From: Actinomycetes bacterium
GTDB lineage: Bacteria; Actinomycetota; Actinomycetes; Streptosporangiales; Streptosporangiaceae
Length of the DNA stretch: 64,000 nt
Direction: 5' to 3'
NCBI GenBank assembly: GCA_025964575.1
Contig: JAOPYO010000172.1
Location: 1-64,000, forward strand
The notes beneath the pieces are model-generated. The model saw only the letters and a list, made by a program, of their open reading frames with translations. It did no database searches and was not told the DNA's origin. The stretch's first letter is position 1. The number at the start of each line of letters is the position of its first letter. Of the stretch, positions 1 through 64,000 are shown piece after piece. The position numbers and the translations under genes were made by a program.

Positions 1-2
1 AC

Positions 3-251
3 CTGTGCGAAATCCACCACCTCGACGGCGGCTGGAAACTCGGCACCCCCACAGACCTGCACAAACTCGCCCCCGCCTGCGGCTGGCACAACAGGTGGGT
101 CGAAGACCACGCCGACCAGATCACCCAGACCCGCGACACCCGAGGACGGGCGGTCGTGCGGATCTTGCCGCCCTGGACCACCCACCCCGACAGCACCACT
201 ACCAACCAGCGCCAGACCACCACCAGCAGCCGACAACCAGGCGCCCCCTGA
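3..251 (+). CDS. C-terminal fragment of HNH endonuclease (DUF222/HNH type), truncated by window start
   Basis: Frame 3 reads LCEIHHLDGGWKLGTPTDLHKLAPACGWHNRWVEDHADQITQTRDTRGRAVV...stop; CEIHHLDGG...PTDL..LAPACGWHN is HNH-like. Confidence 0.65.
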   Translation: MCEIHHLDGGWKLGTPTDLHKLAPACGWHNRWVEDHADQITQTRDTRGRAVVRILPPWTTHPDSTTTNQRQTTTSSRQPGAP

Positions 252-399
252 TCACCCAGACGCCACCAAGCCGCCCCGCACCAGCAGCGAGGGGCGGCCC
301 GAACCCATGCCCAAAAACACCACTCGCCCCGGAGCTCCTGGAAGGCCCGGACAGGCCCCGGCTGTGGGTCCATCCTCGACGAGGGGCACTGCGCCGCGA

Positions 400-681
400 A
401 GTCGGTGGACCAGCGGTCCTGCACGAGCAACTCACCCGTCTCACCGAAGTCTCCCGCAGGTCCAGGTGAAACTGCTGCGGATGAGCGGCATCGGGCCACC
501 GGGGTGGCTGGTACCGCAAAGACCATCGGGATCACTCTGCAGGGCATGCGTTGCCGAGCTGGACCGGCACGAACGGACCCGATGGCGGACCGACCGGCAC
601 ACCGAGGATGTCGGCGAGAAACCCTGCGGACGCCGCCTTGTCGCGGACCCAGACGATGGTGTGGTTCAGCTCGACGCTCAT
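400..681 (-). pseudogene. Composite remnant of VOC/glyoxalase-like genes
   Basis: 681->532 encodes MSVELNHTIVWVRDKAASAGFLADILGVPVGPPSGPFVPVQLGN then stop; 519->~450 in another frame encodes RYQPPRWPDAAHPQQFHLDL, typical of a VOC C-terminal half. Confidence 0.6.
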
Positions 682-1100
682 CGTGCTGCTGCTTGGGGAG
701 GCTGCCCCTGCGGCGGGAGTGGCGGTGGCCCGGCGATGGGGCTGAGGTGCAGCCCGGCCAGCAGCCGGCGATCGCCCTGCTGGACGGCGATGTGAGTGGT
801 GCGGAACCGGCCGTCGACGGGGTGCCCCTGGTAAGCGGCCTGCTGGGTGATGGATCCGAGCGCGATGGCGGCGGTGCCGTAGTCGCGCACCTCGACCTCT
901 TCCCAGGCCAGGGACGCGGTGACCAGTGCGCCGGTGCGGTAGCGGTCGAGCCACTGCTGCTTGTTCAGCACGAAGCCGGCCGGACCCACCAGGGCGAAGT
1001 CGTCGGTGGTCAGGGCATCGAGAACCGCGACATCGCCGCGCTGCTCAGCCTCGGCCCAGCGGCGGCCGAGCTCGCGGACCTGCTCATCGGTCGTGGGCAT
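678..1100 (-). CDS. Nuclear transport factor 2 / DUF4440 (SnoaL-like) family protein
   Basis: MPTTDEQVRELGRRWAEAEQRGDVAVLDALTTDDFALVGPAGFVLNKQQWLDRYRTG; stop overlaps the downstream VOC start. Confidence 0.8.
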   Translation of the reverse strand: MPTTDEQVRELGRRWAEAEQRGDVAVLDALTTDDFALVGPAGFVLNKQQWLDRYRTGALVTASLAWEEVEVRDYGTAAIALGSITQQAAYQGHPVDGRFRTTHIAVQQGDRRLLAGLHLSPIAGPPPLPPQGQPPQAAAR

Positions 1101-1130
1101 GGTGGTTCCTCCTTCATCGCCGATCAACAC

Positions 1131-1172
1131 TTAGATATCTAACCGTACGATATCAAAGACTTAGATGTCTAT
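1131..1172. promoter_or_regulatory. Candidate MarR operator pair
   Basis: TTAGATATCTAA at 1131-1142 (perfect palindrome) and TTAGATGTCTAT at 1161-1172, between divergent DUF4440 and MarR genes. Confidence 0.6.
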
Positions 1173-1193
1173 GCACTGGGGTAGGCTGAAGCG

Positions 1194-1679
1194 GTGTCAA
1201 GACCTCCCGGGCCGCCGATCGGCATGATCCTCACCCGCACCGCCAAGACCGTCAGCCGCGCCTTCGACGACACCCTCGCCGCCGCCGGCGGCTCACTGCC
1301 GATCTGGCTGATCCTGCTCTCGCTGAAGACCCAGCACCTGGGCAACCAGCGCGAACTGGCCCAGGCCGTGGGCATCCAGGGCGCCACGATGACCCATCAC
1401 CTCAACGCGATGGAAACCGGCGGCCTGATCACCCGCCGTCGCGATCCCGCCAACCGCCGCGTTCACCAGGTGCAGCTCACCGACCGCGGCGAAAGCCTGT
1501 TCCAGCAACTGGCCGGCGCGGCCATCGCCCACGATCAACGGCTACGCGCGGGCCTCAGCGACGACGAACTCACCACGCTGGCACGCCTGCTCGACCGCTT
1601 GGACCACAACATCGCCGGCGCCGCACCCCACCCCGCACAGCCCACACCGGCAGACACGAACATTCCGCCACACCCATGA
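1194..1679 (+). CDS. MarR family transcriptional regulator
   Basis: winged-helix pattern ...LAQAVGIQGATMTHHLNAMETGGLITRRRDPANRRVHQVQLTDRGE. Confidence 0.9.
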   Translation: MSRPPGPPIGMILTRTAKTVSRAFDDTLAAAGGSLPIWLILLSLKTQHLGNQRELAQAVGIQGATMTHHLNAMETGGLITRRRDPANRRVHQVQLTDRGESLFQQLAGAAIAHDQRLRAGLSDDELTTLARLLDRLDHNIAGAAPHPAQPTPADTNIPPHP

Positions 1680-1787
1680 GCACACGACTTCGACCGATCA
1701 CCGGGCCGGTCAGCGGCTACAGATGTCCACCAGCGCGGCCAATCACATCAAGCTCAAGGACTACCAGGGCTGATGGCGGCACGACCG

Positions 1788-2684
1788 CTAGGTGACGAGA
1801 CGCAGGCGGCGGTCGGCGAGCTCGATGTCGATGCGCTGTCCCCATGACAGGACCAGCCGGTCGGTCTCGATCCCGTCCCCGAAGACCACCAGCCCGTCGG
1901 TCTCGCAGACCAGTGAGAGACCGTCGCCGGCGCCGAGGTCGCCCTCAGTGAGGCCGGTGCCGGTGGCGGGCGAGGGCCAGGCCTCGCGGACGAACCACGC
2001 CAGCCTCGGCTCGGCCGGCCCCGGCAGCCGCAGGGCGCTGCCACGCTCGAGCCACACCGACCTGCACCAGCCGGTGGCGCCGGTGCCGGTCGCGACGAGT
2101 ACGCCCGACGAGGACTGGCGCTCACCGGCGCCTCCGGAGGGGGCGGTGAGACGGTAACGCGCCGACTGGTGGGTGGGGTGGCCGAGGAAGACCTCGTTGA
2201 GCGCGGTCAGCTCGCGCCCGTCGTCGACGCGGGCCCGGACCATCACCCGCGAGTCGTACGATCCCGTACCTCTTGCCGTCGTGGCGAGCAGCTCGGCGCA
2301 GGCCTCGACGGGATGCGGCACGAGCTGCCCCGGATTGCGGCCGGGGTCGGGATTGAGGCCGATCACCGGCTGGTCGCCGAGGTATTTCGCGACGTTGGCG
2401 ACCAGTCCGTCCTGGCCGACGATGACGACGATGTCTCCGGGGGCGAAGAGGAAGCGGTCCAGGTCCGTGCGCTCCACCGCTCCGCGTCGCCAGTCGATCG
2501 GGGTGGCGGCGGCCACCGCCGCCAGCGCCCGCGCCTGGGCGTGGTGCCGGGTCAGCACCTCCTCGAGATCACGATCCCGGCTGCGCAGATAGAACTCCGC
2601 CTGCTGCCGGGTTCCGTGCCGAGCGAGCAGCTCGTCGTATTCGGTGCGCCGGTGGACCAGCACGATCCTCGGGGCGAGCGTCAT
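1788..2684 (-). CDS. NAD kinase-like protein (divergent active-site motif)
   Basis: NAD kinase-like pattern: [19 protein letters not shown]...[16 protein letters not shown]...[11 protein letters not shown]...[15 protein letters not shown]; start overlaps the SPFH stop (ATGA). Confidence 0.75.
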
Positions 2685-3685
2685 TCCTGGTCCGGAGCCG
2701 TGAGCCGTCCGAGCGCCGTCGTGATCAGGTCAGGCGAGACGTTGAGCTGGCCGATCTTCGGTAGCTGACCGGCGATCGCCTGCGCGGCGAGGGCGAGGAC
2801 CAGCGCGGGCGCCACGTCCTGGTAGGCGGTCAGCTTCGCGGCCGTGGCGTCGGCCTCGGCCGCCCCGGACAGCCGACGCGCATCGGCCCGCACAGCGGCC
2901 AGCAGGCGCTCCCGCTCGGCTTTGGCCTCGACCTCGATCCATGCGGCGGCCGCCGCCTCCTCGGATCTCCGGCGCTCGTTCTGGCCGCGCTGGGCGACCA
3001 GGTTCTCCTCACGGTGGGCGAGCTCGATCTGGTTCTGCATCTCGTTCTCGGCGATTGCCCGCTCTCGCTCGACGGCGAGCGCTCGCCTCTCGTACGTGGC
3101 CCGGTCCGCCTCCTGCTGGATCTGTTCCCGCGCCGGGGTCTGCAGCGCCCGCTCGACCTCGGACTCCGGCCGGATCGCCACGACCCGTACGCCCACCACC
3201 GTGAGACCGGTGTCGTCCAGCCGGGAGTCGCCGCCCAGCCCCGCGGCCACGTCCTCCCGCACGGCGACCGGTCCGCCGACGATCGCCTCTCGCAGATCCA
3301 GCCGGGCGATCACAGTGACCGCGTGCTGCTGGGCGATCTCGGTGAGCATCGAGGCGACCTGGTCGAGCGGCGCCGACCGCCACTGGCCGCTGTCGGGGTG
3401 GATCGCGAAGTCGATCCGCTGGACGGCCAGTGCAGGGTCACTGATCCGATAGGTCACTGTGGCCTGCACGCTCACGTCCTGGAAGTCGACGGTCCGGGCG
3501 TGGAACAGCATCGGCAGCTCCCGGTCGTCGACCGGGACCTCGCTGATCACCGCCGCCAGTGGACGGAACCAGAAGGAGATCCCGACACCCTCGTGTGCGG
3601 GTCGTCCCCGCCGCAAATGCCGGATATACGTCGTCGGAGCACCGCGCAGGTGCCGAAGCAGCGGTCTGGTGTGGATGTCCGCCAT
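2681..3685 (-). CDS. SPFH/Band 7 domain protein
   Basis: [15 protein letters not shown]...; Band 7 core [40 protein letters not shown]; coiled-coil C-terminus; SD GGGAGG 5 nt upstream of ATG. Confidence 0.88.
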
Positions 3686-3732
3686 CAGTGCCTCCCAGCA
3701 ATCGTCACCGCGACGATAACGAGGACGGCGAG

Positions 3733-3753
3733 TTATTGTCAATATGAGAATAA
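3733..3753. promoter_or_regulatory. Imperfect inverted repeat upstream of SPFH operon
   Basis: TTATTGTCA-ATA-TGAGAATAA, 9-3-9 with one mismatch. Confidence 0.4.
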
Positions 3754-3906
3754 GTGGGAATACTCAATCCCACATGCCGCATCAGGCGCAGACACCCGAT
3801 GGACCGAGCATGTGACACAACGGATATGTAAAGTGAACCCCGCAGTCCTCATGAAACTCAGCGCGACACGGGACCATGACTTGTCGACAGCGCATCTCTG
3901 TGGGGT

Positions 3907-6795
3907 GTGGGCATGAATGGGCCTCCGAGCGGTAGTCCCCGGCTGATCGGGCGTCATGACGCCCTGCGCATCGTCGCGGAGGCACTCGACGGCGCAGCGG
4001 ACGGAACATTCCGGTTCGTCGGTCTGGTCGGAGAGCCCGGGGCCGGCAAGACCCGGCTGCTCGCAGAACTGGCCGCCGAGGCGGGCCGGCGGAAATTCGC
4101 CACCCTCTGGGGCCGTGCGGCGGAGTTCGAGCAGCAGATGCCGTTCGGCGTCATCGTCGACGCGCTCGACGACCATCTGGAGGCCGCCTTCCCCGGCGAC
4201 CTCGGGGAGGTGCCGACCGGGCTACTCGGGGCCGTGTTCCCCTCGCTGTCCAGCGATCCGGCCGACGGCCCCGGAACGGACCTGACCGGGCTGGGCCGCT
4301 ACAAGCTCTACCGGGCGGTCCGCCTGCTGCTCGACCGGCTGGCGGCACCGTCCGGGCTGGCGCTGATCCTGGACGACGTGCACTGGGCCGATGACAGCTC
4401 CATCGAGCTCCTCGACCATCTGGTCCGGCACCCCCCGGGCGGCCGGGTGCTGGTCGCCGCCGCCTACCGGCCCGCGCAGGCGTCACCCCGGTTGGCCACG
4501 CTCGTCGACACCGCGGCCGCCCATGGCCGCCGGGTCATGGTGGGCCCGCTCACCTCGGACGAGGTCCGGGAGTTCCTCGGCCCGCAGGTGAGCCGGGCGC
4601 AATGTCAGGAGCTGTACGAGGCCAGCGGCGGCAACCCCTTCTATCTGGAGGCGCTGGCCCGGATGGGTGGCCCGGCGAAGCCGGCCTCGGCAGGTGAGGA
4701 CGAGAGCCAGCTGCCCTCGGCGGTCCGGGCGGCCCTGCAGATGGAACTGACCGGCATGTCCCCCACCGCGCTGCTGGTGGCCCAGGCGGCGGCGGTCGCC
4801 GCCGACGAGTTCGAACCGGCGCTGGTCGCGGTGGCCGCAGAGGTGTCGGAGAGTGCGGCGCTGAAGGCGCTCGACGAGATGGCCGCGCGAGATGTCGTAC
4901 GGGCGGCGACGGCGGGCCGGTTCCGGTTCCGGCATCCGCTGGTCCGGCATGCCGCCTACAGCTCCGCCGCGGCCGGCTGGCGGCTGGGCGTGCACGGCCG
5001 GATCGCCGCGCATCTGTCCGAGGTCGGGGCCCCCGCGGTCGTACGCGCCCGCCATGTGGAACGGTCTGGCCGCTTCGGCGACGAGGCGGCCATCACCACC
5101 CTGACCGACGCGGCCCGTGCCGTCGCCGCGCAGGCCCCGGCCACCGCCACCCACTGGTTGAAAGCGGCGCTGCGGCTGGTGCCCGAAAGCGAAACCGAAG
5201 CCCAGTTGGGACTGCTGCTGGAGTTGGCCCGATCGCAGACGGTCAGCGGGCTGCTGCTCGAGGGACGGGACACCGCCCACAGGGCACTGCGGTTGCTGCC
5301 GGCCGATGACCACTACCGGCGGGCCCGGGCGGTGCGGTTCTGCGCCATGATCGAGCGGCTGCTGGACCGTCCCCAGGAGGGCCGGGCGCTGCTGCTCGCC
5401 GAGTTGCGCCAGATGCCCGATCGGCAGTCGGCCGCCGCGGTGATGTTGCGGCTGCGGCTGGTCGCGGAGAGCCTCATGAGGGTCGATTTCCGGGCGGCCC
5501 AAGCCGTGCTGGACCTGGTGCCGGGCGACTCCGAGGGCTGGGAACCGTCGCTGCCGCTCGCGGTGGCGGCGCTGCGTCCCATGCCCGCCTACGCCGCCGG
5601 ACGCATCCCGGAGGCCATCCGCCATCTCGAGACGGCCGACCTGCTGTTCGGCGACGCCCCCGACGAACATCTCGCCGGGTGGATGGACTCCATCACCTGG
5701 CTGTGTTGGACCGAGCTGTTCATGGGCCGTTACGACAGCGTGCTCCAGCGGTTCGACCGGGTGCTGGCGGTGGCGCGCTCCACCGGGCAGAGCTACATCG
5801 TGACCTCCATGCTGTCCGGCCAGGCCAGGGCGTACGCCAAGCTCGGCCGCCTCGATGAAGCGGCGGCCTCGGCCGAGGAGGCCGCGGACGTGGCACGACT
5901 GCTGAATTCCGGCCAGTCATTGGCCATGGCGCTCTCAGCTCAGAGCCTGATCGCCGGTTGGTCCGGCGACCATGACACCGCCGTGAGCTTGGGTGAGCAG
6001 GCCGTGCAGAGCGGTGGCGGGCTCGGGGAATGGGGGGGCGCGCAGGCCCGGTACGCCAGGGCGATGGCGCTGATCAGCGCCGGTCGGCTGGACGAGGGCG
6101 CCGAGGCGGCACTGGAGGCCTGCGACGGTTTCGAATCACCACTGCTCGACCAGAGCAGCCTGCTGTCCTGCTGCGAGACCATGGCGCAGGTCGCGGCGGC
6201 GCGCGATCGGCCCACCGAGGCCGCCGTCTGGGCGGATCGCGCCGTCGAGCTCGCCCATCCCGAACTGCCGGGCAACGTGGCGCTGACGCTGCTGTCCCGC
6301 GCGCATGCGCTGCGCGGCTCCGACCCGGCCGCCGCCGCCGAGCACGCTCAGGCGGCCGCCGAGATGTTCGCCACCGCCGACCAGCGGCTCGATGCCGGGC
6401 GCGCCCGGCTCTGCGCGGGCACCGCCTTCGCCGAGGCCGACGACCGCGGCCGGGCGCTCGACGAACTGCGTGCGGCCGCCGAGTTCTTCGAAGAGTGCGG
6501 CGCGCGCACCCTGCACGCGCACGTGGTCCGTGCACAGCGCAAGCTCGGGGTCAGGGTTCCTGCCAAGGGCGGGCGGAGCCGGAGCAACGGTTCGCACGGG
6601 CTGTCCCGCCGGGAGCTGGAGGTGGCCATGCTCGTCATCGAGGGCTACACCAACCAGCAGATCGCCGAGAAACTCGTCCTCAGCATCCGGACCGTGGAGA
6701 CCCACCTCTCCCATGTCTTCACCAAGCTCGGGGTCACCTCCCGGGTCAATCTGGTGAAGGCGCTCACCGCGGAAGACCCTCCCGCCGACAAGTGA
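3907..6795 (+). CDS. LuxR family regulator, large ATP-binding (LAL/MalT-like) type
   Basis: N-terminal Walker A GEPGAGKTRLLAEL; C-terminal LuxR HTH LSRRELEVAMLVIEGYTNQQIAEKLVLSIRTVETHLSHVFTKLGV. Confidence 0.93.
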   Translation: MGMNGPPSGSPRLIGRHDALRIVAEALDGAADGTFRFVGLVGEPGAGKTRLLAELAAEAGRRKFATLWGRAAEFEQQMPFGVIVDALDDHLEAAFPGDLGEVPTGLLGAVFPSLSSDPADGPGTDLTGLGRYKLYRAVRLLLDRLAAPSGLALILDDVHWADDSSIELLDHLVRHPPGGRVLVAAAYRPAQASPRLATLVDTAAAHGRRVMVGPLTSDEVREFLGPQVSRAQCQELYEASGGNPFYLEALARMGGPAKPASAGEDESQLPSAVRAALQMELTGMSPTALLVAQAAAVAADEFEPALVAVAAEVSESAALKALDEMAARDVVRAATAGRFRFRHPLVRHAAYSSAAAGWRLGVHGRIAAHLSEVGAPAVVRARHVERSGRFGDEAAITTLTDAARAVAAQAPATATHWLKAALRLVPESETEAQLGLLLELARSQTVSGLLLEGRDTAHRALRLLPADDHYRRARAVRFCAMIERLLDRPQEGRALLLAELRQMPDRQSAAAVMLRLRLVAESLMRVDFRAAQAVLDLVPGDSEGWEPSLPLAVAALRPMPAYAAGRIPEAIRHLETADLLFGDAPDEHLAGWMDSITWLCWTELFMGRYDSVLQRFDRVLAVARSTGQSYIVTSMLSGQARAYAKLGRLDEAAASAEEAADVARLLNSGQSLAMALSAQSLIAGWSGDHDTAVSLGEQAVQSGGGLGEWGGAQARYARAMALISAGRLDEGAEAALEACDGFESPLLDQSSLLSCCETMAQVAAARDRPTEAAVWADRAVELAHPELPGNVALTLLSRAHALRGSDPAAAAEHAQAAAEMFATADQRLDAGRARLCAGTAFAEADDRGRALDELRAAAEFFEECGARTLHAHVVRAQRKLGVRVPAKGGRSRSNGSHGLSRRELEVAMLVIEGYTNQQIAEKLVLSIRTVETHLSHVFTKLGVTSRVNLVKALTAEDPPADK

Positions 6796-6951
6796 GCGGC
6801 CGCGCGGTGAAGTCTGCGCCACCACTGAGGAAACCGGCCGACCTGTCACCACGGTCTAAGGGAACACAGGCCAGAAGTCAGGGTTTACCCCGATGTCCCG
6901 TGCGTGCCCTAGCTCGCATAGTTGATCCACGCTCCCCGAGAGGACAGACAG

Positions 6952-8052
6952 ATGGTAGGCCGGATCCCGCGCTACACGCTTGAGGGCGTGCCCGACGCAG
7001 AGATGTCCGAGCGTCTGTTCGCCACCGAGGACGGCTTGGGCCTGAGCCTCACCCGGTTCCATCGCGCCGACTGCGACGACGTCGTGCTGCTGATCCACGG
7101 GCTGACGCTGTCCCGGGACATGTTCATCATGCCGGAACACACCAACCTGGTGTCCTTCCTGCTGGACCAGGGTTTCACCGATGTCTGGGCCCTGGACTTC
7201 CGGATGAGCAACCGCTTCCCGTACGACATGGAGACCCACCGCTACACGATGGACGACGTCGCGCTCTTCGATCACCCTGCCGCGCTGCGCGCGCTGCGGG
7301 AGGTCGTCGGTGACCGGCGAGTGCATGTCATCGCGCACTGCCTCGGGTCGGTGTCGTTCATGATGAGCCTGTTCGGCGGCGCCGTCGACGACGTCACCAG
7401 CGTGATCTCCAACAGCGTCGCGCTGACCCCACGGTTGTCCCCCTGGGCGCGCCGCAAGCTGACGTTCGCCCCCGAGCTGTCGGAGTACGTGCTCGGGATG
7501 CCGGTGCTGGACCCGCGGTTCGGTGAGGCACCCTGGTTCACTCGCCGCAGCCTGTTCGCCCGCGGGGTGTCGCTGTTCCACCGCGAATGCGACAACAGCG
7601 CCTGCCACATGCTGAGCTTCATGTGGGGCAGCGGCAAACCCGCGATGTTCGGCCACGACACCCTGGACCCGGTCACCCACGAGCGGATGGCCGATCTGTG
7701 CGGCCCCTGCGGCGTGCACTACTACCGGCACCTCCGCAAGATGGTGGAGGCCGGCCGGATCGTGAAGTACGACGCCACCAACCCCCGGCTGCCCGGCGAC
7801 TTCCTCGCGAACGCGGCCGACATGGCCACCCCGATCCTGTTCCTGACCGGCGACCGCAACCACGTCTTCACCGACTCCAACGTCGTCTGCCACCAGTTGC
7901 TGGAGGAGGCCGCCCCCGGCCTGCACACGCTGGAGATCCTGCCCGGGTACGGGCACGTGGACCCCTTCATGGGCATCAACTCCCACCGCGATGTCTTCCC
8001 CAGGATGGTGGCCTTCCTGAAGGAACACAGCCCCAAGCGACAGGCGGCCTGA
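6952..8052 (+). CDS. Alpha/beta fold hydrolase
   Basis: VVLLIHGLTLSRDMF...; nucleophile-elbow-like HVIAHCLGSVSF; late GYGHVDPF. Confidence 0.85.
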   Translation: MVGRIPRYTLEGVPDAEMSERLFATEDGLGLSLTRFHRADCDDVVLLIHGLTLSRDMFIMPEHTNLVSFLLDQGFTDVWALDFRMSNRFPYDMETHRYTMDDVALFDHPAALRALREVVGDRRVHVIAHCLGSVSFMMSLFGGAVDDVTSVISNSVALTPRLSPWARRKLTFAPELSEYVLGMPVLDPRFGEAPWFTRRSLFARGVSLFHRECDNSACHMLSFMWGSGKPAMFGHDTLDPVTHERMADLCGPCGVHYYRHLRKMVEAGRIVKYDATNPRLPGDFLANAADMATPILFLTGDRNHVFTDSNVVCHQLLEEAAPGLHTLEILPGYGHVDPFMGINSHRDVFPRMVAFLKEHSPKRQAA

Positions 8053-8053
8053 C

Positions 8054-10516
8054 ATGACTCGCGGAGCAGCGGGGGGGTCATCCCTCCCGAATGACATGTC
8101 CGAGCAGAACATTGAACATGTCGACGTCGTGGTCATCGGCTCGGGCTTCGGCGGTTCCGTCTCCGCGTATCGGCTGGCGGACGCCGGTCTGTCGGTTGCG
8201 CTGCTGGAGCGTGGCCGGCCCTACCCGCCGGGCACCTTCCCACGCTCGCCGTCCGACATGGGCCGCGCGTTCTGGGACCCGCGCGAGGGTCTGTACGGCA
8301 TGTTCGACGTCTGGGGCTTCAACGGTTTCGACTCGGTGGTCTCCAGCGGTCTGGGCGGCGGTTCGCTGATCTACGCCAATGTGCTGCTCCGTAAGGACGA
8401 GCACTGGTTCGTCAACGAAGAGCGGCTGCCGGGCGGCGGTTACGAGTCGTGGCCGGTGACCCGGGCCGATCTCGATTCGCACTACCAGGCGGTCGAGGAC
8501 ATGATCGGTGTGACCCCGTACCCGCTGGACAAGCCCGCCTACGCCGACACTCCCAAGACCCACGCCATGCAGGACGCGGCGGCCGAGCTGGGGTTGGATT
8601 GGCTGCTGCCTCCGCTCGCGGTCAGCTTCGCGCCGACGCGCGGTGCCGATCCGGGCATCGGCCTGCCGATCGCGGACGCGGGCTACGGCAACCTGCACGG
8701 GCAGGAGCGCAGGACCTGCCGGCTGTGCGGCGAGTGCGACCTCGGCTGCAACGACGGTGCCAAGAACAGCCTCGACCACACCTACCTGTCGGCCGCCAAG
8801 CACCGCGGCGCCGATCTGCGCACCCTGCACGAGGTGCAGGAGATCCGGCCCCGGCCGGGTGGCGGCTATGAGGTCGACTACGTCCACCACGACCCTGACG
8901 GCTCGGACCGTGCCCCAGCGAAGCAGACGATCTCGTGCGACCGGCTGGTGCTCGCCGCCGGCACGTATGGCACCTCGTACCTCCTGCTGCGCAGCAAGGA
9001 ACGGTTCCCTGGGCTGAGCGAGGCACTCGGCACCCGGTTCTCCGGCAACGGGGACCTGCTCACTTTTCTGATGCGGGCCAAGGACCGCAGCCGCACCCGT
9101 CCGCTGGACGCCAGCCGCGGGCCGGTCATCACCAGCGCGATCCGGCTGCCGGACGAGCTGGACGGGCACCCCGGCGCGGGGCGCGGCGCCTACATCCAGG
9201 ACGCCGGCTTCCCGAACTTCGTCAACTGGATGCTGGAGGGCTCCGACGTCCCCCACGAGATCTCCCGGGCGGCGCGTTTCCTCTGGGAACGGTTCCGCAC
9301 ATTCATCACTGACGCTCCCGACACCAACCTGTCGGCGGAGATCTCCCAGATGATCGGCGACGGGGCACTGTCGATCAGCTCGCTGCCGCTGCTCGGCATG
9401 GGCCGGGACACCCCGGACGGGGTGCTCAGGCTACGGCGCGGCAAGCTCGACGTCGACTGGACCACCGAGACCAGCGACGCCTACTTCGAGCGGCTGCGTG
9501 CGACGATGCGCCGGATCAGCGACGTGCTGGGCGCCGAGTACGCCGACAACCCCATGTGGTTCCGTAAGCGGGTCATCACCGTGCATCCGCTGGGCGGGGC
9601 ACCGATGGGCCTGCACGCGGGCAACGGCGTCTGCGACCCGTACGGCGAGGTCCACGGATACCCCGGCCTCTACATCGCCGATGGCTCCGCATTGCCGGGG
9701 CCGGTCGGGGCCAACCCGTCACTCACCATCGCGGCGCTGGCCGACCGTATGTCCACCCGGCTCCTCGAGAACAAAAAGACGACCGCCACGGGGGCCGGGC
9801 CGAGAGGTGGGGGTGGGCACCTTCCAGGTAGCCAGGACCAACACCGCCTCGGCCTGCCAGGCGGGACGATGAACGGCACGGCGTGCGCTCCTGGACACGG
9901 GGGTGATCAGGGGCGTACGTCGTTGTCGTTCACAGAGGAGATGAAAGGGTTCTACACCGACGGGGCGAGCAATCCGCGTGCCGGAGAGCTCGCCGCCCGC
10001 CGGGAACGTCTCTCGTTCCGGCTGACCATCACCGCGGACGACATTGAGCGTTTCCTGGCCGAGCCCGGGCACACCGCCCGGGCTGAGGGATGGATTGACG
10101 CCGCTGGCCACGGGGGCCGGCGTCATGTCGAGCGGGGCTGGTTCAATCTGTTCGCGCCTGCGGGCGCGCCGGATCGCCGTCTGATGAAGTACCGGTTGCA
10201 CTTCACCGACGGCACGAACCTGCCCCGCACCCTCACTGGGTGGAAGAACGTCTTCCATGGACCGCCGATCGACATCTGGCCGGACACCTCAACCCTGTTC
10301 TACCGGGTGCTCGAGGGGCACGTGGAGGAGAATGAGGATGAGCACGCTCGCATCGTCGGCGCGGGGACGCTGCATATCGAGCTCGCCGACTTCGCACACC
10401 AACTGACCACGTTTCACACCACCGGCCCGCACGGCGTCGCCGCGCTGGCCCGGTTCGGCTCGTTCTTCCTCGGAGAGCTCTGGGACGTCTACCGGCCGGC
10501 TCAGCACAGCTCCTGA
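8054..10516 (+). CDS. GMC family oxidoreductase (cholesterol oxidase-like) with extra C-terminal domain
   Basis: FAD motif VDVVVIGSGFGGSVSAYRLADAGLSVALLERGRPYPPG; C-term VHPLGGAPMG...GLYIADGSALPGPVGANPSLTIAALADR; continuous ORF into LSFTEEMKGFYTDG...LGELWDVY. Start could be 8096 (MSEQNIEH). Confidence 0.88.
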   Translation: MTRGAAGGSSLPNDMSEQNIEHVDVVVIGSGFGGSVSAYRLADAGLSVALLERGRPYPPGTFPRSPSDMGRAFWDPREGLYGMFDVWGFNGFDSVVSSGLGGGSLIYANVLLRKDEHWFVNEERLPGGGYESWPVTRADLDSHYQAVEDMIGVTPYPLDKPAYADTPKTHAMQDAAAELGLDWLLPPLAVSFAPTRGADPGIGLPIADAGYGNLHGQERRTCRLCGECDLGCNDGAKNSLDHTYLSAAKHRGADLRTLHEVQEIRPRPGGGYEVDYVHHDPDGSDRAPAKQTISCDRLVLAAGTYGTSYLLLRSKERFPGLSEALGTRFSGNGDLLTFLMRAKDRSRTRPLDASRGPVITSAIRLPDELDGHPGAGRGAYIQDAGFPNFVNWMLEGSDVPHEISRAARFLWERFRTFITDAPDTNLSAEISQMIGDGALSISSLPLLGMGRDTPDGVLRLRRGKLDVDWTTETSDAYFERLRATMRRISDVLGAEYADNPMWFRKRVITVHPLGGAPMGLHAGNGVCDPYGEVHGYPGLYIADGSALPGPVGANPSLTIAALADRMSTRLLENKKTTATGAGPRGGGGHLPGSQDQHRLGLPGGTMNGTACAPGHGGDQGRTSLSFTEEMKGFYTDGASNPRAGELAARRERLSFRLTITADDIERFLAEPGHTARAEGWIDAAGHGGRRHVERGWFNLFAPAGAPDRRLMKYRLHFTDGTNLPRTLTGWKNVFHGPPIDIWPDTSTLFYRVLEGHVEENEDEHARIVGAGTLHIELADFAHQLTTFHTTGPHGVAALARFGSFFLGELWDVYRPAQHSS

Positions 10517-10655
10517 TATCGACAAACCTGATTACGGTAAGTTACGATCAATATCTTCATTGGCCAAATGGTCCGCAACGTCACCGGGCACCCGCACGGT
10601 ATGTCACGATCGGGCCACTGAAGCGAGACAACCTGACGGGACGGAGGTGGCCATC

Positions 10656-10862
10656 ATGGCCTATGCCGAATGTGGTGGCAGTTCGACCATCCCTCAGGCC
10701 ACATTCATCGGCGATGACGCCCACACCCAGCTCATCCGCCACGTCTTCGTGTATTCGTGGGCGATGCACTCGGGTCACCCCATGCCGGACAAGCCGCAGG
10801 GGACCTGGACCGCCGATGAGCTCGTCGACTTCTGGGCCGACGACGACGTCGTCTGGCTCTGA
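10656..10862 (+). CDS. Small acidic hypothetical protein (68 aa)
   Basis: MAYAECGGSSTIPQATFIGDDAHTQLIRHVFVYSWAMHSGHPMPDKPQGTWTADELVDFWADDDVVWL; upstream ACGGAGG SD-like. Confidence 0.5.
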   Translation: MAYAECGGSSTIPQATFIGDDAHTQLIRHVFVYSWAMHSGHPMPDKPQGTWTADELVDFWADDDVVWL

Positions 10863-10892
10863 CCCCGTTCCCCGGGACAGGGGAACTGATCA

Positions 10893-10926
10893 CGGTTATC
10901 AGGACATGGCGGTTATCAGGACATGG
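10893..10926. repeat. Tandem 17-bp direct repeat (2 copies)
   Basis: CGGTTATCAGGACATGG x2. Confidence 0.9.
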
Positions 10927-11146
10927 CGGGCATCCGGCCGACCGTGACGACTCGCGTCATATGAGCTGCTTTGCCCTGTCCACATCCCTCATTGAGGTTT
11001 TCCAGGAGCGTTCCAGGGAAGGCCGAAAACCGCAGGTCGTGAGCGTTTGTAACTTCGTGCCTTACCGTTAGGTGAAGATCCCTACCGGGCGGCGGCGGAT
11101 CCGGCGGCACACGGTAGACCTGGATCGTTGAGAGAGGTGGCCTTTC

Positions 11147-12529
11147 GTGACGCGCGAAAGCGAGTTCGTCGTTGTCGCCAACCGGCTCCCGGTGGATCGG
11201 GTGATCGGATCGAACGGAGAGGCGTCGTGGCGGCGCAGCCCCGGTGGGTTGGTGAGTGCCATCGCCCCGGTGATGCGCCGCAGGAAGGGCGCCTGGCTGG
11301 GCTGGCCGGGAGCCGCGGACGAGAAGCTGGACCCGTTCACCGAGGACGGGATGGAGCTGGTGCCGATCACTCTCTCGGCCACGGACATCGAGCTCTACTA
11401 CGAGGGGTTCTCCAACGCGACCCTGTGGCCGCTGTACCACGATGTGATCGCCGCCCCGGTCTATGATCGCCGCTTCTGGGAGTCCTACGTGGAGGTGAAC
11501 GAGAGGTTCGCCGCGGCCGCCGCCGAGAAGGCCGCGCCGGGGGGCGTGGTGTGGGTGCAGGACTACCAGCTGCAGCTGGTCCCGGCGATGCTGCGTAGAC
11601 TTCGCCCGGATCTGCGGATCGGTTTCTTTCTGCACATCCCGTTCCCGCCGCCGGAGCTGTTCCAGCAGCTGCCGTGGCGCAAGCAGATCATCGAGGGTCT
11701 ACTGGGCGCGGACCTGGTCGGTTTCCAGCGGCCCGGGGCCGCGTCGAACTTTCTGCGGCTGGCGCGCAGGTACTGCGATGTCAAGGTGCAGGGGGCGTCC
11801 GCCCAGTTCGACAATCGCATGGTCCATGCTCAGGCGTTCCCGATCTCGGTGGACGTCGGCGAGCTTGCCGAGTTCACCAGCAGCCCGAAGGTGTGGCGGC
11901 GGGCGGCGGAGATCCGCGCGGATCTCGGTGCCGCCAAGATCCTGCTCGGAATCGACCGGCTCGACTACACCAAGGGCATCGGACAGCGACTGCAGGCCTT
12001 CGGGGAGCTGTTCAGCGACGGAACCCTCCACCCGGGCGAGGCGGTCTTCGTCCAGATCGCCACCCCGAGCCGCGAGCGGGTCGAGCAGTACCGGCTGCTC
12101 CGCGACGAGATCGAGCAACAGGTGGGGCGGATCAACGGCGAGTACGCCCAGATCGGCTCGCCGGTCATCCACTACCTGCATACCTCCTACGACCGGGAGG
12201 AGTTGGTCGCTCTCTATCTGGCGGCCGACGTCATGGTGGTGACCCCGCTGAGGGACGGCATGAACCTGGTGGCCAAGGAGTACGTCGCGTGCCGTCAGGA
12301 CCTGCACGGCTCCCTGGTGCTCAGTGAGTTCGCCGGTGCCGCCGATGAGCTCAAACAGTCCTTCCTGATCAACCCGTACGACATCGATGGGCTGAAGCAG
12401 ACACTGCTCACGGCGATGCGGGCCGAGCCGGACGATCTGGCCCGCCGGATGCGGGCGATGCGCCGGCGCGTGAGTCAGTACGACGTCAACCGCTGGGCAC
12501 GGGAGTTCCTCACGGCCCTGGAGGAATGA
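11147..12529 (+). CDS. otsA: Alpha,alpha-trehalose-phosphate synthase (GT20)
   Basis: [13 protein letters not shown]...[11 protein letters not shown]...[16 protein letters not shown]...[14 protein letters not shown]...[10 protein letters not shown]...[16 protein letters not shown]. Confidence 0.96.
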
Positions 12530-12532
12530 CCA

Positions 12533-12555
12533 GGCACATCCGGTCATGATGTGCC
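12533..12555. terminator. Candidate bidirectional hairpin between convergent genes
   Basis: GGCACATC-CGGTCAT-GATGTGCC. Confidence 0.5.
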
Positions 12556-12590
12556 GGGGCGGGCGGCGGGGAGACTCTGCGCGTCCCGGG

Positions 12591-14765
12591 TCAGCGGGGC
12601 GCCCAGGCGAGCAGGTTCACCTGCCGGACGAGGGGGGTGGTGACCTTGTCATGGGTCACCACCAGGTCTCCGGCGGTCCAGCCGCCGCCCAATGGGCTGG
12701 ACGTCATGGTCCCGGTCAGCGTGGCCTGCCAGCCGGCCCGCTCATAGCACCGCCGCAGCGCGCTGTCGGAGGTCTTCACCCACCGGGCACCCTCCGCGCG
12801 GTACACCTGCGGAGCAGCCGTGATGTCCTTGACGGTAGCGGTACCGCCGATACCGCGGGTGACACAGCCGGCCGGGGCGGCGACGATCGAGGCGTACGCG
12901 ACGCCTGCGGTGTCGAACCAGACGGCCCCGGCGTAGGTGCGCGCGGGCAAGGCCGGGCGGCTCTCCTGCCCGGTGGCCGCGTCCAGCAGGACCACCGAGT
13001 CGAAGTTACTGCAGTAGCCGCCGTGCGAGGTGATGACGTAACCGATCCGCTTACCGTCCGGGCTCGTGGTGAAGCCCCGGGGGATCGTGTTGTCGAGGAA
13101 GGTCTTCTGAGACCGGACGAACGGTGTGGCCCGTCCCGCGGCGTCCACGCGGTACAGCACCTCGGGCCCCCCAGAAGCGCTGACCCCGGTTCCATATCCG
13201 ATGATCAGCGCACCTGAGGCCGTCGCGGTGAGCAGGTCGAAGCTGTTGGCGAAGTCGGTGGTCAAGGCGGCCGGCAGCCCGGTGATCTTCACCCGGACCG
13301 GCTTCGCGGCCTCGGCGGAGAAACCGAGGAGATGGGGATCGTTCCCGGAGATGGTCTCACCGGCGAACAGCCGGTCGCCCTGGAAGGCGATGCTGGAACA
13401 ATCACACGGCCAGGTCCGCACCGGGCCGCCGCCGCGCACGTCGGCGAGGTGAATCTGACTGCCCGAGAAAGAGGCACCGGTCGTCCAGCCGAGCCGTCTC
13501 CCGTCGGCGGACCAGACGAGATCCTGCACCTTCGTACCGCCCCGCAACGCGGCGACCGTACGCGGCGTACCGGCCCCGGACCGGACCTGGACCGCGTCGG
13601 CGGTGGCGTAGGCGAGAGTGGGCAGGGGCGGCGGCGCGGCAGGTTTCGCCGCGGACTTCGCGAACGGCTTGGCCGCCACGACCACGGCGGCTCCGCCCCC
13701 GGCGACCGCCACCGCGGCGGTCCCGGCGATGACGGCCTTGCCCAGCACCGTCTTGTAGAAGATCCGCCGACCGGTGGTCGCGGCGCCGTGCCCGATCGTG
13801 GACCCGGCCCCATGCCCGGCCGCCTGACCTGCTGCCTGACCTGCTGCCTGACCTGCGGCTTGGCCCGCCGCCTGGCCGGCGCCGAGGAGCAGCCCGGCCA
13901 ATGGTGACAGGACGGCGAGCGCGGCGACCGTCGCGCCGAGAGCCTGCCAGCCGCGCGTCTCCCAGTCCGGGCCGTATGCGGTGCCGGCCACGGCCTCCAG
14001 CTCGGTCACGAACGCGGCGGCGCTCGCCGGCCGTTCCCCCGCCGTCTTGGCCATCCCTCGGGCGACCAGTCCGCGCAGTGGTTCGGGCACCTCCTCGACC
14101 GGCACCGGCTCGGTGAGGTGCCGGCCCATGAGCGCGACCTGGTCGTCGGCGGTGTACGGCCGGTGGCCGGTGACGCACTCGAAGAACACGCAGGTGGCCG
14201 CGTACACGTCGGTGGAGGGAGTGGCGGGTTCGGCCCGCCACTGCTCGGGAGCCATGTAGGCGGGCGTGCCGCTGCGGGCCTGCTGACCCGTGAGGGTGGC
14301 GACGCCGAAGTCGATGAGCTTGCTGAGTCCGCTGCCCTCGACCACGACGTTCGCGGGCTTGTAGTCGCGGTGCACGACGCCCAAGTCGTGCGCGGCGGCC
14401 AGACCGAGCAGCGAGCCCTTCAGCACGGACAGGGACGCCTCAGGGGTGAGGGTGCCGTGCCGGTCCAGTGCCACCTGGAGGGAGACACCGTCCACGGCCT
14501 CCATGAGGATGGCGGCGCCCGCCCCGGGCTCCTCGACGTAGTCGTACAGCTTCGCGACGTACGGGTTGGCCACCCGCCTGAGCAGCCGCGCCTCCTCCCG
14601 GAACCTCGTGAGGTCACGGGTCGTGAAGACGTACTTCACCGCGACGACCGTGCCGGTCACGTCGTGCCTGGCGAGCACGACCCTGCCCTGGGCTCCGGAC
14701 CCGAGTTCGCGCAGTTCGGTGAACCCGCTCACCCGCCATCGAACCGGTTGATCCATGACCAACAT
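12591..14765 (-). CDS. Serine/threonine protein kinase with TM segment and beta-propeller-like extracellular region
   Basis: FTELRELGSGAQGRVVLARH...VVHRDYKPANVVVEG...LIDFGVAT...GTPAYMAPEQW; Ala-rich TM after (GQAA)n linker. Confidence 0.92.
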   Translation of the reverse strand: MLVMDQPVRWRVSGFTELRELGSGAQGRVVLARHDVTGTVVAVKYVFTTRDLTRFREEARLLRRVANPYVAKLYDYVEEPGAGAAILMEAVDGVSLQVALDRHGTLTPEASLSVLKGSLLGLAAAHDLGVVHRDYKPANVVVEGSGLSKLIDFGVATLTGQQARSGTPAYMAPEQWRAEPATPSTDVYAATCVFFECVTGHRPYTADDQVALMGRHLTEPVPVEEVPEPLRGLVARGMAKTAGERPASAAAFVTELEAVAGTAYGPDWETRGWQALGATVAALAVLSPLAGLLLGAGQAAGQAAGQAAGQAAGQAAGHGAGSTIGHGAATTGRRIFYKTVLGKAVIAGTAAVAVAGGGAAVVVAAKPFAKSAAKPAAPPPLPTLAYATADAVQVRSGAGTPRTVAALRGGTKVQDLVWSADGRRLGWTTGASFSGSQIHLADVRGGGPVRTWPCDCSSIAFQGDRLFAGETISGNDPHLLGFSAEAAKPVRVKITGLPAALTTDFANSFDLLTATASGALIIGYGTGVSASGGPEVLYRVDAAGRATPFVRSQKTFLDNTIPRGFTTSPDGKRIGYVITSHGGYCSNFDSVVLLDAATGQESRPALPARTYAGAVWFDTAGVAYASIVAAPAGCVTRGIGGTATVKDITAAPQVYRAEGARWVKTSDSALRRCYERAGWQATLTGTMTSSPLGGGWTAGDLVVTHDKVTTPLVRQVNLLAWAPR
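13822..13881. repeat. 12-bp tandem repeat inside kinase gene, encodes (GQAA)n
   Basis: GCCTGACCTGCT-type units x5 encode AGQAAGQAAGQAAGQAAGQ. Confidence 0.85.
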
Positions 14766-14812
14766 GATGCCGTGATCGGGGCGATCCGGACCAGGCCGAC
14801 GATCAAGACATG

Positions 14813-16270
14813 TCAGGACCCTGCGAGCGTCTTGAGTTCGTCCAGCGCCTCACCCATGTAGGCGATCACCTTCCACACGTCGGGGACCAGGTCGGGGCAG
14901 GCGGTGACACCGACGTCGATGTTCCCGTTATAAGAGAACACCGTGATGTTGAGGCCGCCGGTCGAATCGCTGATCACCGAGAGCGGGTAGTAGCCGAGCA
15001 CCTGGGCGCCGCGGAGATAGAGCGGAATCTGCGGGCCGGGCACGTTCGACACGATCAGGTTGACGGTCCGCAGAATGGAGTTGGGAGCGAACTGCAGCGC
15101 CAGCCGAGTGGCCATTCCGGCGATCGGCGCGGGCATCATCGAGCTGACCTCCTGCAGCCAGCCGCCGGAGGAGGCGACGAACCGGCGCTTGACCGCGCGC
15201 ATGCTGTTCCGCACCGCGTCGAAGCGCTCTCCGGGGTCGGCGACATGGGTCGCCAGCGGGGCGATCATCACCGCGAGCCGGTTGCCGCCGTCCTCGCAGG
15301 TCTCGCCGCTGTTCTGCCGCAGTGATACCGGCACGCCGGCGACGAGTGGCTGGTCCGGCAGTGCGTCGTGCTCGATCAACCAGCGACGCAACGCCGTGGC
15401 GCAGAGCGCCATCACGACATCGTTGACGCTGCCCCCCAGGTTCTGCCGGATCCACTTGATCTCCTCCAGCGGCAGCGAGCCGTACGCGAATCCGCGGTGC
15501 GCGCTGATCGTCCCGTTGAACGGGGTGGGCGGCGGGCTCAGCCTCGGCACCCTGTGCGTTCTCTTGGTGTCCACCCGCAGCACGGTCTGCAGCGCACGTG
15601 ATACCCAGTCCATCCCGGGGTACTGCCCGAGGCCCGGGATCTCGTCGAGGTACGGCGCCGTACGGACGAACGCCCGGGTCGAGCGCATCGGGTGCATCAC
15701 GTTCTTGAGCACCCCGGTGCCGAGCATGGTCAGCACGCCCGGCGCCCGTTCGGGCTCCTCTTCCTTCGGGGCCGGCAGGGCACGCGGCTCGGGTGACAGG
15801 TCCAGCAGCGCGGCCAGGGTCTCCGCGGCGAGGACCCCGTCGATGGCGGCATGGTGCACCTTGACGTAGACCGCGGTCCGGCCGCCGGCCAGTCCATGGA
15901 CGAGGCACATCTCCCACAGCGGGCGGCTCCGATCCAGCGGCGACTCGTGCAGCCGAGCGACCTCCTCGCCGAGCTGTCGCTCGTCACCCGGGCACGGCAA
16001 CGTGACCTCGTGCACATGCAGGGCGGGGTCGAAGTCCGGGTCGTCGATCCAGTACGGCAGGTCGATGCCGAACGGCACCTCGACCAGCCTCTGGCGGATC
16101 GGCTTGGCGAGATACGCGCGCTCCCGTACGAGTTCGATCATCTCATCGAGGGTGAGTCTGCCACCTGGGCAAAGCGTCGTATCAAGGATGGCCACGCCGC
16201 CGATATGCGCGACGGTGGTGCCGCCTTCGATGTTGAGGAAGTTCGCGTCGACCGCGGTCAACTGGCTCAT
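14813..16270 (-). CDS. Wax ester synthase/diacylglycerol acyltransferase (WS/DGAT) family
   Basis: VKVHHAAIDGVLAAE (HHxxxDG motif); SVNDVVMALCATALRRWL; NLIVSNVPGPQIPLYLRGA. Confidence 0.95.
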   Translation of the reverse strand: MSQLTAVDANFLNIEGGTTVAHIGGVAILDTTLCPGGRLTLDEMIELVRERAYLAKPIRQRLVEVPFGIDLPYWIDDPDFDPALHVHEVTLPCPGDERQLGEEVARLHESPLDRSRPLWEMCLVHGLAGGRTAVYVKVHHAAIDGVLAAETLAALLDLSPEPRALPAPKEEEPERAPGVLTMLGTGVLKNVMHPMRSTRAFVRTAPYLDEIPGLGQYPGMDWVSRALQTVLRVDTKRTHRVPRLSPPPTPFNGTISAHRGFAYGSLPLEEIKWIRQNLGGSVNDVVMALCATALRRWLIEHDALPDQPLVAGVPVSLRQNSGETCEDGGNRLAVMIAPLATHVADPGERFDAVRNSMRAVKRRFVASSGGWLQEVSSMMPAPIAGMATRLALQFAPNSILRTVNLIVSNVPGPQIPLYLRGAQVLGYYPLSVISDSTGGLNITVFSYNGNIDVGVTACPDLVPDVWKVIAYMGEALDELKTLAGS

Positions 16271-16599
16271 CTTTCCGGCCCATCTGCTCGTATGCCTCCC
16301 GACCTCTACTGGCTATGCAGTACCGACAAGTAGGTCAATAAAGGCTGTAACTACGTAACACGGACTTAACTCAATGTCATCAGTCCGTTACGCCAACTCT
16401 CCCCTGATGGACTCGTTCCAACCCGGGTGACACGCCCTCAATGGTCCCGACCCCAAGTGGACGCTTCGCTTCTTGCGACATGCAGCCAATGCCGCGCGAT
16501 CACGGTGATTGTTCAGCGTTTTCATGACAAACGTGATCGGATCGCTCCGGCGGAGTTTTAGAGGAGGAGCCCGGATGACAGACCCTCACCGGCCGGGGG

Positions 16600-16911
16600 A
16601 TGATCGCAGTGGTGTTCGTCGCGGCCATCGGCGATGCCTCACATGAGCTGCCCGGGGTCGCTGCAGGCTTCCAGCAGGCAGCGCTGGCGCTCAGCGGAAC
16701 GCTCGCGAGCGCGGTTCTCGGCTCGATCGTTTCGGCCCGTACACCTTCGGTGACGGCATGGCCCGGCGAAGGACTCTCGGCCACCTCGGTCCATGCCTTC
16801 ATGACCGCTCTCACGCACGGCTGGCAGAGCGCGCTGCTCGTCGCCGGCGTCGCGGCCCTCATCGCGGCCGCGCTGGCCTTTTTGGTGCGCCCCGCTCCTG
16901 CCGCCGGTTGA
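16600..16911 (+). pseudogene. C-terminal fragment of MFS (EmrB/QacA-like) transporter
   Basis: VVFVAAIGDASHELPGVAAGFQQAALALSGTLASAVLGSIVSAR...ALLVAGVAALIAAALAFLVRP resembles the last TMs of a DHA2 transporter; no N-terminal part upstream. Confidence 0.55.
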
Positions 16912-16919
16912 TCGCGCGG

Positions 16920-17705
16920 TCAGAAGGCGCTGTGGGCGAGCCAGTGGTCGAGGAGCTTCTCGTCACCGTGGACCTCGACCCTGGCACTGGCGGGCGGTAG
17001 GCGCCGGTAGATCACCAGCAGCAGGTCGACGGCTGGGCCCCGTAGTGCCACGTCGCCCTTGCCGTGCCCGTGCTCCCATACGGCTCCACCCGGGGTACGG
17101 CGCACGGACCACTCCCCCGCCTCGCCGAGTCCGCCGTCCGTGGCGTGGAAGTGCAACGTCTCGCCGTCGCCTTTGAGCTCCTTGAAGGCCGGCCTCATCT
17201 CGCCCACCTTGGGGGACTCGATGAAGCTCAGCAGCTCGGAGACGGCGTCGGCGGCCAACTCCGGCGCCGGGTCGAAGCCCGCGCCCACCGCGAGGCAGGC
17301 GTCGGCGCGGTGCACGAGGGTCTCGTGGGTCATCCGGCGGGCCCAGAATCCAGCGCTCTGCTCATCGCCCCAGGTCCACACCCGTGTCTCGGGACCGGCC
17401 TCGCGGAGCGCCCGGACGACCCCTTCGGCACCGGCGGTCAGCCAGGCCAGCCGCTCCTCGTGGTCCTCGGGTGGCACCGCATCGTCCAGGCTCCGCGTGT
17501 CGAGGCTCTCGGTGGCGCGGCGTGCCACGCTCGCCCCCGCCCACCGGTGGACCCTGCCGACATGGTTGACCAGCTTCCTCAGCGTCCAGCCGGGGCAGGA
17601 CGGCACCGGCGCCGCCGGATCGGCGGAACGCACCGCCTCGACGATCTTGGCCGTCTCGGCCTCGATCTCGGCGTAGTAGCGGTCGTACGAGAGCAACGTC
17701 ATCAT
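16920..17705 (-). CDS. Maleylpyruvate isomerase family mycothiol-dependent enzyme (DinB-like)
   Basis: [56 protein letters not shown]. Confidence 0.85.
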
Positions 17706-17848
17706 CGCGGATCCTCCAGTCATCGGCCCGGCCAGCCGACTCTATCGACGGCCCGTCCCTGACACCCAGACCTGGATTGTGCCCAGCGCTTCTGCTTCGT
17801 CCGCGGTGTCGCCCCGCGGAGGCCGGTCCATCACTAAAGTTGCAGAAC

Positions 17849-18526
17849 ATGACAGGACGTCCGCTGAGTGAGACCGTCGAGGCCGGCTGGGCCACCGCGC
17901 TGGAACCGGTCGCCGATCGGATCGGGGCGATGGGTGAGTTCCTGCGTGCCGAGGTGGCCGCGGGCCGCCGGTATCTGCCGGCCGGTCCGAACATCCTGCG
18001 AGCTTTCCAGCAGCCGTTCCAGGACGTACGGATTCTGATCGTCGGCCAGGACCCCTACCCCACGCCTGGGCATCCGGTCGGGCTCAGCTTCTCGGTGGCG
18101 CCCGAGGTACGGCCGCTGCCCGGCAGCCTCATCAACATCTTCCGGGAGTATGGCGCCGACCTCGGCCATCCGGAGCCCTCCAACGGCGACCTCACGCCCT
18201 GGACCGAGCGCGGGGTGCTGCTGCTCAACAGGTCGCTCACCGTCGCGCCGGGCAAGCCCGCCTCGCATCGCGGCAAGGGCTGGGAAGAGGTCACCGAGCA
18301 GGCGATCCGGGCACTGGCCGCACGAGGCACCCCGCTGGTCGCGATCCTGTGGGGCCGGGACGCCCGCAACCTGCGCCCGCTGCTGGGCGAGGTGCCCTGC
18401 ATCGAGTCGGCGCATCCCAGCCCGATGTCGGCCGACCGCGGTTTCTTCGGCTCCCGCCCCTTCGGCAAGGCCAACGCCATGCTCGAACGCCAGGGCGCCC
18501 AACCCATCGACTGGAAACTTCCCTGA
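17849..18526 (+). CDS. ung: Uracil-DNA glycosylase
   Basis: [49 protein letters not shown]. Confidence 0.95.
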
Positions 18527-18536
18527 CCTTTGGCGG

Positions 18537-19293
18537 TCAGCCGGTGCCCACCCGGTGGCAGGCGTCGAAACCGCGCCGGAAGAGCTGGAGCGACAGCCTG
18601 GCGACCTCCTCGACCCTCTGCCGCTCCTCCTCGCCCTGAACGGTGATCTTGATGAGCTCGAGGGCCTCGCGCGGGTGCGCGTCGTCGTACTCCGCGTGCT
18701 CGATAAGCCACATCAGGCCGGACTTGTCGTCACCGAAGCGTTCCTTGAACGCGGGTATGACCAGCCGGGTCCACTCCCCCGTGGTGCCTTCGATGGCGTA
18801 GTTGATCGCGGCGAAGGCCTCGGCGAGCGAGCCCCGGTAGGCCATCGACCAGAGGTACTCCTGCAGCGCGGCGACCTCGGGGCCAGGCCGGTGGGAGACC
18901 ATCTCGTCGTAGGTGACGCCGAGCCCGACGGCCCAGTCGATGAACCACTGGGCGTGCAGGGCCTCGGTCCGGATGTTGCCGATCAGCCAGTCCCTGGCCA
19001 GGATGTCGCCCGGCCGCCGGCCGAACGTCGTCTTGCCGAGGGTGACGCCCATGTACTTGGGGAAGGCCTCGACGACCCCGAAGAATTCGAGGACGACGTA
19101 GCGCCACGACTGTTCCGGCAACGGGCCTTGCACGGTGGCCTCGAACAGCGGAGACTCGCATACACCGTTCCAGTCCGGCTTGAGGTTCGCAATCATGCTT
19201 TCGACCCAGGCCGGGTGAACGCTTTCGGTCAGTTCGCTCTTGATGGTCCGGTGATGTTGAGTGCGCGAAGGGGATCGTGTGCCAGTGGTCATC
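18537..19293 (-). CDS. TenA/PqqC heme-oxygenase-like fold protein (possible diiron HDO)
   Basis: MTTGTRSPSRTQHHRTIKSEL...EALHAQWFIDWA...IEGTTGEWTRLVIPAF...LIEHAEYDDAHPREALELIK (HxxxDxxH). Confidence 0.7.
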
Positions 19294-19416
19294 GCACGGC
19301 TCCTCAAGATCGGCCCGCCACACTCTCGGGACCGTTCGAGTATCCACAGATTCGCCCTCATCGGTCAATGCATACCTTTTATATTACTTTCTGGGGAGAT
19401 GCCACTAATAGACCGT

Positions 19417-19428
19417 AAATAGCTATTT
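19417..19428. promoter_or_regulatory. 12-bp perfect palindrome in AT-rich divergent intergenic region
   Basis: AAATAGCTATTT. Confidence 0.35.
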
Positions 19429-19509
19429 GTACTGCTACATCCTGGTGTATCGGGTTGATGCGATCGACAATCAGGGCACCCGCCGTTCCCCCGCGCATGA
19501 GAGGTCAGG

Positions 19510-20910
19510 ATGCCTCACACCAAGAAGCCGCGTGAGCATGCCGTCGTCATCGGAGGCAGCCTCGCCGGGCTGCTGACCGCACGGATCCTGACCGACCACT
19601 TCGACCGGGTCACCCTCATCGAGCGAGATCGGTTCCCCGAGTCCAACGAGTTCAGGCCGGGGGTGCCCCAGTCCCGCCACCTGCACGTGCTCTGGACCAA
19701 GGGCCTGGAGATCATCGAAGACCTCTTCCCCGGGATCGAGGCGGAGCTGCTGGCCTCCGGAGTCCCGGAACTCGGCATCCCCAAGGATCTCCTCTGGCTG
19801 ACCTCCGCGGGCTGGCGCCGCCGATTCGACGTGACCCGCATGCTGACCTTCAGCCGTCCCATGCTCGACTGGACCATCCGGCAGCGGCTGACCCCGCGAC
19901 TGACCGTGCTCCCGCACCACGAGGTCACCGGCCTGATCCCGGCCGGCTCGGGCGATCGGCGCAAGGATGTGGCGGGCGTCGAAGTCCGTGAGGCCGGCAC
20001 CAACGGGGCCAGCGAACCGATCCGCGCCGACCTGGTCGTCGACGCCACGGGCCGTACCTCTCGGGCACCCGAGTGGCTGTCCCTCCTGGGCTACCCGCTC
20101 CCCAAGGAGACCAAGGTGGACCCACTCCTCGGGTACACCAGCCGCTACTACACCATCCCCGACGGCTTCGACCCGGGCTGGCAGGCGCTCTACCTCCAGG
20201 CGGAGGCGCCGCACAGCAAGCGCACCGGCGGGCTGTTCCCGCAGGAGGGCGGCCGCTGGATCTGCAGCCTCAGTGGAGCCGGCCGGGATTACGCACCTAC
20301 CAGCGAAGACGGCTTTCTGGACTTCGCCAAGGGCCTGCGCGACCCGGTGCTGTACGACGCCATCCGCGCCGCGAAGCCGCTCACGCCGATCACCAGCTTC
20401 CGCCGTACGGCCAATCACCGGAGGCACTACGAGAAGCTGCCCGCCTGGCCTGAAGGGTTCATCGCGGTCGGCGACTCGGTCTGTGCCTTCAACCCGATCT
20501 ACGGGCAGGGCATGAGCGTGGCCGCCCTGCAGGCGGTCATCCTTGACGGTCTGCTGTCCGGCGATCCCACCGGCATGACCCGCACCTTCCAGCGCCGGGC
20601 CAAGCGCTGCGGTTCCGGCGCCTGGCTGGTCGCCACCGGCGAGGACTTCCGCTATCCCGAAACCGAAGGGTCACCGATCCGTCCGCACAACCGGATCATC
20701 AACCGCTACGTCGATCGGGTGGTGGCCGCCGCCAACGTGGACGAACACGTCTGCGCGGCCCTCCTCGACGTGCTCGCTCTGAAGCAGGAGCCGCCCTCGC
20801 TGTTCCGGCCCACGGTCCTTCGCCGGGTGCTCCTCAACCGCACCCCCCAACCGGCGAGCCCCGCGAACCTGCTCCCCGTCACCGCCCCGTTGCAGCCCAC
20901 CCGCCGCTGA
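19510..20910 (+). CDS. FAD-dependent monooxygenase (PHBH-like fold)
   Basis: HAVVIGGSLAGLLTARILTDHFDRVTLIERDRFP; DLVVDATGRTSRAPEWL; GFIAVGDSVCAFNPIYGQGMSVAALQA. Confidence 0.9.
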   Translation: MPHTKKPREHAVVIGGSLAGLLTARILTDHFDRVTLIERDRFPESNEFRPGVPQSRHLHVLWTKGLEIIEDLFPGIEAELLASGVPELGIPKDLLWLTSAGWRRRFDVTRMLTFSRPMLDWTIRQRLTPRLTVLPHHEVTGLIPAGSGDRRKDVAGVEVREAGTNGASEPIRADLVVDATGRTSRAPEWLSLLGYPLPKETKVDPLLGYTSRYYTIPDGFDPGWQALYLQAEAPHSKRTGGLFPQEGGRWICSLSGAGRDYAPTSEDGFLDFAKGLRDPVLYDAIRAAKPLTPITSFRRTANHRRHYEKLPAWPEGFIAVGDSVCAFNPIYGQGMSVAALQAVILDGLLSGDPTGMTRTFQRRAKRCGSGAWLVATGEDFRYPETEGSPIRPHNRIINRYVDRVVAAANVDEHVCAALLDVLALKQEPPSLFRPTVLRRVLLNRTPQPASPANLLPVTAPLQPTRR

Positions 20911-21008
20911 GCGCCGGCGTCACTGGCGGGACGGCACAAAGATTGAGAGCTCGGGCCTGTACGGCGACGCCAGACCGGCGCCGTCCAGGGTTGAGTTAAC
21001 GTTCTCCC

Positions 21009-21758
21009 ATGACGGAGTTCGTGTATCCCCCGGTGATCGCTGCTGCGAAGACCCTGTTCCGCCTCCTTGGGCTGAAGTTCCGGATCGAGGGCACCAAGAA
21101 CTTCCCGAAGACGGGTGGTGCGGTACTGGTGAGCAACCATGTCAGCTATCTGGACTTCATCTTCTGCGGGCTGGGTGCCAACCCGGCCGGACGGCTGGTC
21201 CGGTTCATGGCGAAGAAGGAGGTCTTCGACAACAAGATCTCCGGCCCGCTGATGCGCGGCATGCACCACATCCCGGTGGACCGTGAAGCGGGCGCGGCGT
21301 CGTACATGGCAGCGCTCAAGGCACTCAAGGGCGGCGAGGTGATCGGGGTCTTCGCCGAGGCCACGATCAGCCGGTCCTTCACCGTCAAGGACATCAAGAG
21401 CGGCGCCGTGCGGATGGCGGTCGCCTCCAACGTGCCGATGATCCCGATGGCCGTGTGGGGTGGGCAGCGGCTGTGGACCAAGGGCCGGCCGCGCAATCTC
21501 TTCCAGCGGAAGATCCCGATCACGATCCTGGTCGGCGAGCCGATGTACCCCAAGCGCGGTGACGACTACGACAAGGTCACCGAGGAACTGCGGGCCCGGA
21601 TGTCCGAGCTGGTGGAGAAGGCCCAGCGGGAGTATCCGGAGACGCCCAAGGCCGGGGAGACCTGGTGGCAGCCGGCCTATCTCGGGGGCACGGCGCCGAC
21701 CCCGGAAGAGGCCGCGGCGATGGACGAGCAGGACAAGGAGTCCCGCCGCGGCGACTGA
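21009..21758 (+). CDS. 1-acyl-sn-glycerol-3-phosphate acyltransferase (PlsC) family
   Basis: GGAVLVSNHVSYLDFIF (NHxxxxD); GVFAEATISRSFTVKDIKSGAVRMAVASNVPMIPMAVWGGQR. Confidence 0.93.
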   Translation: MTEFVYPPVIAAAKTLFRLLGLKFRIEGTKNFPKTGGAVLVSNHVSYLDFIFCGLGANPAGRLVRFMAKKEVFDNKISGPLMRGMHHIPVDREAGAASYMAALKALKGGEVIGVFAEATISRSFTVKDIKSGAVRMAVASNVPMIPMAVWGGQRLWTKGRPRNLFQRKIPITILVGEPMYPKRGDDYDKVTEELRARMSELVEKAQREYPETPKAGETWWQPAYLGGTAPTPEEAAAMDEQDKESRRGD

Positions 21759-21880
21759 ACCCGTGGAGCCTCCGCACGATCGCTCGTGGGTGCGGCGGTC
21801 TTCACACGCGTTTGCTCCAGACATACGAAACCGAAATTCAGTGGACGCCAGAGACCATCGAGGCTGATCATCGAGAGCAT

Positions 21881-23036
21881 GTCCACCCCCCAGGAGCCGC
21901 TGCGCCTCATCGAGCCCGTCCGGCCTGCCGCCGACCCGGCCACCCGGCTGCCCTGGATCATGAACGTCGACGACTCCGACTCGGCGCGGGACATCATCGA
22001 CGCCCTCGCGCTGGAACCGTTCGTCTCCGGCCGCCAGCCCTGGGCCCGCTCGGCCGACCTGGAGCGGGTACGGCCGGAAGCGCCGCTGCGGCCCGAGGGC
22101 TCCCGGGTGCTGCGGATGACCACCGAGGACGACGGCCCGACCGCGCTGCTGGCCGACGGCGAGGGCTGGACGCTACGAGCCGTACGGTGGCGCAGCGGAT
22201 CCGCGCAGATCGAGGTGACCGCGACCAGTGACGAGCTGGCGCGGGCGATCCTGGAGGAGTCGACCCGGGATGCCACCGAGCCGGCTCCCCAGGACGAGAC
22301 CCAGGTGGAGATGGGCTTCTGGCATCTGACCGGGCACGGTCCCCGGCGCCGGGAGCGGAACATCTCCACCGCCACCTGGCCGGAGATCCGTGACAACTAC
22401 TCCGCCGACGTGACCCGGGCCATGGACCGGCTGATGACCCTGAAGGCCGCCGACGTGACCGGCCGGTTGCTGCTGTTGCACGGGCCGCCCGGCACCGGCA
22501 AGACCACCGCACTGCGCTCGCTGGCCCGCGAGTGGGCCACGTGGTGTCAGTTCGACTGCGTGCTGGATCCGGAAGTGCTGTTCGGCAACCCCGGCTATCT
22601 GATGGAAGTCGCGGTCGGCACCGACGGGGACGACGACGAGAAGCGCCGCTGGCGGCTGCTGATCCTCGAGGACTGTGACGAGCTGATCCGCGGTGAGGCC
22701 AAGCAGTCCACCGGCCAGGGGCTGTCCCGACTCCTCAACCTCACCGACGGAATGCTCGGCCAAGGCCGCGACGTGCTGGTGGCGATCACCACCAACGAGG
22801 ATCTGACCCGGCTGCACCCCGCGGTCGTCCGGCCCGGTCGCTGTCTGGCCCAGATCGAGGTGGGCCGGCTGTCCCAGGCCGAGGCCACCGACTGGCTGAA
22901 AGAAGAGCCCGCTTCGACGAAGATCGGGCCGGACGGGGCGACCCTGGCCGAGCTGATGGCGATGCGCAACGGAGAACGTCAGATCGTCACCACCGAACAG
23001 CGCCGCACTCTCGACGACACCGGCTTCTACCTCTGA
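21881..23036 (+). CDS. AAA family ATPase (DUF5925-containing type)
   Basis: LLLLHGPPGTGKTTALRSLAREW Walker A; LLILEDCDELI Walker B; VVRPGRCLAQIEVGRL. Confidence 0.88.
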
Positions 23037-23053
23037 CAGAGACGGGGCGATGC

Positions 23054-23260
23054 TCAGGGCTCTCGTTTGGCACGCATCTTGCGTACCTCCATGGTTCCTT
23101 CGAGCTCGCGCTCGCGGGCTTCGACCCGGACCGGGTCGCGATCGATCCACATGGTCGCGAATCCGCACAGCAGTCCCACGCCACCGAGCCATGGCTTGTG
23201 CCACATGAAGCTGAGAGCCGCACACACCACCGCACACGATACGAGCAGGAAGAACTTCAC
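23054..23260 (-). CDS. Small membrane protein, hypothetical
   Basis: MKFFLLVSCAVVCAALSFMWHKPWLGGVGLLCGFATMWIDRDPVRVEARERELEGTMEVRKMRAKREP; two TM-like segments. Confidence 0.6.
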   Translation of the reverse strand: MKFFLLVSCAVVCAALSFMWHKPWLGGVGLLCGFATMWIDRDPVRVEARERELEGTMEVRKMRAKREP

Positions 23261-23391
23261 GTCGCGCTCCTCAACCTCATGCCGGAAATCTTCGCGCCGG
23301 ATCGTGCCGGGACGAGGCTCGCAGGGTTCGACCTCGATCTCGTTGTGCGGTCAACGATATGGCCATGGGCTCAGATCAGGAACCCGCGTCC

Positions 23392-23442
23392 CCCACCGTG
23401 ATCATGCAATCGATCATCGAACGATTGCATGATCACGGTGGG
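23392..23442. terminator. Perfect 21-bp stem hairpin downstream of TauD-like gene
   Basis: CCCACCGTGATCATGCAATCG-ATCATCGAA-CGATTGCATGATCACGGTGGG. Confidence 0.75.
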
Positions 23443-23472
23443 TCCTGCGGGGGCGGATCACGGAGACCGGGT

Positions 23473-24360
23473 CTACAGATAGCGGGCGGCGGCGGCTTCG
23501 GCGGGGGCGTCGTCGCCGGTGACACCACCGGGTCCCTGGGGGACGCCGTTGTCGATGTCCGCCGGGGCGTTGACGGTGACGCGATGCATCTTGCGGCGCT
23601 GGGTGTAGTCCGCGACCGCGTAGTGCTGGGTCGGCCGGTTGTCCCAGAACGCCAGCGTGCCGACCCGCCAGTTGAGGCGGACCTGGAACTGGGGATCGCG
23701 CACGGCGTCGAACAGCAGTGGCAGCAGTGCCTCGTTCTCCCGGCGGGACAGGCCGATCAGCCGGGTCACCGAGCTGCGGTTGACATAGAGCGCCTTACGA
23801 CCGGTCTCCGGATGGACGCGGACCACCGGGTGGACTGACGGCGGATTCTTGTCCTGCATGGCCCGGAGATCCATCCGATGGCCCTTGTCGATGGCCTTGG
23901 ACACCGACATGGTCAGGTCGTGCTCGGCGTAGAGCTCGTCACAGAGTCGCTGGATCGACGGGTGCAGCGAGTCGTAGGCCATGTACATGTTGGCCCAGTT
24001 CGTGTCGCCGCCGACCTTCGGCAGCATCACCGCGCGCAGCAGCGACCCCATCGGAGGGATCTTCATGAAGGTGTTGTCGCTGTGCCACTGGTCGCCCCCC
24101 TCGCCCTTGGGATCGGTCTGGTCGAGGACGTGGATGGCGCTGCCCGAGGTGTCCATCGGCGGCAGGTTGAGCGTGCCGAAGTTCTTGGCGAACTCCAGGT
24201 GCTCGTCGTCGGTGATGTTCTGGTCTCGAAAGAAGAGCACCATGTGGTCGAGCAGACCCTGCCGGATCGTGACGACCTGCTCCGCCTCCAGGGGCTTGCT
24301 CAGGTCAACTCCGGTGACCTCGGCCCCGATGTTCCGGGTGACTGGGTGGAATTCGATCAT
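23473..24360 (-). CDS. TauD/TfdA family Fe(II)/2-oxoglutarate dioxygenase
   Basis: QWHSDNTFMKIPPMGSLL (HxD), GTLAFWDNRPTQHYAVADYTQRRKMHRVTV. Confidence 0.95.
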   Translation of the reverse strand: MIEFHPVTRNIGAEVTGVDLSKPLEAEQVVTIRQGLLDHMVLFFRDQNITDDEHLEFAKNFGTLNLPPMDTSGSAIHVLDQTDPKGEGGDQWHSDNTFMKIPPMGSLLRAVMLPKVGGDTNWANMYMAYDSLHPSIQRLCDELYAEHDLTMSVSKAIDKGHRMDLRAMQDKNPPSVHPVVRVHPETGRKALYVNRSSVTRLIGLSRRENEALLPLLFDAVRDPQFQVRLNWRVGTLAFWDNRPTQHYAVADYTQRRKMHRVTVNAPADIDNGVPQGPGGVTGDDAPAEAAAARYL

Positions 24361-24519
24361 GTCCGGAGCCTCCATCGGCAGTGAAAACAAGCAACCGCTA
24401 GGTTGAGCGTACTCGATGGGGGTGGACATCTGTCCAGACCGGAACCGGACCAAAACAGGGTGTGGCGTGCCGACCCTGGGTGAGGGGCGGCACGCCATGC
24501 CCTAGGGCGCCGGTAGCCC

Positions 24520-25701
24520 TCACTCTGCCTTGGTGAGAGCCTGCTCGAAGTCGGCCCACAGATCGTCGGGGTGCTCGATGCCCACCGCGATCCGTACGGT
24601 CCCCTCCCCGATCCCAGCGGACTCCAGCGCGGCGGCGTCGAGTTGCCGGTGTGAGGTGCTGGCCGGGTGGATGACCAGCGTCTTCGCCTCGCCGAGGGAG
24701 GCAGTGAGCGAGGCGAGCCGTACCGCTTCGATGAACGTACGGCCGGCCGCGCGCCCGCCGGCGAGCTCGAAGGAGACCACCCCGCCGTAGTCGGACATCG
24801 TCCGGCCGGCCAGCTCATGGCCCGGGTGCGAGGTCAGCCCGGGATAGTGCACCCGCGTCACCGAAGGATGCGAGGCCAGCCGTTCGGCCAGGAACTGTGC
24901 GTTCGAGCAGTGCCGTTCCATCCGCAGCGCCAGTGTGGTCAGTCCGCGCAGGACCAGCCAGGCCGCGAACGGGTCGGCCGAGGCCCCCAGTTCGACGGCG
25001 TGGTCCCAGACCTTCCGGTGTAGCGTGGCGTCGGCGAAGACCGCGAGGCCGCCGAGCGCGTCGCCGTGGCCGCACAGGAACTTGGTGGCCGAGTGGACGA
25101 CGATGTCGGCGCCGTGCTCGATGGGCCGGCAGAGCAGCGGAGTGGCGAAGGTGTTGTCCACCACCCCGGTCACCCCTGCCTCCCGGGCCACGGCCAGCAG
25201 CGCGGGTAGGTCGGCCACTTGGGTGGTCGGGTTGGCGATCGTCTCCAGATACAGCACCCGGGTGTTCGGGCGCAGTGCCGCCCGGACCTCTTCGGGATCG
25301 TCGCCGGAGACATAGGTGACCTCTACGCCCCAGCGCTCGGCCAGGTCGCGTACGAGCGCATACGTCCCGCCGTAGAGGCACTGCTGGGCGATCAGGTGAT
25401 CGCCCGACTTCAGCAGAGAGAGCAGCACCGCGCTGATGGCGCCCATGCCGGAGCCGGTGGCCAGCGCTCCGACCCCGCCTTCGAGGTCGGCGACCGCGTC
25501 CTCGAGGGCGCGGACCGTGGGGTTGCCGAGGCGGCTGTAGAAGAAGGCGCCCTCGGGGCCGTCGAAGGCGGCGGCCATCGCGTCGGCGTCATCGAAGGCG
25601 AACAGATGGCCTTGGTAGATGGGCACTCCCAGCGGCCGGCTGCCGGTGGGCTGCCGGACGGGAACGTGGACGGCGCGGGTCTCGCGATGCAGCTCGTTCA
25701 T
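24520..25701 (-). CDS. Trans-sulfuration family PLP enzyme (cystathionine gamma-synthase/lyase-like)
   Basis: ALATGSGMGAISAVLLSLLKSGDHLIAQQCLYGGTY; VVDNTFATPLLCRPIEHGADIVVHSATKFLCGHGD. Confidence 0.94.
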   Translation of the reverse strand: MNELHRETRAVHVPVRQPTGSRPLGVPIYQGHLFAFDDADAMAAAFDGPEGAFFYSRLGNPTVRALEDAVADLEGGVGALATGSGMGAISAVLLSLLKSGDHLIAQQCLYGGTYALVRDLAERWGVEVTYVSGDDPEEVRAALRPNTRVLYLETIANPTTQVADLPALLAVAREAGVTGVVDNTFATPLLCRPIEHGADIVVHSATKFLCGHGDALGGLAVFADATLHRKVWDHAVELGASADPFAAWLVLRGLTTLALRMERHCSNAQFLAERLASHPSVTRVHYPGLTSHPGHELAGRTMSDYGGVVSFELAGGRAAGRTFIEAVRLASLTASLGEAKTLVIHPASTSHRQLDAAALESAGIGEGTVRIAVGIEHPDDLWADFEQALTKAE

Positions 25702-25765
25702 GCCTCCCAGCCTGCACCTTCCCCAGCCAGGCCCAACAGAGCCAATCCCCGCCAGTGGCCCCCAC

Positions 25766-25787
25766 ACCCTCCGTGATCACGGAGGGT
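25766..25787. terminator. 22-bp perfect palindrome immediately 3' of MarR gene
   Basis: ACCCTCCGTGATCACGGAGGGT. Confidence 0.6.
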
Positions 25788-25788
25788 C

Positions 25789-26283
25789 TCAGCCCAGGCC
25801 GCCGAGCTCTTTCCGGGCCCGGTCGTCGACCTGCCGCAGGGCTGCGACCAGAGCCTCCCGATCACCATCGCTGAGCGGGCCGGCGAAGAACCGCTTGAGG
25901 GTCTCGGCGTGCACGCGCTTGGCCTGGGCCAGCATGTCCTGGCCACGTGGCGTCAGGTCGGCCAGCTGGATCCGCCGGTCGGTGGTGGACGGATAGCGCC
26001 GGACCAGGCCGGCCTTCACCATCCGATCGATCAGCCGGGTCATTCCCCCGCTGGTAAGGATCAGGTCACAGGCCAGCTCACTCATCGAGGAACCGTCGCC
26101 CCCGGGGTCCAGCCGGAGCAGCACCTCGAACATCGCGTGGCTGATCCCGCACTCCCGCTCGAACGCTCGAGCCGCGATCCGCTCCACCCGGCTGGCCGCA
26201 CCGAGCAGCACACCGAAGTCCCGGATCAGGGATTCTCGCTCGTCCGCCGAGGTCATGTCTTCGTCCCTCTGAATCATGCTCAC
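25789..26283 (-). CDS. MarR family transcriptional regulator
   Basis: MSELACDLILTSGGMTRLIDRMVKAGLVRRYPSTTDRRIQLADLTPRGQ. Confidence 0.92.
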   Translation of the reverse strand: MSMIQRDEDMTSADERESLIRDFGVLLGAASRVERIAARAFERECGISHAMFEVLLRLDPGGDGSSMSELACDLILTSGGMTRLIDRMVKAGLVRRYPSTTDRRIQLADLTPRGQDMLAQAKRVHAETLKRFFAGPLSDGDREALVAALRQVDDRARKELGGLG

Positions 26284-26350
26284 CCGGATTCCATCATGAG
26301 CATGGCCTTCACGTCATCCCCGATACGAGGGGCACTTCGCATCGCCGTTC

Positions 26351-27199
26351 TTACTTCGTCGGCGTCGGCGTCGGCGTCGCGCTGGTTCCAGGGATGGTTC
26401 CGGTGGTGCCGTCAGTGCCCGAGTCGGACGGGCTGCCGATCGGCGTCAGCTTGCTCACCTTCCAGACGCCCTTCTGCCTGACCAGGTCGATCACCAGGTA
26501 GTTGTTCGACATCGGCGCGCTGCCCTGGTCGGTCGTGAGCGTGATGTCGACGGCGATCAGCCCCGTGGCGAACTCTCCGTTGACGTTGCCGACGATCACC
26601 TGGCGCGCCTTGGACACGGTGGTGACCTTGGCCTTGGAAGGATCGGTCAGCGTCTGCGCCTTGGCCGCGTTGGCCTGGAACACGCTGAGCGCATCGCCGA
26701 CCATATAGCTCGCGATCTTGTCCTGGGACGCCTTGACGTTGCTCGTGTCATAGGTGCCCACCGCACCGCCGAACTCGGTGAGCTTGGCCTCGATCTGCCT
26801 GCGCACCTCCTGCTTGGCCGAGAGGTCGCTCGCCTGCCGCCATTCGAAGAGGCCGAAGCTGGCCAGCGCCGCGATCACCACGATGGCCGCGACAGTACGG
26901 ACGAGGGGTGAGAGAAGCGGGCCACGGGGCGCGGCACCGTCCGGTTCCTCTGGAGCGGGCGCCTTCTTCACGGATCGCGGCTTCTCCGCCTCTTCCTCTT
27001 CCTCTTCCGCTTCCTGGGCGTCGAGCTGGTCCAGCACCTCGTCCAGGTCTTCGTCATCGATGATCTCGACGACCCGAACCCGCCGGACCTTCTTCCTCGC
27101 CGTCGCCTTGACCGCAGGCTCCTCCTCTTCGATCAGGACGTCCTCGGTCTCCACAGCGTCCTCGGCGGCGTCATGCCCCTTGGTGGTCTTGGCGCTCAC
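26351..27199 (-). CDS. Mce-associated membrane protein (Mam-like)
   Basis: Acidic N-term, single TM (TVAAIVVIAALASFGLFEW), conserved extracellular tail; last gene of mce operon, ATGA overlap with mceF. Confidence 0.85.
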   Translation of the reverse strand: MSAKTTKGHDAAEDAVETEDVLIEEEEPAVKATARKKVRRVRVVEIIDDEDLDEVLDQLDAQEAEEEEEEAEKPRSVKKAPAPEEPDGAAPRGPLLSPLVRTVAAIVVIAALASFGLFEWRQASDLSAKQEVRRQIEAKLTEFGGAVGTYDTSNVKASQDKIASYMVGDALSVFQANAAKAQTLTDPSKAKVTTVSKARQVIVGNVNGEFATGLIAVDITLTTDQGSAPMSNNYLVIDLVRQKGVWKVSKLTPIGSPSDSGTDGTTGTIPGTSATPTPTPTK

Positions 27200-28497
27200 T
27201 GGCGTCTCCTAGAAGAGATTCGGCGTCTGCGTCGGCGCCCGGACAACAGGGGCACGGTTCCGGCCATCACTTTGATCAACACCAGCAGTGCGAGCAGCGG
27301 GGGGATGTAGATCAACCAGCTCGGAGGGCCACCGGCCCCCTCGTGCGAGGCGTTCGTCAACGTCACCGGGGAGGGCTTGGCGGCGGGATACTGCGATGGA
27401 TTGACCTGCGCGAGCGCCTTGGACGGGTCGGAGACCTGCGTGACCAGCCCGGGTGCACGCCCATCGGGGCATTTCGGGATCTTGGCGACACCGGGCTGTG
27501 CCAGCGGGTACTTGTACTCCAGCGTCGCCTGCTTCTTCAGCGTCACTATGAAGATGACCTTGAGTACGTACTGCCCCTGATCCTTACCGATGACATCACC
27601 CAGGGCCTGGGCCAGCGAGGGCGCCAGCGCCAGGGTCTGATTCAGGTTCGACAGTCCCTTGGTGTCGGCGACCTTGGGCAGCGCGCTGCCCAGCGAGTCG
27701 AACGTGCAGCCGAGATCGGAGCCGCCGGCGTCGAGAAGCTTGTTGACCCTGGCGAGGAGGTCCGGCCCCTGGTCACGAATCCGGGCGAGCTGCGAGCGGA
27801 CACTGCTCAGCGCCGAGGTGGTGGCTGCGAGGTTGTCGATGCCCTGACCGAGCGCACCCCTGTTCTTGGCGACCTCGTGAGTGATCTTGGCCAGGTCCTT
27901 GGTCAGACCATCGAGGAGCCCAGAGTTCTCCGCGAAGCTGGAGGTGATCTTGTCCGCGCCGTCGATGGTCTCCCGCAGCGAGTCCGAACGGCCACTCCAG
28001 CCGACCGCCAGCTCATGCACGAGGATCTTGGCATCGTTGGGGTCGATGGCGCTCAGCGCCTTGTTCACCGCGCCGAAGAGCTGACCGTAGGACGAAGGCA
28101 CCGAGGTCTGTGTCACCGCGATCACCGAGCCCGGGCGCAACGGCGCCGCATGACCCTGCCCAGGGGCCGGGGTCAGCTGGATGAAAGGCTCACCGACCGC
28201 GGACTTACGTCCAGCGGCCGCCGTGACACCCTGCGGGATCTTGGTGCCCCGCTTGATGCCCATCTTCACCACGACCTTGCCGGTCTTGAGCTCCACGTTC
28301 TGGATCTTCCCAACCGGGAGACCCAGATAGTCGACCTCGAAGTTGGGGTGCAGGCCCGGCGAGGCGGTGAACTCGGCGGTGATCGTATAGGGCCGGTCGA
28401 TGAAGTCGAACGTGATGACGTTCTGGAGCGCCCACCAGATGAAGACGACGCTGACCGCCGCGAAGACGACGAGGTTGATCAGGATCCGCCTGTTCAT
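27196..28497 (-). CDS. mceF: MCE family protein (F position)
   Basis: YTITAEFTASPGLHPNFEVDYLGLPVGKIQNVELKTGKVVVKMGI MCE/MlaD domain. Confidence 0.9.
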   Translation of the reverse strand: MNRRILINLVVFAAVSVVFIWWALQNVITFDFIDRPYTITAEFTASPGLHPNFEVDYLGLPVGKIQNVELKTGKVVVKMGIKRGTKIPQGVTAAAGRKSAVGEPFIQLTPAPGQGHAAPLRPGSVIAVTQTSVPSSYGQLFGAVNKALSAIDPNDAKILVHELAVGWSGRSDSLRETIDGADKITSSFAENSGLLDGLTKDLAKITHEVAKNRGALGQGIDNLAATTSALSSVRSQLARIRDQGPDLLARVNKLLDAGGSDLGCTFDSLGSALPKVADTKGLSNLNQTLALAPSLAQALGDVIGKDQGQYVLKVIFIVTLKKQATLEYKYPLAQPGVAKIPKCPDGRAPGLVTQVSDPSKALAQVNPSQYPAAKPSPVTLTNASHEGAGGPPSWLIYIPPLLALLVLIKVMAGTVPLLSGRRRRRRISSRRRQ

Positions 28498-29567
28498 CAG
28501 TGTCTCCCCAGGAGCTGATCCAGGTTCGGCAGCAGATCTCGCAGCTTGGTGACAGGATCAGTGGCGGTGGACCCCTTCTTGGTCTTCGCCGACGTGGCTC
28601 CGCCGAAATTGATCGGCTTCGTCTGTCCTGGGAGCACGATCTTCAAAACCGGATAGAGCAGCAACTGACCGTCGTAGGTGGCCCTGGGCAGCTTGTTGAC
28701 GAACGCCTCCAGGCCGACCACCAGGTTGGTAAGCCGCCTCCGGTCTCCGCCCAGCTGTTGCAGCACCGGATCAAGCCGGTTCAGCGTGGCCTTCAGCCCC
28801 GCCACCCGGCCCAGGAGGACCTTCTCGTTGAGCAGCCTGGCCGTCCTGGCGAGGTTGCGCACCAGGGTCAGCGCCTTGTCCTTGTTCGCCAGGATCAGGT
28901 TCGTGGTCCGCTCCAGCTCCACCGGCGCCTGGGCGAGCTGATCCTTGCCGTTCGCCAGTGACCGACCCAGCCGAGCCAAATCCTCGACCGCGGTGCCCAG
29001 CTGCTCCCGTTGCCTGGCGAAGACGTCCAGTAGCAGGCTGGACTTGGCCACCACCGCGTTGAGCTTGGCGCCGTTGCCGCCGAGGGCGGTCGCCCCGGCG
29101 TTGACGACGGTGCCCAGGTCATTGCCCGCGAGCGCCTTCAGCAGCTCACCGGCCTTCGCAGTGACCGTCTCGAACTGCGGCGTCACGCTGGTCTGCGTGA
29201 TCTCCGCGCCGTTGGCCAGGAAGGGACCCGTGGTCATGCTCGCGTTCGGCGGCAGCTTCAGCTTCACGTAGTTCTCACCGAGCAGCGAGGTCACCGAGAT
29301 CTCGGCCGCGGTGCCGCTCGGGATCTTGTACCCGTTCTTGATGGACATCGTCACCTTGACCCGGTAGCCCACCAGCTTCACACCGGTGACCGACCCCACC
29401 TTGACGTCCGCCATCTGGACGCTGTGGCCGGTGACGAGGTTCTGCGCGTCGTCAAAGGTGGCGACCAACGTGAGGTCTCCGGTGGGCGCGCCCAACGTGC
29501 GGATCGAGCACGATGACATCAGCACCGCCGCCAACGCGATCACGAGAAGGGTCAGTCCACGCTTCAT
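28497..29567 (-). CDS. mceE: MCE family lipoprotein (E position)
   Basis: MKRGLTLLVIALAAVLMSSCSIRTLGAPTGDLTLVATFDDAQNLVTGHSVQMADVKVGSVTGVKL. Confidence 0.9.
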   Translation of the reverse strand: MKRGLTLLVIALAAVLMSSCSIRTLGAPTGDLTLVATFDDAQNLVTGHSVQMADVKVGSVTGVKLVGYRVKVTMSIKNGYKIPSGTAAEISVTSLLGENYVKLKLPPNASMTTGPFLANGAEITQTSVTPQFETVTAKAGELLKALAGNDLGTVVNAGATALGGNGAKLNAVVAKSSLLLDVFARQREQLGTAVEDLARLGRSLANGKDQLAQAPVELERTTNLILANKDKALTLVRNLARTARLLNEKVLLGRVAGLKATLNRLDPVLQQLGGDRRRLTNLVVGLEAFVNKLPRATYDGQLLLYPVLKIVLPGQTKPINFGGATSAKTKKGSTATDPVTKLRDLLPNLDQLLGRH

Positions 29568-30604
29568 TTCGCGCCTCCCATCCACGGACAGTTGGAGTTG
29601 GGCGCGGGCAGCGGGCAGGGCACGTAGTCCTTCTTGGTCAGTCCTCTGATCCAGGTGCGCAGGAAGGCGTCGGTGGCGAAGCGGATCACCAGCGCGTGTT
29701 TCTTCGGGTCCCAGCCGTTGATGAACGTCTTCGAGACCTTGGGCAGGGACTGCAGAAGCAGGCTCAGCCGCTGGCTCTGGCCATTCACCACCAACGCTAT
29801 CCGGGCGATCACCGACAGGTCGTACGGCAGATTGCCCTGGTAACGCTTGAGCAGCCCATCGCCGTGGTCGATCAGCACGGCGACGTTCTGGACCAGCTGG
29901 GTCAGGTTCTGGCGCTCGGAGGCCAGGATCTGGGTGACGGTGGAGAAGTCGTTGACCAGCTGCCCGATCACCTGCTCCCTGCCCCGCACGACTCCCGCCA
30001 CCTGGTGGAGGTTGCCCGCGACCTTCAGCAGCTCGTCGGTCTGGCCGGCGATGTTGGTGGTCAGCCGGCCACCCTGCTCGAGCGCCTGGTTGAACGCCTG
30101 ACCGTTCCCATCGAACGACTGGGCGGCGCCGCCGAGCGCCTTCTTGACCTTGGTGGGGTCAAGGGCGTTCGCCACGTTGGTGAAGGCCTTCAGCGCCTCG
30201 TCGGTCTCGACCGGCACGTGGGTGTGGTCCAGCTGGATCACCTTGCCGTCGCGCGCCTTGGCCATGCCCGGTTGCCAGGCGGGACTCAGCACGATATTGC
30301 GTTCACCGATCAGGTTGAGCGGCACGATGGAAGCGTCCAGCTGCTCGGGGAGCGGCACGTTCGCGTCGACGCTGAAGTCGACCCGTATCCGGTCTCCGTC
30401 GGACCGCACCCGGTCCACGCTGCCGATGTCAAGGCCCATGACCTTGACCCTGGACTTCTCGTAGAACGCCGTGGCGCGCTCGAAGTACGCGGTCATGTGC
30501 TTACGCTGCCCGTGGGCGACCAGGGAGCATCCGCCCAGCGGCGCCACCAGCGCGACGGCGAGTGCGATGAGGACGAACCTGCGCAATCTGATGATCATCC
30601 TCAT
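29564..30604 (-). CDS. mceD: MCE family protein (D position) with lipobox-like LGGC
   Basis: RFVLIALAVALVAPLGGCSLVAHGQRKHMTAYFERATAFYEKSRVKVMGLDIGSVDRVR. Confidence 0.9.
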   Translation of the reverse strand: MRMIIRLRRFVLIALAVALVAPLGGCSLVAHGQRKHMTAYFERATAFYEKSRVKVMGLDIGSVDRVRSDGDRIRVDFSVDANVPLPEQLDASIVPLNLIGERNIVLSPAWQPGMAKARDGKVIQLDHTHVPVETDEALKAFTNVANALDPTKVKKALGGAAQSFDGNGQAFNQALEQGGRLTTNIAGQTDELLKVAGNLHQVAGVVRGREQVIGQLVNDFSTVTQILASERQNLTQLVQNVAVLIDHGDGLLKRYQGNLPYDLSVIARIALVVNGQSQRLSLLLQSLPKVSKTFINGWDPKKHALVIRFATDAFLRTWIRGLTKKDYVPCPLPAPNSNCPWMGGAK

Positions 30605-31620
30605 CCTCCCGAGCGCCGGCTTGAGACGGGTCCCGGCGGCTGCAGCGGGCCGAGCCCGGTGAGCAGCCCTTCCACCCACCGGCCGCCCCGCCCGTAGACC
30701 CCGGCCGTCTGGGTGAAGGTCGGTCCCATCAGGCCCAGGGCGGTGTTGAGGGAGTCCATGTTGGGCGCCAGCCTGGTGGTCAGCAGATGCAGATCGGCGA
30801 GGATCTGATCGATCTGCTTTTCGTGCCGGGTGATGGTGTTCGTCAGCGTGGCGACCACCTGGTTGCCCTGGCCGAGCGTCGCGGCCAGTTCGTTACGGCG
30901 CGCCACCACGGTCGCGAGCAGCGACCTGCTCGCATTGATGATCCGGACCAGCTCGTCGTTCTTGGACGCCAAGGTGCCCGTCACCCGCTTGCTGTTGGCG
31001 ATCAGCTGCTGGATCTCGGGATTGTCGTCATTGAGCACCTTGGCGAGCTGGGTGAAGTTGGTCAGCATCGTGTGGAGCTGGTCGCGCTTCGGCACCTTGA
31101 TCTTCGCGGTCTCGTCCAACAGCTTGGTGACGGACTTCTGGTCGAGCGTCTGGGTGATCCGGGTGGTGTTCTCGAGCGCGTCGGTGATCGTGAAGGGGAC
31201 GCTGGTGCGATCGAGGGGGACTCGGCGCTGTGCCGGCGGCAGACTCTGGAGATACGGCGCCGCGACCGGGCCGGTGAGCCGCATGTAGCGGCCACCCAGC
31301 AGGGTCGAGAGCTGGACCTCGGCGCGGGTCTGGCGGCCCAGGTGGATGCCTCCGTCGACACTCCAGGTGATGATCACCTTTCCGTGGTCGAAGTCGGGGC
31401 TGACGCCCGTGATCCGGCCGACCTTCACGCCGGCCACCCGGACGTCGTCACCCTTCTTGATCCCACCGGTGTCGGTGAACACACCGCTCATCGCATAGCC
31501 GCTGTCGAATATGTGCAGTTGACCGACCACGAAGGCGAAAGCACAGGCCGCGGTGATCACCGCCACCGAGATGATCGCGACGATGCGCTTGTTGACGTCG
31601 CGCAGGGACTTCAGCGCCAT
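30601..31620 (-). CDS. mceC: MCE family protein (C position)
   Basis: YAMSGVFTDTGGIKKGDDVRVAGVKVGRITGVSPDFDHGKVIITWSV. Confidence 0.9.
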   Translation of the reverse strand: MALKSLRDVNKRIVAIISVAVITAACAFAFVVGQLHIFDSGYAMSGVFTDTGGIKKGDDVRVAGVKVGRITGVSPDFDHGKVIITWSVDGGIHLGRQTRAEVQLSTLLGGRYMRLTGPVAAPYLQSLPPAQRRVPLDRTSVPFTITDALENTTRITQTLDQKSVTKLLDETAKIKVPKRDQLHTMLTNFTQLAKVLNDDNPEIQQLIANSKRVTGTLASKNDELVRIINASRSLLATVVARRNELAATLGQGNQVVATLTNTITRHEKQIDQILADLHLLTTRLAPNMDSLNTALGLMGPTFTQTAGVYGRGGRWVEGLLTGLGPLQPPGPVSSRRSGG

Positions 31621-32708
31621 TACCGGCCTCCCCGCAGCATCTGAGCGAGCGTCTTGAGGTCCTCGTAGGAGTACTGCGCGCCCGTGCTTCTGGAGCTGCC
31701 AGTGCTCGTGGCACCGGGGAACTGCATCTTGAAGGGGCAGGGGCCCTGCCGGATGTTGAGGCAGAGCGCGTCCGTCCGCAGGTAGTTCCCGCCGTTGCCG
31801 GCCGCGAACAACCGTCGCAGCGCCAGCGGAAGCTCCTGCACCATGAGTTCCAGCTTCTTGACGTTGATCCGGAAGGTGCCGGTGAACTGGGCGAGGTTGT
31901 CCACCACCCGCCCCAGTTGTGCCTGCTGACCGCCCAGGACCTGATTGAGGTTGGTGGTGACACCGGAGACCTGGACCAACGTCTCGTTCAGGAGCTTGGA
32001 GTTCCCGTTGAGCAACTCGGTGATGCCGGCGAGGTTGTCGATGCTTCTGGCGATCTGGCCGTCACGCTGTTTGATGACCTCACTGACGTCCTTGTAGTCC
32101 TTGACCATCTGGTCGATCGTCGTGCTGCGCGTCGCGAAGGTCCGCAGCAGCCCATCGAGGTTGCTGGTGAGCAGGTTGATGTTGTCCTCGTTGCCGTCCA
32201 GTGTGGTCGCGAGGGCCTGCAGCACCTGGTTGATCTGGTTGGGATCGAGGCTGCGGGTGAGCGGCCCCAGGCTGTTGACGATGTCGCCGAGATCGACCAC
32301 CGAACGGGTGTGCTGGACCCGCGATCCGTTTCCGAGCATCGTGTGGCTCTGGCCCGGCTCGAGATAGATCTGCCGGGTGCCGATGAGGCTGCGCCAGCGG
32401 ATCGCGGCCGTGGAGTCGTCGGGCAGATGGACGGCCTTGTCGACCCGCATCTTGACCTCGGCCCGGCCCTCCTTCACCTTGATGCCGTCCACCCGGCCGA
32501 CCGGTGCCCCGGCGACCTTCACCAGGTCCCCGACCAGCAGCCCGGTGACGTCATCGAAGGTGCCGACGAGGGTGTAGCGGTCATTGAAGGAGGTGCCCAT
32601 GATCTGCTGGCCGATGAGGAACGTCAGCAGCCCGGTGCACACCGCGAACGCGATGAACCGCCACAGCGCACCGCGGTCGGGACCCCGGCCCTTCTTGGCT
32701 CCCATCAC
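31620..32708 (-). CDS. mceB: MCE family protein (B position)
   Basis: YTLVGTFDDVTGLLVGDLVKVAGAPVGRVDGIKVKEGRAEVKMRV. Confidence 0.9.
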   Translation of the reverse strand: MMGAKKGRGPDRGALWRFIAFAVCTGLLTFLIGQQIMGTSFNDRYTLVGTFDDVTGLLVGDLVKVAGAPVGRVDGIKVKEGRAEVKMRVDKAVHLPDDSTAAIRWRSLIGTRQIYLEPGQSHTMLGNGSRVQHTRSVVDLGDIVNSLGPLTRSLDPNQINQVLQALATTLDGNEDNINLLTSNLDGLLRTFATRSTTIDQMVKDYKDVSEVIKQRDGQIARSIDNLAGITELLNGNSKLLNETLVQVSGVTTNLNQVLGGQQAQLGRVVDNLAQFTGTFRINVKKLELMVQELPLALRRLFAAGNGGNYLRTDALCLNIRQGPCPFKMQFPGATSTGSSRSTGAQYSYEDLKTLAQMLRGGR

Positions 32709-33727
32709 TTGGCCCCCGTCTGTGGGCAGGCGTCCACGAAGGTGAGGCAGAGGTCCAGCGGGAGGGTGTTGACGACCTGCGCCACCAGGGTGTCGTTCGG
32801 CCCTGGCACCCGGATGATGCTCGAGATGCCGCCGAAGAAGCCGTTCAGCCCGTCGAGCAGCAGTGGGGTGTTCTTGCGCTGGCGGTACAGAACGTTGATC
32901 AGCTTGCCGCCGCTGTCGATGAGCGCGCCCGCCTGATCCCCGTGGTTCTGCAGGCCGTCGCCGACCGTGGCGGCGGCGCGGCCGGCTCCGTCCAGCAACT
33001 GAGTGATCTTGTCGGGCCGGCTGTTGAGCACCGGTGAAAGGGTGTTGAAGTCCCTGGTGATGTCGACGATCTCGTCACCCCGGCTGCTCAGGGTGCCGGC
33101 CAGGCCCTCGATGTCCACCAGGGCCTGCCGCAGCGCCGCCTTGTTGCTGTAGGCGACGTTCACCACGGTGGAGCCGTTGTCGATCGTCCGCCGCAGCGCG
33201 GGACCCTTGCCGTTCAGTCCCTCGGAGAAGGTGTGCAGAATGGTCGCGATCTCCTCGGGGCTGATCGCCGACGTCAGCTTGTAGGCGGGCCAGGCGGTGT
33301 CCGACAGCTCCTGCGGATCCGTGGTCTTCGCGATGGTCCCGCCACTGCTCAGGTACGGGCCCGAGCCCTCATCGGTGCCGAGGTCCAAGGTGAGGTCCTT
33401 GGGTCCGAACACCGAGACCGGCTCGATCCCCGCGGACGCGGTCCGCGGCACCCTGATGCCGTGGTCGACCTCGAACCGCACCACCGCACGGCCCTTGTCG
33501 TCCAGGCCGACCCCGGTGACACTGCCTACGGCGATGCCTCGGATCTTGACGTTGGAGCGCTCGTCCAGGCCCTGCCCCGCACGCCCGAACGTAGCGCTGT
33601 AATGCGTCGCGCCAGGATGTGACTGTATGACGCCCGCCGCCAGGGCGGCGGCACCCCCGACCATGACCGCCGCCCCGATGACGGCGAAGGTCAACCGGGA
33701 GCGCGCGGAAAGATCTGAGGTCATCAT
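32705..33727 (-). CDS. mceA: MCE family protein (A position)
   Basis: HYSATFGRAGQGLDERSNVKIRGIAVGSVTGVGLDDKGRAVVRFEV. Confidence 0.9.
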   Translation of the reverse strand: MMTSDLSARSRLTFAVIGAAVMVGGAAALAAGVIQSHPGATHYSATFGRAGQGLDERSNVKIRGIAVGSVTGVGLDDKGRAVVRFEVDHGIRVPRTASAGIEPVSVFGPKDLTLDLGTDEGSGPYLSSGGTIAKTTDPQELSDTAWPAYKLTSAISPEEIATILHTFSEGLNGKGPALRRTIDNGSTVVNVAYSNKAALRQALVDIEGLAGTLSSRGDEIVDITRDFNTLSPVLNSRPDKITQLLDGAGRAAATVGDGLQNHGDQAGALIDSGGKLINVLYRQRKNTPLLLDGLNGFFGGISSIIRVPGPNDTLVAQVVNTLPLDLCLTFVDACPQTGAK

Positions 33728-34578
33728 CCGGTCAGACTCACCGTTCCTCCGTTGCCCCAGAAGATGTAGGACAGGATCAGGTTCATCACGATGACGGCCA
33801 CGCTGGATTCCCTGATGGCCCGCCCGGCGGCGTTGCCCACCCCGACCGGACCACCGAAGGCGTAGTAACCGCGGTAGCAGTGGATGAACATGATGATGAA
33901 AGCGAAGATGGCTACCTTGAGGACGCTATAGAAGACATCGATCGGCGGTAGATAAAGGTGGAAATAGTAGTCATAGATGCCTGGTGACAGACCGAAGTAC
34001 TGCACCGAGATGAGCCGGGTTGCGAAAAAGCTGGCGAACAGCGCGACCAGGTAGAGCGGGACCAGTGCCAGGACCGCCGCGGTGATGCGGGTGCACACCA
34101 GAAAGGCCAGCGAGTTCACGCCCATGACCTCGAGCGCGTCGATCTCCTCGGAGATCCGCATCGCGCCGATCTCGGCGGTGAACGCCGAACCCACCTGGGC
34201 GATGAGCGCGACGCCCGCGATGATCGGGGTGACCTCCCGAACGCTGGAGAAGCTCGCGACCAGGCCGGTGAACGACTCCACACCGATCCGGGCCAGGCTC
34301 GGGTAGCCCTGCATACCGACCTGGAGGCCGGTGAAGAACGACATGGAGAAAATGACGAACACCATGCCGCCACCGATCACCAGAGCACCGACACCGATGG
34401 TGATGTCGCTCATGTTCTGGAAGATGGTCTTCCAGTATTTCCGGCGCAGGATGATGTCGAAGATCAGGTGGTAGACCACTCGCCCAAGGAAGACCGCCAG
34501 GTTGGCGGAGTCGGCCACACCTGCCGCGCGATTCTGGACCGCCCGGCCGAACCGTCGTACGGGTTGACTTGCGACCAT
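33724..34578 (-). CDS. yrbEB: MlaE/YrbE family permease (B position)
   Basis: GYPSLARIGVESFTGLVASFSSVREVTPIIAGVALIAQVGSAFTAEIGAMRISEEIDALEVMGVN. Confidence 0.93.
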   Translation of the reverse strand: MVASQPVRRFGRAVQNRAAGVADSANLAVFLGRVVYHLIFDIILRRKYWKTIFQNMSDITIGVGALVIGGGMVFVIFSMSFFTGLQVGMQGYPSLARIGVESFTGLVASFSSVREVTPIIAGVALIAQVGSAFTAEIGAMRISEEIDALEVMGVNSLAFLVCTRITAAVLALVPLYLVALFASFFATRLISVQYFGLSPGIYDYYFHLYLPPIDVFYSVLKVAIFAFIIMFIHCYRGYYAFGGPVGVGNAAGRAIRESSVAVIVMNLILSYIFWGNGGTVSLTG

Positions 34579-35381
34579 CAGAACCTCGGGGGGACGAGGA
34601 CGAAGTACAGAGCAGAGATCACATAGTTGGCCGCGAACACCAGGATGGAGGTGACCACCGTCGACTTGTTGACCGCCCGGCCGACGCCGACGGGACCGTA
34701 GTCACAGTTCATGCCCATGTAGCACGCGACCGCTCCGGCGATGAAACCGAAGATCCAGGCCTTGAACAGGGTGACCAGGAGGTCGGAGAGTTGCAGCAGC
34801 GAGGCGGCGCCGTCGAAGAAGGCCCCCGGGCTCACACCCTGCTGGATGACGTTGAAGTAGAAGCCACCGGCGACACCGGACAGGATGACCAGCGAGCAGA
34901 GCAGCACCCCGATCGTGCTGGCGGCCCACAACCGTGGCGTGACCAGCCGATGGATCGGGTTGATGCCCATGACCTCCATCGCGGCGAGCTCGTCGCGGAT
35001 GTTCCGCGCGCCCATGTCGGAGGCTATGGCGGACCCGCCCGCACCGGAGATGAGCAACGCCGCCGCCAGCGGGGCGACCTGCTGGACCATCGCGGCGACG
35101 ACGGCCGCGCCGGTGCTCGACTGGGCTCCGATCTGCCGGGAGATCTCACCCACCTGCAGGGAGATCGTCGCGCCGAGCGGAATCGCGATAAGGAAGATCG
35201 GAACGCTCGTCACCCGGGCGATGAACCAGCACTGCTCGATGAACTCGCCCCACCACGTGCGGATGTCCCAGGTCCGGCGCATCCCCTCCAAGAAGGTGAC
35301 GCACAGCTCTCCGGTCACGTCGAGCGCCGAGCCGGCTCGTTTCCGGGCGCCGTTCACGCCCTTGTCGAGCAACAGCGCCAT
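34578..35381 (-). CDS. yrbEA: MlaE/YrbE family permease (A position)
   Basis: MVQQVAPLAAALLISGAGGSAIASDMGARNIRDELAAMEVMGINPIHRLVTPR. Confidence 0.93.
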   Translation of the reverse strand: MALLLDKGVNGARKRAGSALDVTGELCVTFLEGMRRTWDIRTWWGEFIEQCWFIARVTSVPIFLIAIPLGATISLQVGEISRQIGAQSSTGAAVVAAMVQQVAPLAAALLISGAGGSAIASDMGARNIRDELAAMEVMGINPIHRLVTPRLWAASTIGVLLCSLVILSGVAGGFYFNVIQQGVSPGAFFDGAASLLQLSDLLVTLFKAWIFGFIAGAVACYMGMNCDYGPVGVGRAVNKSTVVTSILVFAANYVISALYFVLVPPRF

Positions 35382-35535
35382 CAGCCGAAACTCTCACCGG
35401 AAACAGCAAGACGAAGCATCCCAGCCTCCTTAAATTCACGGACGTCAGCGCGACCATCCGAGCTCAGGCGCTGATTGATCGCTCAACCGTGACCCGAAGC
35501 CACATGGCATGACCATCGTCCGACAAAGAGACGGC

Positions 35536-35551
35536 AATCACACCTGTGATT
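35536..35551. promoter_or_regulatory. Inverted repeat upstream of mce operon
   Basis: AATCACA-CC-TGTGATT perfect 7-2-7. Confidence 0.4.
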
Positions 35552-35637
35552 TTGAGCACTGTAGGGGAAGCAGGTCTCAGAAGCGAGTACTTACTTATTT
35601 ACTGATGAGCGGAAGGCCATCTCGGCGGCGAACCGGC

Positions 35638-36639
35638 TCACTCGCCGCGCAAACCGGCACCCGTGGTCTCCTCGTGTGGCGGCGCGACGGCCGGCGGGCC
35701 TCCGCGGACCTTGATCAGGCTGGCCACCGTGGTGACGGTCATGGTCCCCCCGATCACCGCCAGGGACAACCAGATCGGGATCTCGGGAGCCCACGAGACG
35801 TGATAGCTGTGCAGCGCCTCGAGGATGAGCTTCACCCCGATGAAGCCCAGGATGAACGCCAGCCCATGACTCAAATAGACCAGTCTCTGCACCAGCCCGC
35901 CCAGCAGGAAGTACAGCTGGACCAGGCCCATCAGGGCGAAGGCATTGGCGGTGAAGACGAGGTAGGGCTGCTTGGTGATCCCGAAGATGGCGGGGATCGA
36001 GTCGAGGGCGAACAGCAGATCGGTGGAGCCGATCGCGATCATGACGATGAACAGCGGGGTGAACAGGCGCCGGCCATGCCGGCTGACCGAGAGACGTGAT
36101 CCTTCGTACCCGGTGGTGGTCGGCAGAACGCGTTTGCTCCAGCGCAGCAGCGCGTTCTCCGTGAACTCGTCCTTGTCGTGGCCGCGTGCCAGCCCGACCG
36201 CGGTCCAGATGAGGAATGCACCGAAAAGGAAGAACAGCCACTGGAACTGAGCGATCGCCGCCGCACCGACCGCGATGAATAGGCCGCGCAGGATCAGCGA
36301 GATCACGATGCCGTACATCAGCACCTTGTGTCGGCTGGTCACCGGCACGGCGAACCGGGTCATGATCACATAGAAGATGAACAGGTTGTCGACGCTCAGG
36401 CTCTTCTCGGTGAGGTAACCGGCGAAGAACTGCGCCGACTGAGTGCCACCGGAGAAGACCAGCACGCCGAGGCCGAAGAGCGAGGCCAGCGCGATGTAGA
36501 AGACCGACCAGCCCGCCGCCCGGCGAGGGGTGAACTCGCGGGGCTCGCCGCGATCGACCAGGACCAGGTCGGCGACGATCAGGGCTACGACACCCATCAT
36601 GGTCAGGGCCCAGACCCACAGCGGTACGTTCACGATCAA
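35638..36639 (-). CDS. TerC family integral membrane protein (Mn exporter-like)
   Basis: TQSAQFFAGYLTEKSLSVDNLFIFYVIMTRFAVP; STDLLFALDSIPAIFGITKQPYLVFTANAFALMGL. GTG at 36633 fits SD spacing better than TTG at 36639. Confidence 0.95.
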   Translation of the reverse strand: MIVNVPLWVWALTMMGVVALIVADLVLVDRGEPREFTPRRAAGWSVFYIALASLFGLGVLVFSGGTQSAQFFAGYLTEKSLSVDNLFIFYVIMTRFAVPVTSRHKVLMYGIVISLILRGLFIAVGAAAIAQFQWLFFLFGAFLIWTAVGLARGHDKDEFTENALLRWSKRVLPTTTGYEGSRLSVSRHGRRLFTPLFIVMIAIGSTDLLFALDSIPAIFGITKQPYLVFTANAFALMGLVQLYFLLGGLVQRLVYLSHGLAFILGFIGVKLILEALHSYHVSWAPEIPIWLSLAVIGGTMTVTTVASLIKVRGGPPAVAPPHEETTGAGLRGE

Positions 36640-36640
36640 G

Positions 36641-36777
36641 CCTCCGGCGACAGATGTCTACGCCGGAGGTCTCTCCCGCCCGCACCGGGGTGCTTGGGGC
36701 CGGCAGCGCCGGGCCTTACTCCGTTGAACGGAGCAGACCGTGTTGACGACACTGCCGCGTAGGGATACTCCCCTCCA
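36641..36777 (-). ncRNA. yybP-ykoY family (manganese) riboswitch upstream of TerC
   Basis: Minus strand GGAGGGGAGUAUCCCUACGCGGCAGUGUCGUCAACACGGUCUGCUCCGUUCAACGGAGUAAGGCCCGG...GGCGGGAGAGACCUCCGGCG...CGCCGGAGG; GGGGAGUA and GAGACCU hallmarks. Confidence 0.8.
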
Positions 36778-36811
36778 TGTCCTCACTACAACTCACATGG
36801 TCGCCCGTTTA

Positions 36812-36931
36812 GTTCCTCGTGACGTCGAGTCGTCCTCGCCTCCCGAAACGACCATGATGGGGTCTCGTCCCCCTCCGAAGGGGGCCCAGACACCATCATG
36901 AACGTCGGCCGGTGGAGGAACACGAGGAACT
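36812..36931. other. ~120-nt extended imperfect stem-loop of unknown function
   Basis: AGTTCCTCGTG (36812-36822)/CACGAGGAACT (36921-36931); CATGATGGGGTCT (36853-36865)/AGACACCATCATG (36888-36900, 1 mismatch); CCCCCT-CCGA-AGGGGG apex (36869-36884). Confidence 0.75.
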
Positions 36932-37036
36932 GGTCGCGGCACTCCAGCAGTCGCGGCTCGCAGCGGGCGAGACCAATCAACAAACCGGGGCGAAAACCGT
37001 AGAGGCAACGGGGATCTTGGGGCAATCTACATAATC

Positions 37037-37789
37037 ATGCGGGACGTTCACCCAGCACCACCACGACGCCGGCCCTCCGCGCCGCGCCCCCGGGCCGCGG
37101 CGCCCCGGAAACGTCAGCGCGCGCGTCGCCCGGTCGACTCCGCACCGCTGTTCGTACGGATCCTCACCCACAACGCCGCGATCATCTGTGCCGTGATCCT
37201 GGCCGTGGGTGCGGGCGTCTTCTACTTCAGTCCGGGCAAGGGCGCGCCTCCGGTCGCCGCCGGTATGTCCGTCGAGCAGCTCGGCGATCTCATGAACCAG
37301 CAGTCCGACATGGACCCGGTGACCGCGAACGCGGTGGCCTACGCCAAGCAGCGGGCGTACGAGAAACAGGTCAAGGCCGATCGGCTCTTGGTCGAGAAGG
37401 CGAAGAAGGACGCCAAGGCCGCCGCCGCGCTGAAGGCCAAGAGGGACGCCGCCAAGAAGGCGGCGGCACTGGCCAAGGCCAATCCGACCTCTGCGCAGAA
37501 CCAGGCACTCGGCAAGCAGATGAACGCGCTCAAGGGCTGGAGCGGCTGCTGGCCGTCGCTGCTGACCATGTGGACCCACGAGAGCCACTGGAACGAGCGG
37601 GCCGACAACCCGGGCTCCGACGCCTACGGCATCCCGCAGGCACTGCCGGGCTCCAAGATGGCCTCCTCCGGCCCGAACTGGCAGACGAACTCGGCGACCC
37701 AGATCGCCTGGGGACTCGGCTACATCAAGGCTCGTTACCACGACCCCTGCGGAGCCTGGTCCTTCTGGCAGGCCCACCACTGGTACTGA
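37037..37789 (+). CDS. Lytic transglycosylase (SLT-like), membrane anchored
   Basis: C-term WPSLLTMWTHESHWNERADNPGSDAYGIPQALPGSKMASSGPNWQTNSATQIAWGLGYIKARYHDPCGAWSFWQAHHWY; N-term TM; coiled Ala/Lys region. Confidence 0.9.
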   Translation: MRDVHPAPPRRRPSAPRPRAAAPRKRQRARRPVDSAPLFVRILTHNAAIICAVILAVGAGVFYFSPGKGAPPVAAGMSVEQLGDLMNQQSDMDPVTANAVAYAKQRAYEKQVKADRLLVEKAKKDAKAAAALKAKRDAAKKAAALAKANPTSAQNQALGKQMNALKGWSGCWPSLLTMWTHESHWNERADNPGSDAYGIPQALPGSKMASSGPNWQTNSATQIAWGLGYIKARYHDPCGAWSFWQAHHWY

Positions 37790-37843
37790 CCCGAGGTCGG
37801 CGGGCGGTTTACGAGCCGGTATCGGGGAAGCCGATGGTCTGAA

Positions 37844-38482
37844 TCAGGCGGGCTGGGAGAGCCGGATGAGGATGCGGCAGATCTCGTCGATGATCTCGAG
37901 GGCCTCGGTTTCGTCCTCGGCGGCGGCGACCTCGCGGCCGGCCTCGCCCATCACGGTGGTCAGCACGAGGGCGAGCACCTGGGCGGCGCGTTCGCTGCCG
38001 TGGCCGCGCAGCAACTTGGAGTTCTGGCCGATCCACTGACGCGCCCGGCCACGGCGCATGAGGGCGAATCCGCTGGGCCCCTCCCCCGACTGGAACAGCC
38101 GAGAGGCCTCGCGCTGCTGCCAGCACACGTCGAGAAATGCCCGCGCCCCTGCGATGAACAGCGCGATGGGATCGATCTCGCCACTCTTGCGAGCCCTGAC
38201 GACGGCGAGGGCGGCCTGCCGCTCCTGCTCCGCGGTGTAGTCCTCCCAGAGCGCCAGATAGATCCCGGCCTTCCCGCCATAGTGGTGGTAAAGGCTCCCA
38301 ACGCTGATACCCGAGCGTTCGACGATCTCGGCGATGCCCGTATCGGCATACCCACGGTCAGCGAAGATCTCCTGGGCCGCATCCAGCAGCGCTTTACGTG
38401 TCGCGTCCGCCCGGGCCCACTGCCTTCCGCCGGTCTCCGCCCGGCCGTCACCCGGTTGATTCGTCGTCCGCATGGCGGCCAT
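37844..38482 (-). CDS. TetR family transcriptional regulator
   Basis: ADATRKALLDAAQEIFADRGYADTGIAEIVERSGISVGSLYHHYGGKAGIYLALW. Confidence 0.93.
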   Translation of the reverse strand: MAAMRTTNQPGDGRAETGGRQWARADATRKALLDAAQEIFADRGYADTGIAEIVERSGISVGSLYHHYGGKAGIYLALWEDYTAEQERQAALAVVRARKSGEIDPIALFIAGARAFLDVCWQQREASRLFQSGEGPSGFALMRRGRARQWIGQNSKLLRGHGSERAAQVLALVLTTVMGEAGREVAAAEDETEALEIIDEICRILIRLSQPA

Positions 38483-38556
38483 CGCACATCCTCTCCACCT
38501 GATCCACCGGAGAGCGGCACCTTGGCCTGCCCCGGCGGCGGGCGAATCTGAGAATA

Positions 38557-38578
38557 TTCTAGAACATCCTTCTAGAAC
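38557..38578. promoter_or_regulatory. Candidate TetR operator
   Basis: TTCTAGAAC repeated at 38557-38565 and 38570-38578; each contains palindrome TTCTAGAA. Confidence 0.5.
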
Positions 38579-38672
38579 TGGTCTCGGAGTATGTCCGGCA
38601 CAGCAGGTCCGGCCGTGTATGCCCGGCACTGAGGACGCTCGTGGGAGGCCGAGGGGATCGCGCAACAGAGCT

Positions 38673-39077
38673 TCAGACGAGATCGACGACCAGGATGCGC
38701 ATGAAACGACCCGCGGCGCGGGCCACGGCGGGCAGGTCCTCGGCCGTGGCGGCCTCCACGATCCGAGGGTTGGCGATCCGGTGGAACCGGCCGCCACGCT
38801 CAATTCCCGCGAACCCCGCCGCCAGCACGTTGCGGACCCAGTCGGAGCCGGAGCCGTACGGCAGCGGCACGGCGAGCGTGGAGCCGGACCGGAAAGCGGT
38901 CACCGGGGTGCGGTACACGTTCCCGGACTTCCGGCCCTTGTGCAGGATCACAGCATAGGGCGGCACGTAGGGCGCCCACAGACCCTGAATCCGGTTGAAG
39001 ACGCGTTTGTTCACCGCGGGCAGCCACGACGGCATCAGTCCGTCCGAACCATCCTTGGACCGCCCGATGCGAACCAT
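38673..39077 (-). CDS. Nitroreductase/deazaflavin (F420)-dependent family (Ddn-like)
   Basis: VNKRVFNRIQGLWAPYVPPYAVILHKGRKSGNVYRTPVTAFRSGSTLAVPLPYGSGSDWVRNVLAAG. Confidence 0.92.
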   Translation of the reverse strand: MVRIGRSKDGSDGLMPSWLPAVNKRVFNRIQGLWAPYVPPYAVILHKGRKSGNVYRTPVTAFRSGSTLAVPLPYGSGSDWVRNVLAAGFAGIERGGRFHRIANPRIVEAATAEDLPAVARAAGRFMRILVVDLV

Positions 39078-39151
39078 GCCGGACCCCTTCTGTAAACGCC
39101 CAGGCGGACAGGCGCCCTTACGGGAGGTCGCCCCGTCCGCCTTCTCCGGTC

Positions 39152-40609
39152 TCACTCGACAATGTAGTCCGCGGGCTTGGCCTTACGGGTGGACGCCCAG
39201 TACTCGAAGGTGAATCCGGGCCACAGCGTGCGGTTGACACCGTGCTCGTCGAGGTACCAGCTCTGGCACCCGCCCTCACTCCAGACGGCCCTGCGCAGCC
39301 GGCGGTATATCCGGTCGTTGAACCGGCGCATGGCCTCCGGCTTGACCTCGATCGTGTCGGCCTTCTGGTCCGACAGCAGCTTCAGACAGCTCATCACATG
39401 CTGTACCTGCTGTTCGATCATGAACACGACCGAGTTGTGGCCGAGCCCGGTGTTGGGGCCCAGCAGCATGAAAAGGTTCGGGAGACCGGGGACGGTGATG
39501 CCGTGGTGGGCCTCGATCCCGTTCTCCCAGATCTCCTGGATCTTCACCCCGTCCCGGCCGATGATGTGCTGCCCGGCGATACCGTCCACCACCCTGAAGC
39601 CGGTGCCGTAGATGATCGCGTCCACCTCGAACTCCTCACCGGCTGTGGTGACGATGGAGTTCTGGCGAACCTCGGCGATGCCGTCGGTGATCAGGTCGAC
39701 GTTGGGCCGGCTGAGCGCCGGGTAGTAGTCGTTGGACAGCAGCACCCGCTTGCACCCGATGGTGTAGTCCGGGGTCACCTTCGCACGCAGTTCGGGGTCG
39801 GCGATCTGCTTGGCGATGTGCCTGCGGGCCATCCAGCCCATCGGCTTGTTCAGCCGCGGATCGATGGCGAAACCGACTGCCCGGGCCTCCAGCGTCCAGT
39901 AGATCTGAGTGCGGACCGCCCGGCCCAGACCGGGGACCGAGGCGAGAGCGCTCCGGACCGGCGTGGGGATCTCGACATCCGGCTTGGGCTGGATCCAGGG
40001 TGGCGTCCGCTGGAACAGCACCAGTTTCCCGACCTGCTCGGCGATCCGCGGGACGAACTGGATGGCGCTGGCGCCGGTGCCGATGACGGCGACCCGCTTG
40101 CCGGCCAGATCGTAGTCGTGGTCCCAGCCGGCGGAGTGGAACGTGGTGCCCTGGAAATTCTCCATGCCCGGAAGTTCCGGATAAAGCGGGATGTGTAGCG
40201 CGCCGACCCCGGAGACCACCGCCCGGGGGGTGTAAATCTCACCGTCAGCCGTGGTGACGCTCCAGCGTCGGGCCGCATCGTCCCATTCGATCAGCTCGAC
40301 CGCACTGTTGTATCGAAGATGCGGACCGATGCCGTACTTTTCGGCGCAGCGCCGCATGTACTCCCAGATCTCCCGCTGCGGCGCGAACAGCCGCGTCCAG
40401 CCCGGGTTGAGCTCGAAGGAGTAGGAGTACATGGGCGACGGCACGTCGCAGGCGCAGCCCGGGTAGGTGTTGTGGTGCCAGGTCCCGCCCAGGTCGTCGC
40501 TCTTCTCGAGCACCACGAAGTCGTGGAGGCCGGCCTTCTTGAGCTGGATCGCCATCCCGAGGCCGGCGAACCCGGACCCGATGATGACGATCTTGGGCTG
40601 GTCGCTCAT
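39152..40609 (-). CDS. FAD/NADPH flavin-containing monooxygenase (Baeyer-Villiger-like)
   Basis: IVIIGSGFAGLGMAIQLKKAG; YPGCACDVPSPMYSYSFE; FQGTTFHSAGWDHDYDLAGKRVAVIGTGASAIQFVP. Confidence 0.94.
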   Translation of the reverse strand: MSDQPKIVIIGSGFAGLGMAIQLKKAGLHDFVVLEKSDDLGGTWHHNTYPGCACDVPSPMYSYSFELNPGWTRLFAPQREIWEYMRRCAEKYGIGPHLRYNSAVELIEWDDAARRWSVTTADGEIYTPRAVVSGVGALHIPLYPELPGMENFQGTTFHSAGWDHDYDLAGKRVAVIGTGASAIQFVPRIAEQVGKLVLFQRTPPWIQPKPDVEIPTPVRSALASVPGLGRAVRTQIYWTLEARAVGFAIDPRLNKPMGWMARRHIAKQIADPELRAKVTPDYTIGCKRVLLSNDYYPALSRPNVDLITDGIAEVRQNSIVTTAGEEFEVDAIIYGTGFRVVDGIAGQHIIGRDGVKIQEIWENGIEAHHGITVPGLPNLFMLLGPNTGLGHNSVVFMIEQQVQHVMSCLKLLSDQKADTIEVKPEAMRRFNDRIYRRLRRAVWSEGGCQSWYLDEHGVNRTLWPGFTFEYWASTRKAKPADYIVE

Positions 40610-40639
40610 GGTCCCTCGCTTCACCGTTGATCTACTACG

Positions 40640-40664
40640 AGTAAGTTACCAGCAGTAGGTTACT
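40640..40664. promoter_or_regulatory. Candidate TetR operator between divergent BVMO-like and TetR genes
   Basis: AGTAAGTTACCAGCAGTAGGTTACT: 14-nt-phased direct repeats with AGTAA/TTACT ends. Confidence 0.45.
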
Positions 40665-40685
40665 GACGGTAGGTCCACTGGGCAG

Positions 40686-41372
40686 GTGAGGGATAGCATT
40701 CGTCACGTGAGCAGCGCCACACCACCCCACACGGCCGTAGGTTCGCGCCCGCGGACCCCCCGCCAGCGAATGTCCCGGGCCGAGCGGGAAAGGCAGATGC
40801 TCGACGTGGCCGAAGAGGTCTTCGCCGAGCTCGGCTACCGCAGCGTCTCCATGGAGGAGATCGCGGACCGCTGTGGGGTCTCCAAACCGATGCTGTACGA
40901 GTATTTCGGCTCCAAGGACGGGCTGCTCCGGGCGGCCATCGCCCGCTCCCGGGCAGGGCTCTACCAGGCCACCCAGGCCGCCATGGCAGAGGCCACCACC
41001 CCGCACGAGGTGCTGAGGCGCGGCATGCTGGCCTACTTCGTGTTCACCGACGAGCACCGCCGGTCGATGGCGATGGTGCTGCAGGAGCCGCTGGTCCTGT
41101 CAGCGGCCGGTGCGGACATCGAGGCCACCCGCCGCCAGCAGAGCGGGCTGATCGCGCCGATCCTGGCCGCGTTCGCCCCTGACGCACCGGCCCAGGCGAT
41201 CGAGGCCTACACCGAGATCATCATCGGTGCCTGCGAGCGACTGACGCTGTGGCGCCTGCAGCGCCCGGAGGTGACGGCCGAGGAGGCCGCCCGCTACGTC
41301 ACCGACTTCTGCTGGCAGGGACTGGGCTCGTACCTCACCCCTGGCGACGCGGCAACGCATCCAGAGCACTGA
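40686..41372 (+). CDS. TetR family transcriptional regulator
   Basis: RQMLDVAEEVFAELGYRSVSMEEIADRCGVSKPMLYEYFGSKDGLLRAAI. Confidence 0.93.
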   Translation: MRDSIRHVSSATPPHTAVGSRPRTPRQRMSRAERERQMLDVAEEVFAELGYRSVSMEEIADRCGVSKPMLYEYFGSKDGLLRAAIARSRAGLYQATQAAMAEATTPHEVLRRGMLAYFVFTDEHRRSMAMVLQEPLVLSAAGADIEATRRQQSGLIAPILAAFAPDAPAQAIEAYTEIIIGACERLTLWRLQRPEVTAEEAARYVTDFCWQGLGSYLTPGDAATHPEH

Positions 41373-42021
41373 TCATCAGGTCCAGGCCGAACTCGAAGTC
41401 GGTCTCCGGATCGTGCCTCATCAGCTGGTCCTGGAAGGACACGACGTGCGGGAACTCCGCCGGGTCTAGCCGGTCGAAGCGCTCGGCAGCCGCTTTCGGC
41501 AGGTAGTCGAGCAGTTTGGCGGCCCCGACTTCGCGCATCTGGGCGCCGATCGCGTACGCCAGCAGCGCGCGCATGATCCGCACCGAGGTCTCACCGTCGA
41601 AGCCCGCATCCTCCGCCAGAGCCAGCGCGTGCTCGACCGGCCGCATCCCGGACGGAGCGTCGATCTTGCGGGTGAGCACCAGCGTCACGCAGCGCGGGTA
41701 GTCGTGCGCGACCTTGCGGTAGGCCCTGATCAGCGCCCGCGCCCGCTCGGTCCAGTGCACGCCTTCGCCGCGCACGCCCACGGGGCCCACCTCGCCGACC
41801 TCCATGCCACCGATGATCCGCTCGGCCACCCCGTCCAGCAGGGCGTCCTTGTTGGGCACATGGTTGTAGAGCGACATCACCGCGACGCCGAGCTCGGTGG
41901 CGATCCGGCGCATCGACAGCGTCGCCTCGCCCTCACGCTCGATCAGGTCGATGGCGGCGCCGATGATCCGATCCCGGCTGAGCGCGGCGCGTCCCGCCTC
42001 GATCTCCGGCCTTCGTGGCAC
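41335..42021 (-). CDS. TetR/AcrR family transcriptional regulator
   Basis: GAAIDLIEREGEATLSMRRIATELGVAVMSLYNHVPNKDALLDGVAERIIGG; GTG start. Confidence 0.92.
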   Translation of the reverse strand: MPRRPEIEAGRAALSRDRIIGAAIDLIEREGEATLSMRRIATELGVAVMSLYNHVPNKDALLDGVAERIIGGMEVGEVGPVGVRGEGVHWTERARALIRAYRKVAHDYPRCVTLVLTRKIDAPSGMRPVEHALALAEDAGFDGETSVRIMRALLAYAIGAQMREVGAAKLLDYLPKAAAERFDRLDPAEFPHVVSFQDQLMRHDPETDFEFGLDLMISALDALPRRQG

Positions 42022-42071
42022 TCGCCACACCTCTCTCAGCCCATTGACACCCGTACTACCAGCGTGACACG

Positions 42072-42108
42072 TTACGTACATCGTACGTTAAACGTACGAT
42101 GTACGTAA
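42072..42108. promoter_or_regulatory. Perfect 37-bp inverted repeat, TetR operator candidate
   Basis: TTACGTACATCGTACGTT-A-AACGTACGATGTACGTAA (18-1-18). Confidence 0.85.
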
Positions 42109-42148
42109 TGGCGCAGTCGGCCTCGGCTCACGACGACGAGGAGCACCC

Positions 42149-43258
42149 ATGTCGACCCACGACCTCTACAGCAAGCCCGTGGACAAGTCCACCTGGGACG
42201 TTCCCATGGCCGGCGACGCCCGGTTCACCTGGGAGTACGACAACGGACGCCAGCACCTTCTCGACCTTTATCAGAAGGGCAAGGACAAGCAGTGGGACTC
42301 GGCCGCCAGGATCGACTGGTCGCTGGAGGTCGACCCCTACAACGTGCTCGGCACTCCGGACCAGGCGATGGCCATCTACGGCACGAAGTACTGGGACCGG
42401 ATGAGCGAGCAGAATCTCAGGGACATCCGGCAGCACCTGGCCAGCTGGCAGTTCTCCCAGTTCCTGCACGGTGAGCAGGGCGCGATGATCGTCGCCGCCC
42501 GCATCGTGGAGTCGGCACCGGACCTCGACGCCAAGTTCTACTCGGCCACCCAGACCATGGACGAGGCGCGGCACGCCGAGACCTTCTCCCGCTTCCTGCA
42601 CGAGAAGGTCGGCATGGTCTATCCGATCAACACCAAGCTGCAAGGCCTGCTCAACGACACCCTCACCGACTCGCGCTGGGACATGCCCTACCTCGGCATG
42701 CAGGTGCTCATCGAAGGCCTCGCGCTGGCCGCCTTCGGCGTCGCCCGGGACATCACCAAGAAGCCGCTGCCCAAGCAGATCCTGGCGTACGTCATGCAGG
42801 ACGAGGCCCGGCACGTCGCCTTCGGCCGGATGGCCCTGCGCGACCATTACAAGCAGCTGAGCCCGGCGGAGCTCAGGGAGCGCGAGGACTTCGTCATCGA
42901 GGGCTGCTATCTGATGCGGGACAGGATCCGTGGCTTCGAGATCTGGAACAACTTCGGCATCGACTCTCTCGAGATGAAGAAGATCACTGACGAGTCGCCG
43001 TACATGAAGATGTATCAGAGCTTCCTGTTCAGCCGGATCGTGCCGTGCGTGAAGGACATCGGGCTGTGGGGCGAACGCATTCAGCGGGCCTATGACGATA
43101 TGGGCGTGCTCGACATGTCCCGGCAGGACCTCGACGCCCTCATGAAGCAGGACGAGGACATCGCCGAGAAGCTGGACGCCGACCGGTTCGCCGCCGAAGA
43201 GGCCGAGCGCAAGGCCGAGGTCGACGCCGTCATCGCCGCTGAGGCCGCCCTCTCCTGA
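42149..43258 (+). CDS. Ferritin-like/R2-like diiron protein
   Basis: HGEQGAMIVAARIVE...MDEARHAETFSRFL...LIEGLALAAFG...QDEARHVAFGRMAL: E..., DEARH x2 diiron ligand pattern. Confidence 0.85.
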   Translation: MSTHDLYSKPVDKSTWDVPMAGDARFTWEYDNGRQHLLDLYQKGKDKQWDSAARIDWSLEVDPYNVLGTPDQAMAIYGTKYWDRMSEQNLRDIRQHLASWQFSQFLHGEQGAMIVAARIVESAPDLDAKFYSATQTMDEARHAETFSRFLHEKVGMVYPINTKLQGLLNDTLTDSRWDMPYLGMQVLIEGLALAAFGVARDITKKPLPKQILAYVMQDEARHVAFGRMALRDHYKQLSPAELREREDFVIEGCYLMRDRIRGFEIWNNFGIDSLEMKKITDESPYMKMYQSFLFSRIVPCVKDIGLWGERIQRAYDDMGVLDMSRQDLDALMKQDEDIAEKLDADRFAAEEAERKAEVDAVIAAEAALS

Positions 43259-43303
43259 CCTCTCTCCGTGATCGGTGGAACGATTACGTGATCACGAGGG
43301 TGG

Positions 43304-44005
43304 TCATTCCGCCAGCAGCTCCGTGGCCGCTTTCTCGTGTACGGCGGCGTACGGCTGGTCGATCAGAGCCAGACAAGCGGCGTACCCCGGGCCGGGGTTC
43401 AGTGTGCGGAGATCGAACCGGTCGACCAGTTCGGGGCGTCCGCGCCAGGCCAGCAGCCGTGGGCTCTCGCCGGGCGCGGAAACGTAGAGGTCGGTCAGCG
43501 GGACCCGCAGGCCATCGCCGGTCGCCTTGAGGATCGCTTCCTTGCGGGTCCAGTAGGCCACCAGCCCTGACTGCCTCTCCCCCGTTTCGAGCCGGCCCAG
43601 ATCGGCCGTCTCGGCAGGACCCAGCAACCGGCCGGCCACCTCGTCCAGGTGTCCCGCCGCGACCTCGACGTCCACGCCCAAGGGGCCGTCGGCGCTCACG
43701 GCCAGCGCGATCCGGTCCCCCGAGTGTGAGATCGAGACGTACGGTCCCGTACCTCCCGGCAGCCTGGGAGCGCCGTGCGGCCTGCCGCAGTCGGAACAGG
43801 ACCGATCCAGCGGCACCCGCTCGGGGGACAGGCCCAACGCCTTCCCCAGCACCAATCGGGTCAGCGCCACCCCGATCGTGAACCGATCCCGGTCCTCGGG
43901 CCGCAGATAACGCTCCCGGCGACGACGCTCCACGGCGTCGAGCAACCCGGCATGGCGCGACCGCACGTCACCGGGCGCGGCCCACCACACCTGGCTCTCC
44001 AGCAC
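43304..44005 (-). CDS. 4'-phosphopantetheinyl transferase (Sfp family)
   Basis: TGPYVSISHSGDRIALAVSADGPLGVDVE; GLVAYWTRKEAILKATGDGLRVPL. Confidence 0.95.
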   Translation of the reverse strand: MLESQVWWAAPGDVRSRHAGLLDAVERRRRERYLRPEDRDRFTIGVALTRLVLGKALGLSPERVPLDRSCSDCGRPHGAPRLPGGTGPYVSISHSGDRIALAVSADGPLGVDVEVAAGHLDEVAGRLLGPAETADLGRLETGERQSGLVAYWTRKEAILKATGDGLRVPLTDLYVSAPGESPRLLAWRGRPELVDRFDLRTLNPGPGYAACLALIDQPYAAVHEKAATELLAE

Positions 44006-44242
44006 CCGTCCACGCTACCCGTGGCCTGGCTCCCCCGCACGAGCTGCGCGTGGCCTCCCCCACATCACCCGGCTGGAAAGGGACTTCAGTGGTGACCACG
44101 GCAAACGACTGCGGCAATTATCCCTACGTACTCGGTCCCGACGGACACAGCCAGCGGGCGGTACCCACGTAAGGCCATTTCCCGAGGCACCTTCTTCGCG
44201 GAATCACCGATCCAGTGGTCGCAGAACGCCACCAATCAATTT

Positions 44243-44281
44243 CGAAGGGTCGCCAGTTGCCTCGCATCCGGCGACCCTTCG
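44243..44281. terminator. 12-bp perfect stem hairpin in sfp upstream region
   Basis: CGAAGGGTCGCC-AGTTGCCTCGCATCC-GGCGACCCTTCG. Confidence 0.6.
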
Positions 44282-44317
44282 TCGAGCTGGTGTTACGTTA
44301 ATCTCTTCCCGGGCCGA

Positions 44318-44353
44318 CTAAGCCCAGGACACTCCCTTTCGCATGGTCTGCAC
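44318..44353 (-). CDS. Candidate 11-aa micro-ORF (VQTMRKGVSWA)
   Basis: Minus strand AAGGAGGAGG (44370-44361), 7-nt spacer, GTG CAG ACC ATG CGA AAG GGA GTG TCC TGG GCT TAG. Confidence 0.35.
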   Translation of the reverse strand: MQTMRKGVSWA

Positions 44354-44625
44354 GTCGTTCCCTCCTCCTTAAGGTGACGCGCGATCTGAGGGACGGCGCT
44401 CCCGTTTATTGCCCCTCAAATCAAGTAACCATGCCGATGCGTTGCGTTGCCATCGACAGGCCCGCCCCAAGCTCCTGAATCATTTTACGAGTGGGCGCAC
44501 GGTAAGACGTCCCGGACGGCCGATTGAGGACAGGAATTCATGAGGTGGGCAACACCCGACAGGGACCGCCGGGCTCGCGAGACCCCGGCGACTCACCCTG
44601 ATCCAACGCCCTGTCCGCCCGGCCG

Positions 44626-45441
44626 CTAGGCGAATGCTCGTATGGTCTGCCGGGCGACCGCGGCGGCCTCGTCAAGAAGCCGCTTCTCGACGGCCTGATC
44701 GCCGGCTTTGGCGGGCGCGTCCCGGGAGTAGGCCACGCGGACGACCGCGTTGCGCAGCCGGGCCTCCACCTCACCCACCACCACTGGCTGACCCTTGTCG
44801 GTTTTGTACCAGTGGAACGCCTCGTCCCCGAGGCCCGGATGCCGTTCGAGGATGACGGTCTTGGCCTGACCATCGTTCTGGTGGGCCTGGGTCCAGTCGG
44901 AGGACAGGAGGCCCGCGGCGTCCTTGACCGGATCGCCGCCGTCCCGCGGCGGGAACAGGTAGGTCTCCACATGCAGCGATGGGCGGCTGCCGCTGGTCGA
45001 GACGACGGTGCAGGTGGTGACCGTGGTGTTGCTGCTCTTGGTCGTGATCCGGGGACTGGGCACCAGCCTGATGGACGTCGCCTCCGGCGGGGTGCTGCAG
45101 ACGGGCGGGAGCCGGACGAACGGCTGCCCGCCCACTGGGGAGGCGGACCTGGTGGTGGGTGTGGCCGAGGGAGACGGGGTCCCCTCCGGAGTGGGCGAGA
45201 TGGCCGGGGAGGCCGCCGGCGGTTCCCCGCTGGCGGGCTGCTGCGGGGCCGCACCGGTCGGTCGGCTCTGGGACGGCTTGCCATCGAACGCGGAGCTGAG
45301 GAAGAAGACGGCGAGGCCGGCCAGCCCGAAGGCCAGAACGGCCGTGAGGACGCCGACGAACGCGGACCTGCGGGCCGTCGAGGGCGCCTCGGGCGGCGAA
45401 TAGACCCGTGGGAAGGACTCTGGAGGTCGGGGCTGCCCCAC
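44626..45441 (-). CDS. Membrane-anchored hypothetical protein, Pro/Ser/Thr-rich linker
   Basis: MGQPRPPESFPRVYSPP...AFVGVLTAVLAFGLAGLAVFFLSSAF (TM)...; coding-like extracellular domain. Confidence 0.7.
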   Translation of the reverse strand: MGQPRPPESFPRVYSPPEAPSTARRSAFVGVLTAVLAFGLAGLAVFFLSSAFDGKPSQSRPTGAAPQQPASGEPPAASPAISPTPEGTPSPSATPTTRSASPVGGQPFVRLPPVCSTPPEATSIRLVPSPRITTKSSNTTVTTCTVVSTSGSRPSLHVETYLFPPRDGGDPVKDAAGLLSSDWTQAHQNDGQAKTVILERHPGLGDEAFHWYKTDKGQPVVVGEVEARLRNAVVRVAYSRDAPAKAGDQAVEKRLLDEAAAVARQTIRAFA

Positions 45442-45573
45442 GTACGCTCCCTACTGCGCCAGTTCCGCCGGTAAAACAGGCCGTCTCCTCGAAAGTAGCC
45501 CGTCACGGGGAGCTGAATCCAGGTCTCCGCTCGGGTCCGTGGTTTTGTCGGTGAGGGAAGCGAGAATGAAGGG

Positions 45574-47097
45574 GTGCTGCTCGCCGAGATCACCCGTACC
45601 TCTCAGGCGGTGGCCGCCACGGCGGCCCGCCGGGCCAAGATCGCACTGCTCGGCCAGTGCCTGCGGGAAGCGGGACCGGCCGAGGTGGCCATCGCGGTCA
45701 CCTACCTGTCCGGGGAGCTGCCGCAGCGGCAGATCGGGGTCGGCTACGCCGCCTTCCGCGAGCCGCCCCCGCCTGCCGCGGAGACCACACTGACCGTGGC
45801 CCAGGTCGACGCCGCCTTCACAGAGATCGGCGGGCTGTCCGGCAAGGGGTCGGTGGCCGGCCGCCGTGAGCTGCTCGGCGCGCTGCTCAGCCGGGCCACC
45901 CAGGAGGAGCAGGCATTCCTGATCCGGCTGCTCTCCGGGGAACTGCGCCAGGGCGCGCTGGACGGGGTGATGGCCGACGCGGTGGCGGCGGCCGCCGAGG
46001 TGCCGGCTGCCGAAGTGCGGAGGGCCGCGATGCTGCGCGGGGCACTGGCACCGGTGGCCGTCGCGGCACTGGCCGAGGGCACCGCCGGGCTGCGACGGTT
46101 CGGCCTCGAGGTCGGCCGCCCGGTCAAGCCGATGCTCGCACAGAGCGCCGCCACCATGGACGAGGCGCTGGCCAAGCTCGGCGCCGAGGTGGCGGTGGAG
46201 TGGAAGCTGGACGGGATCCGGGTCCAGGCGCATGTCACCGGCACCGGCGACGTGCGGCTGTTCACCCGCACCCTCGACGACATCACCGAACGGCTGCCCG
46301 AGGTCGTTGAGGTGCTGCGTGGGCTGTCGGTGCGCTCGGCGGTGTTCGACGGAGAGTTGATCGCGCTGCGAGAGGACGGACGCCCCCAGCCGTTCCAGGT
46401 GACCTCCGCCCGGACGGCCAGCAAAACCTCGGGATCCGTGCCCCTGTCGTTGTTCCTGTTCGATGTGCTGCATCTCGACGGCACGGATCTGCTCGATCGG
46501 CCGGCCGCGGAGCGCCATGCCGCGCTGGCCCGGGCCGTCCCCGAGGGCCTGCGGATGCCCCGGCTGGTCACCGGCTCGGCCGAGGCCGCCACCGAGTTCT
46601 TCGGTGGCGCCGTGGCGCACGGGCATGAGGGCGTGGTGGTCAAGTCACTCGATACGCCCTATGCCGCGGGGCGGCGGGGCGCCGGTTGGATCAAGGTGAA
46701 GCCCCGGCACACCCTCGACCTGGTGGTGCTGGCCGCCGAGTGGGGCCACGGGCGCCGCAAGGGATGGCTGTCCAATCTGCATCTCGGTGCCCGAGACCCG
46801 GAGACGGGCACGTTCACGATGCTGGGCAAGACGTTCAAGGGACTGTCCGACGAACTGCTGCGCTGGCAGACAGAGCGCCTCCAGGAGTTGGCCGTCAGCG
46901 ACGACTCCTGGACGATGCGGGTGCGACCCGAACTCGTCGTCGAGATCGCCTTTGACGGCGTGCAGCGCAGTTCCCGCTACCCCGGCGGCATGGCGCTCCG
47001 GTTCGCCCGGGTGGTGCGCTACCGCCCGGACAAGTCCGCGGCCGAGGCCGACACGGTCGACACGGTCCGGGCCATCGCCGCCATCCATCTGGACTGA
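45574..47097 (+). CDS. ATP-dependent DNA ligase (actinobacterial LigB-like)
   Basis: AVEWKLDGIRVQAHVTG (KxDG); VFDGELIALREDGRPQPFQ; EGVVVKSLDTPYAAGRRGAGWIKVKP. Confidence 0.96.
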   Translation: MLLAEITRTSQAVAATAARRAKIALLGQCLREAGPAEVAIAVTYLSGELPQRQIGVGYAAFREPPPPAAETTLTVAQVDAAFTEIGGLSGKGSVAGRRELLGALLSRATQEEQAFLIRLLSGELRQGALDGVMADAVAAAAEVPAAEVRRAAMLRGALAPVAVAALAEGTAGLRRFGLEVGRPVKPMLAQSAATMDEALAKLGAEVAVEWKLDGIRVQAHVTGTGDVRLFTRTLDDITERLPEVVEVLRGLSVRSAVFDGELIALREDGRPQPFQVTSARTASKTSGSVPLSLFLFDVLHLDGTDLLDRPAAERHAALARAVPEGLRMPRLVTGSAEAATEFFGGAVAHGHEGVVVKSLDTPYAAGRRGAGWIKVKPRHTLDLVVLAAEWGHGRRKGWLSNLHLGARDPETGTFTMLGKTFKGLSDELLRWQTERLQELAVSDDSWTMRVRPELVVEIAFDGVQRSSRYPGGMALRFARVVRYRPDKSAAEADTVDTVRAIAAIHLD

Positions 47098-47145
47098 GCA
47101 CTGGACCGAGCACCGAACCGAACACCGAACTGAACAGTCCCTGGA

Positions 47146-47997
47146 TCAGTGGAATGCGGCGAACAATCCACCGGTGAAGGCGGCGATGACCAGCACCACG
47201 ATGATCATCACCAGGATGTTCTTCAGCAGGCTCTGGTGCTGTGGCAGCACCTGCTTCGCCGCCTGAACCACCGCGGGGCGGTCGTGCCGGACCGTCGGCG
47301 GCACGGTCTGCCTGGCGCTGGGCGGGCTCGCCCCTGGTGGGCTCGCCGACGGTAGGTTCGCTGGCGGAACCGCCAGAGGAATCGCCGGTGTGACCGCAGC
47401 GGCCGGGAGCTGTGACGGCGCGACTCCCCCCGCCGGAGCGGGCAAAGCCGGAAGCGGAGAAGGCGGAGCGGTGACCGGAGCTGGCTCTGGTTTCACTGGT
47501 GCGACGATCGCGGGCGCCTTCGGGAGGCACGCGGCCGCCCCGAGGGCCAGATGGACGCCGAGCTTGATCGTGCCCGCCGTCGTATCGGCGCAGACCTTGG
47601 CTCCCGGATGCGGGCTGAGATTGAGCCCGACGAGCAGTTTCAGGGCGAGACCCGCTTCCGCTGAGGGAACACCGTCCGCGCGGCTCTGCCTCGCCCGCGA
47701 CCCGAGAGCCTGAGAGTTTTGGGCGGGACCAGCGGCGGTTGCCGGAGCAGCGGCAGCGGCGTGCACTTTCCTGGCCGGTGTGCGGCCTTCCCGCCAAGAC
47801 CCGGGGCGAGGTGCGGTGGGCCGAGCCGGGTGCGGGGGGCGCGCCGTGGCGTGGTCGTGCGCCTGGGCCGGTGCCACCGGTCGCGGGGTCTGCTCCGCGG
47901 CCGCCGGATCCACCCCGGTCAGCAGCCCGAGCGCCACCGCGGCCAGCGCTGCCGGAAGGCGGACAGCGGACCTGCCTGGAACCACAATGTCACGCAT
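47146..47997 (-). CDS. Secreted/membrane Ala-Pro-rich hypothetical protein with C-terminal TM
   Basis: Signal-like N-term RSAVRLPAALAAVALGLLTGVDPAAAEQ; C-term LKNILVMIIVVLVIAAFTGGLFAAFH. Confidence 0.6.
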   Translation of the reverse strand: MRDIVVPGRSAVRLPAALAAVALGLLTGVDPAAAEQTPRPVAPAQAHDHATARPPHPARPTAPRPGSWREGRTPARKVHAAAAAPATAAGPAQNSQALGSRARQSRADGVPSAEAGLALKLLVGLNLSPHPGAKVCADTTAGTIKLGVHLALGAAACLPKAPAIVAPVKPEPAPVTAPPSPLPALPAPAGGVAPSQLPAAAVTPAIPLAVPPANLPSASPPGASPPSARQTVPPTVRHDRPAVVQAAKQVLPQHQSLLKNILVMIIVVLVIAAFTGGLFAAFH

Positions 47998-48079
47998 GGC
48001 AACCTTTCGAAGTCATCTGGTCATCGACATCGCACCCGACTGCGGCGGCGGCACGCTCCGGCGTCCGCTCCGCCGACAG

Positions 48080-48835
48080 TCAGGGGATCCGGGCGAACCC
48101 CTGCAAGACGGATGTGAAGGCGTCCGGACCCACCGCCAGAGCGCCGGCGAAGGTGTGGTTGATGTTGAAGACCGTGTAGATGCAGACGCACAGCAGGACG
48201 GCCATGACGACGAGCGGGACCATGGCCATGCCACGCGGCCTGGCCCCCGCCATGAAAGGAAAGATGATCATGATGAGGCCGGTGAACGCGGTGAAGATCA
48301 GCAGACCGGTCGGCAGGCTTGCTCCGGCGTCGATGCTGCGTTGCCGGCGGGCCGCGTAGACCTCCCGGATGCGCTCACGGACGTCGTCGCGGGCGGCCTT
48401 GGTGTTGTCGTCATTGGCCTGCATGTCGCGGAGCGCGAAGCGGAGGGCGTCGAGTTTCTGCCAGCCCGCGTCGCTCAGCTTGCCGTCTGCCATCCGGGAC
48501 CACTCTGTGCCGACGACGAAGCGCACGTAGTCCGTGAGGCCGTCGCGGACCATCCGCCGGTCCGCCACCGATAGCGGACCGGCCGCCCAGTAGGCCTCGT
48601 TGAGGGACTGCGCCTCGGTGTAGGTGTCGTGCCGCGCGGTGTCCGCGGTGGCCCACGGCACGATGACCGCGATCGCGAACACCAGGAGGAAGAGCGAGGA
48701 GAGCATCGCGCCCGCGTGCCCGGCGGTGGGACCACTCGGCTCGTCGTCGTGCTTGCCGTATTTCTTGAAGGCGAAGACCGCGATCACGACCAGGGCCACG
48801 GCCGCGAGGGCGGCCAGAAGGGAATTGATCAGCAT
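48080..48835 (-). CDS. DUF4239-like membrane protein
   Basis: Four TM segments; DTARHDTYTEAQSLNEAYWAAGPLSVADRRMVRDGLTDYVRFVVGTEW. Confidence 0.75.
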   Translation of the reverse strand: MLINSLLAALAAVALVVIAVFAFKKYGKHDDEPSGPTAGHAGAMLSSLFLLVFAIAVIVPWATADTARHDTYTEAQSLNEAYWAAGPLSVADRRMVRDGLTDYVRFVVGTEWSRMADGKLSDAGWQKLDALRFALRDMQANDDNTKAARDDVRERIREVYAARRQRSIDAGASLPTGLLIFTAFTGLIMIIFPFMAGARPRGMAMVPLVVMAVLLCVCIYTVFNINHTFAGALAVGPDAFTSVLQGFARIP

Positions 48836-48920
48836 GTTCGCCTCCGGATGCGCTTGGCGACTACATTAACAATCAGTAGTCGTATCACATCGGAGAGTTA
48901 GTCTCCACATGAACCTTAGA

Positions 48921-49781
48921 TCACGATTTCGAGGTAGCAGACCCGGTCTTCTCTTGATCGTCATATCGGGCACGGTGGTGCTGCAGACGATCCAGGGGGA
49001 TCCGGTCATGTCGACCGGCGATGCACTCCTGGACCCAGATCTTGGCCCGGATGAGGGGTCGCCGGACCCGCTCTTCATGCCGCTCCGCCCGCCGGAACTT
49101 GCGAGTGCCGGGGCGGTAGCGCCAGCGCGCCCACGGCGAGCCGGGCCGGGCCAGCCGGATCGCGCCGACATAGAGCAGCACGGGGATGAAAATCCCGATC
49201 AGTCCCGTCCATATCTTTCCCTTGAGCAGGGCGACCACTGCCGCACTCAGGTTGAGCAGCATCCACAGGACATAGACGACGGTGGCGATCAGCAGCCCGG
49301 TGCCCCGCATCTCGAACACATCGGCATCGCCCCAGCCCACCGGGCGAGCTCCGAGCAGCAGCATTCCGGTCAGCGCGCCGGCGATGAAGACGGCGTCCAC
49401 CGAGGCCCTGCCCTCCTCGGTCCAGTAGACGTCCCGCAGGTGCAGGATCAGCGCGAACTCGTCGAGGACCAGCGCCGCCCCCATGCCGAACACCACCGCC
49501 GCCGCGATGTTGAGACCACCGTAGAGGTCAGGGATGGCGAAGCCCGCCACCCCGCCGATCAGCATCAACACCACTCCGAACACGACATGGTGGATGTGCA
49601 GGTCACCGGCTTTGACGTTCTTGAACCACCAGCGCACGTCGGCACGGATCAGGCGCACGTTGACGCGTGTGAAGACGAACGTGACCATGAATGCCACAAA
49701 GAAGCAGAACAGCGGCAATCGCCCCGACTCCACGATGCGCCGCGCGAAGAAGTCCCTCATGAGTCCCCCGACCTCGTTCAG
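48921..49781 (-). CDS. Multi-pass membrane protein, hypothetical
   Basis: FFARRIVESGRLPLFCFFVAFMVTFVFTRVNVRLIRADVRWWFKNVKAGDLHIHHVVFGVVLMLIGG... Confidence 0.75.
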   Translation of the reverse strand: MNEVGGLMRDFFARRIVESGRLPLFCFFVAFMVTFVFTRVNVRLIRADVRWWFKNVKAGDLHIHHVVFGVVLMLIGGVAGFAIPDLYGGLNIAAAVVFGMGAALVLDEFALILHLRDVYWTEEGRASVDAVFIAGALTGMLLLGARPVGWGDADVFEMRGTGLLIATVVYVLWMLLNLSAAVVALLKGKIWTGLIGIFIPVLLYVGAIRLARPGSPWARWRYRPGTRKFRRAERHEERVRRPLIRAKIWVQECIAGRHDRIPLDRLQHHRARYDDQEKTGSATSKS

Positions 49782-49918
49782 CATCATCATGCCCGGCCTG
49801 ACGTGGGGAGACACCGTACGCTGGAGGCATCCGACCATGGGGGTGCCTGATCATCAGCAAGTCCATCGACCACTGCGACCCGGACTGCCGGGCCTGGATC
49901 GCCGAGGCCATCCGCAAG

Positions 49919-50947
49919 GTGGAGGCCGATGCGAACCGCAGTGCCGACACGCATCTGCATGTGTTCCCGCTGCCGCTGGAGTGGGGGGTCGACCTTTATC
50001 TAAAGGACGAGTCCGTACACCCGACAGGATCTCTGAAGCATCGGCTCGCCAGGTCACTGTTCCTTTACGCGCTGGCGAACGGCTGGATAAGAGAAGACAC
50101 CCCGGTGATCGAGGCGTCCAGTGGGTCGACGGCGGTGAGCGAGGCGTACTTCGCCCGGCTACTGGGTCTGCCGTTCGTCGCCGTCATCCCGAAGAGCACC
50201 AGCCCGGAGAAGATCGGGCTGATCGAATTCCACGGCGGCCGCTGCCATCTGGTCGACGACCCCTCGACGATCTACGCCGAGTCGCGGCGGCTGGCGGTGG
50301 AATGCGGCGGCCACTACATGGACCAGTTCACCTATGCCGAGCGTGCGACCGACTGGCGCGGCAACAACAACATCGCCGAGTCGATCTTCTCGCAGCTGAA
50401 ACTTGAGCGTTTCCCCGAACCCACCTGGGTGGTGGTAGGCGCCGGCACCGGCGGCACCTCCTCGACGATCGGCCGCTTCGCCCGCTACCGGCGCTTCCAG
50501 ACCAAGATCACTGTGGTGGATCCGGAGGGGTCGGCGTTCTTCGACGCCTTCGCCTCCGGAAACCCGGAGTGCAAGGCGCGCGGCTCACGCATCGAGGGCA
50601 TCGGACGCCCCCGGGTGGAGCCGTCGTTCACCATGTCGGTGATCGACCGGATGATCCAGGTGCCGGACGCCGCCTCCATCGGCGCGATGCGCTGGACGAC
50701 CAACGTGACCGGGCGCAGCGTGGGCGGCTCTACCGGCACCGCCATGTGGGGCGTGGCCATGTTGATCTCCGAGATGCTGGCCGCCGGCGAGCGGGGCAGC
50801 GTGGTCACCCTGATCTGCGACGGCGGCGAGCGCTATTCCCACACCTACGGCTCGGACGAATGGCTGGCCGCCCAGAACATCGACATCCGGCCCTACCAGG
50901 AGGCGCTGGCCGCCTTCCTCACCACCGGCAAGCTCATAGACCCATAA
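49919..50947 (+). CDS. PLP-dependent cysteine synthase/threonine synthase-fold protein
   Basis: [88 protein letters not shown]. In-frame coding appears to extend upstream to ~49847. Confidence 0.9.
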
Positions 50948-50994
50948 GAAGATCCCGCAGGCACCCGAGCGAAGCGAGCGCCATGAACACCCCC

Positions 50995-52296
50995 TTAGCC
51001 GGCGAAGTGGATGGGGTTGAAGACGTCGGCGTAGATCAGGAGGGCGCCCATGACCATGAAGACCGCCGCCATGAGATAGGTGAGCGGCAGGGCCTTGGCC
51101 ACATCCACATAGCCCGGGTCGGGCCGGCGGATGAGGCGGGCGATGGACCGCTTGAGCCCCTCCCAGAGCGCTCCCGCCATGTGCCCCCCGTCCAGCGGCA
51201 ACAGCGGGATCAGGTTGAACATGCCGACGGCGAAGTTGATCCCGGCGAGCAGCATGAGGAAGGTCGCGAACTTCTCGACCACGGGGCTCTTCGACGCGAG
51301 GATCTCGCCGCCGATGCGGCTGGCGCCGACCACCCCGATCGGGCCGTTGGGGTCGCGCTTCTTGTGGCCGAAGGCGGCCTGGAAGACCCCGACCATCTTC
51401 TGCGGCATGTGGAGGAGCGAGTCGACCGTGCGACTGGTCATGTCGCCCATCGCGGTGACCACCAGGCCAGGGCCGCCTCGCTCCCGCGCCTGGAGGGGGG
51501 TGATGCCGAGGAAGCCGACCGTCACGATCGTGTCCGGCTTGTCCAGCGAGGGCAATTGGTTCTGGGTGACGTTGACCGTGAGCGGCAGATTCTTTCCGTC
51601 GCGCCGGACGACGATGGGCACCGCCCGGCCGGCCGACCCGCGGATCAGCTTCTGCAGCTGCGTATACGAGTCGATCTTCGTTCCATCGTAGGTGAGGAAA
51701 CGGTCACCGGGCTTCAGCCCGACGGCCGCGGCCGGGGTGAGCGGCTCGCCGCCCTTGCACTGCTGATCGACCTGGGTCGACGGGATCGTGCACTTGGACA
51801 CAGAGCTCACGATGGGCTGGGTCTTCACCAGGCCGATGCCCATGATCAGGATGGCGAAGAAGATGACCGCCAGCATCAGGTTCATGGCCGGGCCGGCGAA
51901 CATGATGATGAGCTTCTGCCACCACTTCTTGGCGTAGAAGACCCGGTCCTCGTCACCGGGCCGTACCTCCTCCAGCGCCCCCTCACGGGCCGCGTCGACC
52001 AGGCCCTGAAACCGGCCGGTGGAGGACCGCCGGATATGCCCTTCCGGGTCACCCTTGCGGGGCGGCAGCATGCCGATCATCCGGATATAACCGCCGAGCG
52101 GGATCCACTTGAGGCCGTACTCGGTCTCGCCCTTGTGCCGGGACCACAGGGTGGGGCCGAACCCCACCATGTATTGCGTGGTCCGCACGCCGAACAGCTT
52201 GGCGAAGGACAGATGGCCGAGTTCGTGCAGCGCGATCGAGAGCATGAGCAGCACAAAGAACAGCAGCGCGCCGCCCAGAATGATCAGCGTTTCCAT
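50995..52296 (-). CDS. M50 site-2 protease (RseP/Rip1-like) with PDZ
   Basis: LSIALHELGHLSFAKLFGVRTTQYMVGFGPTLWSRHKGETEYGLKWIPLGGYIRMIGM (HExxH); NLIPLLPLDGGH. Confidence 0.96.
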   Translation of the reverse strand: METLIILGGALLFFVLLMLSIALHELGHLSFAKLFGVRTTQYMVGFGPTLWSRHKGETEYGLKWIPLGGYIRMIGMLPPRKGDPEGHIRRSSTGRFQGLVDAAREGALEEVRPGDEDRVFYAKKWWQKLIIMFAGPAMNLMLAVIFFAILIMGIGLVKTQPIVSSVSKCTIPSTQVDQQCKGGEPLTPAAAVGLKPGDRFLTYDGTKIDSYTQLQKLIRGSAGRAVPIVVRRDGKNLPLTVNVTQNQLPSLDKPDTIVTVGFLGITPLQARERGGPGLVVTAMGDMTSRTVDSLLHMPQKMVGVFQAAFGHKKRDPNGPIGVVGASRIGGEILASKSPVVEKFATFLMLLAGINFAVGMFNLIPLLPLDGGHMAGALWEGLKRSIARLIRRPDPGYVDVAKALPLTYLMAAVFMVMGALLIYADVFNPIHFAG

Positions 52297-52373
52297 TCTT
52301 CGCGTCCTCCGTGATCGCTTGGCACCGCGACTCAGCGTATGTGATCAGCGCTGTGATACTCGTAAAACTACGA

Positions 52374-53165
52374 CTATGCAAGAAAACCACGTAGCAGGGC
52401 GCCGGTGCCGTCGAGGTGCTCGGCCACCGCACGGCGGGCGGCCTCCGGGTCACCGGCCAGCACCGCGTCCACGATCGCGGCATGCTGGACGGCGGCGTGC
52501 TCGACGTTGCGCTGCAGAACGGGAATGGCGTTCAGCAGGTCGGTCACCCTCACCCGGGCGTTGGCACACGCCTCAGCGAGCAGGGACGATCCGGTCAGCT
52601 CGGCGATGGTCAGGTGGAAGCGCACGTCCAGCCGCCGGTAGTCCTGCGGGGTGGCGAGGGTGACCTCCTCCAGGCTTCGCGTCAACCGGGCCTTCTGCTC
52701 CTCGCTCAGCTCGTTGACGGCCAGCAGTTGCGCGGCACCGGTGTCGATCGCCTGCCGGTACGACAGTGTGTCGGCGAGCAGGTCCCCCATGCTCGCCGCG
52801 ACCCGTTCCAGATCGCCACGCTGGGGTGCCCGGGGCCGGTAGGTCACGAAGGTCCCACCGAACCGGCCACGCCGGGACTCGACGTACCCCTCCTGCTGGA
52901 GGGCTCGGATGGCCTCTCGCAGGGTGACCCGGCTGACTCCGAGACGGGGGGCCAGTTCGCGCTCCGGCGGCAGCCGCTCTCCGTACATGATCGCGCCCAG
53001 TTTGATCACCTGCAGCAGCCGCTCGACGGTCTCCTCGAAGGCGTTCCCGGCCCGCACGGGCCGCAGGAAGGCGGGCAGCTCCGGTCCGCTCGGAGGTTCG
53101 TCCGAGACGGCCGCCGTGCTGGGATCCACCAGATCCTCCCCGGTCAGGCAGCTGAAGCCGCCCAC
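52374..53165 (-). CDS. GntR/FadR family transcriptional regulator
   Basis: GERLPPERELAPRLGVSRVTLREAIRALQQEGYVESRRGRFGGTFV plus FCD-like domain. Confidence 0.94.
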   Translation of the reverse strand: MGGFSCLTGEDLVDPSTAAVSDEPPSGPELPAFLRPVRAGNAFEETVERLLQVIKLGAIMYGERLPPERELAPRLGVSRVTLREAIRALQQEGYVESRRGRFGGTFVTYRPRAPQRGDLERVAASMGDLLADTLSYRQAIDTGAAQLLAVNELSEEQKARLTRSLEEVTLATPQDYRRLDVRFHLTIAELTGSSLLAEACANARVRVTDLLNAIPVLQRNVEHAAVQHAAIVDAVLAGDPEAARRAVAEHLDGTGALLRGFLA

Positions 53166-53224
53166 GTTACAGGTCGGTTTCGCGTCCGCTCTGCCACTTG
53201 ACAGCGAATCGCCACATATCTATC

Positions 53225-53246
53225 AATGGTCTGATATTAGACCGTT
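53225..53246. promoter_or_regulatory. Candidate FadR/GntR operator
   Basis: AATGGTCT-GATATT-AGACCGTT (8-6-8, one mismatch) in divergent intergenic region. Confidence 0.55.
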
Positions 53247-53346
53247 AGCGCGCCCGCCTGCGTGGGCGGCGCCGTCGGGGTCCAGTACCGGTTCGCGAGA
53301 CAATGTCAGCAATCACCTTTGAGTAATCGAGGAGAGGACCCCGCCC

Positions 53347-54705
53347 ATGACGGATGGCCGGCTCACACTGGAGCAGCTACGCGATGAGGTCCTGACGGGC
53401 AAGATTGACACCGTCCTCATCGCGATCACCGACATGCAGGGCCGGCTACAGGGCAAGCGGCTCTCGGCCCGGTTCTTCCTCGAAGAGGTGGCTCCGCACG
53501 GGTCCGAAGGTTGCAACTACCTCCTCGCCGTGGACGTCGACATGAACACCGTCGACGGTTACGCGATGTCGTCGTGGGAGCAGGGCTATGGTGACTTCGT
53601 CATGCGCCCGGACCTGGCCACCCTGCGCCGGATCCCGTGGCACGAGGGAACCGCGCTGGTCTTCGCCGACCTGCTCTGGGAGGACGACTCCGATGTCCTC
53701 CCCTCGCCCCGGCAGATCCTGCGCCGCCAGATCGCCCGGCTCTCCGAACGTGGCCTGACGGCCTTCGCCGGCACCGAGTTGGAGTTCGTCGTCTACTCCG
53801 ACTCCTATGAACAGGCCTGGTCGAAGGCCTATCGGGACCTCACTCCGGTCAACCAGTACAACGTCGACTACTCACTGCTCGGCACCGGCCGGATCGAGCC
53901 GCTGCTGCGCCGCATCCGGCTGGGCATGCAGGGCGCCGGGCTGTACGTGGAATCCGCGAAGGGCGAGTGCAACCTCGGCCAGCACGAGATCACTTTCCGT
54001 TACGGCCAGGCACTCGCCACCGCCGACAACCATGTGCTCTACAAGACCGGCGCCAAGGAGATCGCCGCCCAGGAGGGCATGTCGATCACTTTCATGGCCA
54101 AGCCCAACGAGCGGGAGGGCAACTCCTGCCACATCCATCTGTCGCTGCGTTCCAGCGACGGTGGCGCCGTGCTGGCGGGCGACGAGCCGTACGGACTGTC
54201 GAAGCTGGGCGAGCACTTCATCGCCGGCCAGCAGGCCTGCCTGGACGACTTCACCCTGCTGTTCGCACCGAACATCAACTCCTACAAGCGTTTCCAGCCG
54301 GGATCGTTCGCGCCCACCGCGATCAAGTGGGGAGTGGACAACCGCACCTGCGCGCTCCGGCTGGTCGGACACGGCTCCTCACTGCGGATCGAGAATCGGG
54401 CGCCGGGCGGTGACGTCAACCCGCATCTGGCGCTGGCCGCGATGATCGCCGCCGGGCTGCACGGCATCGACAACGAACTGCCTCTCGAAGAGGCCTTCGC
54501 CGGCAATGCCTACGCCTCGGACGCCCCACAGCTTCGGACCACCCTGCGCGACGCACTGGCCGGCTGGAAAGAGAGCTCCCTGGCCAGGGAGGTCTTCGGC
54601 GACGAGGTCGTCGAGCACTACGCCAACTACGCCCGGGTCGAGCTGGCGGCCTACGACCGGGCGATCACCGACTGGGAGCTGTTCCGCGGCTTCGAACGCC
54701 TGTGA
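53347..54705 (+). CDS. Glutamine synthetase family protein (GlnA3/gamma-glutamylpolyamine synthetase-like)
   Basis: TAFAGTELEFVVY; SITFMAKPNEREGNSCHIHLSL; SYKRFQPGSFAPTAIKWGVDNRTCALRLVG. Confidence 0.92.
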   Translation: MTDGRLTLEQLRDEVLTGKIDTVLIAITDMQGRLQGKRLSARFFLEEVAPHGSEGCNYLLAVDVDMNTVDGYAMSSWEQGYGDFVMRPDLATLRRIPWHEGTALVFADLLWEDDSDVLPSPRQILRRQIARLSERGLTAFAGTELEFVVYSDSYEQAWSKAYRDLTPVNQYNVDYSLLGTGRIEPLLRRIRLGMQGAGLYVESAKGECNLGQHEITFRYGQALATADNHVLYKTGAKEIAAQEGMSITFMAKPNEREGNSCHIHLSLRSSDGGAVLAGDEPYGLSKLGEHFIAGQQACLDDFTLLFAPNINSYKRFQPGSFAPTAIKWGVDNRTCALRLVGHGSSLRIENRAPGGDVNPHLALAAMIAAGLHGIDNELPLEEAFAGNAYASDAPQLRTTLRDALAGWKESSLAREVFGDEVVEHYANYARVELAAYDRAITDWELFRGFERL

Positions 54706-54800
54706 CCCCCCGTCCCCGCCGTGATCACGCAGTTCGTGTCGACACCGCTCGACGCAAGGATCCAGGCGGGGTGGAGGGCGATGACACCGAGGGGATTCCT

Positions 54801-56195
54801 ATGGGCGAGTTCAATGTGATCAATCCGGCGACCGAGGAGGTCGTCGAGGCAGTGCCGATGGCGAGCGCGGCGGAGGTCGACGCGGCGGTGGACCGCGCCA
54901 AACGGGCCTTTCAGACCTGGCGGGCGTTGAGCCCGGGTGACCGGGCCCGGCTGCTACGCGCCTTCGCGCAGCAGATCGACGACCACCGGGACGAGCTCGC
55001 CGAGTTGGAGGTCATCAACGCCGGTCATCCCGTGGGCCAGGCGCAGTGGGAGGCGAGCAATCTCCGGGACGTCCTGCTCTACTACGCGGGGGCGCCGGAG
55101 CGGCTCAACGGCCGGCAGATCCCGGTGCCCGGCGGGCTGGACGTCACCTTCCACGAGCCGCTGGGCGTCGTCGGTGTGATCGTGCCCTGGAACTATCCGA
55201 TGCCGATCATGGGCTGGGGGATGGCCCCCGCGCTGGCCGCGGGCAACACCGTCATCGTCAAGCCGTCCGAGCTGACTCCGCTCACCGCGCGACGAGTCGG
55301 CGAGCTGGCGCTGGAGGCAGGGCTCCCGGAGGGCGTGCTGCAGATGCTGCCCGGCACCGGTCCCGTGGCGGGCCGTCGGCTGGTCGACCACGAGGACGTA
55401 CGCAAGATCGTCTTCACCGGCTCGACCCGGGTCGGCAAGGAGATCATGGCGGCCTGCGCTCCCAGCGTGAAGCGGCTGACGCTGGAACTGGGCGGTAAGA
55501 GCTCCAACATCGTCTTCGCCGACGCCGATCTCGAGAAGGCCGCCGCGTCCGCGCCGTACGCCGTTTTCGAGAACGCGGGCCAGGACTGCTGCGCGCGCTC
55601 GCGCATCCTCGTGCAGCGGCAGGCCTACGACCGGTTCCTGGAGCTGCTCGAGCCCGCCGTGCTGGGCGTACGGGTCGGTGACCCGCATGACGAGAAGACC
55701 GAGATCGGCCCCCTGATCAGCGCCGCGCACCGGAAGAAGGTGACGTCGTATGTGCCCCCGGGGCCGAACGGAACGGGCGCGACCATCGCCTTCCAGGCGT
55801 CGGCGCCCGAGGGCTCCGGCTATTGGTTCCCCCCCACCGTGTTGCTCAGCACCCCGGCCCTGAGAGGGCAGGGACAGGCCTGCCCGGCGTGGGATGAGGA
55901 GATCTTCGGGCCGGTCGTGACCGTGGCACCGTTCGACGACGAAGCGGATGCGATCCGCCTCGCCAACGACACGGCGTACGGCCTGTCGGGGTCGATCTGG
56001 ACCCGCGATCTGGGCCGTGCGTTGCGGCTGTCCCGAGCCGTCGAGGCCGGGAACCTGTCGGTGAACTCCCACTCCTCGGTGCGTTACTGGACCCCCTTCG
56101 GCGGCTTCAAGCAGTCCGGACTCGGCCGCGAACTCGGCCCCGACGCCCTGACCGCCTTCACCGAGACCAAGAACGTCTTCATCTCAACCGACTGA
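54801..56195 (+). CDS. Aldehyde dehydrogenase
   Basis: GVIVPWNYPMPIMGWGMAPALAAGNTVIVKPSELTPL; FTGSTRVGKEIM; LELGGKSSNIVFADAD; NAGQDCCARSRILVQ. Confidence 0.97.
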   Translation: MGEFNVINPATEEVVEAVPMASAAEVDAAVDRAKRAFQTWRALSPGDRARLLRAFAQQIDDHRDELAELEVINAGHPVGQAQWEASNLRDVLLYYAGAPERLNGRQIPVPGGLDVTFHEPLGVVGVIVPWNYPMPIMGWGMAPALAAGNTVIVKPSELTPLTARRVGELALEAGLPEGVLQMLPGTGPVAGRRLVDHEDVRKIVFTGSTRVGKEIMAACAPSVKRLTLELGGKSSNIVFADADLEKAAASAPYAVFENAGQDCCARSRILVQRQAYDRFLELLEPAVLGVRVGDPHDEKTEIGPLISAAHRKKVTSYVPPGPNGTGATIAFQASAPEGSGYWFPPTVLLSTPALRGQGQACPAWDEEIFGPVVTVAPFDDEADAIRLANDTAYGLSGSIWTRDLGRALRLSRAVEAGNLSVNSHSSVRYWTPFGGFKQSGLGRELGPDALTAFTETKNVFISTD

Positions 56196-56207
56196 CCCCT
56201 TCCCTTA

Positions 56208-56240
56208 GTGATCATGAAATCGGATGGATTGCATGATCAC
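56208..56240. terminator. Hairpin between ALDH and SDR genes
   Basis: GTGATCATGAAATC-GGATG-GATTGCATGATCAC, one mismatch. Confidence 0.55.
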
Positions 56241-56269
56241 GACGAAAGATATATCGGAGGTATATCGCT

Positions 56270-57052
56270 ATGCAGCGTTTGGCAGGCCGGGTGGCCGTGG
56301 TGACCGGGGCCGCGAGCGGGATCGGGCTGGCCACCGTACGACGGTTCGCGGAGGAGGGCGCCAAGGTCGTCTGCGTCGACATCGACGAGGTCGCGGGCGA
56401 GGCCGCCGCGAAGATGGCGCACGAGGTCCAGGGGGCCGGGGCCGTGTTCGTCCACGCCGACGTCACCAGCGAGAGCGACGTCCAGCGGATCTACCAGACC
56501 GCGCACGAGACCTATGGCAGCGTGGACATCGCCTTCAACAACGCCGGCATCTCCCCTCCGGACGACGACTCGATCCTGGAGACCGGGCTGGATGCCTGGC
56601 AGCGGGTACAACAGGTGAACCTCACCAGCGTCTTCCTGTGCTGCAAGTACGCCCTTCCGTACATGCGCGAGCAGGGCAAGGGCTCGATCATCAACACCGC
56701 GTCCTTCGTGGCGGTGATGGGCGCCGCGACCAGCCAGATCTCCTACACGGCCTCCAAAGGTGGCGTGCTGGCGATGAGCAGGGAGCTGGGCGTGCAGTTC
56801 GCCCGCGAGGGCATCCGGGTGAACGCGCTCTGCCCGGGACCGGTGAACACCCCACTGCTACGGGAGTTGTTCGCCAAGGACCCAGAGCGCGCGGCCCGGC
56901 GGCTCGTCCACATCCCGGTGGGCCGGTTCGCGGAGCCCGAGGAGATCGCCGCGGCCGTGGCCTTCCTGGCCTCCGACGACTCCAGCTTCATCACCGCCTC
57001 CCAGTTCCTGGTGGACGGTGGCATCGCCGGCGCCTACGTCACCCCGATCTGA
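56270..57052 (+). CDS. SDR family oxidoreductase
   Basis: VAVVTGAASGIGLATVRRFAEEGAKVVCVDID; NNAGISPPDD; YTASKGGVLAMSRELGVQFAREGIRVNALCPGPVNTPLL. Confidence 0.96.
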   Translation: MQRLAGRVAVVTGAASGIGLATVRRFAEEGAKVVCVDIDEVAGEAAAKMAHEVQGAGAVFVHADVTSESDVQRIYQTAHETYGSVDIAFNNAGISPPDDDSILETGLDAWQRVQQVNLTSVFLCCKYALPYMREQGKGSIINTASFVAVMGAATSQISYTASKGGVLAMSRELGVQFAREGIRVNALCPGPVNTPLLRELFAKDPERAARRLVHIPVGRFAEPEEIAAAVAFLASDDSSFITASQFLVDGGIAGAYVTPI

Positions 57053-57059
57053 CGCATGG

Positions 57060-57096
57060 AGCCCCCGAGCGGTCTGTCTCAGCCCACTCGGGGGCT
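57060..57096. terminator. Rho-independent-like hairpin after SDR gene
   Basis: AGCCCCCGAG-17 nt-CTCGGGGGCT. Confidence 0.65.
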
Positions 57097-57125
57097 GCTA
57101 GCCTGGCGCGATAGCCGACTTACCC

Positions 57126-57335
57126 CGCGCGGGAGAGCGCCCCCACAGCCGGTGGTGGCCGCCGAAGGAGCAACTCCTCCCCGGAACCTCTCAGGCCCAA
57201 GGACCGCGTGGGTGAGGTGACCTCTGGAAAGAGGGGATCCCAGGATCCTCCGCCGACGGTGCAAGCGATCCAATGGATGTGAAAACCCATGGATCGTGAA
57301 ACTCTCAGGCGCTGATGACAGAGGGGGAGGGCACC
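57126..57335 (+). ncRNA. Tandem glycine riboswitch (two aptamers)
   Basis: GCGGGAGAGCGCC...CGCCGAAGGAGCAAC...GGAACCUCUCAGGCCCAAGGACCGC then ACCUCUGGAAAGAGG...CGCCGACGGUGCAAG...GUGAAACUCUCAGGCGCUGAUGACAGAGG. Confidence 0.93.
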
Positions 57336-57404
57336 GACGACACCGCCGGATGCGCAGGTGGAACGATAGGAACCACGCGCCCCGCGATAAGGAGCCTGCC
57401 CCTG

Positions 57405-58556
57405 ATGTCCGCGCCACTCGACGTACCGCCCGACGCACTTCCCAACGCGCATCCAGAGGTGAAGAGGACGCCGCTGCATGAGATCCATGAGGGTCTTGGC
57501 GCGAATCTCGTCGACTTCGCCGGTTACCTGATGCCGCTGCGCTACGGCAGTGAGACCGCCGAGCACCTGGCGGTCCGCACCAGCGCCGGGCTCTTCGACA
57601 TCTCCCACATGGGCGAGATCTTCGTCTCGGGCGCACAGGCCGCCGCCGCCCTCGACTACGCGCTGGTCGGCAATCTGTCCGCGCTGGCTCTCGGCCGGGC
57701 CCGGTACACGATGATCTGCGACGCGGCCGGCGGGATCCTCGACGACCTGATCGTCTACCGGATGGCCGACGAGACCTTCATGGTGGTGGCCAACGCCTCC
57801 AATGTCGCCGTCGTCCGCGACGCGCTGATCGACCGCGCCACCCCGTACGACGCGGAGGTCGATGACCGCTCCGAGTCGTACGCCCTGATCGCGGTGCAGG
57901 GGCCGAAGGCCCAGGAGATCCTCTACAGGGTCACCCAGGCGCCCCTGGCCGAGCTCAAGTACTACGCGATCCTCGCGGGTGAGGTGGCCGGCCTCGACGT
58001 CCTCATCGGGCGCACCGGATACACCGGCGAGGACGGCTTCGAGCTGTTCGTGTCGAGTGGCGACGCCGTGGCACTGTGGCAGGCGCTGACCAAAGCGGGC
58101 GAGGACGATCTCAAGCCCGCCGGCCTGTCCGCCCGCGACACCCTGCGGCTCGAGGCGGGCATGCCGCTGTACGGAAACGAGTTGTCCACCGAGACGACGC
58201 CCTATGACGCGGGTCTGGGCCGTGTGGTGAAACTGGACAAGGCGGAGGACTTCGTGGGCCGGGAGGCCCTGACGGCTGTCGCTGAGACCCCGCCCGGGCG
58301 TACGCTCGTCGGACTGGTCGCGAAGGGCCGTCGGGTGCCCCGGCATGGCTATTCGGTGGTCACCACAGGTGAGCAGGGCGGCACGCCGTGCGGTGTCGTG
58401 ACCAGCGGCGCTCCGTCGCCGACACTGGGCAAGCCGATCGCGATGGCTTATCTCGACACCGGGACCGGCACGGCCGATCTCGCGGTCGACATCCGTGGCA
58501 AGCATGAGCCGGTCGACGTGGTCTCCCTTCCGTTCTACAAACGTGTCGTGCCGTAG
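57405..58556 (+). CDS. gcvT: Glycine cleavage system aminomethyltransferase T
   Basis: [70 protein letters not shown]. Confidence 0.97.
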
Positions 58557-58591
58557 GCGCGCCCGACAAACACTCTTACCAGGAGAAGATA

Positions 58592-58978
58592 GTGAGCGTT
58601 CCCGAGCAGCTCCGTTACACGGAGGAACACGAGTGGGTGGCCGGCCTCGACAGCGAGAGCGGCGTGGTCACTGTGGGAATCACCGCGTACGCCGCGGACG
58701 CACTGGGCGACATCGTCTACGTGCAGCTACCCGATGAGGGTGCGGCCGTCGAGGCCGGCGAGCCGTGCGGCGAGGCCGAGTCCACCAAGTCGGTAAGCGA
58801 CATCTACGCGCCGGTCTCCGGTGAGGTGACTTCGGTCAACACCGCGGTGACCGACGACCCAGCCATGATCAATACCGATCCGTACGGCGAGGGCTGGCTG
58901 TTCAAGGTCCGGCTGGAGGGCGACCCCGGCGACCTGCTGGACGCCGCCTCGTACAGCAAGCTCGTCGAGGAGTCCTGA
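58592..58978 (+). CDS. gcvH: Glycine cleavage system H protein
   Basis: [12 protein letters not shown]...[22 protein letters not shown]...[20 protein letters not shown] (lipoyl-Lys motif). Confidence 0.97.
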
Positions 58979-58983
58979 CCCTA

Positions 58984-60243
58984 ATGAGCACCATGTACCA
59001 GTCCCTGGCCGAGGTCGATCCCGAGGTCGCCACGGCGGTCGCGGCCGAGCTGGGCCGTCAGCAGCACACCCTCGAAATGATCGCGTCGGAGAACTTCGCT
59101 CCGGTCGCGGTGCTCGAGGCGCAGGGCTCGGTGCTGACCAACAAGTACGCCGAGGGCTACCCGGGCCGCCGCTACTACGGGGGCTGCGAGCACGTCGATG
59201 TCACCGAGCAACTGGCCATCGACAGGGCCATCGACCTCTTTGGGGCGGACCACGCCAACGTGCAGCCGCACTCGGGCGCGCAGGCCAACACCGCGGTCTA
59301 CTTCGCGCTCCTGCAGCACGGCGACACGATCCTGGGCCTCGACCTCGCGCACGGTGGCCACCTGACCCACGGCATGCGGCTCAACTACTCCGGCAAGACG
59401 CTCAACGTGGTGCCCTACCATGTGCGCGCGGAGGATGGCCTGGTCGACATGGACGAGGTCGCCACGCTGGCCGCCGAGAATCGGCCAAAGATGATCGTGG
59501 CGGGCTGGTCGGCCTACCCGCGGCAACTGGACTTCGCCGCCTTCCGGGAGATCGCCGACTCGGTCGGCGCCCTTCTGATGGTCGACATGGCACACTTCGC
59601 CGGCCTGGTCGCGGCGGGTCTGCACCCCTCGCCGGTCCCGTACGCCGACATCGTCACCACGACGACGCACAAGACGCTGGGTGGGCCGCGCGGTGGTCTG
59701 ATCCTGTCCCGCGAGAAGTACGGGAAGAAGATCAACTCTGCGGTCTTCCCGGGCATGCAGGGCGGCCCCCTCGAGCACGTGATCGCGGCCAAGGCCGTGG
59801 CACTCAAGATCGCCGGCTCTGAGGAGTTTCGCGAGCGGCAGGCCCGTACGATCGAAGGCGCGCGGATCATCGCGGCGCGGCTGCTCGAGGGGGACTCCAC
59901 CAAGGCCGGGGTGACGGTGCTGACCGGGGGCACGGACGTGCACCTGGTGCTGGTCGACCTGGTCGACTCGGAGCTCACCGGGCGCGAGGCCGAGGACCGG
60001 CTGCACGAGCTCGGCATCACAGTGAACCGCAACGCGGTGCCGAACGACCCCAGGCCGCCCATGGTGACCTCAGGGTTGCGAGTGGGCACACCCGCGCTGG
60101 CCACCCGTGGCTTCCAGGCCGCCGACTTCGTGGAAGTGGCCGACATCCTGGCCCTGGCGCTACAACCGTCCTACGACGCGGTAGCGCTCAAGGCCAGAGT
60201 GAAGGCCCTGGCGGACAAACACCCGCTCTACCCCAACCTGTAA
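58984..60243 (+). CDS. glyA: Serine hydroxymethyltransferase
   Basis: [58 protein letters not shown]. Confidence 0.98.
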
Positions 60244-60252
60244 ACACCATCT

Positions 60253-60316
60253 CGCCGATCTTGATGTGAGCCACCTTTCGAACCTCGTTCATACGTGGCT
60301 CACATCAAGATCGGCG
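60253..60316. terminator. 22-bp perfect stem hairpin between glyA and sdaA
   Basis: CGCCGATCTTGATGTGAGCCAC-20 nt-GTGGCTCACATCAAGATCGGCG. Confidence 0.65.
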
Positions 60317-60332
60317 TGGGAAACGGCCTCGC

Positions 60333-61712
60333 ATGGCGATCAGTGTTTTCGACCTTTTCAAGATCGGCATCGGGCCGTCCAGCTCGCACACCGGGGGGCC
60401 GATGGCGGCCGCGCACCGGTTCGCCCGGGGGCTGCATACCGACGGGGTGCTGGCTTCCGTCACCGGCGTCCGGGTGATCCTCTACGGGTCGCTGGGGCTG
60501 ACCGGCAAGGGCCACGGGAGCGATAAGGCCGTCATTCTCGGGCTGGAGGGCGACAAGCCCGAGCTCGTGGACGTCGACTCGATCGACCGGCGGCTGGCCG
60601 CCGTACGCGAGAGCGGCACGCTGCGGCTCTGGGGGCCCGCAGGCCCTGAGGTTCCCTTCGTGGTCGGCGAGCACCTGATCTTCGAGCGCAAGGTGTCACT
60701 GCCCGGCCATCCCAACGGCATGCGCTTCACCGCGTACGACGCGGACGGCGCGGAGCTGCGGTCGAGGGGCTACTACTCGGTGGGCGGCGGCTTCGTCGTC
60801 GACGAGAAGGCCACCGGCGCGGACCGGATCAAGGCTGATGACACTCTGCTCCCCCATCCGTTCGGCTCTGCCACCGAACTGCTCGAGCTCACCCAGAAGA
60901 CCGGGCTGTCGATCTCGGCTTTGATGCTGGAGAACGAGAAGGCGTTCGGCCGCTCCGAGCAGGAGATCCGGGACAGGCTGCTGGATCTGTGGCAGGTCAT
61001 GCGGGACTGCGTACGCCGGGGCTGTGCCAACGAGGGGCTGCTGCCGGGCGGGCTCAAGGTCCGCCGTCGGGCCCACCAGCTCTACCGCAAGCTGACGACC
61101 GAGACGGGCCAGGACCCGCTGGCCGCCATGGACTGGGTGACGCTGTTCGCGCTGGCCGTCAACGAGGAGAACGCGGCCGGCGGCCGCATCGTCACCGCAC
61201 CCACCAATGGCGCGGCCGGGATCATCCCTGCCCTGCTGCACTACTACGACAAGTTCGTGCCGGGCGCCAACGATGACGGCGTCATCAGGTTCCTGCTCAC
61301 CGCGGGGGCCATCGGTGTGCTGTTCAAGCAGAACGCGAGCATCTCCGGTGCCGAGGTGGGCTGCCAGGGCGAGGTCGGTTCCGCCTGCTCGATGGCCGCG
61401 GCCGGGCTCACCGAGATCATGGGCGGCACCCCAGAACAGGTGGAGAACGCCGCCGAGATCGGCATCGAGCACAATCTCGGCCTGACATGTGACCCGGTGG
61501 GCGGCCTGGTGCAGGTGCCCTGCATCGAACGCAATGCGGTGGGCTCGATCAAGGCGATCAGCGCGGCCCGGATCGCGCTGCGTGGCGACGGAAAGCACTT
61601 CGTCTCGCTCGACAAGGCGATCAAGACCATGCGTGACACCGGCCGCGACATGCTCGACAAGTACAAGGAGACCAGTCGCGGCGGCCTCGCCGTCAACGTC
61701 ATCGAATGCTGA
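60333..61712 (+). CDS. sdaA: L-serine ammonia-lyase
   Basis: [67 protein letters not shown]. Confidence 0.97.
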
Positions 61713-61778
61713 GAGCCGGTGGCGCGGCATCGCACCACCGGCCCCCAGGAGACTGCTGAACAACCGGGCGCGACGCCT

Positions 61779-61988
61779 CTATTGGCGGTTGCTCTTGCTG
61801 AAGATCTTCTTCATCTTCTCGACGGCGTCGCCGACCTTGTCCTTGGCATCCCCGACGACTTCCTTGGCCTGGCCCTGGGCCTGATCGACCTTGCCCTCGT
61901 CCTCGAGCCGCTCATCCCCGGTCACCTTGCCGGCGGCCTCTTTCGCCTTGCCCGCAAGCTCATCGGACTTCGCCTTCAGGTGTCTCAT
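61779..61988 (-). CDS. CsbD family protein
   Basis: [63 protein letters not shown]. Confidence 0.93.
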
Positions 61989-62031
61989 GTCCCATTCCCC
62001 CAATGGTGACTAGATGCAACCTGATATCACT

Positions 62032-63243
62032 CTACGTCACGATAGGGATGGGTTCCAGTGCCAGGCGGTCCAGGGCGAGCGAGGCCAGCAACGCGGCGCC
62101 GTCGGTGAGGACCTCGTCGTCAAAGGCGGCCTCGGCCGCGTGGTTGAACGGCGCGGTGGACACGTCCCGGTCAGGCGGGCAGGCCCCGAGGAAGATGAAC
62201 GCGCCCGGCACCTCGTCGAGGACGAGGGAGAAGTCCTCCGATCCGGTCAGCGGATTCGGCAGCCGCAAGAACCGGTCAGCGCCGAACAGCGAGCCGACGG
62301 TCCCCTCGGCGAAGGCGGTCTCGGCGGCGTCGTTGACCGTGACCGGGTAACCCATGGCGAACTCGGCCTCCACGGTCAGCCCGTGGGCTGCCGCGATTCC
62401 ACGCACTACACCGACCGCACCGTCCCTGATGCGCGTGTGCGCCACTTCGGAGAAGGACCGCAGGGTCACCGAGAATTCGGCGGTGTCCGGGATGACGTTG
62501 TCCTTCGTGCCGGCGTGGAAGCTGCCGACGGTGAGCACGACCGGATCGAAGACGTCGAAGTTGCGGGTCACGAACGTCTGCAGCGCGAGCACCATCTCGC
62601 AGGCGACCGGAACGGGGTCCTTGGCCAGATGGGGTTGTGAACCATGCCCCCCGAGCCCGCGCACGGTCACCTCCAGCTGATCGGCGGCGGCCATCATCGG
62701 CCCGGCCCTGGCCGTGAACCAGCCGTTCGGCAACAGCGAGGCGGCCACGTGCAGGCCGTACGCCGCCACCGGCCGTTCCCCGGACGCCTCCAGCACTCCT
62801 TCGTCGATCATGTATCCGGCGCCGCGGAAGCCCTCTTCACCCGGCTGGAACATGAACACGACGTTCCCGGCCAGCTCGGCGCGCCGCGCGGCCAGCAGCC
62901 GGGCCGCACCGACCAGCATGGAGGTGTGCAGGTCATGGCCGCAGGCGTGCATGGCCCCATCGATCGTCGAGGCGTAGGGGACCCCGGTCCGCTCGGCCAC
63001 CGGCAGTGCGTCCATGTCACCGCGCAGCAACACCGTCGGCCCGGGACGGCCTCCACGAAGCACACCGGTCACCGACGAGAGCTGCTTGCCTGTAGTGATC
63101 TCCAACGGCAGTCCATCGAGCGCGCCGAGGACCCGTTCCTGCGTGCGGGGCAGCTCCAGCCCGATCTCCGGCTCCCGATGCAGCTCATGGCGGAGCCGTA
63201 CAAGATCGTCATAGAGGTCAGCGGCGTCGCTGAGCATGGACAT
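62032..63243 (-). CDS. M20 family metallopeptidase/amidohydrolase
   Basis: LRHELHREPEIGLELPRTQERV; VLLRGDMDALPVAERTGVPYASTIDGAMHACGHDLHTSMLVGAARLL. Confidence 0.95.
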   Translation of the reverse strand: MSMLSDAADLYDDLVRLRHELHREPEIGLELPRTQERVLGALDGLPLEITTGKQLSSVTGVLRGGRPGPTVLLRGDMDALPVAERTGVPYASTIDGAMHACGHDLHTSMLVGAARLLAARRAELAGNVVFMFQPGEEGFRGAGYMIDEGVLEASGERPVAAYGLHVAASLLPNGWFTARAGPMMAAADQLEVTVRGLGGHGSQPHLAKDPVPVACEMVLALQTFVTRNFDVFDPVVLTVGSFHAGTKDNVIPDTAEFSVTLRSFSEVAHTRIRDGAVGVVRGIAAAHGLTVEAEFAMGYPVTVNDAAETAFAEGTVGSLFGADRFLRLPNPLTGSEDFSLVLDEVPGAFIFLGACPPDRDVSTAPFNHAAEAAFDDEVLTDGAALLASLALDRLALEPIPIVT

Positions 63244-63422
63244 TGGGCACCTCCACCGACAGGACCTCCAGGTAGAGGGCCCCTCCAGACCGTACGAGCA
63301 GGCTACCCCGATCACGGCATGTGTTCACGGTAGCACCGTGCGATGTTCAGGCGGTCCCGTAGATCTTGAAGTGGTGCGGGCCATTGAGGGCCGCAGCCGA
63401 AAGGGCCCCAGAAGGGCACCCG

Positions 63423-64000
63423 TCAGCGGAAGACGACGGTCTTTTCGCCGTTGAGGAGGATGCGGTGTTCGGAGTGCCATCGAACGGCGCGGGCCAGGGC
63501 CAGGCACTCGGTGTCGCGGCCGACCGCCATGAGCTCCTCCGGTCCCTGGGTGTGGTCCACCCGGGCGACCTCCTGCTCGATGATCGGCCCCTCGTCGAGG
63601 TCCGCGGTGACGTAGTGCGCGGTGGCGCCGATCAGCTTCACGCCGTGGGAGTGCGCCTGGTGGTAGGGCCTCGCGCCCTTGAAGGACGGCAAGAACGAGT
63701 GGTGAATGTTGATCACCCTGCCCTCCAGCTTCGAGCACAGATCCTCGGAGAGGATCTGCATGTAGCGGGCGAGCACCACCAGGTCGGCGCGATAGTGCTG
63801 CACCAGGGTGAACACCTCGGCCTCCTGCGCGGCCTTGCCACCGGCGGTCAACGGCAGATGGTGGTAGTCGACGCCGTACGACTGAGTGAGCGGCCGCAGG
63901 TCGGGATGGTTGGACACGACGGCGACGACATCGATGTCCAGCAGCCCGGAACGGACCCGGTACAGCAGGTCGTTGAGGCAGTGCCCGGCCTTGGACACCA
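63423..64000 (-). CDS. purU: Formyltetrahydrofolate deformylase, N-terminus beyond window
   Basis: KAGHCLNDLLYRVRSGLLDIDVVAVVSNHPDLRPL; VVLARYMQILSEDLCSKLEGRVINIHHSFLPSFKGARPYHQAHSHGVKLIGATAHYVTADLDEGPIIEQ. Confidence 0.95.
   Translation of the reverse strand, partial: VSKAGHCLNDLLYRVRSGLLDIDVVAVVSNHPDLRPLTQSYGVDYHHLPLTAGGKAAQEAEVFTLVQHYRADLVVLARYMQILSEDLCSKLEGRVINIHHSFLPSFKGARPYHQAHSHGVKLIGATAHYVTADLDEGPIIEQEVARVDHTQGPEELMAVGRDTECLALARAVRWHSEHRILLNGEKTVVFR

Follow-up and report, generated by a model that had tools for sequence, protein, structure and literature searches.

A gene encoding a TerC family integral membrane protein is located at 35638..36633 on the minus strand of the window, the whole 64,000-nucleotide stretch of DNA analyzed here, which comes from a Streptosporangiaceae genome. 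It starts with GTG, and its product matched Pfam PF03741 TerC with 167 bits, in agreement with a sequence-only reading of the same DNA, which had placed TerC downstream of a regulatory leader. The start codon of the terC relatives is the same codon as GTG 36633. The nearest named relative is that of the MAG RYN_225 (89% TerC identity), followed by Actinomadura and others. A second terC in the same genome (G000:C337:3575-4522, L199) is 72% identical and has a short leader without the aptamer; the terC paralogue of RYN_225 likewise has a short leader and no aptamer. One of the two terC copies in the genome may be riboswitch-controlled and the other not. A hairpin at 36852-36899 (CATGATGG...CCATCATG, -32.7 kcal/mol, z -4.1) lies in the interval between terC and the divergently oriented gene at 37037. 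As a part of the system it was set aside, being a single copy in the genome and having no yybP-ykoY loops. The window also contains a tandem glycine riboswitch (RF00504) at 57120-57331 on the plus strand, with scores of 67.4 and 45.1 bits.

The leader of terC was divided into the following features. The L1 and L3 counts are based on 97 distinct leaders. R1 is a covariance model built only from 33 aligned terC-leader aptamers, with E-values from a shortened calibration.

36664..36777, minus strand: Mn2+ riboswitch aptamer, class-assigned to the yybP-ykoY type, without helix P2 (covariation; R1 86.8 bits, the window being one of the 33 source sequences of R1)
36772..36776, minus strand: 5' strand GGAGG of the P1.1 switch helix, paired with 36665-36669 in 33/33 leaders
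36766..36771, minus strand: 5' side of L1, GGAGUA, invariant in 97/97 leaders
36762..36765, minus strand: 5' strand of P1.2, UCCC, partner GGGA at 36674-36677 (100% paired, one two-sided change)
36757..36761, minus strand: 5-nt junction linker in place of the classical helix P2 (4-6 bases in all 33 aligned leaders)
36747..36756, minus strand: 5' strand of P3.1, partner 36702-36711 (two-sided changes in 6/10 pairs)
36740..36746, minus strand: L3 loop UCAACAC, whose A3 is the expected N7 ligand of Mn2+ (A3 in 97/97)
36712..36739, minus strand: P3.2 hairpin (covariation alignment)
36702..36711, minus strand: 3' strand of P3.1 (covariation alignment)
36678..36700, minus strand: P4 hairpin, the 3' junction helix (two-sided changes in 5/6 pairs)
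36674..36677, minus strand: 3' strand of P1.2, GGGA (covariation alignment)
36670..36673, minus strand: 3' side of L1, GAGA in the window; GGGAGAGAC(C)UCC in 96/97 leaders
36665..36669, minus strand: switch strand CCUCC, the P1.1 3' strand and anti-SD core, counted in both helices
36661..36664, minus strand: anti-SD extension GGCG, a possible toehold for the SD helix, holding all four of its pairs with two-sided changes
36641..36649, minus strand: SD arm CGCCGGAGG, including the SD GGAGG at 36645-36641 (spacing to the start codon 7 nt; anti-SD pairing in 96.3% of cells)

Read along the minus strand, the order is GGAGG-GGAGUA-UCCC (36776-36762), UCAACAC (36746-36740) and GGGA-GAGA-CCUCC (36677-36665). 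The yybP-ykoY-like strings named in the sequence-only reading were located where it had put them, with GGAGGGGAGUA at 36776-36766, UGUCGUCAACACGG around L3 at 36746-36740, and the 3' arm string GAGACCUCC at 36673-36665. The internal loop L1 (GGAGUA/GAGA, 36771-36766 and 36673-36670) is present between P1.1 and P1.2, as is a 7-nt L3 with A at position 3. The four-way junction with helix P2 known from solved structures is absent in the window, where only the 5-nt linker is found. When cut before the SD arm, the leader folds into the P1-closed aptamer. A TANNNT box was present 13-19 nt before P1 in 52 of 97 leaders, compared with 17.6 in shuffles; no such match exists at this distance in the window's own leader. 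Such a box in many leaders suggests that terC transcripts start near P1.

Conservation and class of the leader

The element was found upstream of all 30 terC relatives first fetched and of 79 of the 80 relatives from named genomes (109/110 in total, with some genomes in both sets). The sole relative without it (L107) is a paralogue whose leader is short. L3 in the 97 distinct leaders was UCAUCAC (45), UCAAUAC (20), UCAGCAC (18), UCAGUAC (10), UCAACAC (2), CCAUCAC (1) or UCACCAC (1), so that its third base is always A. The same A was present in all 72 loci of the phylum set where L3 was called, for which the search pattern itself required CA. In the 33 aligned leaders, 93.5% of cells were paired over the 29 aptamer pairs, and two-sided changes occurred in 14 of these. 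The two-sided-change cells numbered 82, compared with 22.9 in shuffles; no shuffle approached this value, which was also far above all slid registers. In P1.1, four of the five pairs never vary in the terC set, and support there comes mainly from one G-U alternative; this constancy is expected because the strand serves two helices and an SD. The GAAGG/CCUUC and CGAGG/CCUCG versions of the wider set add support to P1.1. GC-rich leaders fold readily, and single-sequence z-scores were modest (-2.3 to -3.4, with -3.4 for the whole leader against shuffles), as would be the case for motifs arising by chance in such a leader. This explanation has a negligible probability and is already refuted by the covariation, the element being kept in 109 of 110 leaders.

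The sequence-only reading had expected a match to the Rfam model RF00080, and this expectation failed. At the window, RF00080 gave no match at the gathering cut-off or at E<=10, and only chance families were reported; in 121 genomes of the family, it gave no match above the gathering cut-off (45). Other Mn-type leaders of the family scored 19-31 bits with this model. A search for GGGGAGTA-N50-80-GAGACC returned a single, unrelated site, and it missed the window because the spacing there is longer than N50-80. The genome itself gave weak RF00080 matches of 24.4 and 12 bits; these were rejected as terC elements, as they mark different Mn-type aptamers, located upstream of exchangers. Two Na/Ca exchanger genes of this genome (L128/L200 and L129/L201, on G000:C265 and G000:C448) carry Mn-type aptamers with L3 ACAUGCU and R1 scores of 50-53 bits. 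The exchanger leader on C265 has an extra hairpin, GACCUUCGGCCC/GGGGCCGAGGUC, which overlaps the 3' strand of P1.

RF00080 also gave no match on the E. coli alx leader (L125:1376-1499) and scored the mntP leader at 44.9 bits, against the cut-off of 45. Its cut-off therefore cannot decide class membership, because it misses the reported Mn riboswitches alx and mntP. The model R1 recognized the alx leader with 34.1 bits (E 3.9e-7 in 3.5 kb) and the mntP leader with 21.0 bits (E 5e-4, filters off). On these comparisons of sequence, the miss at the window is a shortcoming of the model and not of the sequence. By convergence, a structured RNA that binds a protein or some other ligand could also resemble the yybP-ykoY class, and the lack of an RF00080 match and a junction smaller than that of the solved structures would fit this. 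R1 nevertheless reaches both E. coli Mn riboswitches, the target genes agree, and L1, L3, P3 and their order constitute the ligand pocket of the class; we consider convergence very improbable. The identity as a yybP-ykoY aptamer proposed from the sequence alone is thus upheld by covariation, by the invariance of the Mn-ligand adenosine, by the cross-recognition of alx and mntP, and by the known target genes downstream.

Many actinobacterial Mn riboswitches escape RF00080, as does a proven one of E. coli; Mn regulation is therefore understated wherever annotation relies on this model.

Pairing of the switch strand with the SD

The 3' arm was also proposed to pair with the arm holding the SD of GTG 36633, to the exclusion of aptamer folding. 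Both proposals are borne out. The strands CCUCCGGCG and CGCCGGAGG form a perfect 9-bp pairing, and a 9-bp complement appeared in only 28 of 20,000 dinucleotide-shuffled versions of the 151-nt leader. The aptamer and the SD/anti-SD helix exclude each other because CCUCC is common to both; both helices covary, and the SD changes with P1. In the 33 leaders, 96.3% of the cells of the SD/anti-SD helix were paired, and two-sided changes were found in four of its nine pairs, above slid controls. The SD arm of Actinotalea (L120, L122), GUACCGGAGG versus CCUCCGGUAC, is a further compensatory version of this helix.

Among the R1 matches of the phylum, leaders with P1 GGAGG/CCUCC had the SD GGAGG in 15 cases and GAAGG in none. 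Those with P1 GAAGG/CCUUC had GAAGG alone in eight cases, GGAGG alone in one and both in one. The association was significant when related sequences were treated as independent and the mixed leader was excluded (Fisher p 1e-5). The two CGAGG/CCUCG leaders have CGAGG as SD. These data indicate that the SD tends to follow the switch strand. That P1 and SD change jointly supports strand exchange on comparative grounds. An SD exactly complementary to P1 was found near the predicted start in only about half of the phylum-wide R1 matches; for the remaining half, other platforms or wrong start calls exist.

The probability that the SD is unpaired was 0 in the free ensemble and 0.77-0.96 with the aptamer enforced. 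The SD-paired form was lower by 9.6 kcal/mol in the window and by 5.9-17.7 kcal/mol across all 33 leaders, as calculated with nearest-neighbour energies that leave out tertiary and Mn2+ contributions.

We believe that the terC leader is very probably a riboswitch of the yybP-ykoY class in which Mn2+ turns translation ON, in an alx-like form without P2; this agrees with the translational activation by Mn2+ implied by the sequence-only reading. Mn2+ is inferred as the ligand from the class, and the ON direction from the class, the geometry and E. coli mntP. At low Mn2+, the CCUCCGGCG strand would pair with CGCCGGAGG in the covarying helix, so that the SD would be buried and TerC would not be made. 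As in the rest of the class, Mn2+ would bridge L1 (GGAGUA/GAGA) and L3 (UCAACAC, through N7 of the conserved A), and P1.1 would be held. CCUCC would then be occupied, which would free the SD and allow translation of TerC, an exporter or chaperone of Mn2+. The choice is probably made during transcription, in which the aptamer would form first and Mn2+ would delay the step, led by the GGCG toehold, in which CCUCC leaves P1 for the SD arm. A kinetic choice is proposed because the energy gap (about 10 kcal/mol) is larger than a bound ion is expected to offset at equilibrium.

Control could instead be mainly transcriptional, with Rho ending transcription on a leader left untranslated by SD sequestration and the SD pairing being a partial effect. 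E. coli mntP is reported to be under Rho-dependent control besides its riboswitch (PMC11647493). No intrinsic terminator, terminator-like U-tract or sigma-70-type promoter was found in the terC leader, and the conserved alternative helix is formed precisely at the SD and varies together with it, which makes mainly transcriptional control unlikely compared with translational control by Mn2+.

Distribution and downstream genes in the phylum

R1 matches were present in 59 of 297 phylum genomes. The 69 downstream proteins included TerC (34), P-type ATPases (12), Na/Ca exchangers (5), M48 peptidases (3) and GDT1 (1). YrbG is a Na/Ca exchanger. In Vibrio, yybP-ykoY elements reportedly precede genes for TerC, YrbG-type exchangers and TMEM165/GDT1 (MneA), and the listed Mn efflux systems include P-type ATPases (PMC13274385). 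All four families, TerC, P-type ATPases, Na/Ca exchangers and GDT1, have thus been described as Mn exporters or as targets of yybP-ykoY elements. R1 matches were also seen before predicted M48 peptidases (L192, L193 and others), and some downstream proteins matched Peptidase_M50 or CBS domains; these are possibly a group of Mn2+-regulated membrane proteases.

There is about an even chance that these matches represent a large, largely unannotated actinobacterial subclass of Mn2+ riboswitches, with a three-way junction (no P2), an L3 that is mostly UCANNAC, and the 5' strand of P1.1, its 3' strand and the SD evolving as a three-strand set. If this is true, the subclass defines a Mn regulon of terC, P-type ATPases, exchangers, GDT1 and perhaps M48/M50 proteases, which is invisible to current Rfam annotation. 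For actinobacteria, including Actinomadura and Nonomuraea, the terC leader is a candidate for a Mn2+-controlled switch of unusual compactness, in which one strand would serve as both switch helix and anti-SD. Our literature search, which was thin on subscription journals, found no report on such terC leaders in Streptosporangiaceae.

Comparison with known Mn riboswitches

Actinobacterial terC leaders of this class and translational activation by Mn2+ are both already known. The C. glutamicum cg2157 leader, like that of the window, is an actinobacterial terC leader of the yybP-ykoY class, the likeness being one of annotation; it was assigned to RF00080 by an earlier Rfam with 49 bits, and its transcript was observed (PMC3890552). 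The alx and mntP leaders of E. coli are reported Mn riboswitches, and translational Mn2+ activation is known for mntP (PMC9603457).

The alx leader (PRE element, yybP-ykoY family) shares L1 (GGGGAGUA), P3, P4, GAGACCU and a TerC-family gene with the window. Its L3 is UCAUUAC, compared with UCAACAC in the window and UCAUCAC or UCAAUAC in relatives. As in the window, there is no P2 between P1.2 and P3 in alx, where the alignment places a 1-nt insertion; mntP differs in having 14 extra nt there, where P2 lies. By alignment, the terC leaders take the alx form and have a three-way junction, because their linker has 4-6 bases in 33/33 leaders and the insertion is 1 nt in alx and 14 nt in mntP. P2 is not needed for class membership, since alx also lacks it by alignment. 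The two differ in that alx has P1.1 AAGG/CCUU and about 80 nt from the aptamer to the start codon; in the window, the direct partner of the SD is the 3' strand of P1.1.

The terC leader resembles alx more than it does the consensus of RF00080, and reporters of alx and mntP show a joint response to alkaline pH and Mn2+ (PMC9603457). A same-class aptamer with the same P1/SD exchange might accordingly respond chiefly to alkaline pH, or to both pH and Mn2+, as in E. coli alx. Against this, the L3 adenosine is strictly kept, the downstream genes encode Mn exporters or chaperones, and in E. coli pH exerts its effects, at least in part, by making Mn2+ bind more tightly (PMC9603457). We regard sensing of pH as unlikely and retain Mn2+ as the probable signal.

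RF00080 (Rfam 15) shares L1, L3, P3 and GAGACCU with the window but differs in its consensus, which shows ACAUACU as L3 and includes a P2 hairpin. The L. lactis yoaB and X. oryzae aptamers share with the window a 7-nt L3 with the A ligand, a sarcin-ricin-like L1 and the P1.1 switch helix; their L3 loops are UCA41AUUC and ACA48UACU, and N7 of that adenosine binds Mn2+ in the solved structures (PMC6754395). Unlike the window, both have a four-way junction with P2, and yoaB controls transcription termination and not SD access.
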